64,000 nucleotides of DNA from Christensenellaceae bacterium (lineage in GTDB: Bacteria; Bacillota; Clostridia; Christensenellales; UBA1750): the NCBI GenBank assembly GCA_031280685.1, contig JAITGM010000010.1, positions 186,001 through 250,000 of the forward strand, written 5' to 3'. A model generated the notes under the pieces. It made no database searches, was not told the origin of the DNA, and saw only the letters and a list, made by a program, of their open reading frames with translations. The translations under genes were made by a program, and so were the position numbers. Of the stretch, positions 1 to 64,000 are shown piece after piece. Each line of letters opens with the position of its first letter. The first letter of the stretch is position 1.

Positions 1-1481
1 TGCAGGGCGTGCAGCGCGGCTTCGCCGTCGCGCCCCGTGTCAATCAGCACGCTCACGCGGCCCTTTCGGGCCAAAATGCTGTCGGCCGAACCGACAGAGA
101 GGAAGCTCAGCTCCGTTTCCCGCGGGAAGAGCGGCGGCGCGAAGGCCAGCGCAATCGCGATGAGCGCCGCCGGGCAAAAGCCGACTAAGGCGAATTTTGA
201 CCGGCGGCTCAAGGCGCCAAATTCGCCTGAGCAAAGGTAAAGAATGAAGGGCCAAAGCGCGCTGAGCGCTTCCGGCGTCTTGGGCAGATAGAGCAGGGCG
301 TAGGGCAGCGCCGCTATGCCCTCGCTCAGGGCGTTCATCCAAGCGGCGCAAAGCGAAACGAGGGTGGCGGGCAGCGAAACGGGCAGGGCAAAGCTTAAAA
401 GCAGGGTCACGACCCCCAAGCAGACCAGCGCGCCCGAAAGCGGCACCAGCAATAGATTCGAAAGCAGCGACAGGAGCGGCAGACTGCCATAGCACTGCAG
501 CAGGCCGGGCAGGCAGCCGAGCTGCGCCGCCAGCGAGACCGAGAGCGCGCTCCGCACAAAGCGCGGCAAAAAGCGCAGCCTGCCCAGCCAGCCTTCAAAG
601 CGTGGATTGAGCAGCAAGATGCCCAGCACCGCACCGAACGAGAGCTGAAACGAAACCGAAAGCAACTGCCTGGGTGCGAGGAAGAGCATCAGCCCGGCCG
701 TCAGGCTCAAGGTCGAAAGGCTGTCCGGCCGCCTGCCTAGGCCCTGCAGCGCAAGCGCCGCCCCAGCCATGACGCAGGCACGCAGCACCGAGGGCCGCGC
801 GCCCGTGAGCAGGGCATAGAGCAGCAAAAACCCCAGGGCGCACAGCAGCCTGGGCTTTGAATTTTTGGGCAAAAAGAACAAGAGCAGGCCGATCAGCAAC
901 GCGATGAAGCCCACATGCAGGCCGGAAACCGCGAGCACATGCGCGGCGCCGCTGCGCTGGTAGGCCCTGCGCAGTTCATCGTCCATTTCGCCGCCCTCGC
1001 CAAGGAGCAAGGCCTTGAGCAGGCCCTCGTGCTCGGGCCAGAGCAGGGCGATCCGCGTTTCGAGCGCGTTTTTCAGCTTCTCAAGGGCCGAAGGCGCCCT
1101 TCCCTGCCCAGAAACGCTTAAAATCTCGCCCTTCGCGCTATAGCTTAGCCCCAGGCCGTAGGCATAGCGCCTAAAATCGAAGGCGCCGGGGTTCGTGTCG
1201 TTCCGCAGGGGCGATAAGAGCCCTTGCATTTCAACCCTTTGCCCGGGACGCAAAAACGCGCCGCCCGGGGCATATAAGACGACCTTGCCAGCCGCCCTGC
1301 CCTCGAACAGCGCCTCGTCTATGATCACGCCTTTCTCACCCAAAAATCCCGAAACTTCGCCAGAAAGCAGCCCTTCGGCAGGCTGCAGGTTCGCAGCCGG
1401 GAGCAGCGCCAGCCCGCGCGCGCAAAAGAGCGCGGCATATAAAAACGCGGCCAGGGCAAAGAACAGCATCGGCCTGCGCAC
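1..1481 (-). CDS. comEC: ComEC/Rec2 DNA-uptake channel (5' part, runs off left edge)
   Basis: Inner-membrane channel that moves one DNA strand into the cytoplasm during transformation. About 490 residues are visible. There is an N-terminal membrane segment, then the ComEC competence domain with the motif HVLAVSGLHVGF at about residue 190, many hydrophobic segments, and the first strand of the C-terminal metallo-beta-lactamase-like domain (LSFLSVGSADSIL, then LIDTG) next to the edge. I chose the GTG at 1481 because an AGGAG lies 11 nt upstream; ATG 1469 is an alternative. It starts 45 nt after dacF and is probably co-transcribed with it. The family assignment is firm. Whether the gene is intact beyond the window cannot be seen. 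Confidence 0.88.
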   Translation of the reverse strand, partial: MRRPMLFFALAAFLYAALFCARGLALLPAANLQPAEGLLSGEVSGFLGEKGVIIDEALFEGRAAGKVVLYAPGGAFLRPGQRVEMQGLLSPLRNDTNPGAFDFRRYAYGLGLSYSAKGEILSVSGQGRAPSALEKLKNALETRIALLWPEHEGLLKALLLGEGGEMDDELRRAYQRSGAAHVLAVSGLHVGFIALLIGLLLFFLPKNSKPRLLCALGFLLLYALLTGARPSVLRACVMAGAALALQGLGRRPDSLSTLSLTAGLMLFLAPRQLLSVSFQLSFGAVLGILLLNPRFEGWLGRLRFLPRFVRSALSVSLAAQLGCLPGLLQCYGSLPLLSLLSNLLLVPLSGALVCLGVVTLLLSFALPVSLPATLVSLCAAWMNALSEGIAALPYALLYLPKTPEALSALWPFILYLCSGEFGALSRRSKFALVGFCPAALIAIALAFAPPLFPRETELSFLSVGSADSILARKGRVSVLIDTGRDGEAALHAL

Positions 1482-1526
1482 GCCGCTTTTGGCTCCTACC
1501 CCGCCGCCGCGCACCCCGCACCGCCC

Positions 1527-3248
1527 TTATTGGCCGGAGTGGAAGCCGCGCCTCGGCCTTGGCGCATAGCCGCGCTCGCTGCGCGTCAGCGGCTCGCGCT
1601 CAAGGGGTCGAAGCTGCAGCGGCGCAGGCCGGGCGACGGCCCGCCCTTCGCCATAATCGCGCGCCACCCGCGCGGTTTCTTCGCCGGGAAGGTGCCTTGT
1701 GCCCGCCCGCTGCACGGGAGCGCGGAGCGTCACGCCCATGGATTCGTCGGCCCTCTGCCTGCGCGCCAGGTACTTGCGCAGGGACTCCGCGTCCTTTTGC
1801 TTGCGGCGCTCGGCACGCTTCTTTTTAGAGTTTTTGCGGATCTCGACCATGAGCCAGCCGAGCAAGAAGAGGAAGAGCAGGCCGGGGATCACCACGGCGA
1901 CCACCAGCATCAGCGGGAAACCCGCATTGCTGCCCGAAACCACCTGCCCGGAGATCGCGGGGGCGACAAAATTCGGCGAAAGAAGGCCTCCGCCATCCTG
2001 CGTGGGCGGGGGCGTGACGGCCACAACCTCGGTGTTCACCGCGCGCGCCGCCACCAGGGGCAAGTCAATCGGGCCGACGCCCTCATATTCAAAGCGCAGC
2101 GTGGCCACGCGCTGGCCGGCCTGGATGGGGGCTACCAGCGTGCCTTCGGTGCTCAGCGTGGTATATTCCAAAAAATTGCTTTCGATCTTGGCCTTTTCGG
2201 CCTTTGAAACCAGGATGCGCAGCCTGCTGAAGTCTGCGTCCTCGGCCAGGCTCAGCATCAGCTCGCCGCCCTCGGCCTTAGCGGCGCCCTGCACCGAGGC
2301 CGTATAGGGGTAATTGTTATACATCTCGGCCAACGAAACCGAGGCGTACTCCGCAAAGCCATATTCGAAGAGCTTCTTGGCATCCAGCCACTTGCCTTCG
2401 GCCGTCGTGCCCATCATCACCGCGATGAGGCGCACGCCGTCCCGTTCGGCCAGGCAGCAAAAGGTATGCTGCGCCGCGTTCGTGTAGCCTGTTTTTCCGC
2501 CGATCACATAGCTTTCCGCGTACTTGGCGCCGCTATCTGGCAGCATGGTGTTGGAGTTTTGGTAGCTGCGCTTTTCGTGGGTGTTCGTGGCGCCTACGCT
2601 ATAGCTCGAAGTGTGGATGATCTCCACGATCTCTTCGTGCTTGAGCGCCTCGCGCACGATCTTTGCATAGTCCGAAACCGTGGTATAGTGCTTTTCGCTC
2701 GTCAGCCCGTGGGGGTTGGCAAAGCTCGTATTCTCGCAGCCAAGCTCCTTGGCGCGCTCGGTCATCGCCGCCGCGAAGCCCGAGACGCTGCCGCTCATCT
2801 CTTCTGCCAGCGCCGCCGCCATCGAGTTGGACGAGGTCATCAGCATGCCATACATCAGGTCGCGCACGGGGATGCGCTCGCCTTCGTCCACGTAGTGCTT
2901 CGATTCGCCCACCGCGGCGGCGGTCTTTGAAACCGTAATCACGGAATTGAGCTCGAGGTTTTCGACCACGAGCAGGGCGGTCATGATCTTGGTCATCGAG
3001 GCTGGGTAAAGCACCTCGCCGGCCTTCTTGCTAAAAAGAACCCGCCCGGTATCCGCGTCGATCAAAATGGCGCTCTGCGCCCACAAATTGCTAGCCGAAA
3101 GATCGCCCGGCGAGCCCGCGCTATAGCTGGAGATCCCGCTTTCGGGCTTGGCCTGCTTGAGCTTTGCAAAGGCTTCGGCCGGCCATATAAGCAACAGGCA
3201 GGCGCAAAGCAGCAGCGGCAAAGCGCGGCGAAATAAACGAAAAACCAT
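1527..3248 (-). CDS. dacF: D-alanyl-D-alanine carboxypeptidase (PBP5/DacF family)
   Basis: Serine DD-carboxypeptidase that removes the terminal D-Ala of peptidoglycan stem peptides outside the membrane. 573 residues. A signal peptide ends near residue 28. The three penicillin-binding motifs are SMTK (84-87, nucleophile S84), SSN (139-141) and KTG in GGKTGYTN (near 245). A beta-rich C-terminal domain follows. Instead of the usual amphipathic anchor, a real transmembrane helix (about 455-478) leads into a roughly 90-residue very basic tail. ATG 3248 is preceded by GGGAGG, so I prefer it to the longer frame. A tandem direct repeat about 115 bp upstream may be an operator. Assignment within the PBP5 family is certain; DacF versus DacA is not resolved. 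Confidence 0.93.
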   Translation of the reverse strand: MVFRLFRRALPLLLCACLLLIWPAEAFAKLKQAKPESGISSYSAGSPGDLSASNLWAQSAILIDADTGRVLFSKKAGEVLYPASMTKIMTALLVVENLELNSVITVSKTAAAVGESKHYVDEGERIPVRDLMYGMLMTSSNSMAAALAEEMSGSVSGFAAAMTERAKELGCENTSFANPHGLTSEKHYTTVSDYAKIVREALKHEEIVEIIHTSSYSVGATNTHEKRSYQNSNTMLPDSGAKYAESYVIGGKTGYTNAAQHTFCCLAERDGVRLIAVMMGTTAEGKWLDAKKLFEYGFAEYASVSLAEMYNNYPYTASVQGAAKAEGGELMLSLAEDADFSRLRILVSKAEKAKIESNFLEYTTLSTEGTLVAPIQAGQRVATLRFEYEGVGPIDLPLVAARAVNTEVVAVTPPPTQDGGGLLSPNFVAPAISGQVVSGSNAGFPLMLVVAVVIPGLLFLFLLGWLMVEIRKNSKKKRAERRKQKDAESLRKYLARRQRADESMGVTLRAPVQRAGTRHLPGEETARVARDYGEGRAVARPAPLQLRPLEREPLTRSERGYAPRPRRGFHSGQ

Positions 3249-3361
3249 GCTTCCTCCCGGTTTCAGGCGCGCCCCCAAATGCACGGGGCCGCCTTACATA
3301 AGCGGTATTTTAGCACATTCCCCCGAATCTGCATAGCTTCAGGGCCGCCTTCCCCGCCCCG

Positions 3362-3383
3362 AAGTTGCAAACAAGTTGCAAAC
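3362..3383 (-). promoter_or_regulatory. Tandem 11-bp direct repeat upstream of dacF
   Basis: On the plus strand the unit AAGTTGCAAAC occurs twice in a row at an exact 11-bp period. It lies about 115 bp upstream of the dacF start. A near-identical double unit lies upstream of the XRE gene at 42884-42905. The period of one helical turn and the sharing between two promoters suggest an operator. The binding protein is unknown: an OmpR-family regulator (direct repeats are typical) or the XRE protein itself. Confidence 0.5.
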
Positions 3384-3455
3384 ATTGCCACGGTCTCTTT
3401 GCTCCCCGCCCCTTTGACCAAAGCCTCATCGCGACGGCCTCTTTAGCCGACGCGC

Positions 3456-3489
3456 AAAAAAAAGCCCGCAAAGCGACGCTTTGCGGGCC
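3456..3489 (-). terminator. Rho-independent terminator of the parA operon
   Basis: An 11-bp perfect stem (GCCCGCAAAGC with its complement, 3464-3488) is followed on the minus strand by eight T. It sits six bases past the stop of the downstream gene. Confidence 0.9.
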
Positions 3490-3494
3490 ACGCT

Positions 3495-3914
3495 CTATCG
3501 CTCTTCCCCGCTTTGGGCGGAAGCGTTCCAAAATGCATCTCCGTGCGACGATTTGCGCGCCGTTTCCTGCAGGATGTGCTGCTCCAGTCTCTCGCGCTTC
3601 TTCCACTTCATCGCGAGCTTCTTCGCATCCATGCCGTTGGCCGCGATCACATCCTTCAATTCCTCAATATCTAGGCTTGCAAGCGCCGCTGTTAGCGCGG
3701 TCGGCCCTTGCTCCAGCAGTGCGAAGGGGTTGATTTTCGCCGACGCACGGCCCTTTGCCCGCCCGGTTGCCTTTTCGGCCTGTTTTGCCGGCGCGGTGGC
3801 CTCTTCCCCCATGGCCGCAGCCATTCTTTGGGCAAAGCTCTCGTTTGCGACCATCTCATCGGCTATGCAGGCGCTGATCTTCTTCCATTTCGCGGCGATC
3901 GCCTTATTGGTCAT
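3495..3914 (-). CDS. Small basic protein partnered with ParA
   Basis: 139 residues, cytoplasmic, with no signal or membrane segment. The start ATG 3914 has AAGGAGG seven bases upstream and directly follows the parA stop, so the two are one operon. The N-terminal third is a lysine-rich helix, the middle an Ala/Lys linker, and the C-terminal part (about 75-125) a helical segment with LDIEELKDVIAANGMD and KKRERLEQHI that resembles a small SAP-like helix-extension-helix DNA-binding unit. Proteins of this size next to ParA occur in clostridial mobile elements and are usually unnamed. A DNA-binding partner for ParA, in the place of ParB, is an inference from position and composition. Confidence 0.6.
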   Translation of the reverse strand: MTNKAIAAKWKKISACIADEMVANESFAQRMAAAMGEEATAPAKQAEKATGRAKGRASAKINPFALLEQGPTALTAALASLDIEELKDVIAANGMDAKKLAMKWKKRERLEQHILQETARKSSHGDAFWNASAQSGEER

Positions 3915-3915
3915 G

Positions 3916-4767
3916 CTAAACCTCCTTACATCTTTCGATGAACTCGTAAGCAAAACGGTAAAACGCGTCGTGCGCGCTGCTTTTCCACTTTTGGTGAAGC
4001 GTCGCATCCCTTTGAAACTCCGCAGCTTCGGCGATCTGCGCGGTTTCAATGAAGATGTTGCGGAACACGTAGGGGTAGGCGATTTGCGACTCGCCCATGG
4101 GTTTGCCCGCCTTCTCGCGCATGATTTCCAGTGTCCTCTTGTGCAGCCCCACCTGCCTGCGCACCTTCGTGGCCACGATGCCCAGCGGGACGATCCCCGT
4201 GCTCATTTCCTCAAATTCCTTGACCTTGGTCACGATTTGCGGAATGCCGTAGGTGGATAGGACATCGGGGATGGTAGGGATCAGGTAGGCATCTGCGATG
4301 TCGAGCCCATTGCGCGTAATCCGGCCGAGGTTTGGAGGGCAGTCGATTAATACATAATCGTATTCGCCGAGCAGCTCGCCAATGCCACGGCTCAGGATCT
4401 TCGTGGGCGCGTCCGTGGTCAATCTATCCTGCATGTCGATGAGCTTGAGACTGGATGGGAGCAGGTCGAGGGTCTCGATTCCCTGCACGTTGCCCACCGA
4501 GCGCTGCAAGGTTTTTTCTCTATTTAAAGGTTTTGCCCCCATTCAGCGCGTCCGCAAACAGCGCCGCTAGGGTATGGCCGCCATTATCGAGCTCAAGCCA
4601 TTTTTCTTCGCCAATCAGCATGGTCGTGGCGTTGGTCTGCGGGTCCAGGTCGATGATGAGAACCTTCTTCCTGTGCCCCCCGCCAGAATCGTGCCAAGGC
4701 CCACCACCGTCGTCGTCTTTGCGACGCCGCCCTTGAGGTTAATCACCGCGATGATCTTTGCCGGCAT
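3916..4767 (-). pseudogene. ParA/Soj-type ATPase with two compensating frameshifts
   Basis: Deviant-Walker-A partition ATPase. From ATG 4767 the frame reads MPAKIIAVINLKGGVAKTTT (Walker A KGGVAKTT). It loses frame at a run of six G near 4679, where one more G would restore VLIIDLDPQTNATTM. It returns to the original frame near 4525 at an AAA, where one base is surplus. Downstream the reading frame is clean for 208 residues and includes the Walker B region YDYVLIDCPPNLG. Without correction a TGA ends translation after about 50 codons. Both breaks sit in or next to homopolymers, so assembly error, recent decay or slippage are all possible. The promoter at 4805-4833 and the RBS are intact. Confidence 0.8.
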
Positions 4768-4804
4768 TCGACTTCCTACTTCTTCATTCTTCCTTTCCCT
4801 CCAA

Positions 4805-4833
4805 ATACTATCTCATTTCATCTTTCTTTTCAA
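4805..4833 (-). promoter_or_regulatory. Sigma-A promoter for parA operon
   Basis: On the minus strand TTGAAA, 17 bp, TAGTAT, about 40 bp upstream of the parA start. Confidence 0.6.
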
Positions 4834-4909
4834 GGCCCCTTCTAACTTTGAGGTTGCTCGCCTCTATGCGCCCAGCGGGCCCGCGAGCCCGGCGCTTTCA
4901 ATTTAGATA

Positions 4910-4939
4910 TTGCATCCGCACACGAAAAGAGGGTAAAAT
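4910..4939 (+). promoter_or_regulatory. Candidate promoter of the two-component/GerMN operon
   Basis: TTGCAT, 18 bp, TAAAAT, ending about 33 bp before the response-regulator ATG. It is divergent from parA. Confidence 0.45.
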
Positions 4940-4972
4940 ACGAAGGAAAAGTAAAGTGCGGAGGGATTTTTC

Positions 4973-5662
4973 ATGCCGAAAAGATTGCTATTGGTCGATG
5001 ATGAGCCCGGCATCGTCAAAGGCCTTAAATTCTCGCTCGAGCAGGAGGGCTACGAGGTGGACGCAGCCTTCGACGGCGGCGAAGCCCTGCAAAAGTTCGA
5101 CGAGGGCGAGTATGACCTCATCCTGCTCGACGTGATGCTGCCGGTGCTCGACGGCATCGAGGTCTGCCAGCGCATCCGCGAAAGCTCGGCGGTGCCCATC
5201 ATCATGCTCACCGCCAAGGGCGAGGATATGGACAAGATCCTGGGACTCGAATACGGCGCTGACGACTACATGACCAAGCCCTTCAACGTGCTGGAGGTCA
5301 AGGCGCGCATCAAGACCATCCTGCGGCGCGTGCAGGCCCCGAGCGAGGAGCAGGCCCCCTCCGTGCTGACCATCCACGAGCTTTCCATCAACTTGAACCA
5401 GCGCTCGGTCAGCGCCTGCGGCGAGGAAGTAACCCTCACCGCTAAGGAGTTCGATATGCTCAGGCTCTTCGCCCTGAACCGCGGCAAGGTCTACACCCGC
5501 GACCAGCTCCTGGATCTATTGTGGAAGAACGACTACAGCGGCGATCTGCGCACGGTGGACGTGCACATCCGCCGCCTGCGCGAAAAGATCGAGCGAACCC
5601 CCAGCAAGCCGGAATATATCATCACCAAATGGGGAGTTGGATACTATTTCACCGATAAATAA
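4973..5662 (+). CDS. OmpR/PhoB-family response regulator
   Basis: 229 residues. Receiver domain (about 1-118) with acidic pair D9-D10, phospho-acceptor D53 in LILLDVMLP, conserved Thr in MLTAKG and Lys in MTKPF. It is followed by a winged-helix DNA-binding domain (about 130-226, ending IITKWGVGYYF). The start ATG has GGAGGG upstream. It is the first gene of a four-gene operon with its kinase and two GerMN proteins, so the output is probably an envelope or sporulation-surface response. OmpR-type proteins bind direct repeats of about 11 bp; such repeats occur at 3362, 42884 and 59485 in this window, but no link is proven. The family is certain and the regulon unknown. Confidence 0.95.
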   Translation: MPKRLLLVDDEPGIVKGLKFSLEQEGYEVDAAFDGGEALQKFDEGEYDLILLDVMLPVLDGIEVCQRIRESSAVPIIMLTAKGEDMDKILGLEYGADDYMTKPFNVLEVKARIKTILRRVQAPSEEQAPSVLTIHELSINLNQRSVSACGEEVTLTAKEFDMLRLFALNRGKVYTRDQLLDLLWKNDYSGDLRTVDVHIRRLREKIERTPSKPEYIITKWGVGYYFTDK

Positions 5663-7109
5663 GCGCTTTTTCGGCCTGCGCGCGCGCATGGTGCTCTCAG
5701 CCGTCACCGCCATGGCGCTGGGCTTTGGCTTTTTGATGCTCGCCGCCACGCAGTTGACCGCGAGCTTCCTCATTGAGCGCCGCGCCAAAGAGAATCTGCA
5801 CATCGTCGATGCTTTCGCCCTCGAAGCCGCCCCTCTGGTCGGCGGCTTTGACGCCGAGGGCATTCAGGCCCTGCTCGCCGAGCAGGCCTACCTGCACACG
5901 GCGCGCTTCCTCGTCTTAAGCCCGGACGGAACCGTCTGGGCCGATTCGCTTTCCAGCCTCAATGGCCTGCGGCTGGCCCATGGCGAGGTTTTGGACTTAA
6001 GCGCCGGGCGGGCGACCCTTTCACAGGGGCTGCACCAGGCCGGCGATACCTGGCTTGGCTACTACGCTTCCACCATCGTCTTTGATCGCTCCACCGTAGG
6101 TATCGCGCTCATGTCCAGCTCCCTTCAAGATGTATTCGACCAGCTCGCTTCCATTCGCCAAGCCCTATTTTCCTATTTTCTCCTGGCGCTGCTCCTGGCC
6201 GCGGCACTGGCCTTTTGGCTGACGCAACTCATCATTCGCCCGATCAACGAGCTCAACGACGTAATGCGCGTCGCCGGGCGCGAGGGTTTCGCACTCAGGG
6301 CGCGGGTGCGCGGGCGCGACGAGGTGGCCCAGCTCAGCCAGAGCTTCAACGCCATGAGCGAAAGGCTTCAGAACCTCGACCAGATGCGCAACGAGTTCAT
6401 ATCAAACGCTTCGCACGAGCTAAAAACCCCGCTTTCCGCCATCAAGGTCATGGCGGAATCGCTGCTCTCGCTCGAAACCATCGACGAGGGCCACGCCCGC
6501 GAATTTTTGGAGGATATCAACGGCGAGGTCGATCGGTTGAACCTCATCGTGCAGGATCTACTCACCCTCGTGCGCTTTGACGGGCGGCAGCTCCCCCTGC
6601 AAAAGGAATACCTCTCGCTGAGCGAGCTGGTCTTCAACACGGTCGCCCGCCTGGCGCAGCTTGCAAGGCGCGCGGGCGTGGAAATCAAGCTCGAGCTTGA
6701 CGAAGCCCTCTATGTCGAGGGCGATGCGCTGCGTCTCTCGCAGGCGATCTACAACCTGGTCGATAACGCGATCAAATACACGAAAGAAGGCGGCCGGATC
6801 TGGGTTTCCCTGCGCCACGAGGGGCAAAACGTGGTCTTTACCGTGCGCGATACCGGCATCGGCATCCCCAAGGCAGCACTTTCCCATATCTTCGATCGTT
6901 TCTATAGGGTCGATAAGGCCCGCTCCAGGGCCACCGGCGGCACTGGCCTTGGCCTTTCCATCGTGCAGAACATCGTCCGCGTGCACGACGGCGAGATTTT
7001 GGTCGATTCAGCGGAAGACGAGGGCACGGCCTTTACGGTCATCCTGCCCGCTGCCCAGGACCCGGAACCCTACGACGAGCCCGACGAGGCAGGAGGAAGC
7101 CAACCATGA
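5637..7109 (+). CDS. Sensor histidine kinase
   Basis: 490 residues; cognate kinase of the preceding regulator. Membrane helix 1 (about 18-40), an extracytoplasmic sensor of about 130 residues, helix 2 (about 176-198), HAMP, HisKA with phospho-acceptor H260 in SNASHELKTP, then HATPase_c with N box DNAIKY, G1 box DTGIGIP, F box and G2 box GGTGLGLSIV. The frame opens with TTG 5637 inside the end of the regulator gene, with GGGGAG touching it. ATG 5688 would still keep helix 1, so the exact start is uncertain. Its stop overlaps the next ATG by four bases (ATGA), which indicates translational coupling. Confidence 0.94.
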   Translation: MDTISPINKRFFGLRARMVLSAVTAMALGFGFLMLAATQLTASFLIERRAKENLHIVDAFALEAAPLVGGFDAEGIQALLAEQAYLHTARFLVLSPDGTVWADSLSSLNGLRLAHGEVLDLSAGRATLSQGLHQAGDTWLGYYASTIVFDRSTVGIALMSSSLQDVFDQLASIRQALFSYFLLALLLAAALAFWLTQLIIRPINELNDVMRVAGREGFALRARVRGRDEVAQLSQSFNAMSERLQNLDQMRNEFISNASHELKTPLSAIKVMAESLLSLETIDEGHAREFLEDINGEVDRLNLIVQDLLTLVRFDGRQLPLQKEYLSLSELVFNTVARLAQLARRAGVEIKLELDEALYVEGDALRLSQAIYNLVDNAIKYTKEGGRIWVSLRHEGQNVVFTVRDTGIGIPKAALSHIFDRFYRVDKARSRATGGTGLGLSIVQNIVRVHDGEILVDSAEDEGTAFTVILPAAQDPEPYDEPDEAGGSQP

Positions 7110-8059
7110 AAAACCGCAAAACAGGCAGATTTAGGCCCTGTTTTCTCCTCGCGCTGCTGGCGCTGAGCCTGGCGCTTTCCGCCTGCGGGCAACTAGGCGG
7201 CATCAGCGAGCGGCGCGATGGCGACCCGAGCCAGGGCTATGTAGAAGACATTCTGCCGGGCGGCGAGGGGCTGCCCTCGGGCAGCGCGCGCGCCACGCTC
7301 TGGTTTTTGAGCCCGGACGGCCAGTTTTTGGCCCAGAGGGATTATCTTCTGCCCTCGGGCGACGGGGCCGCCCTTGAGCAGGCGGTCATCGAGCAGCTCA
7401 TCCGCGGCCCGGAAGGGGCCGACGGCCTTCGCGCGCTCATCCACCCCTCGACCCAGGTTCGGCAGATCAGCGAGCAAAGCGGCTACCTCTCGGTCACGCT
7501 CAGCCACGAATTCCTGCGCTCGCCCCAGGGCCAGGAAGACGGTGCCCTGCGCAGGCGACTGGCGCTTTCCTCCATCGTTTCTTCCATCACCGAGCTTGGC
7601 CGATACTCCAGCGTGCTGATCCTGGTCGATAAGCAGGGCGACGGCACCGGCGAGCGTTTAAGCGCGGAGGAATCGGGCTTTGAGGATCTAGGCGCCACCC
7701 TCGGCCCGCTGAGCCGCGACCCTTCGCTTCTTTTAACCCCATACCGCGTGGCGGAACTGGCCCTGCAGGCTCTTTCCGAGCGCAATTACGCCCTGCTCGA
7801 AGGCTTTTTGGCCGATCTGCCCGCGGACGGCTCCTCCGTGGCCGAGGTCTTGGGCAATCTCGGCTCCGTGGCCGGCTTTTCGCTCAGCGGCAGCGTGAGC
7901 GTTTCGCAGGATGGGCTCTCGGCCACGGCGACCCTCTCGCTTTCGCTGGCCGAGCCTGGCAGTTTGAACGAAAAACGCGGCCTTGCGCTGCTGCTGCTGC
8001 GCGAGGCGGGCTGGCGCGTGAGCTACCCCTCCCTGCTGCGCGCGCTGGGCGGCGCCTGA
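7106..8059 (+). CDS. GerMN-domain lipoprotein
   Basis: 317 residues. The N-terminus is basic and hydrophobic, ending in the lipobox LSAC (Cys near residue 27), so the protein is predicted to be anchored on the outside of the membrane. Residues about 60-180 form a GerMN domain (as in GerM and LpqB): ATLWFLSPDGQFL, an LIRGPEG turn and SVTLSHEFL strand. The remaining 130 residues are not recognised but begin like a second, NTF2-like module. It sits behind a regulator/kinase pair, the same order as actinobacterial mtrA-mtrB-lpqB, where the lipoprotein modulates the kinase. That parallel is an inference; a role in germination or sporulation is equally open. Confidence 0.82.
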   Translation: MKNRKTGRFRPCFLLALLALSLALSACGQLGGISERRDGDPSQGYVEDILPGGEGLPSGSARATLWFLSPDGQFLAQRDYLLPSGDGAALEQAVIEQLIRGPEGADGLRALIHPSTQVRQISEQSGYLSVTLSHEFLRSPQGQEDGALRRRLALSSIVSSITELGRYSSVLILVDKQGDGTGERLSAEESGFEDLGATLGPLSRDPSLLLTPYRVAELALQALSERNYALLEGFLADLPADGSSVAEVLGNLGSVAGFSLSGSVSVSQDGLSATATLSLSLAEPGSLNEKRGLALLLLREAGWRVSYPSLLRALGGA

Positions 8060-8069
8060 GGTGCGCGCG

Positions 8070-9470
8070 ATGAAACAAAAGAGGCTCGCCGCGGCGCTGC
8101 TCGCCCTCCTTTTCTTGCTCGCTCCGCTTTCCGCCTCGGGGGCGGGCACGCGCCGGCTTCAGGATAAGGCCCTGGCCTATTCCGCGCGGGCGCTGCTCTA
8201 TTACCTCAGCGCGGATGGCACGCGCCTCGTACCCAAGCTGCGCCCCGTCGCCGTGCTCCCTGGCGAAGAAACCGGCCTAGCTCTGGTGCGCGAGCTGGCC
8301 CGCGACCCGGGCGAAGAAGGCCTGCTCTCGCCCTACCCGCGAGATGCCTTCGTCCGCGTTTTGAGCTTCGACCTTTGCCTTTCCATCGCCACGGTGAACC
8401 TGGGCGGCGAGTTTGCCGGGCTGAACCCCCGCGAGGTCTTCAACCTCTATGTGGCCGTGGCCAATACGCTGTGCGAGCTGGGCGAAATCGAGCATGTCAA
8501 CATCCTGCTCAACGGCAGGGTCTATTCGAGCTTCGGCTTCGGCATCCCTCTGGGCGCGATGCCGCGCTTCAACAGCGATTTGCAGAGCCTTTGGCAAAAC
8601 TACCAAAACGAGAACAGCCCGTCCGGCTTCACGCGCGAGGTCACCCTCTATTTCCTGGCCGAGAACGGCCAAAAGCTGGTGCCAGAGCTGCGGCGCATCT
8701 TCTTTTCCTCCTCGCAGGACTACGCAAAAAACCTCTTCGCGGCGCTCGCGCAAGGCCCAAAGAGCGAGGCGCTGCGCCCCGTCCTCCCCCGCGACCTTGC
8801 GCTGAGCGAGGCGCCCTCCTTCAGCTTCGCGCTCGAATCGAGCGAGAGACTGCTCGATTTAAAGCTCCCCGAAGGCGCCTTGGCCCGGGATGAAGGCGGC
8901 GAGCTGGCCGTAGCGGCCATCACCTTGAGCCTGACCGGCTTCGTACCCGCGCTGGCCGGCCTTCGCATCACTTGCGGCGGGCAGGAATTCCTCCTGGGCG
9001 GCGGCTTTGAGATCCGCAGAGCACAGGCCGAACCCTACCTCGGCCGCCAAATCACCCTCTATCTGCCCAACGAAGCTGGCAGGCTGCAGCCCGTCACCCG
9101 CGCCATCGGCCGCTCCGTCTCCTTGCCAAGGGCCGTCGCCCTGGCGCTGCTCGAAGGCCCCTTCCCCGGCGAAGAAGGCCTTAAAAACCCATTCCCCACG
9201 GGCTTTTCGGCCGATATGCTCCTGGGCGTCGGCCGCCTGGGGGATTGCATGGTGCTCAACCTCAGCGCAGCCGGCGCCCAGGCTCTCTCCAGCCTTTCGA
9301 TGCGGGAGGAACAGGCCCTGTGCTATGCCCTGACCAACTCGCTCACCGAGCTTGGCCCGGCCCAGCGCCTGCAGTTCCTCCGCGAGGGCTTCACCATCGA
9401 AGGGCTTTCGGGCTACATGAGCCTGCGCGCCCCCCTGCCGCGCGCGCCGGGGCTGATCCTCAACCCCTAG
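8070..9470 (+). CDS. Secreted protein with tandem GerMN domains
   Basis: 466 residues. ATG 8070 is favoured over GTG 8061 because GAGGTG lies six bases before it. The signal peptide ends near SASG-AG (about residue 27) and has no lipobox. Three GerMN-like repeats can be followed by their recurring opening (ALLYYLSADGTRLVP, then VTLYFLAENGQKLVP, then ITLYLPNEAGRLQP) and the closing ...ANTLCELGEIEHVNI / NSLTELGPAQRLQF motif. GerM of Bacillus is a sporulation and germination factor of the inner spore envelope. Placement as last gene of the operon suggests it works with the GerMN lipoprotein. Its last 30 bp recur in degraded form 513 bp downstream. Confidence 0.82.
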   Translation: MKQKRLAAALLALLFLLAPLSASGAGTRRLQDKALAYSARALLYYLSADGTRLVPKLRPVAVLPGEETGLALVRELARDPGEEGLLSPYPRDAFVRVLSFDLCLSIATVNLGGEFAGLNPREVFNLYVAVANTLCELGEIEHVNILLNGRVYSSFGFGIPLGAMPRFNSDLQSLWQNYQNENSPSGFTREVTLYFLAENGQKLVPELRRIFFSSSQDYAKNLFAALAQGPKSEALRPVLPRDLALSEAPSFSFALESSERLLDLKLPEGALARDEGGELAVAAITLSLTGFVPALAGLRITCGGQEFLLGGGFEIRRAQAEPYLGRQITLYLPNEAGRLQPVTRAIGRSVSLPRAVALALLEGPFPGEEGLKNPFPTGFSADMLLGVGRLGDCMVLNLSAAGAQALSSLSMREEQALCYALTNSLTELGPAQRLQFLREGFTIEGLSGYMSLRAPLPRAPGLILNP

Positions 9471-9571
9471 GCCGGGTACCCCCCTCAGCCCCTTGCAGCC
9501 AAAGCGCAGCCCCTGCCGTGACTCGAGCCTGTCTGCTCAAGCAGCCCTCCATCCACCACCTTTGCGGCCAA

Positions 9572-9631
9572 GACGGCACCTTCCTTCCTACAAAAGCGGC
9601 GCTTCGCCACTTTTGTAGGAAATCCGCCGTC
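9572..9631. repeat. Long imperfect palindrome
   Basis: Outer arms GACGGC/GCCGTC and inner 12-bp arms TTCCTACAAAAG/CTTTTGTAGGAA, with a further near-perfect 6-bp stem inside. There is no T-tract, so it is not a classical terminator. It could be a miniature mobile or REP-like element. Confidence 0.55.
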
Positions 9632-10014
9632 CAGTCCCGCCAAAACCGCGCAAAAGCACCCCAAAATCCATCAGAAATCGCCCAAGTTTCCTTGCCCAAA
9701 GACCAAGCTCCATTAAAAAAGCGCATTTCGCACGCCCAAAGAAGCCGCCTGCCGCTCGCAGCGCTCTTATTCCACCGCCGTGCGCGAACACGGCAAGTGA
9801 GGTGCTCTCGCTCACTCGCGAGCCGCCCCTCATTCGCCAATGCGCACCGTTGACGCTGCCGGCTCCACGCTTTCCTCAGGCCCAAGCAACGGCCAGCGGC
9901 GCCATGCCCCACCCCTAGCAAGGGGCCTGCCCGCGCGTGAGCCGCTTCCCAGCCGCGTGCCGGAGCGGATTCTCAATCCCTAGAGAAAAGCGCCGCTTTC
10001 CCATGAAACACAGC

Positions 10015-10036
10015 GCATTCCCGTACGCGGGAATGC
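10015..10036 (+). promoter_or_regulatory. Stable hairpin just before the RBS of the TVP38 gene
   Basis: Perfect 9-bp arms GCATTCCCG/CGGGAATGC close a TACG loop (UNCG-type in RNA), five bases before the GGAGG that serves ATG 10056. It may stabilise the mRNA 5' end or tune translation. Confidence 0.45.
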
Positions 10037-10055
10037 CCGAAGGAGGAACCCGACC

Positions 10056-10775
10056 ATGAACGAATCTTCAGCCAACAGGGCAGGCAAAAAGCGCGCCCTG
10101 CTCACCGCTTTGAGCCTGCTGGGTCTGGCCGCCCTCTGCGTCCTTTATTTTTATTTGGACTCAAAAGGCTGCCTTTCCGTCTTCAAATCGGCCGAGGCGC
10201 TGCAGGCCTATGTGCGCGGCTTTGGGGCCTGGGGGCCCGCCGTCTTCATGCTGCTGCAGTTTTTGCAGGTGATCGCCGCGCCCATCCCGGGGAACGTCAC
10301 CACCCTGGCCGGCGGGGCGCTCTTTGGCTTCTGGCCCTCGCTGCTGTTTTCCTCCGCGGCCATCTTCGCAGGCTCTTTGGCCGCCTTTGGGCTTGGGCGG
10401 CGCTTTGGCCGGCCGCTGATTGAGCGCCTTGCCCCGCCCGCCGTCGTGGATAAGTACCTGCCGCTCATCGCCCAAAAGCAAAGAATGACCCTGACCCTGC
10501 TGTTCCTCTTCCCCTTCTTTCCGGATGACCTTCTTTGCCTGCTCGCCGGGCTCGGCGGGTATTCCTGGGGCTATTTTGCGCTGATGTGCGCGCTAACGCG
10601 GCCCTGGGGGCTCGTCTTCAGCGCGCTGGTCGGCTCCGGCGCGCTGAGCCTGCCGCCCTGGGGCTGGGGCGTGCTGGTCGCGCTTTCAGCCCTGCTGTTT
10701 TTCGCCTCAGCCCGCTATGGCGAGAAGATCGAGGCCTTCCTTTTGGGGCTGATCCGCAAAAGGGAAACCCCTTAG
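10056..10775 (+). CDS. TVP38/TMEM64-family membrane protein (DedA superfamily)
   Basis: 239 residues, multi-pass membrane protein. Five to six hydrophobic segments and the family core with FLQVIAAPIPGN, LAGGALFGFWPS and LFPFFPDDLLCLLAGLGGYS are seen (about 65-170). Members of this superfamily include lipid scramblases, and many bacterial members affect membrane homeostasis; the substrate here is unknown. The RBS is GAAGGAGG. It stands alone: the next gene starts 108 bp later after a region with only a weak promoter. The strong hairpin in its leader is unusual. Family assignment is confident and function is not. Confidence 0.88.
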   Translation: MNESSANRAGKKRALLTALSLLGLAALCVLYFYLDSKGCLSVFKSAEALQAYVRGFGAWGPAVFMLLQFLQVIAAPIPGNVTTLAGGALFGFWPSLLFSSAAIFAGSLAAFGLGRRFGRPLIERLAPPAVVDKYLPLIAQKQRMTLTLLFLFPFFPDDLLCLLAGLGGYSWGYFALMCALTRPWGLVFSALVGSGALSLPPWGWGVLVALSALLFFASARYGEKIEAFLLGLIRKRETP

Positions 10776-10883
10776 CACCGAAAACCGACCGCTTGGGGGG
10801 TGCGCACCACCGCTTGCCCCTCTGCCTCTTCCTTTTTTACCAGGTCTTTTCTATACTTAGGGCCACAAGGGAGATGAAAGCGC

Positions 10884-11348
10884 TTGAAGCTGCACATTGA
10901 GCTGAACCCCGATCTGAACGAGGATGAGATTCGCATCGTTTGCCGCAGCGCGGACGAAACGATCCGGCGGATTCAGCGCTTCATCCTGGAGCAGGCAGGC
11001 GGGCCGAAGCTGAGCTTCTTCAAGGGCAGCGAGGAATACTTCTTCCCGATGGAAGACCTGCTCTTCTTCGAAACCGAGGGCGACGCGGTCTTCGCCCACA
11101 CGGCGGGCGACGCCTTCCGGGTGCGCCAAAGGCTGTATGAGCTGGAAGAGAGCCTGCCGCGCGGCTTCATTCGCATTTCGAAGGGCTGCATCGTCAATCT
11201 CGCGCAGGTCTACTCCATCACGAAGGATTTAAGCTCCTCCAGCCTGGTGCGCTTCAGCGGCTCGCACAAGCAGGTCTTCCTCTCTCGCCGCTATTACCGG
11301 GCGCTCAAGGAGCGCCTCAACGAAAGGGGCATCGGCTATGAAACGTAG
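10884..11348 (+). CDS. LytTR-family DNA-binding regulator without receiver domain
   Basis: 154 residues. The C-terminal two thirds (about 45-150) is a LytTR domain: FFPMEDLLFFETEGDAVFAH, RLYELEESLP, FIRISKGCIVNL and the closing SRRYYRALKERL. There is no receiver; the first 45 residues form a short alpha/beta extension. The start is TTG 10884 with GGGAG ten bases before it; a nearby ATG is out of frame. It overlaps the next gene by 11 bp. Stand-alone LytTR genes paired with a small membrane protein are common in Firmicutes, where the membrane partner often antagonises the regulator. That the LiaF-like partner does this here is inference. Confidence 0.9.
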   Translation: MKLHIELNPDLNEDEIRIVCRSADETIRRIQRFILEQAGGPKLSFFKGSEEYFFPMEDLLFFETEGDAVFAHTAGDAFRVRQRLYELEESLPRGFIRISKGCIVNLAQVYSITKDLSSSSLVRFSGSHKQVFLSRRYYRALKERLNERGIGYET

Positions 11349-12060
11349 CGGAAACTGGTTCTGGGGCATCGCGCTGATCGCGGGCGCCATCTTTCTGGTG
11401 GTTTCACAGGTGAGCGGGGGCGCTCTCCTTGGCATCAACGTCTGGACGATCGTCGCCAGCGTGGCGCTCGTGGGCTTTTTCGTCCAAAATCTGGTGAGCT
11501 GGCATGGCTTCTTCGGCGTGGTCGCCCCTCTGGCAGGGCTTTACTGGCTGTTTTGGCAGCCGCTCGGCCTGCCCAGGCTCGACTTTTGGGTTTTATGGGT
11601 CAGCGCCCTGCTGCTCCTCCTCGGCCTTGAAGCCATCTTCCACCGCAGGGGCGAGCATTCCTGGCACCGTGGAGTCGACGGCAGCTGGAGCAACCATACG
11701 GGGCTGGACGAAGGCGCGGACGAGAACCACCCCTATATCCAGCTCAGCTTTGGCAAGACCAGCCGCTTCCTCCATGCGGACGCACTTGAAAGCGGCCGCC
11801 TCTCGGTGAGCTTTGGCGAACTTTTGGTGTATTTTGACCAAGTTACCCTCAAGGATGGCCAGGCACAAATCCTGATGGACGCGAGCTTTGGGACGATCCA
11901 GCTCTTCGTGCCCAAGGAGTGGGAGATCGTCAACAATTTAGGCACGGGCTTTGGCTCCATCAAGGACTTTACCTCCAAAAACCGGCCGGCAGCGGAGGCG
12001 CCGCGGCTGATCCTGAACGGCGACGCGAGCTTTGGCGAGATTCGGATCCAATACAGCTAG
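11338..12060 (+). CDS. LiaF-like membrane protein
   Basis: 240 residues. Four transmembrane segments occupy about 8-105. A soluble C-terminal half (about 125-240) is built of repeated beta turns with the recurring phrases SVSFGELLVYFDQV, DASFGTIQLFVP and DASFGEIRIQY, the pattern of the LiaF/DUF2154 cell-wall-antibiotic-response domain. LiaF restrains the LiaRS system in Bacillus. Its gene overlaps the LytTR gene, so it is probably a membrane-located sensor or inhibitor for that regulator. The domain call is good and the regulatory role is inferred. Confidence 0.8.
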   Translation: MKRSGNWFWGIALIAGAIFLVVSQVSGGALLGINVWTIVASVALVGFFVQNLVSWHGFFGVVAPLAGLYWLFWQPLGLPRLDFWVLWVSALLLLLGLEAIFHRRGEHSWHRGVDGSWSNHTGLDEGADENHPYIQLSFGKTSRFLHADALESGRLSVSFGELLVYFDQVTLKDGQAQILMDASFGTIQLFVPKEWEIVNNLGTGFGSIKDFTSKNRPAAEAPRLILNGDASFGEIRIQYS

Positions 12061-12142
12061 GCATAACCGCCGCCCTTCCGGCATAAACCTTGTGGCGTAA
12101 GCGCAAATCACGCGGCAAGATTTTAAGAAGGAGGCGGGGCCA

Positions 12143-12439
12143 ATGGGTGATGTGCTCGCGACGCTCTCGGGCGCGCTGGTTCAATCGATGGTGTTAATGC
12201 CGGTCTGCCTGGTGATCATCGGGAAGCTTCTTAAGCTGACGCCCGGAGTGAAAACCTGGATGATCCCCTGGATTTTGAGCGCAATCGGCGTGCTGGCGGG
12301 CTTGCTGGTGACCTACGAAAGCGGGGCCGACACCGGCGCCTGGCTGGTGCAGGGCATCGTGCAGGGTGTCATCGCCACTGGCATGAGCCAGCTCTCGTAC
12401 CAGCTCTACGCACAGACCAAATACCGGGCCGCAAGCTAG
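12143..12439 (+). CDS. Phage-holin-like small membrane protein
   Basis: 98 residues with three hydrophobic stretches (about 8-27, 38-58, 66-84) and the sequence LLKLTPGVKTWMIPWILSAI followed by VQGIVQGVIATGMSQLSYQ, typical of the holin 5/Hol44-type family. AAGGAGGC precedes ATG 12143. No lysin or other phage gene is near, so it is an isolated, probably domesticated holin. Such orphan holins can assist toxin or spore-coat lytic enzyme release, but nothing here shows it. Confidence 0.65.
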   Translation: MGDVLATLSGALVQSMVLMPVCLVIIGKLLKLTPGVKTWMIPWILSAIGVLAGLLVTYESGADTGAWLVQGIVQGVIATGMSQLSYQLYAQTKYRAAS

Positions 12440-12766
12440 GGCAGGCCGCACGAACCCAAACGAAGAGGCAGAGCGCTTAGCTCCGCCTCTTCTTCCATCT
12501 GGGGCGAGAGCACCTTCAATTTAGCCATTATTCTACAGACCAATTATATACCCGCCATGATTTTGACCAGAAAATGCTTCTTCGGGCAAGAAGGGTTTCC
12601 TTCTAACTATATATCGTTATGCATCATTCAAAATGCGTTCCTGTCTGGCAAAAAACCTCTTGCATAACTTTTTTTTTGCGTGTATACTGCTCCCAAAGAT
12701 GGTCGCGCCCGGGCCTCGCCTGTGGGGGCGTCTCAAGCCGATTTTCTCAAGGGGGTCGCAACCCGC
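12440..12766. other. 327-bp AT-rich leader of the pilus operon
   Basis: Contains a terminator-like hairpin after the holin gene (12463-12491, arms AAGAGGC/GCCTCTT, no good T-tract), then AT-rich DNA unlike its neighbours, then the pilus promoter. No gene is seen. Confidence 0.6.
12660..12688 (+). promoter_or_regulatory. Pilus-operon promoter with T9 tract in the spacer
   Basis: TTGCAT, 17 bp, TATACT. The spacer contains nine consecutive T (12669-12677). It lies about 78 bp before the first pilus gene. Slippage in the tract would change the spacer length, so this is a candidate phase-variable promoter. Confidence 0.65.
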
Positions 12767-13468
12767 ATGGCGGAAAAACCAAAGGGAACGCAGCCCTCTG
12801 ACGAGATCGACCGCAGCCAGATCTGGGGCCCTTCCCCGCCCGCGCTCGGCCCAGACGCAGACGCTTCCCCACCGCCGCTCATCACGCTGAGCAAGGTCGA
12901 AAACGAGATCCTGGCCAAGTCCTACCCAGGCAAGAAGCGCTACCCAAGGTCGGTCGTCCCGGTTTCGGGCGGCCAGGCCGCCGATCCTGCCCGCGAGCTG
13001 CGGAACCTCCTCATCAAGGCCGGGGTTTTGGCGCTTTCGCTCTTCCTGCTCTTCGGCTTCGTGTTCGGCTTCACGCCGATGCGCGGCGCCGGGATGTATC
13101 CAAGCTTGAAGGATGGCGACCTGATGCTGTATTACCGCCTGGGTGACCTTGGCGTGTTCGGGCAGGTCGTGCTCTATCGGGCGCAGGGCGAGGATCAGGT
13201 CGGCCGGATCGTCGCCGTGGCGGGCGACGCGGTGGCCTTCAGCGAAAACGGCCAGTTCCTCTTAAACGGAGCCGTTCAGCAAGAGGCCGTATTTTACCCA
13301 AGCTACGCGGGCGACCTTGCGCCCTACCCCCTTACGGTGCCAGAAGGCAGCGTGTTCATTCTGGGTGACGGGCGCGAAAACGCGCTGGATTCCCGCGATT
13401 TCGGCCCCATTTCAATCAAAGAAATCAAGGGAAGGGCCGTTACGGTCTTCCGCCGCCGCCAAATTTAG
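12767..13468 (+). CDS. SipA-like, catalytically dead signal-peptidase homologue
   Basis: 233 residues from ATG 12767; an upstream in-frame ATG at 12680 lies inside the -10 element. A proline-rich cytoplasmic N-terminus (about 1-80) precedes one membrane helix (about 83-102) and a signal-peptidase-I fold. Box B reads MRGAGMYPSL, with Gly109 where the catalytic Ser stands (normally GSSMYPT). Box D reads QVGRIVAVAGDAV, with Gly146 in place of the catalytic Lys. Box E (GDGRENALDSRDFGPI) is well kept. Loss of both catalytic residues with fold retention is the hallmark of streptococcal SipA/LepA, a pilus-assembly chaperone. First gene of the pilus operon. Confidence 0.85.
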   Translation: MAEKPKGTQPSDEIDRSQIWGPSPPALGPDADASPPPLITLSKVENEILAKSYPGKKRYPRSVVPVSGGQAADPARELRNLLIKAGVLALSLFLLFGFVFGFTPMRGAGMYPSLKDGDLMLYYRLGDLGVFGQVVLYRAQGEDQVGRIVAVAGDAVAFSENGQFLLNGAVQQEAVFYPSYAGDLAPYPLTVPEGSVFILGDGRENALDSRDFGPISIKEIKGRAVTVFRRRQI

Positions 13469-13564
13469 CTTTTATTCACCTCGCTGATACCGCCCATTCC
13501 CGCGTCATACGCCGCGGAATCGGTCTTCACCCAATCCTTCCCCTTTTGAAAGGAGGAATCCGAA

Positions 13565-14884
13565 ATGAAAAGGCGCATTTCCATCCTGGCCGGGCTGCTC
13601 TGCCTAACAATTCTTGGCCTTGGCCTGCTAAGCACGGCCGGGGCGATCGTTTTGCCAAACACAGGGGCCACTATTTTCCCCGCCGACGCGTCCGTCGCCG
13701 TTAAGGCCTTTACCGACAGTTTCTCAAACGCGGCAAACCCCCTTAACCTAACGGAAAAGAGCAGCGGAGACTATCCCTTCCAATACGCCGCGGCGCTAGA
13801 CATGGCCCAGGTCTGGACCGCGTTCAATATGGCGAAGCTCCTCTATACCGTCACGCCCAACGGCACGCCCTGGAACGAAGTGCTGATGGCCGGCTATCTG
13901 AACTTGACCCTGACCCTGGATCCCCTGGTGACGGTGGACGCAAGCGAGTTCAGCATAGCCAAGGTGCAGGCGGCCTACGATGCCGCAAATAACGACGGCG
14001 GAGCTGGCACCGCCTTCATGGCCTACTGGAAGGTGAACTCGGCCAATTACAACAGCGCCGCCCACACCCTGGCGGTGCAACTGCAGCTGTTTAACCTAAG
14101 CGGCATCGCCCCCGCGGCGCCCGATAACCAATGGGTCTTGGCTTCCTCCTTCGACTCCGGCTCCGTCCAGCCCCCCATGCTCTATGTGGCGACGCCGAGC
14201 GGCGCGCTGAAGGTGGCTTCTGGCGATTTCGCGGTTGGGGGCAGCTTTGCCACCGTTAGCGCACTGGAGGGCGACTTCGTATTCGGCATCCTTCGCAACA
14301 GCGCTATTCATATCGCCGCGACCATCAGCGAAGGCACGGTGAACATGGTCGCGGCACCGAACCTGACCATCGTAGATGATTATGGCGACACGGCAGACCG
14401 CATTTTGGTCATCCCGCGGGTGGGCAACACCGGCGAGGGCGGCAATATGAGTTGGACCCGCGCCATCAGGCTGCAAACGGGCGGCGTGGATCTGACCAGC
14501 GCCCAGATTGCGAACGTAACCTGGGCGGTCGCCAATATCGTGGGCTTTGAGGGCAAAACCGCGGCGATTACGGCCACGAACGGCAGCGCGGTGGTGAACG
14601 GCCAGCGCTCCGGCATCGCGACGCTGACCGCGACCTACAACGGCGCGACCGCCTCCATCGACGTGGTGGTTCCGGGCGACGTGAACCGAAACGGCAACGT
14701 GAATTCGGCCGACGCTTCCATCATACGCGACCGATTCAGCGGGCAGACCTTCGCCCAAATCGGCGTGATGGTCGATCAATACACCGACTTTCTTGCCGAT
14801 TTGAACTGTAACGGCAACATTAACAGCGCGGACTCGGCCATCATACGGGATATGTTCAGCGCCGCTCTCGTGCCATCGAACTAA
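13565..14884 (+). CDS. Secreted dockerin-domain protein, putative pilus component
   Basis: 439 residues. Signal peptide to about residue 27. A beta-rich region (about 30-340) of unknown family contains LNLTLTLDPLVTVDASEFS, faintly cohesin-like, and a small Ig-like end (about 345-375). The C-terminus (about 377-439) is a type I dockerin: two Ca-binding segments GDVNRNGNVNSADASIIRD and ADLNCNGNINSADSAIIRD with the D-x-N-x-N-G-x-V/I-N-x-x-D spacing. There is no sortase signal, so it must be held non-covalently, presumably by a cohesin. AAAGGAGG precedes ATG 13565. A dockerin inside a sortase-pilus operon is unusual; its partner is unproven. Confidence 0.8.
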   Translation: MKRRISILAGLLCLTILGLGLLSTAGAIVLPNTGATIFPADASVAVKAFTDSFSNAANPLNLTEKSSGDYPFQYAAALDMAQVWTAFNMAKLLYTVTPNGTPWNEVLMAGYLNLTLTLDPLVTVDASEFSIAKVQAAYDAANNDGGAGTAFMAYWKVNSANYNSAAHTLAVQLQLFNLSGIAPAAPDNQWVLASSFDSGSVQPPMLYVATPSGALKVASGDFAVGGSFATVSALEGDFVFGILRNSAIHIAATISEGTVNMVAAPNLTIVDDYGDTADRILVIPRVGNTGEGGNMSWTRAIRLQTGGVDLTSAQIANVTWAVANIVGFEGKTAAITATNGSAVVNGQRSGIATLTATYNGATASIDVVVPGDVNRNGNVNSADASIIRDRFSGQTFAQIGVMVDQYTDFLADLNCNGNINSADSAIIRDMFSAALVPSN

Positions 14885-14929
14885 TCGGGGCAGTGCGACT
14901 CCAAAGAGAAAGAGGAGGCTGATCTACAA

Positions 14930-16744
14930 ATGAGAAAAAGGCTTAAACTGGGTTTGGCCCTGTTCTTGGCACTGGGGCTGCTCTTTAGCGCCCTGCCGCT
15001 CGCTTTTGCGGTGCCTGGCGATCACGGGACGATCACCGGCACGCAAACCCAAATCGCGGCGCGCGGGGCAAGCGCGAGCTTGACCTTCACACACACAGCC
15101 GCGGGCGGGAATGCGTTCAAGATCTTCGAAATGCTCTACATCTACGACCCGTCGCTGGCCACCTTCAATGGTTTCGGCGCGGCAACGAACGCCGCCGTAA
15201 AAGTGGCAGACTTCCCTGACATCGCCGGGCTGAATGCCACCAACAACGCCATCCCCGCAGGCATGAAGGTCATCTTGGTCGGCGATGATACGTCGCTGAA
15301 CTCGATTACGACGGTTTTGAACTTCACCAACATCCTCCCTACCACGGGGGATACCTTCACGGTCACCGCCATCCCCCGGCAATACGGCCTCAACGGCAAC
15401 GGCACGCTGAACGGCTGGGGCTATGCCTACAACAACAGCTACGACGAGCTGCCCGTGGTCGGCAACCAGATCAACATGACCAACGCCAACGGCGTCGTCA
15501 CGCTGCAGGGCGGCGGTTCCACCGAGGTTTCGGTCGCGGTCACGCCTAAGACCTCCACCGTGGCCCCAGGCGGCACCAAAAACTTCAGCGCCACCGTCGG
15601 AAACGACGGCATCGCGCCAGATAACGGCGTAACCTGGGCCCTCAGCGGCGGCCCCTACAAGTCGGGCACCAGCATCGACGCCAGCACCGGCGTGCTAACG
15701 GTGGATGCCACCGAAACCGTGGGCATCATCATCACCGTCACCGCCACCTCGAAGAAGGATAACACCAAGTCCGACACGGGCAGCGCCACGGTTTCCACGC
15801 TCAGCGCCAATAGCATCATCCTTCAGGCGCTCAAGGTTTGGCGCAACGGTTCGGATCAAGTCATTACAGACCCCGTGAGCGACGTGAGCACGATCAGGCT
15901 GGCAGCATTGGGCGGCGCGCCCATGCCGTCCGGCGCCACGGGCAGTCCGCTCGCCCTAAACGGCACGGTCACAGGCGCGGGCACGGTCGACTTCCCCCAA
16001 ATCAGCTACACGGCGGCGGGCGCCTACTTCTATAGACTGACGGAGCTCGTTCCCGGCACCCCCAACCCCTATGTGAGCTACGACAGCCACTATGTCATCG
16101 CCCGCGTGGATGTGGTCAACGGCGCCGCGCCCGGCGAGTTCGTCGTCACCGTCAGCTATTACCCCAACGGCGTGCTCGATAACGAGAGCGCCCCCACAAC
16201 CGTGACGCTTCCGCAAGGCAGCGCAGGGAAAGACAATACCTTCACCAACCGCTACGATAGCAACAACCTCATCGTTTCCAAGGTCGTCACGGGCAACAAC
16301 GGCGACCAGACCAAGGATTTCAGCTTCACGGTTCAGTTCTCGCAAAACGGAGACTACATCTGGGAAAAGAAGCAAGGCGCCACTTCCATCACCAGCGGCA
16401 CGACGAACAGCGTCAATCCCTACAGCTTCACGCTCAAGCACGGCCAGTCCATCGAGTTCACCGGCCTGCCCACGGGCGTGACCTGGACGGTGACCGAAAG
16501 CGCCGAAACCAACTACAGCACCACCGTGCGCGTAAACAACGGCGCGGCCACCCAGGGCTTGATCGCGAGCGGCACCATCAGCAGCACGACCGCCCGGGCG
16601 GCCTACACCAACGAGAGCAATTTCACGCCGCCCACGGGCATCACGGCGGATGATCTTCCCTTCATCGTGCTGGGCGCGGCGCTTCTTTTGGGGCTTGCCG
16701 CCTTCCTGATCCTCCGCGGCAAGAAGCGCTACACGCGCGTGTAA
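14930..16744 (+). CDS. Major pilin-like surface protein (FctA-type isopeptide domains)
   Basis: 604 residues. Signal peptide to about 29. N-terminal beta-sandwich (about 32-195) with FKIFEMLYIYDPSLATFNGF, reminiscent of a cohesin. Big_2-type domain (about 197-290). Streptococcal pilin isopeptide-linkage domain (about 292-450, with the YFYRLTEL E-box). A second prealbumin-like domain (about 450-562, WTVTESAE). Sorting signal TPPTG (566-570), hydrophobic helix and basic tail. Glu in the E-boxes suggests Lys-Asn isopeptide cross-links. TPPTG fits the (S/P)PxTG-like preference known for clostridial class B sortases and is close to the VPPTG of Cpa. It abuts the sortase gene with no gap. Confidence 0.85.
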   Translation: MRKRLKLGLALFLALGLLFSALPLAFAVPGDHGTITGTQTQIAARGASASLTFTHTAAGGNAFKIFEMLYIYDPSLATFNGFGAATNAAVKVADFPDIAGLNATNNAIPAGMKVILVGDDTSLNSITTVLNFTNILPTTGDTFTVTAIPRQYGLNGNGTLNGWGYAYNNSYDELPVVGNQINMTNANGVVTLQGGGSTEVSVAVTPKTSTVAPGGTKNFSATVGNDGIAPDNGVTWALSGGPYKSGTSIDASTGVLTVDATETVGIIITVTATSKKDNTKSDTGSATVSTLSANSIILQALKVWRNGSDQVITDPVSDVSTIRLAALGGAPMPSGATGSPLALNGTVTGAGTVDFPQISYTAAGAYFYRLTELVPGTPNPYVSYDSHYVIARVDVVNGAAPGEFVVTVSYYPNGVLDNESAPTTVTLPQGSAGKDNTFTNRYDSNNLIVSKVVTGNNGDQTKDFSFTVQFSQNGDYIWEKKQGATSITSGTTNSVNPYSFTLKHGQSIEFTGLPTGVTWTVTESAETNYSTTVRVNNGAATQGLIASGTISSTTARAAYTNESNFTPPTGITADDLPFIVLGAALLLGLAAFLILRGKKRYTRV

Positions 16745-17497
16745 ATGGCAACGAAGAGGCGCCCGGGGGCAGGAGGATTGACGCGCGCCCTGAATCGGGT
16801 TTTCGACTGGGGGCTGCTTCTCCTGCTCCTCACCGGCCTTCTCTATTGCGGCTATGCCCTTTGGGATACCCGCGATCTCTACGCGCGGGAGGCCTACGCG
16901 CGCGAAAAGACGCAGGTCTTTAAGCCTAGCGAGGGCGACGAAGAGAACTTGAGCCTGAGCGAAGCGGTCGCCTTAAACGCCGACGTGTGCGGCTGGCTGG
17001 TCATCGAAAACACCAGGATTGACTACCTTCTCGTGCAGGGGAACGATAACCAGTTCTATTTGAACTACGACCCGCTTCGGAATTTCTCCATCGCGGGCAG
17101 CATCTTCCTCGACCACCGCTGCAAAAGGGACTTTAGCGGCTTTCATTCCATCCTCTACGGCCACCACATGAGCAACGGCTCGATGTTCAGCGATTTAGAA
17201 AAGTTCGGCGACGAGGCCTTCTTCAATGCCAACGAGCGCGGCTGGCTCCATCTGCCGGGCGCCACGCACAGGCTGCAGATCCTCGCCTACCTCACCGTGG
17301 ACGCCTACGATTCCCCGGTCTTCAACCCCTTCATCGAATCGCCCGAGGAAAGGCAGGCCTTTTTGGGCTACCTTCGCGAAAACGCGCGCCATCTCCGCGA
17401 TACCGGGCTGGATTTGGACGCGAAGCTGCTCACCCTTTCGACCTGCTCATCGGATTTCACCAACGCCAGGTCGGTTCTCATCGCGCGCATTCTTTGA
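16745..17497 (+). CDS. Class B sortase
   Basis: 250 residues. One N-terminal membrane helix (about 22-42) puts the catalytic domain outside. Catalytic His lies in LYGHHMSNG, catalytic Cys in TLSTC (near residue 234), and the Arg in NARSVLIARI. The length and TLSTC box are class B rather than the class C usual for Gram-positive pili. FCT-3 pili of Streptococcus pyogenes also use a class-B-like enzyme together with SipA and FctA, the same gene company as here. ATG 16745 follows the pilin stop directly. It should polymerise or anchor the TPPTG and PPKTG proteins on either side. Confidence 0.93.
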   Translation: MATKRRPGAGGLTRALNRVFDWGLLLLLLTGLLYCGYALWDTRDLYAREAYAREKTQVFKPSEGDEENLSLSEAVALNADVCGWLVIENTRIDYLLVQGNDNQFYLNYDPLRNFSIAGSIFLDHRCKRDFSGFHSILYGHHMSNGSMFSDLEKFGDEAFFNANERGWLHLPGATHRLQILAYLTVDAYDSPVFNPFIESPEERQAFLGYLRENARHLRDTGLDLDAKLLTLSTCSSDFTNARSVLIARIL

Positions 17498-17531
17498 AGC
17501 CCCAACGCCCAGCCGAAAGGAGGCGCAGCCT

Positions 17532-18617
17532 CTGAAGCTCATCAGGTTAAAGGCGCCTTTTTCACTCCTTTTGGCGCTTCTTTTCGCGCTTGTGCCGCTC
17601 TTTTTGGGCGCGGCGCCCGCCAGGGCGGCTTCCAGCGTCGCCATCGGCGGCTTTACCCTCGTCAAGCGGGTGAGCGGCTCCCCCGGCGCGAGCGAAACCT
17701 TCCGCTTCGAGCTTCGCGGAGCCGATCCCTCCACCCCCATGCCCTCGGGCAGCACGGGGAACGTCAAGCAGGTCAGCCAAAGCGGCGCGGGGGAGCAGAG
17801 CCTGGGCCAAATCAGCTATGACGCGGCCGGAACCTACCGCTATACCCTTCGGGAAATCGCGGGCACGGCCCCCGGCTACAGCTACGATTCCACGGTCTAC
17901 AACATCACCGTCTATGTCAACGCTCCGGGGAGCGGCCTGGCGGCCACGGTCGTCTACGAAAAGCAGGGGAGCCCGGGCGTTAAGGAGCTTCATCTACTCT
18001 TTCAAAACGCCTACTCGTCCCCCACCCCAATCCCCAGCGCCAGCCCGACCCCCACACCCCTCCCCGGCACGGGCGCGCTAACCCTCACAAAGACGGTGAC
18101 GGGCAGCCAGGGCGAGCTAAACCGCGAATTCCACTTCACGGTCTATCTCTTCGGCGCGGCGGGCAGCTACCCCTATAGCGGCAGCAAAAGCGGCACGCTC
18201 GCAAGCGGCGGCGTGATCGCCCTCAAACACGGCGAAAGCGTCACGATTACGGGCCTGCCCGTCGGCACCAGCTACAGCGTCACCGAAGCCGAGGCCAACC
18301 AGGAGGGCTACCTCAGCACGGCGAGCGGCGCTGGCGCGATCATCGTCGCCGGCGGCTCTACGGCAGCCTTCGTCAACCAGCGCGGGGCCACGGCACTGCC
18401 CACGGCTACGCCCACGTTTTCGTTTGCGCCCACGGCCACGCCTTCGGGCGGGGGGAGCGGCGGGTCTGGGGGTGGCGGCGGCGGTTCCGGCGGCTCGTCC
18501 ACCCCGCCCAAGACCGGGGACGCGTTCCCTCCTCTCTTCGGCGCGCTGGGCCTGGCCCTCCCGCTGATGCTGATCCTCGTCCTCACCCGGCGAAGGAAGG
18601 CCCCGCCCAGGGCTTAA
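17532..18617 (+). CDS. Minor pilin-like protein with PPKTG anchor; probable CTG start
   Basis: 361 residues. AAAGGAGG is followed eight bases later by CTG 17532; no ATG, GTG or TTG fits, so a rare CTG start is likely. Signal peptide to about 34 (GAAPARAAS). FctA-type isopeptide domain (about 36-165) with YRYTLREI E-box. Pro/Ser/Thr linker (PTPIPSASPTPTPLP). A second prealbumin-like domain (about 183-275) resembles that of the major pilin (ALKHGESVTITGLPVG). Then a PT linker, a long Gly/Ser spacer, the sorting motif PPKTG, a helix and RRR tail. The flexible linkers suggest a basal or tip subunit that spans the wall. Last gene of the operon. Confidence 0.83.
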   Translation: MKLIRLKAPFSLLLALLFALVPLFLGAAPARAASSVAIGGFTLVKRVSGSPGASETFRFELRGADPSTPMPSGSTGNVKQVSQSGAGEQSLGQISYDAAGTYRYTLREIAGTAPGYSYDSTVYNITVYVNAPGSGLAATVVYEKQGSPGVKELHLLFQNAYSSPTPIPSASPTPTPLPGTGALTLTKTVTGSQGELNREFHFTVYLFGAAGSYPYSGSKSGTLASGGVIALKHGESVTITGLPVGTSYSVTEAEANQEGYLSTASGAGAIIVAGGSTAAFVNQRGATALPTATPTFSFAPTATPSGGGSGGSGGGGGGSGGSSTPPKTGDAFPPLFGALGLALPLMLILVLTRRRKAPPRA

Positions 18618-18629
18618 AACGCACCCACC

Positions 18630-18662
18630 CGGCGGCGATGCACGAGCGCGCCGCCGTTTTTT
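18630..18662 (+). terminator. Terminator of the pilus operon
   Basis: Stem CGGCGGCG paired with CGCCGCCG, loop of about ten bases, then six T, starting 12 bp after the last pilus gene. Confidence 0.85.
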
Positions 18663-18690
18663 CTGTTCATCCACAGAAGAGGGGAGCGGC

Positions 18691-19217
18691 TTGAAGTGCT
18701 ATATCGTCGGCCCCGTTGGGAGCAGAAAAAACACGCTCGCGCGCGAGCTTTCAGCGCGGACGGGAATCCCTGCCACGAGTTGGATTCCATCGCCCACAAA
18801 TCCGATCCTTCCTCCCCTGTAGGCAATTGGCGGCGCCCCGAAGCGGAGCGCGACGCGCTGTTTTCCGCCATTCTCGCGTAAAAAGGCTGAATCGTGGAGG
18901 ATACGGGGCATCCCTGCTTCATTTCCGCGCTCGACCAGGCCGATCCCATCGTGTTTCTGGGTCTTCCCTTGGCTGCTTGTTGCGCTATTCGGTCTGCCAA
19001 AGGTGGCTGAAGCAAAACCTCGGGCTTGAGCAATGCGGCTATCGCCCCAGCGTTTCAATGCTCCGCATGATGTTCCGTTGGGTTCGCGACTCCGAATCCA
19101 GCACTTATCCTTTGCGGGAAAACCTCTCTCTACCGCGCCCAACCCGCGACGCCGCGCAGCCGCAAGGCGCTGCGGGCTTTTCTTGCGGGCTTCGCGCGCG
19201 GCCAAAGCCCTTTTAAA
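18691..19217 (+). pseudogene. Decayed P-loop kinase (FlaR-like family)
   Basis: Fragments in all three frames add up to one kinase. TTG 18691 starts LKCYIVGPVGSRKNTLARE, where the P-loop should read GSGKT. A one-base loss then shifts to PCHELDSIAHKSDPS and RRPEAERDALFSAILA. TAA and TGA interrupt what should read QEGWIVEDTG. After another shift come RWLKQNLGLEQCGYRPS and MLRMMFRWVRDSE, the family's C-terminal signature, and finally RKALRAFLAGFARG. At least two frameshifts, two stops and a broken P-loop show it is dead. The family was named for DNA-topology modulation; the true substrate is unknown. Confidence 0.75.
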
Positions 19218-19350
19218 CCCCCGGTAAAGGGCTGCCGCCTTCTCCTTTCCGCAAGGGCAGTGCCGCCGCGCTCCTTATTGATGAAAACGATGCACCCAAG
19301 CGCGTTGTGGGTGGCCGAGAGGGCCTTTTTTCCCTGGCGCGCGAGCGACC

Positions 19351-19449
19351 CCGCCATTGCGAGCGGCAGCGAAGCAATCCAGGCTCCTCCTTCCGGCAAG
19401 GATTTTGGGCGTTCCTCCTGGATTGCCGCGCCGCTCCTGGCAATGACGA
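19351..19449. repeat. Intergenic palindromic repeat (CATTGCGAG...GCAATCC type)
   Basis: Left arm contains CATTGCGAGC and AAGCAATCCAGG; the right arm returns as CCTGGATTGC and CTGGCAATGACG. The arms are about 36 bp with a 25-bp centre. Hairpins of this wording recur in many unrelated bacterial genomes and are thought to be miniature mobile or structural elements. Confidence 0.65.
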
Positions 19450-19537
19450 CGAGGGCGGCCCAGCGCGCAAAGCCAGGCCTGTTGCGCGCGGAGGGTACCG
19501 CGCTGCCCTCCCGCGAAGGTTCGGAGCGCCGTTGGCC

Positions 19538-19576
19538 AGCCGCGCGAGCGGAGCGAGCGTGCCCGTTCCCTTCGCC
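19538..19576 (+). repeat. Dispersed GC-rich repeat, copy A
   Basis: Core GCGAGCGGAGCGAGCG followed by TGCCCGTTCCC. Related copies are at about 40248-40300 (plus) and 44064-44125 (minus), always between genes. The core is itself a short palindrome. Confidence 0.5.
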
Positions 19577-19635
19577 CTTTAGAACGGCGAACTGACCGCG
19601 CCGATCCCTGCTCCAGGGGCCTCGCGGAGGGAAGC

Positions 19636-21078
19636 TCAATTCCCCCCGCGCAGGCGCGGAGCCCCGCTCAGCCACTCCTTCGCCCTGTTCGCGCCGCGAG
19701 GGCCCAGGGCGCCCAGCAGGTCGATCGGCTCGGCCCACTTGAGCCTATGCTGCCTGTAATAACCAGAAAGCGCCCGAAGGAAGCCCGCATTGCCCATCTC
19801 CACGCGCAGATCGTGCCACATCGCGGCGCCGAGCCTATACACAAGCCTGGAATAGAGCTCGTCGCTCTCGAAGGAGGAGAGGGGCAGATCGATGGGCAGG
19901 CCTTTCAGTGTCTGATCCTCGGCGGCGGGGCGCACCAGGGCATTATAATGCTTCACGAAGCCGCTTTCGCCCTGGGTCGCCTCCATGTAGAGCAGCGCGG
20001 AGTATTCGGCCAGCGCCTCATCCTGCCAGGCGTGGCGTACTTGGTCGCTGATGACCGCCATGCCCCACCACTGGTGCGCGGTTTCGTGCGCCACGACGTA
20101 TTCCAGCAGCGCGCCTTGGCCCCGAAGCAGCCTCAGGTCGATCAGCGAGCAGCCCGGCGCTTCCAGCCCCAGCGAGCTTAGATCCGCCGCGGCCAAAATG
20201 TAGTCCTCCCGCGGGTACGGCCCGAAGAGCTCGGAATAGACCTCCAGGGCGCGCGCGCCTTGCTCGGCCAACAGCTCCGCGCCCTCTTCCGTGGGCGCAA
20301 AGGCGCGCACGCGCACGCCGTTTGCCTTGCTCGCCGCCACGCAGTAGCCCTTAGAAAACGCCACGAGCAGCTCAGGCGCGTCGCGCAGCCTAAAGCGCCA
20401 GGTTCCATCCTCCGCGGGCCCTTCCAGCCCCGGCCCTGCCGCGACGAAGCTCGTGGGCAGCCGCAGGGTCAGCGCGTAGTCGGCGATTTCGCCCAAATTG
20501 GGGTCACCCACGGCAGGCAGCCCGCTTTGGTCAAACTTCCCATCTTCCATCAGCCGCGCGGGCACGGCAAAAGCCCCGCCCAGGCGAACCCCGTCGCCGC
20601 TCCAGCCCAGGCGCCCGCGCGCGTTTGGCAGCTCCACACTGTAGTCCAGGCGAATCTCGGCCTCGTCCGTAAGGGGCTCGGGCATCTCTATCTGCAAAAG
20701 GCTGCCCTGCTCGCCAAAGATCGAGTAGGCTGCCTCCTCCCCATTGACCAGAACCCGCTCGAGCGTAAGCGCGCCCGGCGAAAAGCCGGCGGGGTAGCTC
20801 GCCTTCTCTTTCCCCTTTTCAACTGGCGCGGTCTTCGCGCTTTGGTAGGCGTTTGGCTGCAGGTGAAAGAGCACAAAGCCCAGCGGCTTTTGCCCGGGGT
20901 TGCGATAGAGCACGGTTTGCACCACGGCCAAGCTGTGGCTGCCTTCGTCATAGCTGGCCTCGATGGCGATTTCCATCGGCCTTTTGGCGGCGCTGAGGAA
21001 AAACCCGGCCAGCAGCAAGGCCAGCGCGATGCCTATAAAGGTCTTGATCCGCCATAAAAATGCCCCAAGCTTCGCCAT
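19636..21078 (-). CDS. Membrane-anchored M1-family metallopeptidase
   Basis: 480 residues. One N-terminal membrane helix (about 11-30) leaves the enzyme outside the cell. A beta-sandwich domain (about 35-230) precedes the gluzincin domain. Zinc site HETAHQWW (the HExxH motif) lies near residue 330 and the third ligand Glu 18 residues further on in DEALAEYSALLY. The family's GxMEN exopeptidase loop is not obvious, so it may act as an endo- or specialised peptidase. GGAAGGGG precedes ATG 21078. It is divergent from the dnaD-like gene. Likely role: trimming peptides or processing envelope proteins. Confidence 0.85.
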   Translation of the reverse strand: MAKLGAFLWRIKTFIGIALALLLAGFFLSAAKRPMEIAIEASYDEGSHSLAVVQTVLYRNPGQKPLGFVLFHLQPNAYQSAKTAPVEKGKEKASYPAGFSPGALTLERVLVNGEEAAYSIFGEQGSLLQIEMPEPLTDEAEIRLDYSVELPNARGRLGWSGDGVRLGGAFAVPARLMEDGKFDQSGLPAVGDPNLGEIADYALTLRLPTSFVAAGPGLEGPAEDGTWRFRLRDAPELLVAFSKGYCVAASKANGVRVRAFAPTEEGAELLAEQGARALEVYSELFGPYPREDYILAAADLSSLGLEAPGCSLIDLRLLRGQGALLEYVVAHETAHQWWGMAVISDQVRHAWQDEALAEYSALLYMEATQGESGFVKHYNALVRPAAEDQTLKGLPIDLPLSSFESDELYSRLVYRLGAAMWHDLRVEMGNAGFLRALSGYYRQHRLKWAEPIDLLGALGPRGANRAKEWLSGAPRLRGGN

Positions 21079-21207
21079 GCGCGCGCACCCCTTCCAAAGG
21101 GCAAAGGCCCTCGCTCATCCATACGCGGCCCGCGCTGCCGCTATGCGCTGGAATTCCGCGCCGCGCTGTGCTATGATGGGGGCATCTTCTAAAAAAAGAG
21201 GTTCTTC

Positions 21208-22689
21208 ATGCCAAGCTTCCGCTTTGCCGAGCAGTTCGCGCTCTTTGACGTCACCCCCCTCGAGAATCTCTTCATCGAGGAGTATATGCTGCGCGCCCCG
21301 GGCGACTATGTGAAGGTCTACGTCTATGCCCTCAGGCTTTGCTACCACCCAGGCCCCGAGGTTTCCCTGCCCTCGATGGCCATGGCCATGGGCCTTGAGG
21401 AAGAAAGCGTGCTTGGAGCCTTCACCTATTGGGAAAGGATGGGCCTGCTTCGCCGCGTGGGCGATAATCCCCTCGCATTCTCGTTCTTCAACCTCAAAGA
21501 GGCGGTTTTAAGCCAAAAGCTGAAGCCCACTGCCGATGATCTCCCCTACCGCGAGTTCAACACCGCCCTGCAGGAGCTCTTTGGCGAGAGGATTTTGCAA
21601 TCCGCGGACTACATGCGGGTCTATGGCTGGATAGAGGAGCTCGGCTTGGAGCCTGACGCCGTTTTGGAACTCGTTGCCCACATGGTCAAGACCGCAGCGC
21701 GCAAGAGCCACGTCGGCTGGGCACTGCTCGATAAGGAAGCCCGGAATTGGGCCAAAAACGGCATCAAAACCAAGGCGCTGGCGCTGGCGCATTTGCGGAC
21801 CTTGGGCCAAGCTTACGAGGGCGCGCGGCGCGTGCTGCGCCAACTCGGCCTGAACCGCTCGCCGACCGTAGATGAGGAAAGGCTCTTCCAAACCTGGACC
21901 GAAAGCTGGGGATTTTCGCTCGAGGCCGTTCTTACCGCCTGCGGCGAAACCACCAAGATCTCAAACCCCAACTTTGCCTATATTGGCGCGGTTTTAAGCG
22001 CACGGCGCGACGAGAAGCGCCAGGCGCTGTTCGCGCAGGCGCGCGCGCTGCTGCAGGCCTTGGGCGAAAGCAGGGCCCAGCCCAGCGCGGACTTCCTTAC
22101 GGCCTGCGAGGGCTGGCTCGGCGCCGGCTTTACGCCCGAGGCGCTGCTGCTCGCCGCCAAGACGGCCTACCGCCAAAACCGCAGGAGCCCCGAAGAGCTT
22201 TCGCGGCTTTTGAGCCTTTGGCAGGCGGAAGGCCTCAAAACCAAGCCCGCCATCGAGGTTTTTTTGCAAAGGCGCGGCGAAGAGATGCTGCGCTGCGAGA
22301 CGCTGCTGCGCGCCTGCGGGGCCGAGCGAAGACCCACCCCGGCCGACCTTGCCGCCCTGCGTGCCTGGGTGCAGGCCGGCGCGAGCGAGGAGCTTATGCT
22401 CCTCGCCGCCGAATACGCCAGGCATAGCAAAAACCCCTTCGGCTACATGGCCAAGGTGCTCGAAAACTGGCTGGGTTCCGGCATCTTCAGCGCGGAGGCC
22501 GCAAGGGCCGCGCGCGAAAGCGCGCAAAAGGCCCCACTGGCGGCGCAAGGCGGCGCGGAAGCCCCCGCGTCCCAGCCAAAGGGCAAGACGGTCTCTGCCC
22601 AGCGCGTACCTCAGCGCAGCTATAGCGACGCCGAGTTCGAAAGCCTCTATGCGGATCTCGGCGCCCTTCTGAAGGAGGAAAGCCCATGA
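21208..22689 (+). CDS. DnaD-domain replication initiation protein
   Basis: 493 residues. The N-terminal winged helix (about 1-95: PLENLFIEEYM, PGDYVKVYVYALRL, MAMGLEEESVLGAFTYWERM) is that of DnaD/DnaB-type primosome proteins. Repeated DnaB_2 helical modules follow (about 115-200, 205-290, 300-360, 375-430), each around 80 residues and ending in YIGAVLSA- or YMAKVLENW-like phrases. These proteins help load the replicative helicase in Firmicutes. The ATGA overlap with the next gene couples it to the helicase loader. Four repeats is more than the usual one or two. Confidence 0.88.
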   Translation: MPSFRFAEQFALFDVTPLENLFIEEYMLRAPGDYVKVYVYALRLCYHPGPEVSLPSMAMAMGLEEESVLGAFTYWERMGLLRRVGDNPLAFSFFNLKEAVLSQKLKPTADDLPYREFNTALQELFGERILQSADYMRVYGWIEELGLEPDAVLELVAHMVKTAARKSHVGWALLDKEARNWAKNGIKTKALALAHLRTLGQAYEGARRVLRQLGLNRSPTVDEERLFQTWTESWGFSLEAVLTACGETTKISNPNFAYIGAVLSARRDEKRQALFAQARALLQALGESRAQPSADFLTACEGWLGAGFTPEALLLAAKTAYRQNRRSPEELSRLLSLWQAEGLKTKPAIEVFLQRRGEEMLRCETLLRACGAERRPTPADLAALRAWVQAGASEELMLLAAEYARHSKNPFGYMAKVLENWLGSGIFSAEAARAARESAQKAPLAAQGGAEAPASQPKGKTVSAQRVPQRSYSDAEFESLYADLGALLKEESP

Positions 22690-23675
22690 GCGTCATTCGC
22701 CGCGGCCGCGTCCTGCGCGACATTTTGGAAGATAAGCGCCGTCTCAAGCAAGCGGCCGAGTTCGCGGCGGAGCAGCGCCGCCTTGAAATCGCGCAAAAAG
22801 CGCCGCTCTATGCCGATTTAAGCGGTGAAATCGCCCACATTTTCATCGAGCTGAGCCGCGAGGCAGCTCTGCGGCCGGGCGATGCCGATGCGCTGAACCG
22901 CAGCGCGCACGCACGGGTGGTGGATCTGCGCCGCAGGGCCGAAGCCGAGCTTTCGGCGGCGGGCTACAGCCCGGCGGATCTCGAGCCGAACTACGCCTGC
23001 CCCCTCTGCCGCGATACGGGCTTTGTGGGCGAGGTCGAAAAGGATCGCTGCTCCTGCATCCGCCAGGAGCTGAACCGCAGGCTCTATGATGAGGCCGGCG
23101 TGGCCGGCCAGACCTTCGAGCAATTCGATTTGGGTTTATTTTCCATCGAGCCTTCCCTTTCGGGCCAAAGCCAGCGCGCCTTCATGGAGCAGGCCCGCGA
23201 CTTCGGCCTGCGCTTTGCCCGCTCCTTCCCCAATAACGCGCGGAAAACCCTGCTCTTCACTGGCCTTCCAGGGCTTGGGAAAACATTCCTTCTAAACGCC
23301 ATCGCCGCCGAAGTGCTCACGCGGGGCTTCGGCGTCATGCGCCTGAGCGCCTATAGGATGTTCGAAATCATGCGCAAGACCCATCGCGGCCAGGACGAGG
23401 GCGAGATGAACGACATGCTCACGGCCGAGCTTTTGACGCTGGACGATCTTGGCACCGAGCCTTTGATGGAGAACATCACGGTCGAGTACCTATTCACACT
23501 GCTCGCCGAGCGCAAAAATCACGGTCTTTCCACCATCATCGCCACGAATTTGGGCCTGCGCGAGCTTTCGCAACGGTATACCGAGCGTGTGGCCTCGCGC
23601 CTGAGCGACCGTTCGAGCACCCTTGTGCTCCATTTCGAGGGCGGCGACCTTCGGCGCGGCCAGCCCGGCGGCTAA
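22686..23675 (+). CDS. dnaC: DnaC/DnaI-type helicase loader ATPase
   Basis: 329 residues. The N-terminal half contains a zinc-binding cluster (CPLCRDTG...CSCI, about 103-123) as in DnaI. The C-terminal AAA+ domain has Walker A GLPGLGKT (about 198-205), Walker B LLTLDDLG (about 245-252), sensor 1 TIIATN and the Arg finger region ERVASRLSDRS. It loads the replicative helicase on single-stranded DNA together with the DnaD protein just upstream, with which it overlaps by four bases. Terminator at 23708. Confidence 0.92.
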   Translation: MSVIRRGRVLRDILEDKRRLKQAAEFAAEQRRLEIAQKAPLYADLSGEIAHIFIELSREAALRPGDADALNRSAHARVVDLRRRAEAELSAAGYSPADLEPNYACPLCRDTGFVGEVEKDRCSCIRQELNRRLYDEAGVAGQTFEQFDLGLFSIEPSLSGQSQRAFMEQARDFGLRFARSFPNNARKTLLFTGLPGLGKTFLLNAIAAEVLTRGFGVMRLSAYRMFEIMRKTHRGQDEGEMNDMLTAELLTLDDLGTEPLMENITVEYLFTLLAERKNHGLSTIIATNLGLRELSQRYTERVASRLSDRSSTLVLHFEGGDLRRGQPGG

Positions 23676-23707
23676 GCGCCGATGCCCCAAAAGCCCCTCC
23701 CCCGCGC

Positions 23708-23755
23708 AATCGCCGCGCCCCACTTCCACTTCGAAGCGCGGGCGCGGCGATTTTT
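23708..23755 (+). terminator. Terminator after dnaC
   Basis: 13-bp stem AATCGCCGCGCCC with its complement, 19-base loop, then T5 on the plus strand. Confidence 0.8.
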
Positions 23756-23788
23756 CGAGCCATTTCAGCCCTTTTTTGATCCCTTCCC

Positions 23789-24514
23789 CTAAAGATCGCG
23801 CCGCTCGTAAAAGCGTAGCGAAAGACGAAGCGAGAAAGCGCCCAGCAGCAGCCACAGCGCCGCCAGGGCCGCGCCCAGCAGGCCCGCGCTCCCTTCGGCC
23901 CAGGCCAAAATGCCGGCCAGCCAGGGCGCAAAGGCCCCATCGCCCGCAAAACGGCCCAGCCCGGCCGCCAGAAGCCCCAGCATCAAAAACGGCAGGTAGC
24001 TCAAGAACCTCGCCCTGGTGTAGCCTAGCTTAAAATACAGCGGCAACTGCAGAAACTGCACCAGCCCAACCAAAGCAAATAGCGTCAGCGCCGCGCCAAA
24101 GTAACCCGCCGCCCAGCCCAACGCCCCCTGCCGGGGCAGAAAGGCTTCGCCCGCAGGGCCTGCAAGCCCGGCCAGCGCCCAAACCAGCAGGGACCAGGCC
24201 GCCCCCGCGAGCAGCGCGGCTAGCAGGGCGATCAACGAAAAGCCATAGCGCCCGAGCACGACCTCCTTCCTCGAAATCGAAAGGCTGGCATAGAGCGCGT
24301 CCAGCTTGTTGCGCTCGGCCAGGCTGAAGGGCAGTCCGGCGTTGATCGCGGCCAGCACCGCCAGCAAACCCGCCGCGCCGGCGCCCCCGACTTCCGCCGT
24401 GGAAAGGGTAACGAAGAGCAGCGCCGCCAGATAGAGCAGCCCCTGCCTTAACCCCAAATAGGGCCGCACCGTAGCAAAATCGAGCCTTATAAGCCCAAAT
24501 GCCTTACTCCGCAT
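23789..24514 (-). CDS. ABC-2-type transporter permease
   Basis: 241 residues, six transmembrane helices. From ATG 24514 it begins MRSKAFGLIRLDFATVRPYL; the longer frame upstream overlaps the ATPase gene and lacks sense. The phrase FSLAERNKLDALYASLSISRKEVV between helices 2 and 3 is typical of the small ABC-2 permeases found next to GntR/YtrA regulators. It works with the ATPase whose 3' end it overlaps by 11 bp. Substrate unknown; antimicrobial-peptide resistance or lipid export are common roles of such cassettes. Confidence 0.85.
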   Translation of the reverse strand: MRSKAFGLIRLDFATVRPYLGLRQGLLYLAALLFVTLSTAEVGGAGAAGLLAVLAAINAGLPFSLAERNKLDALYASLSISRKEVVLGRYGFSLIALLAALLAGAAWSLLVWALAGLAGPAGEAFLPRQGALGWAAGYFGAALTLFALVGLVQFLQLPLYFKLGYTRARFLSYLPFLMLGLLAAGLGRFAGDGAFAPWLAGILAWAEGSAGLLGAALAALWLLLGAFSLRLSLRFYERRDL

Positions 24515-25367
24515 GGCTCTGCCGCCCCCTTCCCAAGAAGATGAAGATTTCCTCCAGGCTGGCGCGCTCGATGAGAACATCGCTACCAAGGCCTTGGGCC
24601 GCATCGGCGGGCAGCAGCCCCTCAAAGCCCGCGCCGTGCTCGCGCAGGCCGGCGATTTGCGCCCGAAGCGCGGGCGACAGCGACTCAGCGCCCCCCGCAA
24701 CCCGCAAATAGCCTTCTAAAAGCTCCTCCTTGGGGCCGGCGAAGAGCACGCGCCCTTCCATCAGGAAGACGATATGGTCGGCGACGCGCTCGAGATCGGC
24801 GCCTATATGGGTCGAAAACAGCACGCTTCTGCCCTCTTCCCGCATGAACTCGCGCAGAATCTCGCCAAGCTCGTCCCTGGCGACCGGGTCAAGACCGCTG
24901 GTCGGTTCATCCAGCAGGAGCAGCCGCGCCCCGTGCGAAAGCGCAGCCGCCAGCATCAGCTTGACCTTCATGCCGCGCGAAAGCTCCCGAACCTTCTTGC
25001 GCCCGTCGAGGCCGAATCTGGCGAGCAGGCCCGCGTAGCGCGCGCCGTCCCAGGCGGGGTAGAAGGGCGCAAGCAGCCCTTCCATCTGCGCCGCCGTCCA
25101 TTCCTCCACGAAGAAGGGCTCGTCCATCACCACGCCGATTTCCCCGGCCAGGTTTCGCCTCCCCGCAGCAAGCGGCTCGCCAAAGAGTAAAATCTCGCCG
25201 CCGTCAGGTCTGCTCAGCCCCAAAATCGCCTTGATCGTCGAGGTCTTCCCCGCGCCGTTGGGCCCGATGAAGCCCGTAATATAGCCTTCAGGCACCGCAA
25301 AGCTCATCTCGCCCAGCACAAAGGCGCCCTGCGCCTTGGTCAGCCCCCGCAGCTCCACGCTATTCAT
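24504..25367 (-). CDS. ABC transporter ATP-binding protein
   Basis: 287 residues. Walker A GPNGAGKTST (about 36-45), signature ELSRGMKVKLML (about 132), Walker B LLLLDEPTSGLDP, and H-loop STH. A C-terminal extension of about 70 residues ends in a segment IERASLEEIFIFLGRGR. It starts at ATG 25367 with GGAGG six bases before, inside the last codons of the GntR gene. Partner of the permease downstream. Together with the regulator it forms a YtrA-type three-gene cassette. Confidence 0.92.
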   Translation of the reverse strand: MNSVELRGLTKAQGAFVLGEMSFAVPEGYITGFIGPNGAGKTSTIKAILGLSRPDGGEILLFGEPLAAGRRNLAGEIGVVMDEPFFVEEWTAAQMEGLLAPFYPAWDGARYAGLLARFGLDGRKKVRELSRGMKVKLMLAAALSHGARLLLLDEPTSGLDPVARDELGEILREFMREEGRSVLFSTHIGADLERVADHIVFLMEGRVLFAGPKEELLEGYLRVAGGAESLSPALRAQIAGLREHGAGFEGLLPADAAQGLGSDVLIERASLEEIFIFLGRGRQSHAE

Positions 25368-25743
25368 AGCCTTCCTCCTTGCAAAGCAGCGCCAGCGCCG
25401 CCTGAAATTCCGCGGCCTGAATCGCGCCCGCCTTCGCGGCCAGGATCGCTGCCGCAAGGGCTTCCTCCACCCTGCGCAGGGCATTTTCGTGCGCCAGCTC
25501 CTTGTTTTTAGCCAAAACGTAGCTGCCCTTGCCCTGCACGCTGGCGACGAAACCCTCCTGCTCCAAATCGCCATAGGCGCGCGCCGTGGTGATCACGCTG
25601 ATCTTCAAATCCCGCGCCAGCTCGCGGATGGAGGGTAGCAAGAACCCTTCTTTAAGCTCGCCGCTCAAAATCGCCTCCCGAAGCTGCTGCTTGATCTGCT
25701 CGTAAATCGGCACGCAAGAGCGGTTCGAAATCAAAACCCGCAA
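25360..25743 (-). CDS. GntR/YtrA-family transcriptional regulator
   Basis: 127 residues. Winged helix (about 7-75): IYEQIKQQLREAILSGEL, LPSIRELARDLKISVITTARAY, LEQEGFVASVQGKGSYV. It has only a short helical C-terminus (about 80-127), as in the YtrA subfamily, and no ligand domain. Start is TTG 25743 after GGAGGAGAG. It overlaps the ATPase gene by eight bases. The upstream DNA contains the AT-rich imperfect palindrome TATATAACTGATCATATA (about 25764-25783), a plausible autoregulatory operator. Confidence 0.9.
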   Translation of the reverse strand: MRVLISNRSCVPIYEQIKQQLREAILSGELKEGFLLPSIRELARDLKISVITTARAYGDLEQEGFVASVQGKGSYVLAKNKELAHENALRRVEEALAAAILAAKAGAIQAAEFQAALALLCKEEGYE

Positions 25744-25813
25744 GCGCCTCTCTCCTCCTCTTATATGATCAGTTATATACAGTATGAGCACGAGGACGCG
25801 ATCCGTCAAGCAT

Positions 25814-25858
25814 AAAAAGCGACGCCCCTCCCGGCAAGTGCCCGGAGGAAGCGCCGCG
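25814..25858 (-). terminator. Terminator of the collagen-like gene
   Basis: On the minus strand a stem built on CCTCCGGGCA/TGCCGGGAGG-like arms is followed by TTTTTA. It starts about 25 bp after the stop at 25884. Confidence 0.7.
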
Positions 25859-25883
25859 CAAGCCCTTTAGCCGTTCACGGCCG

Positions 25884-27017
25884 CTATTTGCTAAGCGTCG
25901 CCATGGCGGCGAGGCAGTCCGTCGCCATGGTTTGCAGGATGTCGCCGTTCCGATTCAGCAGATAGGCCACGTTATCCACGTAGTCGGTCACGTAGATGTT
26001 GCCGCTGTCTGGATCCACCGCCATATAGAGGCCCCCCAAACCAGAAGAGGGCGGCGGAATCTGCATGGTTCTGAGGAACTGGCCGGTGTTGCCGTCCAGC
26101 ACGTCTATGGTGCCATCACGCTGCAAAGCATAGACCAAATTGGCCTTGGGATCGATCTCTATGCCCTCAAACCCGCTGCCCGGCACGGAGGTGGTGCTGA
26201 GCAGCGTCGTGCCGCTGTAGGTGTAAAGGAGGTTATTCACCGGGTCAAGCGCATATAGCCTGTTGGTGTTTGGGTTGACGGCTAAAAAAAAGCTGTTATG
26301 CGTGGGCGGGGTGATGGTTGCGGTGACCGCGTCGGTATTGCCGTCTATCACCAAAATGCTCGCCCCAAAGCCCTGGCCCGCATAGATCGTGTTGGTATTG
26401 GGGTTCACAACCACCTGGCCTCCATAACTGCCGGGGATGGTCGCGCTGACCGTGTTGGTGTTGCCGTTGATGACGGAAATGCCCCCGGACGCACCTTCAT
26501 TCGTCACATACACCTTGTTGGTGTTCGGGTTTGCCGCCAGATACGCGGAAGAGCCCGAGCTCACGGGAATGGACGCAACGTAGCTGTTCGTATTGGCATC
26601 AAAAACATAGACCACGGAATTCGGCCCGCCCCGATCCAGCGCATAGACCATGTTGGTATTGGTATTTGCGCTAACGTCATTCAGCGTGCTGCTGACCACG
26701 CCGTTGCTGATCGGCGCGCCGACTGTGCCGGCGCTGCCGTTGATCGGCGTGACCGTATCGTCGTTGGTTGCGCAGTGGGAAATCGCGTAAGCGTAGGAAT
26801 TCGGCGCGCCGCTCGGCCCCTGCGGGCCTTGTGGACCCTGCGGGCCTTGTGGGCCTTGTGGGCCTTGTGGGCCCTGCGGGCCTTGTGGGCCTTGCTGACC
26901 TTGCGGGCCCTGCGGGCCTGCCGGGCCTTGCGGGCCGGGGCAGCAGCAGCCACTGCTTCCGCAGCGAGGGCAGCATCCCCCTTCCTGATTCCAATTTCTA
27001 TCGCAAATGAAGGGCAT
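25884..27017 (-). CDS. Collagen-like stalk plus YncE-type beta-propeller, exosporium-like
   Basis: 377 residues with no classical signal peptide. Cys-rich N-terminus ([21 protein letters not shown]; about 5-28), then 15 collagen Gly-X-Y triplets, nearly all GPQ (about 29-73), then a propeller of about 300 residues with seven blades marked by the recurring NPNTNxxYA phrase and D/NGNT turns, as in YncE/NHL repeats. Collagen-like proteins with a short N-terminus and globular C-terminus resemble BclA-type spore hair proteins, in which the Cys-rich end attaches to the exosporium. Surface display on spores is thus an inference. The AAAGGAG is 14 bases from ATG 27017. Confidence 0.75.
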
Positions 27018-27153
27018 TTGCCCATCACGCTCCTTTCTGCTCTCTTCCGCTTTAGCCTATGCCGCAGAAGATCAAAAGGTGCAAAAAAGGGAGAGCTCAG
27101 CCTTTTCCAGGCTCCCCTCCCTTGACGAAGCTTCCTTTTCGGCCCTTTTAGGC

Positions 27154-27564
27154 TCAGTGCGCGAGTTCCTCCACCCGCTGCGCCGCAGAGCGGATGGAAT
27201 CCGCAAGGCTGGGGCTGGGCAGCCCCGCCACCTCCATGCCACAGCGCGCAAGGGGGATCAGGATCTTCTGCGCGGGCGAGCGGCCGATCGCGACCGCCAT
27301 GCCCTCGGTGATCTCGCCCAGCATCGCGTCGCAGAGCACGATGCCCATGGGCCCCAGGATCACATCCACCTGCGGCGCCAGAACGCGCACCGGGTTTTCG
27401 CCGGTCGCCGCCTCATTCGCTCCGGATCGTAGCATAGCCTGCGTCGCCAGCGCGTTCGTTCCCACCGCGTAAATCTGCAGCCCTTCGATTTGCAGCTTCT
27501 TGAGTTCCTCCACCAGCATCCTGCCGATGCCGCCGCCCTGCCCGTCGATGATTAGAACCGTCAT
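27154..27564 (-). CDS. DUF3842 family protein
   Basis: 136 residues. It opens MTVLIIDGQGGGIGRMLVEE, a Rossmann-like glycine motif, and contains AVGTNALATQAMLRSGA, ATGENPV, DVILGPMGIVLCDAMLGE and KILIPLARC, all landmarks of DUF3842. The family is widespread in spore-forming and gut anaerobes. No reaction has been assigned; the GGxG start suggests nucleotide binding. It is monocistronic between the collagen-like gene and nrdD. Confidence 0.88.
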   Translation of the reverse strand: MTVLIIDGQGGGIGRMLVEELKKLQIEGLQIYAVGTNALATQAMLRSGANEAATGENPVRVLAPQVDVILGPMGIVLCDAMLGEITEGMAVAIGRSPAQKILIPLARCGMEVAGLPSPSLADSIRSAAQRVEELAH

Positions 27565-27711
27565 TACCTATCCCCCCACATGCTTTTTTCGCGTTTCGCC
27601 CTCATTCCTTGCAAAAGTTTAGCACATTTCGCCCCCAAAAGCAAGGTTCTGCATCAAGGCTTGCACTTATTTCGAAATTGTTAAAACCCACCGATGGTGT
27701 TTCAATCACGG

Positions 27712-27740
27712 TTGACATACTATATCTAGTAGGCTATACT
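27712..27740 (+). promoter_or_regulatory. nrdD promoter with overlapping NrdR-type box
   Basis: TTGACA, 17 bp, TATACT. Between the hexamers lies ACTATATCTAGT (27719-27730), one base from the core of the NrdR box. A GC-rich palindrome CCACCGATGGTG (27688-27699) is centred exactly 31 bp upstream, the usual phase of paired NrdR boxes, but its sequence fits poorly. Confidence 0.65.
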
Positions 27741-27770
27741 GGGTCTGCACCATAGGGAGGAGAGAAAGCC

Positions 27771-30086
27771 ATGCTCAGCACCATCGTCAAGCGCGACGGC
27801 CGGCAAGTGCCGTTCGACCAAAACAAGATTGCCCTGGCAATCCAAAAGGCCTTTCAGGCTTCCAGGCTGACCCGGGAGTACGAAACCTGTATGGAACTGG
27901 CTGCCAGCGTCATCAAAAAGGCGGAAACCACGCTTTCGGCCGGCCCTTCCGTGGAGCAGATTCAAGATTTGGTCGAAGGCGTCCTGATTGAGAATGGTTA
28001 TATTCATACCGCAAAAGCCTACATATTGTATCGTGCCGAGCGCACCCGCTCCCGCGATATGCAGACGCGCCTGATGAAGATTTATGAAGACATCACCTTC
28101 TCAAAGGCGGCGGACAGCGACCTGAAGCGCGAAAACGCCAACATCAATGGCGACAGCGCTATGGGCATGATGCTCAAATACGGCTCCGAAGGCGTAAAGC
28201 AGTTTTACGACATGTTCGTGTTAAAGCCCGAGCACGCGGCCGCCCATCGGGAGGGCGATATTCATATCCATGATCTGGACTTCCTCACCCTGACCACCAC
28301 CTGCTGCCAGATCGACATCCTCAAGCTCTTCCACGGCGGCTTCGGCACCGGCCACGGCACGCTACGCGAGCCGCAGGATATCGCATCCTATTCGGCCCTG
28401 GCCTGCATCGCGATTCAGGCCAACCAGAACGACCAGCACGGCGGGCAGTCCATCGTCAACTTCGATTACGGCCTGGCCCCGGGCGTCGCCAAGACCTACG
28501 CCAAGCGCTACCGACAAAACATGGTGCGCGCAATGGAACTGCTTACCGGCGCCGGGCGCGACTGGGCCGCCCTTTTATCCGAAACCACAAATGAGCTGGC
28601 CGAGCAGGGCCTGCAGCCCCTGCTCGAAGACGGCGAAGCCTTCCACGCGGCCGAAATCCAGGCCCTTCTTCCCTATGCGGATCTCGACACCATCGTGCGC
28701 GCCCAGGGCTTTTCGCTCGAGCACGCCCGGCAGGAAACCGACCGCGCCACCTTCCAGGCCATGGAGGCGCTGGTGCATAATCTCAACACCATGCACTCGC
28801 GGGCAGGCGCGCAGATCCCATTTTCGTCCATCAATTACGGCATGGATACCTCGCCAGAAGGGCGAATGGTCATCAAAAACGTGCTCCTGGCGCAGGAAGA
28901 GGGCCTGGGCGAGGGCGAAACCCCGATCTTCCCCATCCACATCTTCCGCGTGAAAGACGGGATCAACTACGAGCCCGGCGAGCCGAACTACGACCTGTTC
29001 AAGCTCGCCTGCCGCGTCAGCGCAAGGCGGCTCTTCCCCAACTTCTCGTTCCAGGATGCGCCCTTCAACCTGCAATACTATAAGCCCGGCCAGCCGGAAA
29101 CCGAGATCGCCTACATGGGCTGCCGCACGCGCGTGATCGGCAATAGCTTCGATCCCTCCCGCGAGATCAGCCCCGGCCGCGGCAACCTGAGCTTCACCTC
29201 CATCAACCTGCCGCGCCTTGCCATCAAAGCCAAGGGCGACATCACGGCCTTTTTTGAGGATCTCGACCGCAGGATCGATCTGGTGGTCGATCAGCTCGAG
29301 GAACGTTTTGAGATGGTCGCGGGCAAGACCATGCGCAACTTCCCCTTCCTCATGGGCGAAGGCGTCTGGATCGACTCCGAAAAGCTTGGGGTTGACGAAC
29401 CCATCCGTGAGGTGCTCAAGCACGGCACCTTCTCGATCGGCTTCATCGGCCTGGCCGAGGCCCTTACCGGCCTCGTGGGCCAGCACCACGGCCAGAGCGA
29501 GGTCGCGCAGAACCTGGGGCTCGACATCATCGCCCACATGCGCGCCAGGGTCGATGAGATCTCGCGCCAAAAGCAGCTGAACTTCACCCTTTTAGCCACC
29601 CCGGCGGAGGGGCTCTCGGGCACCTTCATCCGCAAGGATAAGGCTCGCTTCGGCATCATCCCCGGGATCACCGACAAGGAGTATTACACGAACTCCTTCC
29701 ACATTCCCGTTGGCTTCCCCATTGCCGCCTTCCAAAAGATCAAGCTCGAGGCACCCTACCACGAATTGACCAACGCCGGCCACATCACCTACGTCGAAAT
29801 GGACGGCGACCCCACCCAAAACCTCGAAGCCTTCGAGCAGGTCATTCGCTGCATGCACGACTCCGGCATCGGCTACGGCTCCATCAACCACCCGGTCGAT
29901 CGCGACCCCCTCTGCGGCTTCACCGGCATCATCGGCGATGCCTGCCCAAAATGCGGCCGCGGCGAAACCCCCCAGCACCCCTTCGAGCGCATTCGCCGCG
30001 TCACAGGCTACCTCGTGGGTTCCTTGGGCCAGTGGAACGACGCCAAGCGCGCCGAGGAACGCGACCGCATCAAGCACGGCATCTGA
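27771..30086 (+). CDS. nrdD: Anaerobic ribonucleoside-triphosphate reductase
   Basis: 771 residues. Glycyl-radical enzyme that reduces NTPs to dNTPs without oxygen. ATP-cone regulatory domain at about 1-95 (IVKRDGRQVPFDQNKIALAI). Catalytic barrel with the GRGNLSFTSINLPRLA region. Zinc-binding cysteines CGFTG...ACPKCG near 720. C-terminal radical motif RVTGYLVG with the radical Gly about 746, ending AKRAEERDR. GGGAGG lies before ATG 27771. A terminator separates it from its activase nrdG, so it is probably made in excess. Likely repressed by NrdR through the box in the promoter. Confidence 0.97.
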   Translation: MLSTIVKRDGRQVPFDQNKIALAIQKAFQASRLTREYETCMELAASVIKKAETTLSAGPSVEQIQDLVEGVLIENGYIHTAKAYILYRAERTRSRDMQTRLMKIYEDITFSKAADSDLKRENANINGDSAMGMMLKYGSEGVKQFYDMFVLKPEHAAAHREGDIHIHDLDFLTLTTTCCQIDILKLFHGGFGTGHGTLREPQDIASYSALACIAIQANQNDQHGGQSIVNFDYGLAPGVAKTYAKRYRQNMVRAMELLTGAGRDWAALLSETTNELAEQGLQPLLEDGEAFHAAEIQALLPYADLDTIVRAQGFSLEHARQETDRATFQAMEALVHNLNTMHSRAGAQIPFSSINYGMDTSPEGRMVIKNVLLAQEEGLGEGETPIFPIHIFRVKDGINYEPGEPNYDLFKLACRVSARRLFPNFSFQDAPFNLQYYKPGQPETEIAYMGCRTRVIGNSFDPSREISPGRGNLSFTSINLPRLAIKAKGDITAFFEDLDRRIDLVVDQLEERFEMVAGKTMRNFPFLMGEGVWIDSEKLGVDEPIREVLKHGTFSIGFIGLAEALTGLVGQHHGQSEVAQNLGLDIIAHMRARVDEISRQKQLNFTLLATPAEGLSGTFIRKDKARFGIIPGITDKEYYTNSFHIPVGFPIAAFQKIKLEAPYHELTNAGHITYVEMDGDPTQNLEAFEQVIRCMHDSGIGYGSINHPVDRDPLCGFTGIIGDACPKCGRGETPQHPFERIRRVTGYLVGSLGQWNDAKRAEERDRIKHGI

Positions 30087-30099
30087 ACAAAGCGCCAAA

Positions 30100-30133
30100 A
30101 AGGGGAATTTCCGAGTGAAATTCCCTTTTTTTT
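30100..30133 (+). terminator. Terminator between nrdD and nrdG
   Basis: Stem GGGGAATTTC/GAAATTCCC with a five-base loop and eight T. nrdG starts 21 bp later and no new promoter is seen, so partial read-through is likely. Confidence 0.85.
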
Positions 30134-30153
30134 GAGCGAGAAAGCGGGCTTTT

Positions 30154-30645
30154 ATGGAATTTAGACTAGCCGGTCTTGTCGAGGACTCCATCGTGGATGG
30201 CCCCGGCATCCGCCTTGCGGTGTTCTTCCAGGGTTGCACGCTGGGCTGCCCCGGTTGCCACAACCCAGGTGCCCAGGCCTTGGACGGCGGCCGCCTCGTC
30301 TCGACCGAGGAAGTCCTCAAAACCCTGCGCGAAAACCCCCTGGAGTCCGGTATCACGCTGACCGGCGGCGAGCCCTTCCTCCAGCCTTCGGCCGCGGAGG
30401 CCCTCGCTGCGGGCGCGCGCGCCTTAGGCCGCCATGTGCTGGCCTTTTCTGGCTATCGCTTCGAAGAACTGCTCAAGGATCCCTCGGCGCGCAAGGCCTT
30501 AACCCAGATCGACCTGCTCATCGACGGACCCTTCCTGCTGGAAGAGCGCTCACTCGAGCTGCGCTTCAAAGGCTCGCGCAACCAACGCGCAATTGACGTC
30601 CAGGCTTCGCTCAAGTGCGGCCAAACCTTGCTCAAAACGCTTTAA
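30154..30645 (+). CDS. nrdG: NrdD-activating radical-SAM enzyme
   Basis: 163 residues. It generates the glycyl radical on NrdD using S-adenosylmethionine. The cluster motif CTLGCPGC (Cx3Cx2C) is at about 29-36, the GGEP motif in LTGGEPFLQP at about 70-79, and the IDGPF motif near 126. The end reads RFKGSRNQRAIDV, as in the family, followed by a short tail. The last 85 bases lie within a roughly 200-bp unit that is repeated twice more downstream, so the extra copies hold orphan 3' ends of this gene. ATG 30154 has only a weak AG-rich RBS. Confidence 0.95.
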   Translation: MEFRLAGLVEDSIVDGPGIRLAVFFQGCTLGCPGCHNPGAQALDGGRLVSTEEVLKTLRENPLESGITLTGGEPFLQPSAAEALAAGARALGRHVLAFSGYRFEELLKDPSARKALTQIDLLIDGPFLLEERSLELRFKGSRNQRAIDVQASLKCGQTLLKTL

Positions 30646-30674
30646 AACACCCCGAAAACCATCAAAAACGCGGC

Positions 30675-30721
30675 AAAAACGGCCTTTGGCGAAGCGACTT
30701 GCCGAGAGAAGCCGTTTTTTT
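30675..30721 (+). terminator. nrdG terminator, copy 1
   Basis: Arms AAAAACGGC/GCCGTTTTTTT with an inner GGC/GCC stem; seven T. Confidence 0.75.
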
Positions 30722-30876
30722 CGTGGACGCACCACAACAGGGCGGCAAGAAAGGGCTGCCGCGCTTCAAAGGCTCGCGCAACCAGCGCGCCACCCTTCAT
30801 CCAGGCTTCGCTCAGGTGCGGGCCAAACCTTGCTCAAAACGCTTTGAAACACTCCGAAAACCATCAAAAACGCGGC

Positions 30877-30922
30877 AAAAACGGCCTTTGGCGAAGCGAC
30901 TTGCCGAGAGAAGCCGTTTTTT
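30877..30922 (+). terminator. nrdG terminator, copy 2
   Basis: Same hairpin as copy 1 with six T, carried by the tandem duplication. Confidence 0.7.
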
Positions 30923-31065
30923 CGTGGACGCACCACAACAGGGCGGCAAGAAAGGGCTGCCGCGCTTCAAAGGCTCGCGCAACCAGCGCGCCACCCTTCA
31001 TCCAGGCTTCGCTCAGGTGCGGCCGAACCTTGCTCAAAACGCTTTAAGACACCCCGAAAACCGTC

Positions 31066-31102
31066 AAAAAAGGCCCTCGGCGAAACCCGCCGAAGGCCCT
31101 TG
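31066..31102 (-). terminator. Terminator of the glycine-repeat gene
   Basis: On the minus strand arms AAGGGCCTTCGGCG and CGCCGAGGGCCTT are followed by six T, 16 bp beyond the stop at 31118. Confidence 0.8.
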
Positions 31103-31117
31103 CTCTTTATAAAACGG

Positions 31118-31723
31118 TTAGGGATTCACAACACCGCCATGCACGGCGCCGCCAAAAGCATCTCCGCCCATAGCGCCGCCGGCAACGCCACCCGCAGCGC
31201 CGGACGAACCGCCGACCACACCGCCGTAGACCTTGCCACCGTTGCCGGATTGGCCACCGGCCACGCCACCGTAAACCTTGCCGCCGACTGCAGGCAGGCC
31301 GCCGACCACGCCGCCGTAAACCTTGCCGCTAGCCACAGGCAGGCCGCCGACCACGCCGCCATAAACCTTGCCGCTGGCTACAGGCAGGCCGCCGACCACG
31401 CCACCGTAAACCTTGCCGCCGACCGCGGGAAGACCGCCGACCACGCCGCCATAAATCTTGCCGCCGACCGCGGGAAGACCGCCGACCACGCCGCCATAAA
31501 TCTTGCCACCGACCGTGGGAAGACCTCCGACCACGCCGCCATAAATCTTGCCACCGACCGTGGGAAGACCGCCGACCACGCCGCCGTAAACCTTGCCGCC
31601 GCTGCCAGGCAAGCCGCCGACCCAACCGCCATATGCGCCGCCGGAGGCTGCAAAGCCGGGCATTGCGCAGACGGACAACAGCAGCGCCGCCACAAGGCCA
31701 CATACGAGAACTCTCTTCTTCAC
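31118..31723 (-). CDS. Secreted glycine-rich protein with 15-residue tandem repeats
   Basis: 201 residues from GTG 31723 (AAAGGGG eight bases upstream). Signal peptide to AxA near residue 26. The mature protein consists almost wholly of nine copies of GKxYGGVVGGLPxxx plus degenerate first and last units. There is no sorting signal, lipobox or membrane anchor. The repeat has one Lys and one Tyr per 15 residues on a Gly/Val background, which would suit a stacked beta-roll or an aggregating fibre. I know of no family with this repeat. Neighbouring secreted SH3b and DUF4846 proteins point to the cell envelope. Nearly identical 45-bp DNA units make copy number prone to change. Confidence 0.75.
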   Translation of the reverse strand: MKKRVLVCGLVAALLLSVCAMPGFAASGGAYGGWVGGLPGSGGKVYGGVVGGLPTVGGKIYGGVVGGLPTVGGKIYGGVVGGLPAVGGKIYGGVVGGLPAVGGKVYGGVVGGLPVASGKVYGGVVGGLPVASGKVYGGVVGGLPAVGGKVYGGVAGGQSGNGGKVYGGVVGGSSGAAGGVAGGAMGGDAFGGAVHGGVVNP

Positions 31724-31807
31724 TAGGAAAACCCCTTTCCGTCTATCCTCAAAACCAACCGCAAGGGGCACGGTTTCAGCCGATTCCCCATGGTTATCGC
31801 TATTGCT

Positions 31808-31836
31808 ATTATATCGGAGAAGGCACCGAAGCGCAA
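31808..31836 (-). promoter_or_regulatory. Promoter of the glycine-repeat gene
   Basis: On the minus strand TTGCGC, 17 bp, TATAAT, about 85 bp before GTG 31723. Confidence 0.6.
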
Positions 31837-31886
31837 GGGCTTTTCCAGGCCGCCAAAAATTTGCAACAACTTTGAAAAATCCTCAA

Positions 31887-31917
31887 GGAAAAGGCTTCCG
31901 GCGGGCCGGAAGCCTTG
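31887..31917 (-). terminator. Terminator of the SH3b gene
   Basis: 11-bp stem AAGGCTTCCGG with complement, GC-rich loop, then TTTTCC on the minus strand. Confidence 0.65.
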
Positions 31918-31942
31918 ATGGGCGGCGTAGCGCGAAACCCGC

Positions 31943-32803
31943 CTATTTTATGGCATCAAGCGCGGCCTGCGCGGCATCCACGGCCTTTTGGGCCTGATTC
32001 AGCAAGGTTTGCGCATCATCCAGCGCGATTTGCAGTTTTGCCAAGTCCGCGTTGCTCTCAACTTGAAGTTTTAAATTGTCTTTTGCCGTTCCCAACGCGG
32101 TCTCTGCCCGCCCGAACTCACTCTGGGCAGCCGTTTTGTCCTCCTCTGAAACCGGAATGCCTTGATCCTCAAGCTCCTTCTGCCCATCAACGAGTATCTG
32201 AGCAGAATCGAAAATTGCTTGAGCTTCATCAAGCTCCGCTTGGGCGATTGCAATCGCTGACGCAGGATCTTTCAGAATCTCTTCGAGTGCCTTTGCGTAG
32301 GCGGCCTTCGCCTCTTCAAATTGACCTTTCGCCTTTTCCAGCTCCGCCTGGGCGCTGGCCAGCGCCTTGGCGGCGCGCTCCTTGGGCGAAGCGCTGATGA
32401 CCGCACTGCCCACAGGGCCAGCGGCCGGCGGCGCCGCATCCGGGGCCCCGCCCGCGGCTGCGCTGGGCGCGACCGCGCCCACGATCTGGATGTAGCGCGT
32501 GGAAACCCAACCCACCTGGCCATCGCCGGTCGCCACCTGCGCCCAACCATTTTCGTAGGCAAAAACCACCAATTCAGTGCCCTTGGGCAGCTTGCCCAGC
32601 GAACGGTTGCCGGTGCCCGGGCCTTCGCGCAGGTTCAAACTGCCCGCCACGGTTTCGGCGATGGCCAAAGGCTGCGGCTCCGCGCCGCCCGGGGCACCAT
32701 CGCTTTCGATGGTGACGGTGTAGGTATAGCTCGCGGCGAAGCCCGGCACCGCCAAAACGAGCGCGAGCAGCGCGAACAGGACGAACCCAAACCACTTTTT
32801 CAT
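31943..32803 (-). CDS. Secreted SH3b-domain protein with coiled-coil tail
   Basis: 286 residues. Signal peptide to about 24 (VPGFAAS). Bacterial SH3 domain at about 53-108 (SLNLREGPGTGNRSLGKLPK, NGWAQVATGDGQVGWVSTRY), expected to bind cell-wall peptide or glycan. Ala/Pro linker (about 110-140), then about 140 residues of Ala/Glu/Lys/Gln-rich helix with heptad character, predicted coiled coil (EKAKGQFEEAKAAYAKALEE). No catalytic domain. It may link the wall to itself or to another filament. Promoter carries a G9 tract (see 32880). Confidence 0.8.
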   Translation of the reverse strand: MKKWFGFVLFALLALVLAVPGFAASYTYTVTIESDGAPGGAEPQPLAIAETVAGSLNLREGPGTGNRSLGKLPKGTELVVFAYENGWAQVATGDGQVGWVSTRYIQIVGAVAPSAAAGGAPDAAPPAAGPVGSAVISASPKERAAKALASAQAELEKAKGQFEEAKAAYAKALEEILKDPASAIAIAQAELDEAQAIFDSAQILVDGQKELEDQGIPVSEEDKTAAQSEFGRAETALGTAKDNLKLQVESNADLAKLQIALDDAQTLLNQAQKAVDAAQAALDAIK

Positions 32804-32879
32804 GAAGATCCCTTCCCTTTCTGGCCTTTGGCACGCAAGCGCTCGCCCGAAAACGGCGCCCCCATGTCATTTAATTGCA

Positions 32880-32907
32880 ATTTTACCCCCCCCCTACCAG
32901 TTTGCAA
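32880..32907 (-). promoter_or_regulatory. SH3b-gene promoter with G9 tract in the spacer
   Basis: On the minus strand TTGCAA, 16 bp, TAAAAT, about 75 bp upstream of ATG 32803. Nine G (32886-32894) abut the -10 element. One added G would give the optimal 17-bp spacer. Confidence 0.6.
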
Positions 32908-33056
32908 GGCGAAATTCGACTTTTCGCGATATTTTCTTTCCTCGGCAGCGTTCGATTTCTATGATTCCCTATTTTTCTTTTCGTTTCCCTAAAATCCACT
33001 TCCGTTCGGCCATCTAATCCCAAATAAATCCATTCCGCTCCCCTTTGGGCACGGCA

Positions 33057-33094
33057 AAAAAACGCCTTCCCCTTTTTCTTGGGGAAGGCGTTTT
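33057..33094 (-). terminator. Bidirectional terminator after the DUF4846 gene
   Basis: 12-bp stem AACGCCTTCCCC/GGGGAAGGCGTT, eight-base loop, T6 on the minus strand and T4 on the plus strand. Confidence 0.8.
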
Positions 33095-33105
33095 GGCCGG
33101 CGCGA

Positions 33106-34050
33106 CTAGCTCAGGGCCTTAAGCCGGTAACGCTGGCCAAGATCGATTTCGGCGCCCGGGGTCTGCAACTTGCCCGTGTTTTCGCAGGCATACCAGGGCG
33201 AAAGCGCCGAATCTACAGGGTTTTGCACGATGTGCGCCTCCTGTGCGGGCAGTCCGCCCTCCATCAGGAGCATGATGCGCCCGCCGCCAGCGCCAGCGGA
33301 GGCCAGATCCGCCACCATCACGCAGATCGGCTTGCCGCTTGCGTCCGTGCCCAAAAAGATATCGCCCACCTCGATGGGGCTGATCTCGCCATCCGCGATC
33401 AGGCTCATGTCCTTCTTCAGGGTGTCGATCGACACATAGCGGAAGAGCATTTGAAGGTACTGGGTGAAGTTTTCGCGCCCGGAGCTTGAGTTGCCGCCGG
33501 AAACCCACTTGATGGAGTTGCCGTCCACCTGCAGGATCTTGCCTTCGGCCCAGGTATCGAAGCTGAAATCGAACTGGGCGCCCAGGGTGAAGCTGATGCG
33601 CGAAAAGCGCGACTGCTCGAAGAGGTATTCCGAAACCAGGCGCAGCACGGCGCCCGCCGGGCCCTCGTGGTTCTTTTGCCCAAGATTCACCTTCAAAACC
33701 GCGGCCGCGCCGGCGTCCGCCCTCTCGCTGCCATCGTGCAGCAGAACCGGGCTGCCGCTGGGCTTTAGGGGGTAATTGCGCAAGAAGCTCTGGAAGCTTT
33801 CTGCCGGGGCGCCGATGCGCACATAGCCGGCCGACGGCAAGAGCCGCTCCACCATCGTGTCGCCGCCAGGCGGGGGGGAGGGCGAGGGGCTTTCATCGGG
33901 CGCCCCGGAATCGAGGGGCGGGGTTTCTTCCGCCAGCTGGCTGCTGGGGGTTAAGCTGTTGATCTCAATGATTTTTGGGGAATAGACGCAGCCAGCCAGC
34001 AGCAGCACGATGACCAGCGCCGGCAAGGCCTGGATCACTCTGCGCTTCAC
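33106..34050 (-). CDS. DUF4846-family lipoprotein
   Basis: 314 residues. Lipobox LLAGC (Cys about residue 21) after a basic hydrophobic start. A Pro/Ser/Glu linker carries a run of prolines (about 38-62), then the DUF4846 domain (about 65-312): FLRNYPLKPSGSPVLLHDGS, GAVLRLVSEYLFEQ, FDTWAEGK, YLQMLFRYVSIDTL, IEVGDIFL, AHIVQNP...SALSPWYAC. The family is known from Bacteroidetes and Firmicutes and has no assigned activity; its fold is thought to resemble NlpC-like hydrolases in outline. AGGAGG-like GAGGATGAG precedes the ATG. Confidence 0.85.
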   Translation of the reverse strand: MKRRVIQALPALVIVLLLAGCVYSPKIIEINSLTPSSQLAEETPPLDSGAPDESPSPSPPPGGDTMVERLLPSAGYVRIGAPAESFQSFLRNYPLKPSGSPVLLHDGSERADAGAAAVLKVNLGQKNHEGPAGAVLRLVSEYLFEQSRFSRISFTLGAQFDFSFDTWAEGKILQVDGNSIKWVSGGNSSSGRENFTQYLQMLFRYVSIDTLKKDMSLIADGEISPIEVGDIFLGTDASGKPICVMVADLASAGAGGGRIMLLMEGGLPAQEAHIVQNPVDSALSPWYACENTGKLQTPGAEIDLGQRYRLKALS

Positions 34051-34511
34051 GGGGGCTCATCCTCCTTTTCGCGCGGCGCGCCCGCGTTTTGCGCGGGAGC
34101 GGGAAAACCGCTGAACTCCGGCGGCTTTGTCAGAATCATACCACCTTTGGGCCGTGGCGGGCAAGCGCGCGGCGCCGCGCGCGGGCGCTTTGCGCAAATT
34201 TAGCAAGTTAGAAACCTCGTTTGCGCCGTTTTGCGCTGCATTTCGCGCGTTTTGCCCTTCCGAATGGACCGGGCGGCGAGCTTTGGCGCGATCCCCCCTC
34301 GTCCGGGCGCAAAAGCCCGCACAAGGGCGTAACGGCCATCGGGGGCAAAACGCCCCGCCGTACTCTTCCCCATCAGGGGGCGTTTTCCCCTTCGTTCAGG
34401 CGCAAAAACTGCGCTTCCCGCCCCACCGAGGGCAGAGCGCGCGTCGAAAGAGCCACCGCACAAGGGCAGACCGTCCACCAAGGGGAATTCGCCCCGCCGT
34501 ACTCTTCCCCA
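34051..34511. repeat. 461-bp spacer made of degenerate 139-bp repeats of the ybaK-like 3' end
   Basis: The 86 bp at 34490-34575, which include the last 64 bp of the next gene, recur at 34351-34436 with one clear mismatch. An older, more diverged unit begins near 34296. No other gene is seen. Confidence 0.8.
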
Positions 34512-35027
34512 TCAGGGGGCGTTTTCCCCTTCGTTCAGGCGCAAAAACTGCGCTTCCCGCCCGACCGAGGGCAGAAAGCGCCCGAAAAAGTCCTCCCCCG
34601 GCAGCAGAACCGTCATCGAGGCGTCCAGCGGATGGAAGCAAAGCCTTTCGGCCTGCCGCAGGCCATCGTCCACGGCGAAGCGCAGCGGCTTGGCCGATTC
34701 AAAGAGCAGCCCGAGCGGCGAAACCGCGCCAGGCGGCAGGTGCAAAAAGCCCCGCAGTCTCTCGTCCGGCCCGAAGCTCAGCCGCGACACGCCGAGCATC
34801 CGCGAAACCTCCCTCGTCACAAAGCGGCGCCCAGGCTCGAGCAACAGCAGGGTGAACTCGCTCTGCGCGCGGTTGCAAAGGAAGACGTTCTTTGGATAAA
34901 CCGCCCCGAGCGGCTCCGCGACGGCCAGGCAGTCCCCCATCGTGCGGCAGGGCGCATGGGCGAGCAGCCTAAAATCACAGCCGGTTGTGCGCAAATGCGC
35001 AAAAAGCCGCTCCTGGTCGCTAGTCAT
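34512..35027 (-). CDS. YbaK/ProX-type aminoacyl-tRNA deacylase
   Basis: 171 residues. Single-domain homologue of the prolyl-tRNA-synthetase editing domain that hydrolyses mischarged tRNA. Seen: HAPCRTMGDCLAVAEPLGAVYPKNVFLCNR, then the family's FTLLLLEPGRRF in place of the commoner YYLLVLP, LRGFLHLPPGAVSPLGLLF (the conserved GxxSP), and FHPLDASMTVLL. The catalytic Lys of the family may be the Lys in YPKNVF. ATG 35027 lies inside the end of the MFS gene, so the two are coupled. Its 3' end is duplicated downstream. Confidence 0.85.
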   Translation of the reverse strand: MTSDQERLFAHLRTTGCDFRLLAHAPCRTMGDCLAVAEPLGAVYPKNVFLCNRAQSEFTLLLLEPGRRFVTREVSRMLGVSRLSFGPDERLRGFLHLPPGAVSPLGLLFESAKPLRFAVDDGLRQAERLCFHPLDASMTVLLPGEDFFGRFLPSVGREAQFLRLNEGENAP

Positions 35028-36306
35028 GCAGGGCCTCATCCTGCCCGCGCACCGCCTTTGAGCAAAGAACCAGCGCCGCGCAGCCCAGGTAGAGCAGAAA
35101 GTTCAGCGCGAAGGGCAGCATGCGGTTGAGCGCGCTGAGCTGGCCGCCGATCCAGCCAAAGGGCGTGGAGCAGGCCAGCATGATGACCGTGAGCATGCCC
35201 ATCATACGCGCCCGCTCATTGGGATCGACGAACAGGGCCACCAAAGAATCCTTCCTGGGCACCACGACGGCCCCACCCACGGCCTCGAGCAGGATATAGG
35301 CCCCCAGCGCCGCGAAGGCGCCGGAACCGCCCCCCTTTGGCGCCAGCAGCAGCAGAACCTGGGCCAGCAGATACAATCCAAGCCCAAGGGCCATGTTGCG
35401 CCGAAAATGCGCCCGCCCACCGCCCGGCACGGCAAAGAAAAAGAAGAGCATCACGGCGGCGCGCACCATGGGGAAGGCGGTCACCAGCCCTTCGGGCACG
35501 CCCAGATCGTTGACGATATACAGCGCGAAGAAACTCGAGCTTAAAAAGCTGGTGATGTTGAGCAAAACCATCACGCTCAGCGCGACAAGCACGGGCTTTG
35601 AGCGGAAAATGGCCTTGAGCACGCCCCGATATTCGAGCGTGAGCGAAAAAAGGCCGATTCCCTTGGTCTGTTGCACGCGCAGCGCGCCCTGCGCGGTTTC
35701 GGTGCCGCAAAGGTAGAGCAGAAGGAACTTCGCCGTCATCATGAAGAAGCTTAAAAGGTAGAGCCCCCGCATGACGGGGATCAGCGTAAAGCGCCCAACC
35801 AGCACGCCGGAGACCGGCGCGAAAAACACCGCCAGCAGCCCCGCGACCGTGCACCAGGTATAAACATGCACAAGCTGCCTGGGGTCGCAGTCCTCCACGA
35901 GCAGGCAGCTCCAGGAGGTCGCCGTGACCTGCCAAAGGCTGTTGACCACAGCCGCCGCCAAAAACCAGGCCGCGTTTTGGGAAAAGGCCCAGATCAAGCA
36001 GGGCAGCGACCAAGCCAGCAGATCGGCGACAAAGGTCGTCCGCCGCCTGCCGAATTTATCAGAGAGCACGCCGCCCAAAAGCGCCGCGATGGCCTGGCAG
36101 ACCATGCCGATAGACAGGATCCAGCCGATTTGCGCATCGCTCACGCCCAGCTGAAACATGAACAGCGTAGCGTAGGGGGCGTAAAGGTTGTTGGGGATGG
36201 CCCAAAGCGGCTCGGTGAAGACGCAGATGCGCGGATTGCCCCGCAGCGCAAGCAGCGTTTGAAAGAGCGGGTGCCGGTTGAGTCCTTGCGCGAGAGCCTT
36301 CCTCAT
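35020..36306 (-). CDS. Major-facilitator-superfamily transporter
   Basis: 428 residues, 12 predicted helices. The loop 2-3 signature is GGVLSDKFGRRRTT (about 80-93). The start ATG 36306 has GGGGAGG seven bases upstream. It overlaps the deacylase gene by eight bases. The substrate cannot be told from sequence; the N-terminal segment before helix 1 (about 30 residues) and PRKDSLVALFVDPNERARMMG near helix 11 recall the YfkF/drug-efflux-like group. Divergent from the ABC exporter pair. Confidence 0.88.
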   Translation of the reverse strand: MRKALAQGLNRHPLFQTLLALRGNPRICVFTEPLWAIPNNLYAPYATLFMFQLGVSDAQIGWILSIGMVCQAIAALLGGVLSDKFGRRRTTFVADLLAWSLPCLIWAFSQNAAWFLAAAVVNSLWQVTATSWSCLLVEDCDPRQLVHVYTWCTVAGLLAVFFAPVSGVLVGRFTLIPVMRGLYLLSFFMMTAKFLLLYLCGTETAQGALRVQQTKGIGLFSLTLEYRGVLKAIFRSKPVLVALSVMVLLNITSFLSSSFFALYIVNDLGVPEGLVTAFPMVRAAVMLFFFFAVPGGGRAHFRRNMALGLGLYLLAQVLLLLAPKGGGSGAFAALGAYILLEAVGGAVVVPRKDSLVALFVDPNERARMMGMLTVIMLACSTPFGWIGGQLSALNRMLPFALNFLLYLGCAALVLCSKAVRGQDEALHD

Positions 36307-36418
36307 TTCCCATCCTCCCCGGGCGATTCGGCGCGCCTTGGCGCGCACCCGCCCATCATATCATCTTTTTTCGCGCCCTTCCAGCCCTCAAAACAAAGCG
36401 AGCGGCGGCGAGGAACTC

Positions 36419-36448
36419 TTGACGATGGCAAAACGGATTGTGTACAAT
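36419..36448 (+). promoter_or_regulatory. Promoter of the ABC exporter operon
   Basis: TTGACG, 18 bp, TACAAT, about 70 bp before ATG 36520. Confidence 0.6.
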
Positions 36449-36519
36449 GGCTTGTCTGCCCTTGGGATCAACGCGCGGAAGGGGCAAAGCCGCCCCCTTC
36501 GCCAAGGAGTTCTTCACAC

Positions 36520-38331
36520 ATGAGCAAAAAACCAAGCAAGCTGCGGCTCATCCTGCGCTTTATGCCGGGGGCGCTGCCCTGGTTTCTCGTCACCATCGCA
36601 TTTAGCGCGCTGGTCATGTTTTGCGACATGGTCATGCCCCAAATCGTTTCCGTCACGGTCGATTCGGTGCTGGGCGGCCTGCCCTTCGCCCTGCCGGCCT
36701 CCGTTTTGGCGCTTCTGGGCGGCGAAAACGCGCTGCGCGGCCCGCAAAGCGGGCTGCTCCTCATGGCGGCGGCGGTCGCCGCCACCGCCATCGTGGCCGC
36801 GCTGGCGCGTTATGTTTCCCGCGTGGCCGGCACCCGCGGCTCGGAGCGCTACGTGCAGTCCATGCGCGACGCGCTCTTTTCCCATATCCAAAAGCTGCCC
36901 TTCGCCTGGCACACCAAGAACCGCACGGGGGACATCATCCAGCGCTGCACCTCGGATGTGGACCAGGTTCGCGGCTTCGTCACGGGCCAGCTCGTCGAGA
37001 TGGTGCGCATTCTCTTCCAGGTCGGCTTTTCGATGGCCGCCATGTTCGCCATGAACGCGGCTTTGACGATGGTGGCCCTGGGCTTCGTGCCGGTCATCTT
37101 CGGCTATTCCTGCTTCTTCTCGTGGCGCATCCAGAAGAAGTTCCAGGCGGCGGACGAGGAAGAGGGCACGCTTTCGACCATCGCGCAAGAGAATTTGACC
37201 GGCGTGCGCGTGGTGCGCGCCTTTGGCCGCGAGCGCTTTGAGCGCGACAAGTTCGAAAGGCAAAACGAAACCTACACCATGGCCTGGGTGAATCTAGGCG
37301 GCACGCTAAGCTGGTTCTGGACGCTTTCTGACTTTATCCCCATCCTGCTTTCGATGGTTCTGGTCGCCCTGGGCAGCGTGAGCGCCGTGCGCGGCGAGAT
37401 CAGCGCCGGCCAGTTCATCGCCTTTTTGTCTTACGCCGCGATGATGGCCTGGCCGCTGCGCCAGCTCGGCCGCATGGTGAGCGAGATGAGCAAGGCCGGC
37501 GTGTCGATCGACAGGCTGAACCACATCCTCTCCGCGCCTGCCGAGCAGGATCGCCCCGGCGCCGTGGCCGCGCCGCTGAAGGGGGGCATCGCCTTTGAGC
37601 ATATCCGTTTTGGCTACAGCCCCGAAAAGGAGATCCTGCACGATGTGAGCTTTACCATCCCCGCGGGCAGCACCTTTGCCATCCTGGGCGGCACGGGCTC
37701 GGGCAAATCGACGCTGATGCACCTTCTCAACCGCCTTTATGAGCTCCCGGAGGGCGGAGGGCGCATCACCATCGACGGCATCGACATTGCGGGCATGAAG
37801 GCAGCCGCCCTGCGCGACCAAATCGGCATGGTGCTGCAGGAACCCTTCCTCTTTTCGCGCACGATCGGCGAAAACATCGCCCTTTCGCTCCAACAGCCAG
37901 ACGAAAAGGCCCTGCGCGCGGCCGCGGCCGACGCGAGCCTTGAAGAAACCATCGCGGAGTTCCCCCTGGGCTTTTCCACCGTGGTAGGCGAGCGCGGCGT
38001 GACCTTATCCGGCGGGCAAAGGCAGCGCGCGGCCATCGCCAGGGCGCTGATTAAGGACTGCCCCGTCCTGGTCTTTGACGATTCCCTCTCGGCGGTCGAT
38101 ACCAAGACCGACGCGAGGATCCGCGCCGCCCTTGCCCGCCACAGGGGTAAGGCCACGCTCATCCTCATCTCGCACCGCGTCACCACGCTCATGGCGGCCG
38201 ATCAGATCCTCGTACTCGACGGCGGCCGCGTCGCGGAGCTTGGCAGCCACGAGGAATTGCTCGCGCGCGGGGGAATTTACCGCAGCGTTTGGGATCTGCA
38301 GATGCAAGGAGGGGAAAGGGAGCATGAATAA
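36520..38331 (+). CDS. ABC exporter half-transporter, degenerate-site subunit
   Basis: 603 residues from ATG 36520 (AAGGAG upstream). Six-helix exporter domain (about 15-330) followed by an ATPase: Walker A GGTGSGKSTL, signature LSGGQRQRAAIARAL, Walker B VLVFDDSLSAVD, H-loop ISHRV. The catalytic Glu after Walker B is Asp (FDDS), which marks the non-catalytic site of heterodimeric exporters such as BmrC/TM287. The partner gene overlaps by eight bases. Probable multidrug or lipid exporter. Confidence 0.93.
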   Translation: MSKKPSKLRLILRFMPGALPWFLVTIAFSALVMFCDMVMPQIVSVTVDSVLGGLPFALPASVLALLGGENALRGPQSGLLLMAAAVAATAIVAALARYVSRVAGTRGSERYVQSMRDALFSHIQKLPFAWHTKNRTGDIIQRCTSDVDQVRGFVTGQLVEMVRILFQVGFSMAAMFAMNAALTMVALGFVPVIFGYSCFFSWRIQKKFQAADEEEGTLSTIAQENLTGVRVVRAFGRERFERDKFERQNETYTMAWVNLGGTLSWFWTLSDFIPILLSMVLVALGSVSAVRGEISAGQFIAFLSYAAMMAWPLRQLGRMVSEMSKAGVSIDRLNHILSAPAEQDRPGAVAAPLKGGIAFEHIRFGYSPEKEILHDVSFTIPAGSTFAILGGTGSGKSTLMHLLNRLYELPEGGGRITIDGIDIAGMKAAALRDQIGMVLQEPFLFSRTIGENIALSLQQPDEKALRAAAADASLEETIAEFPLGFSTVVGERGVTLSGGQRQRAAIARALIKDCPVLVFDDSLSAVDTKTDARIRAALARHRGKATLILISHRVTTLMAADQILVLDGGRVAELGSHEELLARGGIYRSVWDLQMQGGEREHE

Positions 38332-40165
38332 CTGGACGGAAAGGGAAGACGAGCCCGTCAAGCTCAAGTTCTTTGGGCTTGGCAAGATTCTGCCCTATTT
38401 GCGGCCTTACCGCGGGGTCACGGTTCTGATCTGCCTGCTGATCCTGGTCGATGGCTTCTGCTCCCTGGCCGTGCCGCTCTTCCAGCGCTACGCAATCGAC
38501 GTCTTCATCGCCGAAAAGACCCTCGATGGTTTCCCCGCCTTCGTGGGGGGCTTCCTGGGCGTGCTGCTCTTGCAGGTTGCGGCCTCGGTGATCTGGGTCA
38601 AGAACGCCATCAACGTCGAGATGTTCGTGGGCCGCGACCTCAAGCGCGCGGGCTTTAACCACCTGCAGACCCTGTCGCTTACCTACTTCAACCAAAACGC
38701 GGTGGGCTACATCCTCGCCCGCGTCATGAACGATACGAATCAGATCGCGCGCATGCTCTCTTGGGGTGTGGTGGACTCTTTATGGGCGCTCGTCAGCATT
38801 ATGGGCAGCTTCGCCATCATGCTCGGCCTGAACTGGCGGCTGGCGCTGGCCGTCATGGCCGTCATGCCCATCGCGGTCGTCGTGGGCGGCTTTTTCCAAG
38901 GGAAGCTCGTCGTCTGGAACCGCCGCGTGCGCGAGCTCAACTCGCGCATCACCGGCAACTTCAACGAAGGCATCACCGGCGCGAAAACAACCAAGACCCT
39001 GGTCGTTGAAGAGAAGATCGAGCGGGAATTCAGGGCGGCCACGGCCGACATGCGCAAAACCGCGGTGCGCAGCGCCCGCTTTGGGGCGCTCTTCATCTCG
39101 ATCACGACCTTCTTGGTTGTGCTCTCGATCGCCTTGGTGCTCTATTACGGCGGGCAGCTCACGCGCGAGGGGCTGATGCTCATCGGCACCCTTTCGGCCT
39201 TTACGAACTATGCCCTTTCGCTGGTCAACCCCATCCAAAACCTGGCCGGCTTCATCACGGAGCTGATCACCACCCAGGTTAACATCGAGCGCTTCACCGG
39301 CTTGCTGGCCACGAAGCCCGGCATTGCGGACAGCCCCAAGGTTTTGCAAAAATACGGCGACGCCTTCGAGCCCAAGCGCGAAAACTGGGAGCCGATCAAG
39401 GGCGACATCGAGTTTCAGGATGTCAGCTTCCGCTACCCGGACGGCGACGAGAACGTTCTGGAGCACTTTAACCTAAAGGTGCCGGCGGGCGCCTGCGTGG
39501 CCATCGTGGGTGAAACCGGCGCGGGCAAGTCCACGTTGGTGAATCTCGTCTGCCGCTTTTACGAGCCCAGCGAGGGGCGCATCCTCATCGACGGGCGGGA
39601 CTACCGCGAGCGTTCGCAGCTCTGGCTGCACGAAAACATTGGTTATGTTCTGCAATCCCCACACCTTTTCTCGGGCTCTGTGCGTGAAAACCTCCTCTAT
39701 GGCAGGCCGGATGCTACCGACGGCGAGATCGCGGCCGCCGTGCGGGCGGTCGGCGCGGAAGGGATCATCGAACGCCTTGAAAGGGGCTACGAAACCGATG
39801 TGGGCGAGAGCGGCGACCTGCTCTCGACGGGCGAGAAGCAGCTTCTCTCGTTCGCGCGGGCGATTTTGGCCGATCCCCGCATCTTCGTGCTCGATGAAGC
39901 CACCTCCTCGGTCGATACTTTGACAGAAAGGCTCATCCAGCAGGCGATCGACAGGCTGCTGGCGGGCCGCAGCTCCTTCCTCATCGCGCACAGGCTCTCG
40001 ACCATCCGCCGGGCGGATCTCATCCTGGTCGTGCAGGCGGGCAAGATCGTGGAGCAGGGCAGCCACGAGGCGCTTTTGGCCAAACGCGGCGATTACTACA
40101 CCCTTTACACGCAGCAATACGAGGAAGAGGCCACGAGCGAACTGCTCGAGCACCAAACGGAGTGA
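38324..40165 (+). CDS. ABC exporter half-transporter, catalytic subunit
   Basis: 613 residues from ATG 38324 (GGAAAGGGAGC before it). Exporter domain (about 20-340) with LTYFNQNAVGYILARVMNDT, then ATPase: Walker A GETGAGKSTL, signature LSTGEKQLLSFARAI, and Walker B IFVLDEATSSVD with the catalytic Glu present. The variant LSTGEKQ signature pairs with the degenerate nucleotide site of the partner, as in BmrD/TM288. Forms a heterodimer with the upstream protein. Confidence 0.93.
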   Translation: MNNWTEREDEPVKLKFFGLGKILPYLRPYRGVTVLICLLILVDGFCSLAVPLFQRYAIDVFIAEKTLDGFPAFVGGFLGVLLLQVAASVIWVKNAINVEMFVGRDLKRAGFNHLQTLSLTYFNQNAVGYILARVMNDTNQIARMLSWGVVDSLWALVSIMGSFAIMLGLNWRLALAVMAVMPIAVVVGGFFQGKLVVWNRRVRELNSRITGNFNEGITGAKTTKTLVVEEKIEREFRAATADMRKTAVRSARFGALFISITTFLVVLSIALVLYYGGQLTREGLMLIGTLSAFTNYALSLVNPIQNLAGFITELITTQVNIERFTGLLATKPGIADSPKVLQKYGDAFEPKRENWEPIKGDIEFQDVSFRYPDGDENVLEHFNLKVPAGACVAIVGETGAGKSTLVNLVCRFYEPSEGRILIDGRDYRERSQLWLHENIGYVLQSPHLFSGSVRENLLYGRPDATDGEIAAAVRAVGAEGIIERLERGYETDVGESGDLLSTGEKQLLSFARAILADPRIFVLDEATSSVDTLTERLIQQAIDRLLAGRSSFLIAHRLSTIRRADLILVVQAGKIVEQGSHEALLAKRGDYYTLYTQQYEEEATSELLEHQTE

Positions 40166-40247
40166 CGCAGCCGCGCGCACTGATAACGGTGCCATCAACG
40201 CGGCCTGCAGGGCTTGCGGTCTCGTGGGCCAGCCGGCAGCGGAGCTG

Positions 40248-40305
40248 GCCCTTGGCGCGCGAGCGGAGCGAGCGCGCCCGTTCTCGTTGCCCCTTGGAAT
40301 GACGA
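40248..40305 (+). repeat. Dispersed GC-rich repeat, copy B
   Basis: GGCGCGCGAGCGGAGCGAGC followed by GCGCCCGTTC, then GGAATGACGAGCC. Same core as the copies at 19538 and 44064. Lies between the exporter stop and the shared terminator. Confidence 0.55.
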
Positions 40306-40352
40306 GCCGGCTTCGCAGGGTGCTGCCTTGCCCTTGGGGGGCCGTACGCCGC

Positions 40353-40387
40353 AAAAGCGCCCGCTCATGTGTGAGCGGGCGCTTTTT
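40353..40387. terminator. Bidirectional terminator between exporter and spoIIP-like genes
   Basis: 14-bp stem AAAGCGCCCGCTCA with its complement, TGTG loop, T5 on plus and T4 on minus. Confidence 0.85.
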
Positions 40388-40405
40388 ATGGCTGATTTTT
40401 GGGGC

Positions 40406-41581
40406 CTATTCGTCCTTGTCGTCGTCTGGCTTATCGCCCAGCGCGCCGCCGGTCAGCTCGGAAGAAAAGCGCTTGAGCCTGCCGCCCAGGTTGCCAAACC
40501 CGCCGCTGAGCAGCGCGAAAGCGAGCACGCCCAGCACGGCCAGCCCGATTATCCAGGCGATGCCGCTGCCGCTGCCATCGCCGCGGCCATTATTGTTCTG
40601 CTGGGACTGCGGCGCGAGTTCTACATCCTGGCGGATTCCGCCGCTGGGCGTTGGGGCGCCGGGCTGGGCGGGTGCGCTCTGCGCCGCGTCCTCGCCCTTC
40701 TTGGCCGCGCTTTTACCCGTTAAGACCGTCGTCAAAACGTCCGCCATGTACTCGGTCGAGCGCAGCACCTCCTCCTTATCCGAGGTGTGGGTGCCAAACT
40801 CCAGCAGCACGGACTGCGGCAGGATCTCCTGGTTATAATCCCCCTTGCCGATGAAAATATCCTTGATTAGGCCCGGGTACTTTTCATCGCCCACGGCCTT
40901 GATCTTTTTAGCAAACTCCTTGTTGGCCGAGGAATTGGGGTTCGAGCGGCCCACCAGCAACCTGACCTTAGTGGTTTCCTGCCCCTCGACCTTGACGACG
41001 TACTCGGAAGGATCTGGGATGCCGTCGCGGTGCACGTCAAAGAGCACCTGCGCCCCCTGCCTGACCAGATTTGCGGCCGTGGAGCGCGACCTTCTATAGG
41101 CGCCCGCGTCGTGCGGCAGGTGCTGGGTCACATCCAGCTCTACCTGCAGGCCGTCCTTCTCGAGGTAGCTCTTCAGGGTCGAGGCCACATCTAGGATGCC
41201 GGCCCAGCCGTTTTCAAGGCTGGCCGAGCCGTCACCATTCTCGTAGGCTTCATCAGAGTGCGTGGCGTAAAGCCCCACGCTGCGCGCGGCGGCCGCCACG
41301 GGCTGCAGGTCGTATTCGGTCAGGCTCAGCGCGGGTTCCTCGCCCAAACTCTCCATCGTGGCGACCATGCTCACCCGGTTTAATGCCTTTACGCGGTAAA
41401 GCTGGTTATCGCCCGAGATGTACTCGTCGCCCAGGTCCACCTCAGCCGCGATCGCGGTGATTTTCTGGCCGCTCTCATCGGCCAGGGTCCAAATGGCTTC
41501 GCCCTGGGCGAGCGCGCCCGCGGGCAGAAGCAGGCTGAGGGCCAATACGGCGGCGCAAAGCGCAAGCTTCCGGCTCTTCAT
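40406..41581 (-). CDS. spoIIP: SpoIIP-family stage II sporulation protein
   Basis: 391 residues. N-acetylmuramoyl-L-alanine amidase that, with SpoIID and SpoIIM, thins septal peptidoglycan during engulfment. Signal peptide or anchor at about 4-26. SpoIIP domain at about 95-300: YATHSDEAYENGDG with the zinc His, AYRRSRSTAANLV, VLFDVHRDGIPD and LLEFGTHTSDKEE. A C-terminal Gly/Asn-rich linker leads to a membrane helix (about 337-357) and an acidic tail, which is not usual for SpoIIP. ATG 41581 follows AAGGGGG. Downstream of DUF1614 in one operon. Confidence 0.9.
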   Translation of the reverse strand: MKSRKLALCAAVLALSLLLPAGALAQGEAIWTLADESGQKITAIAAEVDLGDEYISGDNQLYRVKALNRVSMVATMESLGEEPALSLTEYDLQPVAAAARSVGLYATHSDEAYENGDGSASLENGWAGILDVASTLKSYLEKDGLQVELDVTQHLPHDAGAYRRSRSTAANLVRQGAQVLFDVHRDGIPDPSEYVVKVEGQETTKVRLLVGRSNPNSSANKEFAKKIKAVGDEKYPGLIKDIFIGKGDYNQEILPQSVLLEFGTHTSDKEEVLRSTEYMADVLTTVLTGKSAAKKGEDAAQSAPAQPGAPTPSGGIRQDVELAPQSQQNNNGRGDGSGSGIAWIIGLAVLGVLAFALLSGGFGNLGGRLKRFSSELTGGALGDKPDDDKDE

Positions 41582-41604
41582 GGCTTTTCCCCCTTTGTTC
41601 CTCC

Positions 41605-42315
41605 TCATTTGCGCCTCTCCTCCCCGCCATCCTGCCCTTCGCGCTTTTCGGCCTTCTTTTCGCCGTCGTTTTCGACGATTTCGGCGCGGCCGCTGCTCAC
41701 GCGCACGTTCCGCTTGGCCCCGGTGAAGCGCTCCAGCGTTTCGCCTATGACCTCAGCCAGGATCACCGCCAAAAAGCCCGAGAGGATCACGGTATCCATC
41801 GCGCCGGCGCCGCCCAGGTTCAGGTTCACGGGGATGCCGTGCGCGTTGTTCCAAATCGCCTGCGCGATATCCGCCAAGAGCACACCCATGATGCCTGAAA
41901 TGAATGAGGCGATGCGGCTTCTGCCCATGATATAGGCGATGAGGCCCGCCGCGATGCCATAGAGGTATTTGGGGTCAAAGGGCATGGCCTCGGGTTCGCC
42001 CGGGAAGAAGCGCCCGATGAGGAACACCGCGGTGGCGCTGAGTAGCGAGCCCAGAACCGCCCGCCATCTCTCCCAGGCGGTATCCGCCCTAAAAAAGAGG
42101 TACACGCACAGCCCAAAGGGGATCAGCGCGCCGCCGAGGTTCACGGCCACGTTCGGGCCGAGGGGGATCGAGGGGATCCACCCGCCGATGAAGATCAGCG
42201 CGATGAACAGCAGCGCCTGCCTATCGTTTAGGCGCATCCTGTCAAGCACCCGCTGCCCCACGCCGAACAGCACCAGCACCGCCGCCGCGACCAGCAAAAT
42301 CATCCCTAAAGACAT
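41605..42315 (-). CDS. DUF1614 membrane protein
   Basis: 236 residues, about seven hydrophobic segments. NLGGALIPFGLCVYLFFRA and GGAGAMDTVILSGFLAVILAE are DUF1614 landmarks. The C-terminal 40 residues are highly charged and cytoplasmic. ATG 42315 has AAGGTGG eight bases before; a GTG at 42327 is also in frame. DUF1614 proteins are found in sporulating clostridia and archaea, without known function. Co-transcription with the SpoIIP gene 24 bp downstream hints at a role in sporulation membranes. Confidence 0.85.
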   Translation of the reverse strand: MSLGMILLVAAAVLVLFGVGQRVLDRMRLNDRQALLFIALIFIGGWIPSIPLGPNVAVNLGGALIPFGLCVYLFFRADTAWERWRAVLGSLLSATAVFLIGRFFPGEPEAMPFDPKYLYGIAAGLIAYIMGRSRIASFISGIMGVLLADIAQAIWNNAHGIPVNLNLGGAGAMDTVILSGFLAVILAEVIGETLERFTGAKRNVRVSSGRAEIVENDGEKKAEKREGQDGGEERRK

Positions 42316-42422
42316 ATCAAAAACCACCTTCTTGCTGCATCTTTCCGTAAAAGATCATGCCCGCAAAAAGGCGGTTTTATGTTGGATTTAAGAAAGCCGC
42401 GCGAAAAAAGCTGAAAGCGCGC

Positions 42423-42803
42423 CTAGCGCCGCTCCTGCAGATGCATCCAGAAGAAGCCCACCGCCATATCGCAAAGCCTGCGCTTATCGTCTTCTGAAAG
42501 AACCTGACCATTCATGGTGATGGTGTGCGAGTGCATGAAGTCGAAGTACTCATACTCCTGCGTGAAGGCAAATTTATCGGCCGTACGGCGTTCCTCGGTA
42601 CGGCCCAGAAGATAGTCCAGCGAAACATCGAAAAAGCCGGCAAAGGAGGCCAACTGCTGAAGTTCGGGCTCGCGCAGGCCGCGCTCGTAGCCGCCGATTG
42701 CGCTGGGCGAAAGGTTAAACAGGGTCGCGAGCTCCCGCTGCTGCAGGCTCTTTTCCTTGCGAAGCGCCTTCAGCCTTCGCCCAAAGTCCATTCCCGCCGC
42801 CAT
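42423..42803 (-). CDS. XRE-family transcriptional regulator
   Basis: 126 residues. HTH at about 8-65: FGRRLKALRKEKSLQQRELA, LFNLSPSAIGGYERGLREPE, FFDVSLDYLLGRT. The C-terminal 55 residues form a small helical domain (FTQEYEYFDFMHS, LSEDDKRRLCDMAV), possibly for dimerisation. AGGGGAGG lies seven bases before ATG 42803. About 80 bp upstream lies a double AGTTGCTAAnA repeat matching that before dacF, so it may regulate itself and dacF, or be co-regulated with it. Confidence 0.9.
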   Translation of the reverse strand: MAAGMDFGRRLKALRKEKSLQQRELATLFNLSPSAIGGYERGLREPELQQLASFAGFFDVSLDYLLGRTEERRTADKFAFTQEYEYFDFMHSHTITMNGQVLSEDDKRRLCDMAVGFFWMHLQERR

Positions 42804-42883
42804 GCCCTCGCCTCCCCTTGGGATTCGTCTCTTAGGTCATCATACCATGCCTCCCGGCGCAAGGGAAGCCGCGGCGGCAGGCC

Positions 42884-42905
42884 AGTTGCTAAAAAGTTGC
42901 TAACA
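42884..42905 (-). promoter_or_regulatory. Tandem 11-bp direct repeat upstream of the XRE gene
   Basis: AGTTGCTAAAA then AGTTGCTAACA on the plus strand, period 11 bp, followed by TT as at 3362-3383 upstream of dacF. Candidate operator. Confidence 0.5.
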
Positions 42906-42972
42906 TTTCTCGTTTTCGCCGGGCTTCGCGGACGCGCAAAGGAATAACGCGCTGTTTTTTGTCGAAACCGCC

Positions 42973-43842
42973 TCAGCGCTGATCGCCCAAGAAGAACAGC
43001 GCGATGGTGCCCGGCCCCGCATGCGCACCGATGACCGGATCCAGGTCGTGGATGATGAATTCCTTAAAGCTGAGCTTTTCTTGCAGCCTGTCGCGCAGGT
43101 ACTCGGCATCCTCCAGGCTGTCGCCATGCGAAATGCCGATGGTTTGCCCCTCTGGCTTCACGATGTGCGCAAAAAGCGCCTCCGCCAGGGCGTCCAGAGC
43201 GGCCTTTCGCCCCCTGACCTTTGAAACGTTCACCAGCTTGCCTTCGTCGCTCACGTGCAAAATCGGCTTGATGCCCAGCATCGAACCCAGCACCGCTGTC
43301 GCCGCCGAAACCCGCCCGCCGCGCTTCAAGAAAAAAAGATCGTCTACCGTGAACCAGTGGCAGAGCTTGAGCTTATTGGCCTCCAGCCAGGCATGAACCT
43401 CCTCGATGCCCTTGCCCGCCTCGCGCTGCCGCGCTGCCTCCAGCACGAGCAGGCCCTGCCCCAGCGCCGCCGCGAGCGTATCGACGTGGAGGATCGTCCT
43501 TTCAGGGTAGAGGGGCTTTAATTCCTCAAGCACCATGCGGCCGACCTGGTATGTGGCCGAAAGCCCGGAGGAAAAGCCAATGAAGAGCAGATCCTTGCCC
43601 TGCTTCAGGATCTCTTCACACATTGCCCTGCAGGGCCCCGCCTCAATGCAGGAGGTCTTCATATCCTTCTTTTCACGCATCATGGTGAAAAAGCGCTGCA
43701 GATCGTTGTTTTCTCCCTTTTGGTAGCTCAGGAAGCTCTCACCCTCCACCTGAAAGACGAGGGAGAGCACATCAACGGAGTATTGCTCAATCAAGGCGTC
43801 GGTCAGGTTGGCCGAGGAATCGGTCACGATTGCGTAGCTCAT
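42973..43842 (-). CDS. DegV-family fatty-acid-binding protein
   Basis: 289 residues. DegV proteins (FakB-like) hold a fatty acid for phosphorylation or transport. Seen: YAIVTDSSANLTDALIEQY at the start, the fatty-acid-carboxylate-binding region KTSCIEAGPCRAMCEEIL (family TSQP replaced by TSCI), FIGFSSGLSATYQ, HVDTLAAALGQGLLVLEA, and the C-terminal IGAHAGPGTIALFFLG. AGGAGG stands seven bases before ATG 43842. The TSCI replacement may alter ligand choice. No FakA-type kinase is in the window. Confidence 0.92.
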   Translation of the reverse strand: MSYAIVTDSSANLTDALIEQYSVDVLSLVFQVEGESFLSYQKGENNDLQRFFTMMREKKDMKTSCIEAGPCRAMCEEILKQGKDLLFIGFSSGLSATYQVGRMVLEELKPLYPERTILHVDTLAAALGQGLLVLEAARQREAGKGIEEVHAWLEANKLKLCHWFTVDDLFFLKRGGRVSAATAVLGSMLGIKPILHVSDEGKLVNVSKVRGRKAALDALAEALFAHIVKPEGQTIGISHGDSLEDAEYLRDRLQEKLSFKEFIIHDLDPVIGAHAGPGTIALFFLGDQR

Positions 43843-43910
43843 AAAAAAACCTCCTATGATTGAACGCGCTCTGGGCGCGCAAGATGGGCCGAATCGGATT
43901 CGAGTTCCAG

Positions 43911-43938
43911 AGTATCATGCGGGGATTCAACCTGTCAA
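43911..43938 (-). promoter_or_regulatory. Promoter of degV
   Basis: On the minus strand TTGACA, 16 bp, GATACT, about 70 bp upstream of ATG 43842. Confidence 0.55.
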
Positions 43939-43992
43939 CGCCACGGCGGCGCATCCGCGCCTGCGCATGGGGACTGCGGCCCTCCGGGCCTT

Positions 43993-44019
43993 CGCATGGG
44001 GGACTCCGTCCCCCATGCG
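43993..44019. repeat. Perfect 12-bp hairpin
   Basis: CGCATGGGGGAC / GTCCCCCATGCG with a TCC loop and no T-tract. A similar GCGCATGGGGACTGCGG lies about 30 bp before it. Confidence 0.5.
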
Positions 44020-44063
44020 GAATCCCCCTCTAACAATAAGGCCTTCTGCGGAGCCGCTTCGTT

Positions 44064-44125
44064 GTTGCGGGAGGGAACGGGATCGGGCGCGCTCGCTCCG
44101 CTCGCGCGCCGGGGGCGGGCTGCCG
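44064..44125 (-). repeat. Dispersed GC-rich repeat, copy C
   Basis: On the minus strand GGCGCGCGAGCGGAGCGAGC then GCGCCCGATCCCGTTCCC. Third intergenic copy of the element at 19538 and 40248. Confidence 0.55.
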
Positions 44126-44153
44126 CGCTTCGCGCGGCTTCCAGGCCCGCCCA

Positions 44154-44500
44154 TCAAGCCGCAGCTCGACCCCCTTTGCTGCCCCAACCCGTTTGCTGTG
44201 GCTGCGCGGCTCCTTCAGGCTGCGTCTTTGCGTCGTTTCCTTCCCCTTTTTGCCCATTAAACACCGCCTGCACTTCTCCGCCCGCTGGCGGCGGGAAGTT
44301 CTCGAGCGTGACGGCCAGGAAGAACGCGGCCGGCGGCAGAATCACCATCGCATAGATGACGAATTGCCCTGTGCCCCGGCATAACAAAGTACCCAGGCCG
44401 CCCAATACAGCCCGATGCAGGCAAGGGCGAAAATCGCCAGCCTACCCTTGGGAACGCCCCTTCTTGGCCCCTGCCCGCGGATCAAAAGCGGCAGGAGCCC
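44154..44500 (-). pseudogene. Remnant of a small membrane protein
   Basis: Two minus-strand segments in different frames join naturally. The first reads LFGLLPLLIRG then RLAIFALACIGLYWAAWVLC. After a frameshift near 44374 it continues FVIYAMVILPPAAFFLAVTL and ends in a polar Gln/Gly tail at 44154. Together they suggest a three-helix membrane protein. No start with an RBS remains. No family recognised. Confidence 0.35.
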
Positions 44501-44595
44501 AAAAAGTGCTCACCAATCTCGATCAAGGGCAGCGACGAGGTATTTTTTGCGAGCGCGTTCGGCTCCGGCGAAAAAAGGGCGCTCAACAGATTGGG

Positions 44596-44745
44596 GCAGC
44601 GCCCGCGCGCGCGACGAGAAAGCTATCATAGTTGTGTCCCCATCTGGTACAGGAGCGCAGCGCCCGCGCGCGCGACGAGAAAGCCCCTGCTGACAACTAT
44701 TGTGAACCTCCTAGAGTGCAGCGCCCGCGCGCGCGACGAGAAAGC
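44596..44745. CRISPR. CRISPR-like mini-array: three 28-bp repeats, two 33-bp spacers
   Basis: An identical 28-mer starting GCAGCGCCCGCGCG and ending GACGAGAAAGC occurs at 44596-44623, 44657-44684 and 44718-44745, a period of exactly 61 bp. The intervening 33-mers are unrelated and have about 48 percent GC against a GC-rich background. The repeat holds GCGC-rich self-complementary sequence. No cas gene lies in the window and no leader is obvious. An orphan or relic array is the best reading; a chance tandem repeat is possible with only two spacers. Confidence 0.6.
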
Positions 44746-44775
44746 CGCAAGGCGACAAGCCAAGCCTTAAACCCT

Positions 44776-46239
44776 TCATCTCGGTTCCCTCCCTTTATCA
44801 TCCGGCAGGCGGCAGGGATCTTGCCCTTCCCAAAGCGCCCTCTTCCGCGCGGCCATTTCCGGCGCCCGCGCGATGTACTCCTCCACGCTCTTCACATTCG
44901 GCGCGCGCTCGATGCGCGACCCGCTCGCATACAGCCACTTCGAGATCGCCCCCGCGCCGAAGGCCACATTTGGAATGATCTCCTCCATGATGCCCACATT
45001 ATACGCGCAGGCCTGCCCCGGCGCCGCGTAGCCCACGTTTTCGAGGTTGCCTGCCATATATTTTTGCCTGTAAAGGTAATAGGGCCGCATTCCCATGGCC
45101 TTAGCCTCGCGGTAGGCCAGCTCCACCATGGCCGAAGCCTCCTCGCTGTGGGCGGTTTCACCGCTCTGGCGCAGGCGCGAGGCCCGCTTGATGGCCAGGG
45201 TGTGCACGGTCAGGTTCTCGGGCGAAAGCGCGGCCAGGGCATGCAGGGTGGCTTCCACATCCTTCAGCGTTTCGCCCGGCAGGCCCAGGATCATGTCCAT
45301 ATTGATGCGCGCAAAGCCCAGTTCGCGCGCCGCTTCAAAGGCGCGAAGGGTTTCCTGCGCGCTGTGCTCGCGGCCAATGCGCAGCAGGGTTTGGTCGTTC
45401 ATGGTCTGGGGGTTGACCGAGATACGGTTAACCCCCTTTTCCTTCAGCATCTTCAGCATGCCTGCCCCAAAGCTGTCGGGCCTTCCGGCTTCGACGGTGA
45501 ACTCCCAAAAGCCCGGGAAGAGCGCCCGGGCTTCGTCGAGCACCCTTGCCAGCTGCGGAACGCTCAGGGCGGTGGGCGTGCCGCCGCCCACATACAGGCA
45601 GCGGGGCGCAAAGCCCTTGAGCGAGGGCGCGCAAAGCCGCATCTCCGCGATCAGCGCCTCCACATAGGGCTCGGTGAGCTTTGCGCCCGCGCGCAGATCC
45701 ATCGCCGCGAAGGAGCAATAGCTGCAGCGCGTTTTGCAAAAGGGGATGCCGATATATAGATCTATCTCGCCCGGCCCGGGGGCCGGCAAGGCCCCCTGCT
45801 CGCCCGCGATTTCGCGCAGGAGCGCGGCCTTTTCGGGCAACAGGTCAAAGCCCTCTATGAGCGCTTCCTCGGCCTCCTTCGCGGCCTTGCCCTGCGCGCG
45901 CTGCTCGAAAAACAGCCGCGTAGGGCGGATTCCAGTCAGCGCACCCCAGGGCGGGTGCAGGCCCGTCCAGCTTTTGAGCGCGCCGTAGGCCGCCAGCTTG
46001 GCCGCGCGCTTAAAAAAGCGCTTTTGCTCCAGCTCGTCCCTTCCCCGCGCGCCCTGGGGCACAAAGGCCCCGCGCCCCGCGATCTCGCAGGCATGCCCGC
46101 CATCCCGCAGCTCGTGCCGCAGGCAAACTTCGGCCGCCTCCGCGCCGCACAGCTCGATTTCGCCCAAAAACAGCCGCAAAACATCGGCCAAATCGGGCAG
46201 CAGCGCCTCCTGCGCCAGGATGCAGACCCGCCGCGTCAT
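44776..46239 (-). CDS. hemZ: Coproporphyrinogen III dehydrogenase-like radical-SAM protein HemZ
   Basis: 487 residues. An N-terminal domain of about 165 residues specific to HemZ (ending GALTGIRPTRLFFE) precedes the radical-SAM barrel. The cluster motif is CKTRCSYCSF (about 182-191), followed by LYVGGGTPTALS and INMDMILGLPGET. The C-terminal HemN-type region includes PYYLYRQKYMAGNLENVGYA. HemZ converts or is thought to convert coproporphyrinogen without oxygen. ATG 46239 overlaps the MBL gene stop (ATGA). Last gene of the long recJ-apt-relA-dtd operon, a conserved order in Firmicutes. Confidence 0.93.
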   Translation of the reverse strand: MTRRVCILAQEALLPDLADVLRLFLGEIELCGAEAAEVCLRHELRDGGHACEIAGRGAFVPQGARGRDELEQKRFFKRAAKLAAYGALKSWTGLHPPWGALTGIRPTRLFFEQRAQGKAAKEAEEALIEGFDLLPEKAALLREIAGEQGALPAPGPGEIDLYIGIPFCKTRCSYCSFAAMDLRAGAKLTEPYVEALIAEMRLCAPSLKGFAPRCLYVGGGTPTALSVPQLARVLDEARALFPGFWEFTVEAGRPDSFGAGMLKMLKEKGVNRISVNPQTMNDQTLLRIGREHSAQETLRAFEAARELGFARINMDMILGLPGETLKDVEATLHALAALSPENLTVHTLAIKRASRLRQSGETAHSEEASAMVELAYREAKAMGMRPYYLYRQKYMAGNLENVGYAAPGQACAYNVGIMEEIIPNVAFGAGAISKWLYASGSRIERAPNVKSVEEYIARAPEMAARKRALWEGQDPCRLPDDKGREPR

Positions 46240-46823
46240 TCCAGGCGCCTTTCCGCGCCGATGCTCGTTTCCGGGCCGTGGCCCGGGAAGACCAGCGTGC
46301 CCGGCGGCAGCGCCAAAAGGCGGCGCAGGGAGGCCCCTAGGCGCGCCTGGTCGCCGCCCGGAAGGTCGCTGCGGCCGATGCCCGAAAAAAACAAGATATC
46401 GCCCGAAAAGAGCAACCCCTCCTCTTCGCAATAAAAGCACAGGCTGCCCGGACTGTGCCCCGGCGTGTGCAGAACCGAAAAAGGCCCGATGGCATCCCCT
46501 TCCCCGAGCGGAACGAGCGGGAGCCCGCTTGAAAACGCGCAGCCTGCGGCAACGCTTAAGTTGAGCACAGGGTCGCGCAGCGCGGCTTCCTCCAGGGGCT
46601 GCGCGTAGACCGCCTCAGCCCCCAGGCCATTCAGCGCCAGGATATGATCAAAGTGTGCGTGCGTCAGCAGAATCAGCCACTCCTTGGCGCCAAGTTCCTC
46701 AAGCGCGGCCAGGATCGCCGGGGCGTCGTCCGCCGGGTCGATCACATAGGCCGGGCCCGTTTCCACGCGCACGAGGTAGCAGTTCGTCCGCCCGGCGCCT
46801 AACCGCAGCGTTTTTAGCTTCAT
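46236..46823 (-). CDS. MBL-fold hydrolase (glyoxalase II-like)
   Basis: 195 residues from ATG 46823, which gives the usual MKLKTLRLGAGRTNCYLV start. Metal ligands: THAHFDH (HxHxDH), HTPGHSPGSLCF, SGDILFF and GHGPET. This small YcbL/glyoxalase-II-type hydrolase is conserved between dtd and hemZ in many Firmicutes. Substrate not determinable; thioester hydrolysis is likely. Coupled by ATGA to hemZ. Confidence 0.9.
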   Translation of the reverse strand: MKLKTLRLGAGRTNCYLVRVETGPAYVIDPADDAPAILAALEELGAKEWLILLTHAHFDHILALNGLGAEAVYAQPLEEAALRDPVLNLSVAAGCAFSSGLPLVPLGEGDAIGPFSVLHTPGHSPGSLCFYCEEEGLLFSGDILFFSGIGRSDLPGGDQARLGASLRRLLALPPGTLVFPGHGPETSIGAERRLE

Positions 46824-47001
46824 GAGGTCGCTCTCATCCGCCTTTCTTCCTTGGGATGGCGCTCGCCGCCGGCCGCCGAAGCTGTAACCCGAGCCTTCCT
46901 CGCCAAACCCAGGCGCCTTTATGGCCAAAAAGCCGTTTCTCTTTCCCCGTTCGCCGCAAAACCGCCGCCGGCGGAGGGGCTTCCGCCGGGGCCGCGCCCC
47001 T

Positions 47002-47451
47002 TCAAAATAGCTTTCTCGTGTCGTAAAGAATCGTCACCGGCCCTTCGTTGATGAGGCTCACCCGCATTTCCGCCCCGAAGACCCCGGTCAGGCACTCAAC
47101 GCCCTCCTCGCGCAGAAGAGCGGCGCACAGCCCGTAAAGCTCATTCGCCCGTAGGGGCTCCTCAGCCTTTGAAAAGCTCGGGCGCTTGCCGTGGCGGGCA
47201 TCGCCCAGCAGGGTGAACTGCGAAACCGCCAAAACCTGCCCGCCGATCTCCTTCACCGAAAGGTTCATCTTGCCCCGCGCATCTTCAAAGACGCGCAGTC
47301 CGGCGATTTTCTCGGCCGCCAGGTGCGCGTCGCGTTCGGTATCGCCCTCCTCCACGCCGATCAGTACGAGCAGCCCCGGCCCTATGCTCGAAACGGGCCT
47401 GCCCTCCACGGAGACCTCGGCCCGGCTCACCCTCTGCGCCACGATTCGCAT
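47002..47451 (-). CDS. dtd: D-aminoacyl-tRNA deacylase
   Basis: 149 residues, the usual length. Hydrolyses D-amino acids from tRNA as a dimer. Catalytic motifs SQFTLLGDARHGKRPSF and the Gly-cisPro-type NEGPVTILYDT are present. Starts MRIVAQRVSRAEVSV. It begins three bases after the phosphoesterase stop. Part of the recJ-to-hemZ operon. Confidence 0.96.
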   Translation of the reverse strand: MRIVAQRVSRAEVSVEGRPVSSIGPGLLVLIGVEEGDTERDAHLAAEKIAGLRVFEDARGKMNLSVKEIGGQVLAVSQFTLLGDARHGKRPSFSKAEEPLRANELYGLCAALLREEGVECLTGVFGAEMRVSLINEGPVTILYDTRKLF

Positions 47452-47454
47452 TTT

Positions 47455-48294
47455 CTACCTTCCTTCCTCATCGCCAGGCAGAAGCTCGGCCCGCCTGATC
47501 TCCACGCGGAGCCTGCCTTTGCCCGCGTCGAAGCGACATAGCGCGTAGGGCACGCCTTTTCGCAAGATGAGCCCGCGCGCCAGCCCCGACTCCCTGAGCC
47601 TTGGCAGAGCCTCGAAGCCCGCGAAACGGTAGCTCGCGGAGGGCAGCGTGAGGAAGGGCAGCCCCTCAATCTCGCGCCGCGCAAAGAGGTGGTCGTGGCC
47701 GTTTAGGCAGGCGAGGATCGCTCTCCCCCGCGCCCGCAGGCCGAGCAGCAGCTTGACGACCTCGCGCCCGTTTGCCAGGCCGCGCCCAAATGGCCCGCCA
47801 CAAAGGCTCTGGTGCGTTAAGATGACGGTGGGCAGAGCGCTTTCTTCCAGCGCTTGGCGCAAAAAGGCGATTTGCTCCTCCGGCAAAACGGGGTAGGCGG
47901 CGCGGGCCGCCAAACGGCCGTGCTTCGCCCTTGAGTAGGCCTGCGTCACGCCGCCCAGGCGAATGTAGCTGCCGTTTAAGGCGATGAAGCGCAGCCCGCC
48001 AAAATCGCAGGCGTAAAAGCCCTTTTCAAGGCCATAAAAGCGCAGCGCGGCACCCAGGGAATCCATCTTCAAATCGTGGTTGCCCAGCACCTGAAGCTTC
48101 GCCCCCGCAAAGGCGTTGAACCGGCGCAAAAGCCCCTCGTTTTGAGGCTCGGGCCGGGCAAAGTCGCCAAGCTGAGCGATGAGCTGCGCACCGTCGGCTT
48201 GGGCGGCGCGCAAAAAGGCGGAAAGCCTGGCCTTTGCATCCGGCGCGAAGGAGGCGTGCAGGTCGCTCAGCGCGGCGAAGACGGTTTCGCTCAA
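47455..48294 (-). CDS. Calcineurin-like metallophosphoesterase
   Basis: 279 residues. Metal motifs SDLHAS (DxH), LGDFARP (GDxx), LGNHDLK (GNHD), THQSLCGG and NGHDHLFA (GHxH). TTG 48294 overlaps the relA stop (TTGA), so it is translationally coupled. Its substrate is unknown; placement directly after relA in an alarmone operon is suggestive but not evidence of nucleotide activity. An insertion between relA and dtd is not the common order in Firmicutes. Confidence 0.88.
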   Translation of the reverse strand: MSETVFAALSDLHASFAPDAKARLSAFLRAAQADGAQLIAQLGDFARPEPQNEGLLRRFNAFAGAKLQVLGNHDLKMDSLGAALRFYGLEKGFYACDFGGLRFIALNGSYIRLGGVTQAYSRAKHGRLAARAAYPVLPEEQIAFLRQALEESALPTVILTHQSLCGGPFGRGLANGREVVKLLLGLRARGRAILACLNGHDHLFARREIEGLPFLTLPSASYRFAGFEALPRLRESGLARGLILRKGVPYALCRFDAGKGRLRVEIRRAELLPGDEEGR

Positions 48295-50480
48295 GCGCTC
48301 ACCCTGAAGGCCTGGATCACATTGGCGTTGCGGTTGATGCGGCGCATCATCTCTTCGAGCTGCTCGGCGTTCCTGATCTCTATGGTCAGATCCACCGTGG
48401 TGGCGCGGCTGCGCTTATCGTTCACGTTCATCTTCAGGAGGGGGATCTTCATGTCGTTGGCGATGGAGGTCAGCCACATCGAAACCTCGTCCCGCCGCCC
48501 CTGCACGATGAGCTGCAGATCGACCGAATAGGATCTTTCCGCGCCGAGGTTCCATTCCACATCGACCAGGCGCTCGTTTTCAATCGAAACATCGCGCAGG
48601 CTCACGCAATCGCGCCGGTGCACCGAAACGCCGCGCCCGCGCGTGATGTAGCCCACGATTTCGTCACCCGGCACGGGATGGCAGCAGTTGGCGAAGCGCA
48701 CCAGCATGCCATCCTCGCCCTTGACGAAGACCGCCTGCTTGTTGGTGCCCGCCTTTGGCTGCTGTTTGGGCTTGGCTAGGGCGATTTCTGGCTCTTCTTC
48801 GGGCTTTTGGGTGCGCTTCCATTCATCGGCCAGCCGCGTGACCACGGCCTGGCTCGAAAGCCCGCCAAAGCCAACGGCGGCGTAAATATCCTCAGTGCTC
48901 TTGAGCGAATAACGGCGGATGATCTTTTCGAAAAACTCGGCCTTCATCAGCTTGGAAGGCTCGAAGCTCTGGCGCTTGATCTCGCGCTCGATCATCTCAA
49001 GCCCAATCGAAACGTTCTGCTCGCGCAGGTTGGCCTTCAGCGCCGCCTTGATCTTGGACTTGGCTTCGGTGGTCTTGACGATCTTGAGCCAGTCCATGCT
49101 CGGGCCCTTTGAAGAGGACGAGGTGATGATCTCGACGATGTCGCCGGTCTGCAGCTTGGTATCGAGCGTGACGATGCGCTGGTTGACCTTGGCCCCCACG
49201 CAGCGATTGCCCACCTGGGAGTGGATGCGGTAGGCGAAGTCCAGCGGCGTTGAGCCGTTGGGCAGGTCCACCGCGTCGCCCTTGGGCGAGAAAACGAAGA
49301 CGTCGTCGCTCAAAAGCTCGTTCTTGATGATGTCCATGAACTCCTGGGCGTCGTCCATTTCGTTTTCCATCGAGATGATCTGGCGCAGAAGCGAAAGCTG
49401 CTCGTCGAACTTGCCGCCCTCCGCCACGCCCTCTTTGTACTTCCAGTGCGCCGCGACGCCGTATTCCGCGACGCGGTGCATTTCATGCGTGCGGATCTGG
49501 GCCTCGAAGGGCACGCCGCCATCGCCCACCAGCGTGTTGTGCAGCGATTGGTAGCCGTTGGGCTTGGGCATGGCGATATAGTCCTTAAAGCGCCCGGGAA
49601 GCGGCCGCCAAAGGGTGTGGACGATGCCCAGGGCAGAGTAGCAGTCTTCCTTGGTCTCAACCAGCATGCGCACGGCGATGAGGTCATAGACCTGGCTGAA
49701 CGAGAGGCCGCGGCTCTGCATTTTTTTATAGATGGAATAAAGGTGCTTGGGCCTGCCGCTGATCTCGGCCTTAATTCCGGCCTGCGCAAAGGCGTCTTCG
49801 AGCTTTTTGATGATTCCCTCAATGGCCTTCATGCGCTCGTCGCGCTTCATGGCCACGCTGTCTGCCAGCTCGTAGTAGGCCTGCGGGTCGATATAGCGGA
49901 AGGAGAGATCTTCAAGCTCCCACTTGATGGTGTAGATGCCCAAACGGTGCGCCAGCGGGGCGTAGACCTCCATGGTTTCGTTCGCGGTGCGCAGCCGCTT
50001 TTGCTCTTCCATAAACTTCAGGGTGCGCATATTGTGCAGCCTGTCGGCCAGCTTGATGATGACCACGCGCACATCCTTGGCCATGGCGAAGAACATCTTC
50101 TTGAGCGATTCGGCCCGCTGGCGGTCTTTCGAGCGAAACTCCACGTTGTCGAGCTTCGTCACGCCATCGACCAGCTCGGCGGCGTCCCTGCCAAAAAGGG
50201 CTTCGATATCGGCAAAGCTGGCCTTGGTGTCTTCCAGGGCATCGTGCAGAAGGGCGGCGCAGATCGTGACCTGATCCATCTGCATATCGGCCAGAATCGT
50301 CGCCACCTCGATGGGGTGGATCATGTAAGGCTCGCCGGACTGGCGCGTCTGCTCGCCGTGCATGCGGCTTGCGTACTCGCAGGCCGCGCAAACCCGGGCC
50401 TCGTCGATCTCCTGCCCGTTTCTTCGAATCGTTTCGAAGAGCAGCTCCAGCCTCTTGCTCAAAATCTCTTGCATCGCCAT
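48291..50480 (-). CDS. relA: RelA/SpoT bifunctional (p)ppGpp synthetase/hydrolase
   Basis: 729 residues from ATG 50480 (AAAGGAGG eight bases before). HD hydrolase domain (about 25-190) with HPIEVATIL and LLHDALEDT intact; synthetase domain (about 235-350) with RPKHLYSIYKKM, PNGYQSLHNTLVG; TGS (about 390-455) with GSTPLDFAYRIHS; zinc-finger/CC domain with FANCCHPVPGDEIVGYITRG; C-terminal ACT. All hydrolase and synthetase landmarks are present, so it is a long-type Rel. Controls the stringent response, sporulation entry and possibly competence. Confidence 0.96.
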   Translation of the reverse strand: MAMQEILSKRLELLFETIRRNGQEIDEARVCAACEYASRMHGEQTRQSGEPYMIHPIEVATILADMQMDQVTICAALLHDALEDTKASFADIEALFGRDAAELVDGVTKLDNVEFRSKDRQRAESLKKMFFAMAKDVRVVIIKLADRLHNMRTLKFMEEQKRLRTANETMEVYAPLAHRLGIYTIKWELEDLSFRYIDPQAYYELADSVAMKRDERMKAIEGIIKKLEDAFAQAGIKAEISGRPKHLYSIYKKMQSRGLSFSQVYDLIAVRMLVETKEDCYSALGIVHTLWRPLPGRFKDYIAMPKPNGYQSLHNTLVGDGGVPFEAQIRTHEMHRVAEYGVAAHWKYKEGVAEGGKFDEQLSLLRQIISMENEMDDAQEFMDIIKNELLSDDVFVFSPKGDAVDLPNGSTPLDFAYRIHSQVGNRCVGAKVNQRIVTLDTKLQTGDIVEIITSSSSKGPSMDWLKIVKTTEAKSKIKAALKANLREQNVSIGLEMIEREIKRQSFEPSKLMKAEFFEKIIRRYSLKSTEDIYAAVGFGGLSSQAVVTRLADEWKRTQKPEEEPEIALAKPKQQPKAGTNKQAVFVKGEDGMLVRFANCCHPVPGDEIVGYITRGRGVSVHRRDCVSLRDVSIENERLVDVEWNLGAERSYSVDLQLIVQGRRDEVSMWLTSIANDMKIPLLKMNVNDKRSRATTVDLTIEIRNAEQLEEMMRRINRNANVIQAFRVSA

Positions 50481-50536
50481 GCCGTATGCCTCCTTTCCGC
50501 CGCCCCGCAGGGGCGCTTCCAAGCCCAAAAACGCGC

Positions 50537-51067
50537 CTATTCGTCCACTTCGAAGCTTAGGAGCGCGTCCACGTCGTAACCCGTAAGGGCTTCCCTGCCG
50601 CCCAAGCCCTTGAGCTCCACCGCAAAGCGAACCGCCGCGACCAGGCCGCCCAGGGCCTGGATCAGCTCGCAGGCGGCCAGCGCGGTGCCGCCCGTGGCCA
50701 GAATATCGTCGATCACCAGCACCCTTTGCCCGGGGGCGATGGCATCCTCGTGCATTTCCAGCGTGCCCTCGCCATATTCCAGCGCATAGGCGCGCGCAAT
50801 CGTCTTGGCGGGGAGCTTGCCCGGCTTGCGCACGGGCACGAAGCCCGTGCCGCGCTTGTAGGCCAGCGCCGCGCCGATGGCAAAACCCCGCGCCTCCGGC
50901 GCAGCCACCAGGTCGAATTCCACACCCCTTTGGGTCAGCTCCGCGTCCATCCCGTCAATCAGGGCACGGAAGGCCTCCGCGTCGCGGAAGAGCGTGGTCA
51001 CATCCTTGAAGAGGATGCCTTTTTTGGGGAAGTCGGGCACATCCCGAATGGTCTTGGCCAAATCCAT
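50537..51067 (-). CDS. apt: Adenine phosphoribosyltransferase
   Basis: 176 residues, the family length. Salvages adenine to AMP using PRPP. PRPP-binding motif VLVIDDILATGGTALA, N-terminal RDVPDFPKKGILFKDVTTL, and EARGFAIGAALAYKRGTGFV are present. Lies between recJ and relA, as in most Firmicutes, linking purine pools to alarmone metabolism. AGGGTTTTTC is the weak RBS region before ATG 51067. Confidence 0.97.
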   Translation of the reverse strand: MDLAKTIRDVPDFPKKGILFKDVTTLFRDAEAFRALIDGMDAELTQRGVEFDLVAAPEARGFAIGAALAYKRGTGFVPVRKPGKLPAKTIARAYALEYGEGTLEMHEDAIAPGQRVLVIDDILATGGTALAACELIQALGGLVAAVRFAVELKGLGGREALTGYDVDALLSFEVDE

Positions 51068-51100
51068 GAAGAAAAACCCTCCAAACGGCCGCGTTCGGCC

Positions 51101-53509
51101 TCAATTCTGGGTCAGTTCCAGCACGCGCAGGTAGGTTTCGGTCTTTTCAAACTCCTTCTTGCCCGGCTTGCCCTCCGGCAGGGCAAGGAAGAACGGCGCC
51201 TCGCCAAGCTCGATCAATTCCATATCCCTGAGCATCCACAGCGCCAGGGTTAGCTTGGGCAGCGGCAGCGCGGCGCATTCGGGCGCGAGGACCTGCAGGC
51301 TTTTTAGGTCGCGGGCGGCACCCAGGCGGCCGTTCAGCCGCAGCAGCGCCCGGTAAAAGGCCCGGGTCTCGTCTATGCCCGGCAAGCTTCCTTTCAGCCT
51401 TGCCGCGAGGGCCTCTTTCCCCTCTTTTTCATTCAGGGCGAAGACCACGGCGCTGGGCGCCAGCCGCAAAAGCGCGTCCACAATCGCCTTGTCGAGCATC
51501 CCGCCGAGAAGGACGAGGTTCTGGTAGCCCGAAAGCGCATCTTTTTCGATGCGGTCAAAGGCGCAAAGCAAATTGCCGGGCGATTCGCCCGCGCCGCTCT
51601 TCGCGGCGCCCACGCGCAGCCTGGGCAGCAGCCCTTCGCCCTCTAAAACCGCCATGGCCTCCCGCAGGGCGTCGGCCGAAGGGTACAGCAGCAGGCTGCC
51701 ATAGAGGCTCTGGCGCAATAGCCGCGTAAGATCCTCGCTTTTCGCGCTCAAATGCCGCTTAAAGCCGATCTCTTTCTTCGCCAGCATGTAGGGCAGCGCG
51801 GCCGCGAACAGTTCGTCATCCCGCGCGGTTTCGCCGCCCAAAAAGCCGCCCAGGCTGGGCGCGAATTGCCGAATCTGCAGCCGCACGCTTTCGCGCCCCT
51901 GCCAAAGGTTGATTTCTGGCGTCGCAGCGGCATCGATCGCTTCCGAAGCCTCGGCCAGCCGCCCGCCCATCTTGAAGGCCGCGGCCTCGAGCAGGCAGCC
52001 GCCCTGCTCCAGCGTCAGGCGCAGGTGCGCGCCGTTCTGGCCCATGGTGCCGCTGCCACGCACCCGCGCGTTTTTCAACAAAAAGATTGGCCCCGGGTTG
52101 CCCTGGCCGAAGGGCTCGAGCCGGCTTAGCTCCTTAACCGTTTCGGGGTCGAAATCGGCGAGGGTCGCCTCCAGATCGTAGCTTTGCCTGGGAATCCAGT
52201 TCTCTTCGTCCATTTCCTGCAAATAGCCCTCCATCAGGCGGCGGAACTCGGAAAAGTTCCCTTGCTTAATGGTCAGCCCAGCGGCCATTTCGTGCCCGCC
52301 GAAGCGCTCAAACAGCTCCGGGCAGCGGTTGAGCAAGGCGAAGAGCGAGACCCCGCGGATGGATCTGGCCGAGCAGGTCAGCGTTTCGCCCTCTTTGGCG
52401 AAGACGAAGGCGGGGCGGAAGAATCTTTCGGTCAAGCGGGAGGCGACGATGCCCACCACGCCCGGGTTCCAGCCTTCGCCCACCGCATAGAGCGCCCGCT
52501 GACCGAGGAAAGCCGCGCCGCCGAGCTGCGCCAGGGCCTCCTCCATGATGGAGGCCTCCTGCTGCTGGCGAAGCAGATTGTGCTCCTCGAGCTGATCGGC
52601 AATGGGCTTGGCAAGCGCATACTCCCCGGCCAGGAGCATCTCGACGCTCTTTGCGCTGTGGCCTATGCGCCCGCCCGCGTTGATGCGCGGGCCAATCGTA
52701 AAGCCCACGTGCGAGGCCGCGATCGCCCCCGGCGGCACGCCCGCGTTGTCCATCAGGGCCTTGATGCCCGGGCGTGGGTTTTCGCGGATCTTTTGCAGGC
52801 CCAGGGTCACGATGGCCCTGTTTTCGCCCCGAAGGCTCACGATATCGGCCACGGTGCCCAGCGCGGCGATGTCTAGGTAGCTTTCGGCGGCCTCGATGCC
52901 GCCCAGCGCCTGCACGAGCTTGAGCGCCACGCCGGCGCCCGAAAGCTGCGGGCAGGGGTAGCCGTCCAGGCGCGGATTGATGGTCAAGCAGTCCGGCAGT
53001 TCGGAAAGGGGGCTGTGGTGGTCGGTCACGATGGGCTCCAGCCCCAGCGCCTTGGCCGCCTTGATCTCATTCAGGGCCGTAATGCCGCAGTCCACGGTGA
53101 TCAGCAGGGTATTTTCCTTCGCAAGCTCCTCAATGGCCGCAATGTTGAGCCCATAGCCTTCGCCGTGCCGCTTGGGTATATAGTATGTCGCCTTCAGGCC
53201 GATGGCGCACAGGTAGTCGAACAAAAGGGCGGTGGCGGTCACGCCGTCGGCATCATAGTCGCCATAAATCACCGCGCTTTCGCCGCTTTCGGCCCCTTTT
53301 TTGATGCGTTCCACGACCCTTTTCATGTCCTTCATCAAAAAGGGCGAGCAAAGTTCCGCAATTGAAGGCTGCAAAAAAGCCCGGGCCTCAGCCTCGGTCT
53401 TGACCCCGCGCAGGCAGAGCAGCCTGGCCAGAGTTTCCCCCAGGCCCGCGCTTCGCAAGCGCTCGACTGCTCCCTCATCAATCTCGCCGCGTGGCTCGAA
53501 CTTCAGCAC
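51101..53509 (-). CDS. recJ: Single-strand-specific exonuclease RecJ
   Basis: 802 residues. 5'-3' exonuclease in recombination and mismatch repair. DHH domain: VIYGDYDADGVTATALLFDY, LITVDCGI, VTDHHSPLSELP (the DHH), and the GPRINAGGRIGHS motif of the DHHA1 region with FGGHEMAAGLTI. An OB-type domain follows (about 460-560), then a C-terminal extension of about 220 residues found in Firmicute RecJ. GTG 53509 has AAGGGGGG nine bases upstream. It follows the SCIFF maturase by 23 bp. Confidence 0.95.
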   Translation of the reverse strand: MLKFEPRGEIDEGAVERLRSAGLGETLARLLCLRGVKTEAEARAFLQPSIAELCSPFLMKDMKRVVERIKKGAESGESAVIYGDYDADGVTATALLFDYLCAIGLKATYYIPKRHGEGYGLNIAAIEELAKENTLLITVDCGITALNEIKAAKALGLEPIVTDHHSPLSELPDCLTINPRLDGYPCPQLSGAGVALKLVQALGGIEAAESYLDIAALGTVADIVSLRGENRAIVTLGLQKIRENPRPGIKALMDNAGVPPGAIAASHVGFTIGPRINAGGRIGHSAKSVEMLLAGEYALAKPIADQLEEHNLLRQQQEASIMEEALAQLGGAAFLGQRALYAVGEGWNPGVVGIVASRLTERFFRPAFVFAKEGETLTCSARSIRGVSLFALLNRCPELFERFGGHEMAAGLTIKQGNFSEFRRLMEGYLQEMDEENWIPRQSYDLEATLADFDPETVKELSRLEPFGQGNPGPIFLLKNARVRGSGTMGQNGAHLRLTLEQGGCLLEAAAFKMGGRLAEASEAIDAAATPEINLWQGRESVRLQIRQFAPSLGGFLGGETARDDELFAAALPYMLAKKEIGFKRHLSAKSEDLTRLLRQSLYGSLLLYPSADALREAMAVLEGEGLLPRLRVGAAKSGAGESPGNLLCAFDRIEKDALSGYQNLVLLGGMLDKAIVDALLRLAPSAVVFALNEKEGKEALAARLKGSLPGIDETRAFYRALLRLNGRLGAARDLKSLQVLAPECAALPLPKLTLALWMLRDMELIELGEAPFFLALPEGKPGKKEFEKTETYLRVLELTQN

Positions 53510-53532
53510 GCTCTGCGGCCCCCCTTAGCCCC

Positions 53533-54900
53533 TTAGTCGCTCGCCTCTTCTTCCCGCACATTCTCGGCGCAATAGGCCGCGACGGCGCACTCCAGGCGCT
53601 TTTTTTCCATTTCGCATTCCATATCGTACGGCCTTGCGATGCTGCCCGAAAAGGCCTGCGCGTTGGCCGCGCAGCCGCCCGAGCAATACAGCCTGGCCCA
53701 GCAGCCCGCGCACTTTTCTTTTGAAAGCACGTGGTTGTTGGCGAAGCTGGCCCGCATCTCATCGTTCAGCTTCCCATCGAAGACGTTGCCCAGAAGGAAG
53801 CCCTCCCGCCCCACGAATTGGTGGCAGGGGTAGATCTCGCCGTCCGGCGTCACGGCCAGGTATTCGCTGCCCGCGCCGCAGCCGGTCAGCCTTTTTTTCA
53901 GGCAGGGTCCGCCCTCCAAATCCACCACGAAGTGAAAGAACGAAAACCACTTCCCCTCGCGGCGGCGCTTTAGATATTGCTCAAGCAGCCTGTCGTACTC
54001 GTTTAAAATCGCGGGAAGGTGCTCTTCCTTGAGCGAATAGGGTGAGTCCGGCCGCAAGACCACCGGCTCCACCGAGATCTGCTCAAAGCCTGCGTCGCTT
54101 AGGGCTAGCACATCCTTAGCAAAGTCGAGGTTGTTCCGCGTGAAGGTGCCGCGCACGTAATAGCCTTGCTGGTTGCGGCTTTTGGCTACCTTTTTGGCGT
54201 TTTCAAGGCTCTGCGCGTAGGAGGAGCCACCCTCTTTGGTGGGGCGGAGGGCATCGTGCACGGCCTGCCGCCCATCGAGCGAGAGCACGAGGTTCGCCAT
54301 CTCTTTGTTGAGGAAGGCGATGTCGTCATCGCTCAGCTCGTAGGCGTTGGTGGTGAGGGTGAAGCGAATGCGCTTGCCGTGTTTGCCCTCGAGCTCGCGG
54401 CCGTAGGCAACCAGCTCCTTCACCACGCCGAAGTTCATCATCGGCTCGCCGCCAAAGAAATCCACCTCCAGCGCCCTTCGGCCGCCAGAGCGCGCAACGA
54501 GCAGATCCAGCGCCTTTTTGCCCACTTCCAGGGGCATGAGCAGCCTTTCGCCGTGAAAGGCTCCGGTGCCCGCGAAGCAATAGCGGCAGCGCAGGTTGCA
54601 ATCGTGCGCCACATGCAGGCAAAGCGCCTTCACCACGGAGGGGGCTTCCTCCTGCGGCTGCGCGTGCAGCGCTTCATCGTTTAAAAATAAAAGCCCTTCG
54701 TCTTTTAGGGCCGAAAGCTCGGCAAAAAGCGCTTCCGCCTCGCCGCCGTATTTTTCCTTCATCGCGGCAAGGCCTTCGCAAAAGCCCAGCTCCTCGGCGG
54801 CGCGCACGCAATCAAAGCCCATCTTATCCAGCATGTGCACGGCGCCGGAATCGCCGTCTAGGGCGAAGAAGCGCCCGGCGACCTCAAAGCTGTGAACCAA
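53533..54900 (-). CDS. SCIFF-peptide radical-SAM maturase
   Basis: 455 residues. Installs thioether cross-links in the SCIFF ribosomal peptide. The N-terminal peptide-binding (RRE-like) region is about 1-85 (SFEVAGRFFALDGDSGAVHML). Radical-SAM motif CNLRCRYCFAGTG (about 100-112). A SPASM domain holds auxiliary clusters: CGAGSEYLAVTPDGEIYPCH and CAGCWARLYCSGGCA, plus a late Cys (MECEME). TTG 54900 is the only start after an in-frame stop and matches the family start MVH. The substrate gene lies 115 bp upstream. Confidence 0.94.
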   Translation of the reverse strand: MVHSFEVAGRFFALDGDSGAVHMLDKMGFDCVRAAEELGFCEGLAAMKEKYGGEAEALFAELSALKDEGLLFLNDEALHAQPQEEAPSVVKALCLHVAHDCNLRCRYCFAGTGAFHGERLLMPLEVGKKALDLLVARSGGRRALEVDFFGGEPMMNFGVVKELVAYGRELEGKHGKRIRFTLTTNAYELSDDDIAFLNKEMANLVLSLDGRQAVHDALRPTKEGGSSYAQSLENAKKVAKSRNQQGYYVRGTFTRNNLDFAKDVLALSDAGFEQISVEPVVLRPDSPYSLKEEHLPAILNEYDRLLEQYLKRRREGKWFSFFHFVVDLEGGPCLKKRLTGCGAGSEYLAVTPDGEIYPCHQFVGREGFLLGNVFDGKLNDEMRASFANNHVLSKEKCAGCWARLYCSGGCAANAQAFSGSIARPYDMECEMEKKRLECAVAAYCAENVREEEASD

Positions 54901-54937
54901 ACGGCGTCATCTCCATCTTATAGCTAAAGTGCAAATT

Positions 54938-54977
54938 GGGGCTGTATCCAAGCGCGCTTGGACGCAGCCCCTTTTTT
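54938..54977. promoter_or_regulatory. Hairpin between SCIFF peptide and maturase genes
   Basis: Arms GGGGCTG/CAGCCCC and TCCAAGC/GCTTGGA form a long stem. The T6 follows on the plus strand, not in the direction of the operon, so for the SCIFF transcript it is a stem-loop without a U-tract. It may protect the SCIFF mRNA 3' end. Confidence 0.5.
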
Positions 54978-55015
54978 CGTTAGGGCAAGGCCATTTTGCG
55001 GCCCTTGGCCTTGGT

Positions 55016-55183
55016 TTACGCGCCCTGCTTCCTGGGCAGCAGGATCTTTTCGCCGCGCGACACGCAGGACTGGTTCGCCACGGTGCAAGAGGTCTTGCAG
55101 GCGCTCTGGCAGGAGGCCTGGCATTCGCCGCAGCCGCCTTCCTTCTGCACGCGGGAGGACAGGATGGTGATGATATGCTTCAT
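55016..55183 (-). CDS. SCIFF ribosomal peptide precursor (six cysteines in forty-five)
   Basis: 55 residues, starting MKHIITILSSRVQKEGG. Six Cys at 18, 21, 25, 29, 33 and 40, with the family core CQSACKTSCTVANQSC. AAGGAG is 13 bases before ATG 55183. Product is a thioether-linked RiPP nearly universal in Clostridia, whose biological function is unknown. Compared with typical SCIFF, this one carries a 15-residue basic extension after the last Cys (VSRGEKILLPRKQGA). Confidence 0.95.
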   Translation of the reverse strand: MKHIITILSSRVQKEGGCGECQASCQSACKTSCTVANQSCVSRGEKILLPRKQGA

Positions 55184-55274
55184 AAAAAGAGCAGCTCCTT
55201 CTCGCGGAATTTCAACTAGGGGCTAGTATACACCACTTCGGGCGCGTTTGCAAGCGCGCAAAACCGCCGCCGCA

Positions 55275-55478
55275 CTAGAACATCGCCAGCGCCAGGGCCA
55301 CCGTCGCGGCCAGATGCAGAAGGCCAATACCCGCGGTAAAGAGCCTGCCTTTTTTGTGCAGGTGCATTTCCGCCTGCGCTATGCCCTTAAACCAAAGCAG
55401 CCGGCCCCCGATATAGGCCGGGAGTGTAACCAAAAAGGGCAAAAGGAAAGGGATGAGCTTCGCGCTTAGGTAGATCAT
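55275..55478 (-). CDS. Small two-helix membrane protein
   Basis: 67 residues. Helix 1 at about 8-24 (IPFLLPFLVTLPAYIGG) and helix 2 at about 48-66; the loop between is His/Lys-rich (AEMHLHKKGRL). AGGAGG lies six bases before ATG 55478, so it is probably real. No family recognised. Located between the SCIFF gene and a duplicated fragment of the macB-like gene. Confidence 0.6.
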   Translation of the reverse strand: MIYLSAKLIPFLLPFLVTLPAYIGGRLLWFKGIAQAEMHLHKKGRLFTAGIGLLHLAATVALALAMF

Positions 55479-55570
55479 TGCAGGCCTCCTCGTTCGCGAG
55501 CCGGGTCTTGGGCAAGGCCGGGCTTTGCCGGGCGGGCAAGGGGGCCTTATGCCCTTGCGCTAGCCTAATT

Positions 55571-55621
55571 TCGTAGCGCAGGGCCTTGATGGGGTCGAGC
55601 TTGGCCGCCTTGTTGGCCGGG
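55571..55621 (-). repeat. Duplicated 3' fragment of the MacB-like permease gene
   Basis: 51 bp equal to 55735-55785 except for one base. It encodes the same [16 protein letters not shown] end but is followed by unrelated sequence. Offset 164 bp, downstream of the real gene end. Confidence 0.85.
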
Positions 55622-55730
55622 CAGCCAGCAGAGGGGAAGACCCCGGCGCAGCGCCGGTTGGGCATGCGCCATTTCATGGCCATTTTCGCCGGTTTTCGCC
55701 CTGTTTTCGCTCGTTTTACGCCATTTTGCC

Positions 55731-56999
55731 CTACTCGTAGCGCAGGGCCTCGATGGGGTCGAGCTTGGCCGCCTTGTTGGCCGGGTAATAGCCGAAGAAC
55801 ACGCCGATCGCCATCGAAAACAGCGCGGTGCCCAGCATCATCATGGGCGAGGGCCTGGCCGGGGTGCCCAGCAGCGCGGCGCCACCGGCGCCCAGCGCGA
55901 TGCCCAGCATCATCCCGATCAGCCCGCCGACCAGGCAGATGACCATCGACTCGACGATGAACTGGATGCGGATTTGCCCGTTGGTGGCGCCGATGGCCTT
56001 GCGCGTGCCGATTTCACGGGTGCGCTCGGTGATGGAAACCAGCATGATGTTCATCACGCCGATGCCGCCGACCAGCAGCGAAATGGCCGCGATGGCCGCG
56101 ATGGCGACGCTGACGGTGTTGAGCATGTCGGTCATGGTGCTAAGCATGCTCTCCATCGAGAAGGCGCTGACGCGGTAATCGAGGTTTCTTGAATAGAAGC
56201 GGCCTAGGTAATTGCCCGCGGTTTCGGCAAAGGCCACGGAATCGACGCCGCCCGCGGTCATGAGGGTGAGGCTTTGGAAGCCAGTCGTGCCGGTAACGCG
56301 CATGGCCGTGCTCAGGGGGATATAGACCGCCGTGGAAATGTCTTTATCGCTGGCGGTGTTGGGAATCAAGGGGCTTGCCTCGTGCTTATATACGCCGACG
56401 ATGGTGTAGCTATCGACATGGTTGCCAGCCGTGATGGTGATCTGCTTGCCCAGGGGCTTTTCCCCGCCGAACATGTTCTTGACCAGCTTATCGGAAACCA
56501 TGGCGACCTTGCGCAGGCCCTCCATGTCGCGCTGGCCGATCAGCCGCCCATAGAGCAGATCCGGATCGCTGACCAAAAAATAGTCCGGATTCACGCCGGT
56601 AAGCGAAAGGTTGGCGTAGTTGCGGCCCTGGGCGGTCTTGCCCGAGCCCACGGAGTCGGTCAGGGCGACGGCCGCGATCTCATCCGGGAAGGCGTTTTTA
56701 AGCTCGGTCAGCATGCTCTCTTTGATCAGATCCTTTTCGGCTATGCCGCCGCCGCCGCCATAGCCCAGCATGGAGCCGCGCAGGTTCTGCAGGCTGCTCT
56801 CGCCCGTCTGCTGGAGCGAGATCGTCACATTATTGACCCCAAAGCTCGACATTTGCGAGGTCAGCGAGCCCGTGAGCGAATCCCCCAGGGTGAAGATGGC
56901 GATCACCGAGCCGATGCCGATGATGATGCCCAGCATGGTCAGCAGCGCGCGGGTCTTGTTCGCCAAAAGGCTCGTAAAGGCTTGCAGTATGTTTTCCAT
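55731..56999 (-). CDS. MacB-type ABC transporter permease (FtsX-like)
   Basis: 422 residues. Helix 1 at about 18-40 ([20 protein letters not shown]), a MacB extracytoplasmic domain of about 240 residues, then three C-terminal helices (about 285-310, 340-365, 385-405) with [29 protein letters not shown] split across the coupling region. The MacB ectodomain is shorter than in Gram-negative tripartite pumps. Ends [17 protein letters not shown]. It forms an efflux system with the ATPase and adaptor upstream; typical substrates are antimicrobial peptides. Confidence 0.93.
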
Positions 57000-57002
57000 G
57001 GG

Positions 57003-57722
57003 TTAAGCGCTCGCCTCCTTTCCGGGCTGGCGGCCGCCCGCGCGCTCGGCAATGATGTTGCCATCGCGCAGGGTGATGATGCGCTGGGTTTCTTCGGCAA
57101 GCTCCTGGCTGTGCGTGATGAGCACGATGGTCTTGCCGTGGCGGCGGTGCAGGTCGTGGAAGATATCCATAACCAAGCGGCCCGTCACCGAATCGAGCGC
57201 GCCCGTGGGTTCATCGGCAAGGATGATCGCGGGGTCGTTGGCCATGGCCCTGGCGATGGCCACGCGCTGCTTCTGCCCGCCCGAAAGCTCGTTTGGCTGG
57301 TGCCTTTCCCTCTCGGCCATGCCGACCATCTCGAGCAGCTCTTTCGCCCTTGCGGAACGCTCCCTTTGGGGAAGATGGTTATAGAGCATCGGCAGCTCCA
57401 CGTTGCGCCTGGCCGTGATGCGGCCGATGAGGTTGAAGGTTTGGAAAACAAAGCCGATTTTTTGGTTACGGATGCCCGAGAGAACCTTATCTGGCTGGGC
57501 GCCCACGTCGATGCCATCGAGAAAGTAGCTGCCCTCGGTCGCCCGGTCTAAAACGCCGATGATGTTCATCAGCGTGGACTTGCCCGAGCCTGATTCGCCC
57601 ACGACCGAGATAAACTCGCCTTCGTTCACGCTCAGATCCATGCCGCGAAGCACCTCCAGCTCGTTGGGCTGGCCGACATAATAGCGCTTGATGATGTTTT
57701 TCAGTTCGATCATCGCTGCCAT
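57003..57722 (-). CDS. MacB/LolD-type ABC ATPase
   Basis: 239 residues. Walker A GESGSGKSTL (about 42-51), Q-loop FQTFNL, signature LSGGQKQRVAIARAM, Walker B AIILADEPTGALD, and H-loop ITHSQ. GGAGGC is six bases before ATG 57722. Middle gene of the three-gene efflux operon, three bases after the adaptor stop. Confidence 0.95.
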   Translation of the reverse strand: MAAMIELKNIIKRYYVGQPNELEVLRGMDLSVNEGEFISVVGESGSGKSTLMNIIGVLDRATEGSYFLDGIDVGAQPDKVLSGIRNQKIGFVFQTFNLIGRITARRNVELPMLYNHLPQRERSARAKELLEMVGMAERERHQPNELSGGQKQRVAIARAMANDPAIILADEPTGALDSVTGRLVMDIFHDLHRRHGKTIVLITHSQELAEETQRIITLRDGNIIAERAGGRQPGKEASA

Positions 57723-57725
57723 GGC

Positions 57726-59420
57726 CTAGCCTCCCATACGGACGGCGCCCTGGGCGCCGCTCGGCCCCGAGGCGACCGTTGGCCCGGACATGCCGCCGCT
57801 CAGGTCGGCAAAAGGATTATCGACCAGGTTGCGGCCCTCCGGGTCGTTAAGGATGGGCAGGCCCTCGCGCAGCTCCGGGCTGATGATCTCGATGTAATAA
57901 TCGGTTTCCATGCCCGTTTCCACCACGATCTCGCGGCGCTGGGTCTGCTGCCGGGCCTGGTTCGCCTCGCGCGGCGCGCCGCTACCCTGCGCGCCCTCTG
58001 CGGCGACCGGCTCCATGGTGTAGACCACCTTTTGGCCCTGCTCGTTGGTCGTCACCGCGTCAAAGGGCACGGCAAAGACGCCCTCCTTGCTCTCTGACAC
58101 GATGTGCATCTTCGCGCTCATGCCGATGGCCAGCTTGCCGGCCGGGCCGCTCAGTTCCACCGTCACGGTAAAATTCCCGGCGGTATCGACCGCGCGGGGC
58201 GAGATTTTGGAAACCTTGCCGGTCCAGTTCTCGCCGCTCAGGGCGTCCGAGCTGATCTTGGCGGGCAGGCCCACGCGCAAACCCACAGCGTCGTACTCGG
58301 CCACGTTGGCGGGCACCTCAAGGCTCTGCAGATCCTCGATGAGGAAGAGCACGCCGGCGGGTAGCTGCCCGACTTCCGCGCCCACCTGCGTAACCACGCC
58401 CGAGACCGGGGCGTAGACCGTGGCCTTTTTCAGGTTCTCTTCATAGTTCGCCAGGCTGTTTTGGCCGGCCAGGGTTGGGTCGTTGGCGTTTTGCAGGCGC
58501 AGGGAATCGCGCGCGGCATCTACGCTCAGCTCGTCTTGGTAAAGCGTGGTGTTCATGGTCTTCACCGCGGTGTCATAGGCCTTTTGGGCGGAAGTCACCG
58601 CGTTTTCCCTGCTTTCAAGCTCCTGCTTGTAGGCCTTTTCGGCTGCTTCCTCGGCGGCTTCCACATTGTTTTCGAGGGTGGTGATTTGGCTCTCGGCGCT
58701 CTGTGCGGCGGATTCTGCGGACGCGACCGTTTTTTGCAGCTCCGCAAGTTCAGCGGACGTGGCAGTACCCGCCGCCACCGCAGCCTCATAATTGGCTCTT
58801 GCCGTATTTGCCGCACTTCTAGCGTTGCTTGCAGTCGTGCGGGCATTGCTCACCGCCTTTTCGGCGCGGTTGACGCTGCCCCATTCCTTATCCACATCGG
58901 CAAGCTTCTGCTTGGCCTTGTCCAGGTCGATCTGGGCGTTGTAGACCGAGAGCTCGTGGTTAAGCTTGTCGATATAATACTGGTCTTCCGCCTGGGTCAG
59001 CCTGTGCCTGGCTTGCGCGGTCTGCGCGGAATCGACCTTTTCGCTGTTCTCGATGGTGTCTTTGGTGTAGGCGATGCTCCGCTCGATGTCCGCGCTGTCC
59101 AGGCGGCAAAGCGGATCGCCAGCCTGCACGGTGTCGCCCACCTCCACATAAATTTCCAGTACGCGGGCATTGAGTTCGGCCGCCACCTTTCGGCTTTCGG
59201 TGCTCTGCAAAAGGCCCGTCGCGGTCACGCTCTTTTCGAGGGTCGTCTTTGTTAGAATCGTCACGTCGGTCGCTCCCGCGCTAAGCTGCGCCAGGACTTC
59301 CTGCTCGCGGGCCACGCTCGTGACCACAAGCCAAGTCGCCGCGCCGCCCAAAACGGCCAGAACCAGCAGGATGATCAGGCCTTTTCGGTGCCGCGTAACA
59401 AACCCTTTAAACTTTTCCAT
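57726..59420 (-). CDS. MacA/HlyD-type efflux adaptor
   Basis: 564 residues from ATG 59420. N-terminal membrane helix (about 13-35). Lipoyl/barrel-sandwich hybrid half (ESRKVAAELNARVLEIYVEV GD split), a very long Ala/Glu/Gln-rich coiled coil (about 100-300), the second lipoyl half (VYAPVSGVVTQVGAEVGQLP), a beta-barrel domain and a C-terminal Gly/Pro tail. The coiled coil is longer than in most Firmicute adaptors and could span the thick wall. Four phased AAAC half-sites lie in its promoter region. Confidence 0.9.
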   Translation of the reverse strand: MEKFKGFVTRHRKGLIILLVLAVLGGAATWLVVTSVAREQEVLAQLSAGATDVTILTKTTLEKSVTATGLLQSTESRKVAAELNARVLEIYVEVGDTVQAGDPLCRLDSADIERSIAYTKDTIENSEKVDSAQTAQARHRLTQAEDQYYIDKLNHELSVYNAQIDLDKAKQKLADVDKEWGSVNRAEKAVSNARTTASNARSAANTARANYEAAVAAGTATSAELAELQKTVASAESAAQSAESQITTLENNVEAAEEAAEKAYKQELESRENAVTSAQKAYDTAVKTMNTTLYQDELSVDAARDSLRLQNANDPTLAGQNSLANYEENLKKATVYAPVSGVVTQVGAEVGQLPAGVLFLIEDLQSLEVPANVAEYDAVGLRVGLPAKISSDALSGENWTGKVSKISPRAVDTAGNFTVTVELSGPAGKLAIGMSAKMHIVSESKEGVFAVPFDAVTTNEQGQKVVYTMEPVAAEGAQGSGAPREANQARQQTQRREIVVETGMETDYYIEIISPELREGLPILNDPEGRNLVDNPFADLSGGMSGPTVASGPSGAQGAVRMGG

Positions 59421-59484
59421 TGGAAACGTCACCCTTTCGCGCATAATTCCGAAACATTTATGGGCTCATTTTAGCGCGTGAATG

Positions 59485-59533
59485 TAAACAAAGAATAAAC
59501 AAAGGCACGAATTCACTAAACGTTCACAAACGC
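59485..59533 (-). promoter_or_regulatory. Phased direct repeats upstream of the MacAB-like operon
   Basis: Plus-strand TAAACAAAGAA and TAAACAAAGGC (59485-59506), then TTCACTAAACG and TTCACAAACGC (59512-59533), each pair at 11-bp period. A -10-like TAAAAT lies about 10 bp closer to the gene (minus strand), with no good -35. The layout suits activation by an OmpR-family regulator. Confidence 0.5.
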
Positions 59534-59557
59534 GGCGGCCAGGGCCAGCGAAGGTTC

Positions 59558-59586
59558 TTGCCCGGGCGCGAAAAAGGGCGTATACT
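59558..59586 (+). promoter_or_regulatory. Promoter of the HAD phosphatase gene
   Basis: TTGCCC, 17 bp, TATACT, about 29 bp before GTG 59615. Confidence 0.6.
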
Positions 59587-59614
59587 CGTGAAAAAACGCA
59601 GGGAGGCTTTCCTA

Positions 59615-60274
59615 GTGCGGGCAAAATATAGCCACCTTATCTGGGACTGGAACGGCACCCTCTTAAACGACCTGGACTGGGCCATCGCCTCCATGAACCG
59701 AATGCTAAAAAGGCGCGGCCTGCCCGAGATGCGGAGCGTCGCCGCCTACCATGCCGTGTTCGGCTTCCCCGTGGCCGAGTATTACCGCCGCATCGGCCTT
59801 GACCTTGAAAAGGAGCCTTTTTCGGCCCTGGCAAACGAGTACATGGCCCTTTACCATGGGGGCGACCGGCGGCACTGCGCCCTGCAGGCGGGCGCGCCCG
59901 AAGTTCTGCGCGCCGCGAAGGCCCTTGGCCTTTGCCAGGTTCTTCTCTCGGCCTCCGAGCGGCAAAACCTGCTCGGGCAGCTTCGCTTCTTTGGCGCGGA
60001 GGACTTTTTTGACGAGGTTCTGGGCGTCGCCGATGTGTACGCGGCGGGCAAAACCGAGATCGGCCTGCGCTTCATTGAGCGCGCGGCTCCCAGAAGAGCC
60101 TTGCTCGTGGGCGACACCAAGCACGACTTCGCCGTCGCGGCCGCCCTCGGGGCCGACTGCGTTCTGTTTTCGAGCGGGCACGAATCCCGCGAAGCGCTGC
60201 TGCGCTTAGGCCCGCCCGTGATCGGCTCGCTCGGCGAGCTTCCGGCCTACCTGCGTGAGGGAGCGGCCCGCTAG
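59615..60274 (+). CDS. HAD-superfamily phosphatase (PGP/Gph-like)
   Basis: 219 residues from GTG 59615, which has GGGAGG eight bases upstream. HAD motif I IWDWNGTLLND (the second acidic residue is Asn: DWNGT, a known variant), cap domain of type C1 (about 20-85), motif II LLSASE, motif III Lys in GKTEIGLRFI, and motif IV LVGDTKHDF. Most such proteins hydrolyse phosphoglycolate or small sugar phosphates; the substrate here is open. The stop codon lies in the loop of the terminator hairpin. Confidence 0.88.
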   Translation: MRAKYSHLIWDWNGTLLNDLDWAIASMNRMLKRRGLPEMRSVAAYHAVFGFPVAEYYRRIGLDLEKEPFSALANEYMALYHGGDRRHCALQAGAPEVLRAAKALGLCQVLLSASERQNLLGQLRFFGAEDFFDEVLGVADVYAAGKTEIGLRFIERAAPRRALLVGDTKHDFAVAAALGADCVLFSSGHESREALLRLGPPVIGSLGELPAYLREGAAR

Positions 60275-60288
60275 CGGGCCGCTCCCTC
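60257..60288. terminator. Palindromic terminator overlapping the HAD gene stop
   Basis: 14-bp perfect stem GAGGGAGCGGCCCG with its complement. The TAG stop lies at the centre of the palindrome, in the loop. Followed only by AATTAAAATT, so termination strength is uncertain. Confidence 0.6.
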
Positions 60289-60323
60289 AATTAAAATTGG
60301 CTTCATGCACTCTCCAAGAACCC

Positions 60324-62525
60324 CTAAAAAAGCCCCGGGAAGGCCACGTAGGCCACATAAAGGCTGCGCGGCCGCGCCGGGTTTGCCTCGTCGATCTCAG
60401 CGCCGAGAGCGATCTGGTAGCTTTCTTTGCCCACGAGCATAACATAGACCCTCTGGGTAAGCACGAGGGCCCCGGTTTTGGCGTCGGGCTCCCAGTTCCC
60501 TTCCCCTTCCTCCTTCAGGCTGACCTCCTCGCCCTCCTCGGCGAGGAATTCCCGGGCGAAGCCCAGCGCAAGCTCTATGCACTGCTTCACTTCCTCCCCG
60601 TCGCTGTGCAGCGCGTCGGGCTTCGTGCCCCGCTGCTCCGGCCCGTCGCCAAAGCCCAGGGCCTCGCCGGTTTGCACATCATAGCCCATGCCGGTGCGCA
60701 GCACCGCGCCGCTCCTTGCGTCGAGATACAGCGCGCAGCTCTTGGTCCTGGTCGCGGCCTTGCAATACCATACCCTGCGGCCCGCCAGGGACGGATCCTG
60801 CGCGTAGCCGAGCGCCGGGGCGGTGAAGTCCCATAAAACGACCTTGGAATCCACGATTTCCTCTGGCCGCATCCCCCAAAGGGTCATGCTGTGCACGATC
60901 ATCCGCCGAACCACATCCTCATGGCCAAGCTCGCCCTTTTTTGGCTCTTTGGAGTCGTCCATTAGCCGAAAGAGCCCCGGAGCGTACTGCGGCCGGCCCT
61001 CGCCGATGCCTCTGGGCTCATCCTCGGGGGGCAGGGCGCTCATCAGCGTGACCCGCTCCACAGAGATGTTCTTTGCGCCCTTCTCCATCTCCGCATCCCA
61101 TCTGACGAAGATTTGATAGCTCCTCGCGCCCAGGTAAACGCCGAAGATGCGCAAGTGCGAATCCTGAGCGGCCTCTTCGTAAGAGCCGATGAGCACTTTT
61201 TCGCCCTTTCGCGCCAGAACCCTCTCGGCATACTCCCGCGCAGCAGCCTCCCACTCGGTTCGTTCCCAACCTCTCTTCTGCCTGCCTCCGGGGCCCGCGA
61301 CCCAGCCGGCCAAATCCACCAGCTCGCCCGATCTTGGCCCGAGAAATAGCACGAACTGCCTGCCTTGCACCGTGAAAACGGCCTCATAAAGCTGCTTGCT
61401 CAGCGGCCCGCCTTCCATCGCTCCGCGGTAATCGACCCAGCGCAGCGAAAAGTTTTCGATTTGCTTAAGCTCGCTCTGCTTCAGGCCCAGATAGAACGCG
61501 CAGCGCTGTTTCGCGGCCTCGTAGCCGATGCCCCATGCATCGGGCGGGCTGCCCTTCATCACGGGGACGGCGGGCGGCGTGGAATCCGCGCCCTGCTCCC
61601 GCTCCAGCCAAACGCCGGACACGAACAGCTCGACCGTCGCGCCGGGCTGCTCCACGGGCCCGTTAAGCTGCAGCCGCACGCTATACTCCCTTTCGCCCAC
61701 GGCAATGGAGTAGAGGCGGGCGTGCGGGGGCGCCTCCCCGGCCCGATCAAGGCGCGTGGTTTCGCCCGGCTCCGCGATGCGCGTGCGGGCATACTCGAGG
61801 GCGACCCCTTCGATCGCGGCCTCCGTAAGCGCCGTACGCGCATAGACCGGCCCTCTCCCAAACTGCAGGCCGAGAAGCGCCCCGGTCTTTGCGTCGATAT
61901 GAAGGTAATTGTACTTCCCATCGACCCAAACCGCCCCAGAGAGGATGCGCCGCTTCAGAATGGGGGCGGCCACGATGGAATCCTCGCCGTTTTCAAAGAT
62001 CGAAAGCTTCGCCCTCTCGATCTCCTTCAGGCTCACGCCCAAATAGCGCGCAAAGCGCTCAAGGGCCTCCGCATAGCCCAAATCGCCGGCCTGCGGCACC
62101 GCGGCACCGTCGTCCAGGCTGTATTGCCCTTCTAAAGGGCTATTTGCTTTCGGCGGCTCTTCTTTTGGGGGCGCCGCCTGGGGCTGCTCTAAGACCAGGC
62201 CCAGGCTCTGCAAGCGCGGAAGCCGCTCCGCAGAGCCTGGCGTGACCGGATCCGCCACGAAAGAGAGGGTATATTCCCGCGGGCCGGCGGCGATGCGGTA
62301 GCGCCTATAATTTGGGCTTTGATCGTTGACCTCGATCATCGCCACGGTTTCGCCCTCCCCCGCCAAATGCGCCTGCGCATAGCGCAGCGCCAGCGCCGCC
62401 ACGGCCAAGCCCTCCTCCTCGCCGCCCACGAATGAATACGGCGGCGGCAGGCCGTCCCCTCGGCGAGTGCGCTCGCAGCTGAGCAGCTCGCCGGTGACCG
62501 CGTCAATCTCCATGCGATAGTGCAT
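60324..62525 (-). CDS. YcdB/YcdC-repeat protein, downstream part of a split gene
   Basis: 733 residues from ATG 62525. Several YcdB/YcdC-type repeats, each about 120 residues, are recognisable by DAVTGELLS-, DAKTGALLG-, LDARSGAVLR- and DAKTGALVLT-like turns and by EALERFARYLGVS-, YEAAKQRCAFYLGL- type helices. There is no signal peptide. It continues in the same frame the 373-codon gene just upstream, from which only a UGA (62550-62552) and seven codons part it, so this is most likely the rest of one secreted or surface protein of about 1,060 residues. The family is spore-former-rich and has no known activity. Confidence 0.7.
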   Translation of the reverse strand: MHYRMEIDAVTGELLSCERTRRGDGLPPPYSFVGGEEEGLAVAALALRYAQAHLAGEGETVAMIEVNDQSPNYRRYRIAAGPREYTLSFVADPVTPGSAERLPRLQSLGLVLEQPQAAPPKEEPPKANSPLEGQYSLDDGAAVPQAGDLGYAEALERFARYLGVSLKEIERAKLSIFENGEDSIVAAPILKRRILSGAVWVDGKYNYLHIDAKTGALLGLQFGRGPVYARTALTEAAIEGVALEYARTRIAEPGETTRLDRAGEAPPHARLYSIAVGEREYSVRLQLNGPVEQPGATVELFVSGVWLEREQGADSTPPAVPVMKGSPPDAWGIGYEAAKQRCAFYLGLKQSELKQIENFSLRWVDYRGAMEGGPLSKQLYEAVFTVQGRQFVLFLGPRSGELVDLAGWVAGPGGRQKRGWERTEWEAAAREYAERVLARKGEKVLIGSYEEAAQDSHLRIFGVYLGARSYQIFVRWDAEMEKGAKNISVERVTLMSALPPEDEPRGIGEGRPQYAPGLFRLMDDSKEPKKGELGHEDVVRRMIVHSMTLWGMRPEEIVDSKVVLWDFTAPALGYAQDPSLAGRRVWYCKAATRTKSCALYLDARSGAVLRTGMGYDVQTGEALGFGDGPEQRGTKPDALHSDGEEVKQCIELALGFAREFLAEEGEEVSLKEEGEGNWEPDAKTGALVLTQRVYVMLVGKESYQIALGAEIDEANPARPRSLYVAYVAFPGLF

Positions 62526-62549
62526 CCCGTCTGCCGACCAGAACCTGCC

Positions 62550-63521
62550 TCAGCAGACGGGCCGATTCCCGTAATAGCCGTTGCTCGCGCTAAAGCGCAT
62601 GCCGGAGCTTTGTATTTGTGCCGGCAGCAGGTCAAAAAAGCGCGCCGCGTGCAAGAGCAGCGCTTCCGCGGCCTCGGCGCGGCTTAGCTGGCCCTCGCCC
62701 GGGCCGTCGGTCGCGGCCCTTAATGGAAAAAACTCCGCCGCGAGCGCCTTGGCTTCCTCCGCGCTCAGCTTGGCGGCGCCCAGCGCCCCGTACTCGCTGG
62801 ATTCCAGCCCGGTCTTGCGCATAAAGTCGATGCCGGTGGCCCAAAGCCCCTTCACGCGGGAGGTAATCGTCCCCGTTGAGGGGTCTTCCTCCATGTGCAG
62901 CAGGATCTGGTACTCCTTGCCGCCCACATGGACGAGTATGCCCTCGCCACTGCCCGGCCCGTGTGGCTCTTCGCCAAAAAGGGGCAGCCATGGCGCGGAT
63001 TTGGCCCACAAGACCGGGATTTCGCCGGGCTTGGCCAGGGCCGTTTTGGCATAGGCCAGCACGGCTTCCTCGCGGGCCTTTGCCAGCTCCAGGATCCAAC
63101 CCTCCTCCCCTTCCGGCCAGGAGGGCGAAAGCCCGCGTTCCTCCCAGCCCACAAGCTCGCCGCTTTGCGCGTCGATGCTCAAGGCATAGCTTTGGCCCGA
63201 GGCAGTCGTCAGCTCGGCCTGCCAAACCCGCCTGACCACCGTTTGAAACTCCCCATTGGCATGGGCTCGCCGCTCGTTCACGAGCCGCGCCGAGGCTTTG
63301 CGTATTTCGCCGGGCCGCAGCTTCAGGGCGCTGGCGCAGGCCTCCTGCAGGCGCTGCGCCGCCTGCGCGTGGTCAAGCTCGGCCGCGCCCGGCTGCAGGC
63401 CCGCGCCAAGCGCGAAGCGCTCCGCGGCCGGGGTGGCGCCCGCCCGCAATAGCCAGGCCCCCGCAAGGCAAAGGCCCAGCGCCAGGCAGGCCAAGAGCGG
63501 CCATGCCCACTTTTTCCGCAC
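62550..63521 (-). CDS. YcdB/YcdC-repeat protein, upstream part ending at in-frame UGA
   Basis: 323 residues from GTG 63521, which follows AGGAGGGAGG. A membrane helix or signal anchor at about 7-27 directs the protein outside. Two YcdB/YcdC repeats follow (SIDAQSGELVGWEE; later ESSEYGALGAAKLSAEEAKA). It ends NRPVC then UGA. The frame beyond the UGA stays open and in register with the next entry. The UGA lies at the start of the loop of a perfect 9-bp hairpin (CCCGTCTGC / GCAGACGGG). Nonsense mutation of a Trp codon is the simplest explanation. Confidence 0.7.
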   Translation of the reverse strand: MRKKWAWPLLACLALGLCLAGAWLLRAGATPAAERFALGAGLQPGAAELDHAQAAQRLQEACASALKLRPGEIRKASARLVNERRAHANGEFQTVVRRVWQAELTTASGQSYALSIDAQSGELVGWEERGLSPSWPEGEEGWILELAKAREEAVLAYAKTALAKPGEIPVLWAKSAPWLPLFGEEPHGPGSGEGILVHVGGKEYQILLHMEEDPSTGTITSRVKGLWATGIDFMRKTGLESSEYGALGAAKLSAEEAKALAAEFFPLRAATDGPGEGQLSRAEAAEALLLHAARFFDLLPAQIQSSGMRFSASNGYYGNRPVC

Positions 63522-63544
63522 GGTCCTCCCTCCTTTCATCCCGC

Positions 63545-64000
63545 TTACTCGCCCGAAACCGGCAGCGGCACATAGCCGGTTTCTTCGACCAAATACTGCC
63601 CCTGGGCAGAAAGCGCGAAGGCCAGCAGCGCCTCGATGTTCCTTGCGCGCTCGGGGCTTAGCCCCTCGCACAGGTAAAGGCCGTCGCGCTTGGCCGTTAC
63701 GGCAAAGAAGGAATCGGCCAGCGGATAGCTGCCGTCCGCGATGCTTGCGCGCGTGGGCTCCACACCCTCGATCGCTAGGAACTTCAGCCCGCTCGAATTC
63801 GCCATCTCTTGCGCGTAAAAGCGAAAAGAGTAGCCAAGGGCGTTCCCATAGCCCCTAAAATCGGCCACCTGGCTGACCATGCCGCCCATCATCGCCACCA
63901 CGTCCTCCTTCGGGGCGGCCATCAGGGGCGTTTCGCCCATCAGCTTGCGCAGGGCGGTCTGGCTACCTGAGTTTTCGGCCCGCTGGTAGGCGCGAATCGG
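63545..64000 (-). CDS. PstS-like solute-binding protein (3' part, runs off right edge)
   Basis: About 152 C-terminal residues. AYQRAENSGSQTALRKLMG at the edge is the SGSQ phosphate-binding loop of PstS-type proteins. GYGNALGYSFRFYAQEM, FLAIEGVEPTRASIADGSYP and the closing region LLAFALSAQGQYLVEETGYVPL agree with a type II periplasmic binding fold. Its stop lies 24 bp before the YcdB-type gene, so the two form an operon. Phosphate or another oxyanion is the likely ligand; proteins of this type in Firmicutes are usually lipoproteins. Confidence 0.82.
   Translation of the reverse strand, partial: PIRAYQRAENSGSQTALRKLMGETPLMAAPKEDVVAMMGGMVSQVADFRGYGNALGYSFRFYAQEMANSSGLKFLAIEGVEPTRASIADGSYPLADSFFAVTAKRDGLYLCEGLSPERARNIEALLAFALSAQGQYLVEETGYVPLPVSGE

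What the first reader, a model, noticed from the sequence alone, without database searches (positions are those of the whole stretch)
12767..18617. FCT-3-like pilus operon built around a catalytically dead signal peptidase
The first gene keeps the signal-peptidase fold but has Gly at both the Ser site (GAGMYPS) and the Lys site (VGRIVAVAGD). Streptococcal SipA, needed for FCT-3 pili, also lacks the Ser/Lys dyad. Here it stands with FctA-type isopeptide pilins and a class B (TLSTC) sortase, the same combination as FCT-3, in a Clostridia-type genome. The gene set, order and zero-gap junctions suggest a complete assembly machine.
Basis: partly seen in the sequence, partly recalled or inferred. 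Interest (0 to 1): 0.82.

Follow-up and report, generated by a model that had tools for sequence, protein, structure and literature searches.

The report
SipA pilus operon with a dockerin
A Clostridia bacterium carries a set of genes for building hair-like surface fibres that uses a broken signal-peptidase look-alike, as in Streptococcus, and unusually one of its proteins carries the plug half of a plug-and-socket (cohesin-dockerin) connector normally used to build cellulose-digesting complexes.

Summary
The core of the finding holds. Window 12767-13468 encodes a signal-peptidase homologue with Gly at both catalytic positions. Its best solved relative is S. pyogenes SipA (E 7.5e-25, against 1.6e-10 for a true SPase); it falls in one clade with SipA (98/96), apart from 15 true SPases that all keep Ser and Lys; omega 0.16. 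Sister operons in other Clostridia have the exact FCT-3 order adhesin-sipA-backbone-srtB-minor pilin, and C. perfringens VR-10B is a published clostridial case. So a SipA/class-B-sortase pilus is a new member of a known kind. No sortase-anchored Cpa-like adhesin is present. Instead, gene 2 (13565-14884) is a secreted protein ending in a type I dockerin, the only one in the genome, and the next gene, the backbone pilin, has an extra N-terminal domain with cohesin hallmarks. Elsewhere a dockerin gene followed directly by a membrane-anchored cohesin gene is a recurring module (7 loci). I propose that gene 2 docks non-covalently on the pilus. The dockerin is shown; the cohesin is only suggestive: its sequence support rests on one relative, its structural support on a biased model.

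The parts
12767..13468 (+). gene 1, SipA-like signal-peptidase pseudoenzyme (233 aa; Ser->Gly, Lys->Gly; about 75-aa cytoplasmic N-terminal extension before the TM helix)
13565..14884 (+). gene 2, secreted 439-aa protein: signal peptide, unknown domain(s), C-terminal dockerin; no sortase signal
   Evidence: 66% identical partial orthologue downstream of sipA in the sister species
14672..14848 (+). type I dockerin of gene 2 (two DxNxNGxxxxxD loops: DVNRNGNVNSAD, DLNCNGNINSAD)
   Evidence: PF00404 E 4.8e-8; the only dockerin in the genome; PDB dockerins 4uyq/4uyp
14930..16744 (+). gene 3, backbone-type pilin, 604 aa
15011..15511 (+). N-terminal domain of gene 3, candidate cohesin
   Evidence: suggestive, not proven
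15503..15796 (+). Big_2-like Ig domain of gene 3
   Evidence: 35-45% identity to domains in clostridial surface proteins
15806..16249 (+). FctA/Spy0128-type isopeptide domain of gene 3 (weak)
   Evidence: TIGR03786 26 bits, below its 31.85 cut-off; Spy0128 3b2m E 7.5e-13
16262..16615 (+). DUF7601 isopeptide-type domain of gene 3
   Evidence: PF24547 E 6e-21
16625..16639 (+). sorting motif TPPTG of gene 3 (fits the (E/Q/V)(V/P)PTG consensus of class B pilus substrates except at position 1)
   Evidence: sequence; consensus from PMC3019223
16745..17497 (+). gene 4, class B sortase (TLSTC)
17532..18617 (+). gene 5, minor/basal pilin: FctA + DUF7601 + PPKTG anchor; likely CTG start
   Evidence: PF12892 E 1.9e-19, PF24547 E 1.8e-27; orthologue 71% identical at a contig end of the sister species
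18504..18518 (+). sorting motif PPKTG of gene 5
   Evidence: sequence
18630..18662 (+). candidate intrinsic terminator: 8-bp GC stem, 11-nt loop, T6
   Evidence: by inspection; its loop exceeds the limit of the scan

Best explanation
This is a sortase-assembled pilus operon of the FCT-3 / VR-10B type. The class B sortase (gene 4) links gene 3 backbone subunits through the TPPTG signal. The catalytically dead SipA (gene 1) acts as a peptide-binding assembly factor rather than a peptidase. The polymer ends on gene 5 (PPKTG), which a wall-anchoring sortase attaches. In place of a covalently linked Cpa-type adhesin, the operon makes a secreted subunit (gene 2) with a C-terminal dockerin, most likely held by the N-terminal cohesin-like domain of the backbone pilin, so that it decorates or tips the fibre non-covalently. 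Shown: the dead dyad, SipA kinship, domain content, the single dockerin, conserved synteny. Inferred: polymerisation, SipA's role, terminal attachment. Inferred and weaker (about 0.35): docking of gene 2 on gene 3. The confidence given is for the pilus operon reading without the docking step.
For: SipA 4n31 is the best PDB hit, E 7.5e-25 against 1.6e-10 for the staphylococcal-type signal peptidase 4nv4. SipA-like proteins from the window, its sister species, four further genomes and S. pyogenes form one clade, 98/96. Dyad G/G in window, sister species and L078; D/G in L069 and S. pyogenes; R/G in L070. Published: Asp48/Gly85 in S. pyogenes SipA, no peptidase activity, and mutating the Asp48/Lys83 equivalents leaves polymerisation intact (PMC4049620). 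[quoted passage not shown] The one compared locus with an intact dyad (L072) lies with LPxTG-type surface proteins, while the dyad-lost ones lie with class B sortases. omega 0.16 for sipA and 0.22 for gene 2. The sister species keeps both ends of the operon in the same flanking context. Dockerin E 4.8e-8, the only one in the genome. The order dockerin gene -> N-terminal cohesin gene recurs in L140, L141, L142, L143, L145, L150, L153.
Against: No experiment. No wall-anchoring sortase inside the operon (three other sortase genes lie elsewhere in the genome). No anchored tip adhesin. The cohesin call for gene 3 is not significant by Pfam, hhalign or PDB sequence search; the profile signal (Z about 5, above all 459 controls) vanishes when one relative, L140, is left out; the AlphaFold model that resembles cohesins was built on a cohesin alignment and has pLDDT 62.
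Confidence: 0.8

Rival explanations
1. Same pilus, but the dockerin of gene 2 has no partner in the pilus: gene 2 is a secreted protein that binds a cohesin outside this genome, or none, and the N-terminal domain of gene 3 is an unrelated beta-sandwich, for example an adhesive domain.
For: No Pfam cohesin in the genome even at E 1; the cohesin signal depends on one relative; adhesin domains also appear among the Foldseek hits, such as the CNM N2 domain.
Against: The only dockerin in a 97% complete genome lies directly upstream of the candidate domain, in the gene order of seven dockerin/cohesin pairs seen elsewhere; sister backbone pilins, which have no dockerin gene beside them, are shorter (326-468 aa); the best Foldseek hit is a cohesin (biased).
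Confidence: 0.4
2. No pilus: the class B sortase only anchors single proteins to the wall, and SipA helps that anchoring.
For: Class B sortases are best known as anchoring enzymes; no pilin-lysine motif was identified here; nothing was tested experimentally.
Against: Two FctA/DUF7601 proteins with different sorting signals and a SipA orthologue match polymerising operons in S. pyogenes (PMC4049620, PMC3019223) and C. perfringens (PMC8088525); pilus sortase 3psq outscores anchoring SrtBs such as 1ng5.
Confidence: 0.12
3. Gene 1 is still a peptidase that uses other residues to cut pilin signal peptides.
For: The overall fold and the DSRD box are conserved.
Against: Gly at both dyad positions in two species and in L078; in S. 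pyogenes SipA no peptidase activity was found and the polar residues at the site are dispensable (PMC4049620); the genome has two intact SPases.
Confidence: 0.05

Closest known systems
S. pyogenes FCT-3 pilus (cpa-sipA-fctA-srtC-fctB; SipA 4n31, Spy0129 3psq, Spy0128 3b2m)
   Same: SipA without the Ser/Lys dyad, class B sortase, FctA-type backbone with xPTG signal, minor pilin, gene order sipA-fctA-srtC-fctB
   Different: No Cpa; a dockerin protein between sipA and fctA; Gly/Gly instead of Asp/Gly; backbone has about 265 extra N-terminal residues
Clostridium perfringens VR-10B pilus (CnaA, signal peptidase, FimA, SrtB1, FimB; PMC8088525)
   Same: Clostridial operon with a signal-peptidase homologue, class B sortase and three secreted subunits, syntenic to streptococcal loci, shown to make a pilus
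   Different: Its adhesin CnaA is assigned as tip pilin by its collagen-binding domain; no dockerin reported. Whether its signal peptidase is dead was not tested here
Non-cellulosomal dockerin/cohesin two-gene modules (L140 and others here; C. perfringens cohesins 2vo8, 2jh2)
   Same: Dockerin-ending secreted protein encoded directly before a surface-anchored protein with an N-terminal cohesin(-like) domain
   Different: There the anchor is a transmembrane helix and no sortase lies alongside; here the anchor would be a sortase pilin
Ruminococcus flavefaciens ScaE (cell-surface anchoring cohesin, structure 2zf9; sortase anchoring from general knowledge)
   Same: Would combine a cohesin with a sortase signal
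   Different: ScaE is a single wall-anchored cohesin of a cellulosome, not a pilin

Membership tests
SipA (pilus signal-peptidase-like pseudoenzyme) | SPase I fold homology, closer to SipA than to SPases | tested here: met
SipA (pilus signal-peptidase-like pseudoenzyme) | Loss of catalytic Ser and Lys | tested here: met
SipA (pilus signal-peptidase-like pseudoenzyme) | Encoded beside a backbone pilin and a class B sortase | tested here: met
SipA (pilus signal-peptidase-like pseudoenzyme) | Required for pilin polymerisation | not testable with these tools
   needs deletion or heterologous assembly
FCT-3 / class B sortase pilus | Class B pilus sortase with TLXTC | tested here: met
   (TIGR03064 3.5 bits under its cut-off)
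FCT-3 / class B sortase pilus | Backbone with Spy0128-like isopeptide domains and (E/Q/V)(V/P)PTG signal | tested here: met
   TPPTG differs at position 1; FctA half of gene 3 below the model cut-off
FCT-3 / class B sortase pilus | Cpa-type adhesin with its own sorting signal | tested here: not met
   gene 2 has no sorting signal; no other surface gene abuts the operon
FCT-3 / class B sortase pilus | Covalent pilus fibres | not testable with these tools
   needs immunoblot and electron microscopy
Type I dockerin (gene 2) | PF00404 match over cut-off with two calcium loops | tested here: met
   33.5 bits against 22.9; loops read
Cohesin (gene 3, residues 28-194) | Match to the cohesin profile | tested here: not met
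   no PF00963 match; hhalign not significant
Cohesin (gene 3, residues 28-194) | Similarity to cohesins beyond shuffles and control surface domains | tested here: inconclusive
   Z 4.6-5.6 and 0 of 459 controls with L140 in the profile; Z 1.2-2.4 without it
Cohesin (gene 3, residues 28-194) | Cohesin fold | tested here: inconclusive
   model pLDDT 62, pTM 0.63, Foldseek hits include cohesins 5nrm (rank 1) and 2vo8 (rank 3), but built on a cohesin alignment; without alignment pLDDT 35

The most novel reading that the evidence does not exclude
A sortase-built pilus whose functional subunit is not polymerised covalently but plugged onto each backbone pilin by a cohesin-dockerin pair, a natural merger of the pilus and the cellulosome connector.
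Probability: 0.33. Interest if true: 0.82.

Novelty: new variant of a known kind. Interest (0 to 1): 0.52.

Why it matters
It shows that loss of the SipA catalytic dyad is shared between streptococci and several Clostridia families and goes together with class B pilus sortases, which makes the unsolved question of what SipA does testable by comparison. If the dockerin docks on the pilin, it would be, as far as I found in open-access papers, the first natural cohesin-dockerin pilus and a ready display scaffold.

Tried and rejected
AlphaFold on the gene 3 N-terminal domain without an alignment failed (pLDDT 35). The generic cohesin profile gave Z 3.2 against shuffles, but six of 168 other surface segments scored as high, so I did not claim it; the better result with module cohesins proved to hang on L140. 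Searches for homologues of the gene 3 N-terminal domain in 297 genomes of the order, 341 of the class, viral contigs and plasmids found only the Big-like domain or chance matches. G000:C44 looked like a second weak hit next to a sortase but is a Cna/SpaA-type protein on what looks like a conjugative element. A peptidase role for gene 1 was considered and rejected.

Full report
Observation. Five genes lie on the + strand from 12767 to 18617. Gene 1 is a PF10502 protein (E 5e-20). Aligned with the genome's two own signal peptidases and 13 others, it has Gly where all have Ser and Gly where all have Lys. The sister species (L068, 82% identical) has the same two glycines, with omega 0.16 between the two genes, so it is a maintained pseudoenzyme and not a decaying gene. 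The 'zero-gap' claim is true only between genes 3 and 4; the other intergenic gaps are 96, 45 and 34 bp. Gene 5 has no ATG near its signal peptide; a CTG at 17532 follows AGGAGG.

Kinship. The best solved relative of gene 1 is S. pyogenes SipA (E 7.5e-25), far above a true signal peptidase (1.6e-10). In a tree of 23 sequences, the SipA-like proteins of the window, the sister species, four other genomes (L069, L070, L078, and L071 plus L072 of one genome) and S. pyogenes form one group, 98/96. Within it the dyad is G/G (window, sister, L078), D/G (L069, S. pyogenes), R/G (L070), S/R (L071) and intact S/K (L072). In S. pyogenes the residues are Asp48 and Gly85, no peptidase activity was found, and SipA is essential for polymerisation (PMC4049620).

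Operon type. L069, L070 and L078 have the order published for FCT-3, adhesin-sipA-backbone-class B sortase-minor pilin (order). L071 has the adhesin downstream. L072, with the intact dyad, lies instead beside LPxTG-type proteins. C. perfringens VR-10B is a published clostridial operon of this kind with a visualised pilus (PMC8088525). The window's sortase matches TIGR03064 at 150.2 bits, just under its 153.75 cut-off, and Spy0129 3psq at E 2.4e-31. Genes 3 and 5 carry DUF7601 and FctA-type domains and the signals TPPTG and PPKTG. The sister species keeps sipA and the start of gene 2 at one contig end, and the end of gene 5, followed by the same downstream genes, at another; what lies between was not assembled.

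Gene 2 is not a pilin. It has a signal peptide, no sorting signal, and ends in a dockerin (E 4.8e-8), the only one in the 97% complete genome. There is no Cpa-like anchored adhesin. The next gene, the backbone pilin, is 604 aa where sister backbones are 326-468 aa. Its extra N-terminal part is a Big-like domain preceded by a domain (residues 28-194) with the look of a cohesin: YDPSLATFNGF and VGDDTSLNSITTVLNF align with YDSSVLQFTGG and YGGDKSVNSLSCTLNF of a cohesin in L140.

Context for the docking idea. In a survey of 297 genomes of the order, the arrangement 'dockerin-ending secreted protein, then a gene with an N-terminal cohesin and a TM anchor' was seen in seven loci (L140-L143, L145, L150, L153). 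The window repeats this order with a pilin as the second gene. Against it: no Pfam cohesin, hhalign not significant, the profile score stands above 200 shuffles and 459 control segments only when L140 is in the profile, and the AlphaFold model (pLDDT 62, pTM 0.63) that resembles cohesins 5nrm and 2vo8 was made with a cohesin alignment. I therefore treat docking as a hypothesis at about one in three. No natural cohesin-dockerin pilus turned up in three literature searches, which cover open-access papers only.

Verdict. A new member of the SipA/class B sortase pilus kind, with a real and unusual variation: a dockerin-bearing secreted protein in place of the anchored adhesin.

Noticed in passing
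L073:6620-12352 (G000:C44, - strand): A 1,910-aa open frame joins a Cna/SpaA-type surface protein with a sorting-like signal (VPQTSDD), a TM segment and a sortase domain (TLSTC) in one protein, on what looks like a conjugative element (VirB4-like and NlpC/P60-like genes beside it).
   Followed up: partly
L140:7652-10311, L141:7085-10139, L142:1-2496, L143:6913-10356, L145, L150, L153: Recurring two-gene module: a dockerin-ending secreted protein (an N-acetylmuramoyl-L-alanine amidase in L140) directly followed by a gene with an N-terminal cohesin and a C-terminal TM anchor, in several families of the order.
   Followed up: partly
window 17532: Gene 5 has no usable ATG/GTG/TTG near its signal peptide; a CTG start behind AGGAGG fits best.
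   Followed up: no
L078:13697-14347: A catalytically intact signal peptidase gene (SMEPS, VKR) follows the SipA pilus operon, so dead and live copies stand in one locus.
   Followed up: no
window 10884-12060: A LytTR-type regulator and a LiaF-like protein lie upstream of the operon; the LiaF-like gene is in the same place in the sister species; possible regulators.
   Followed up: no
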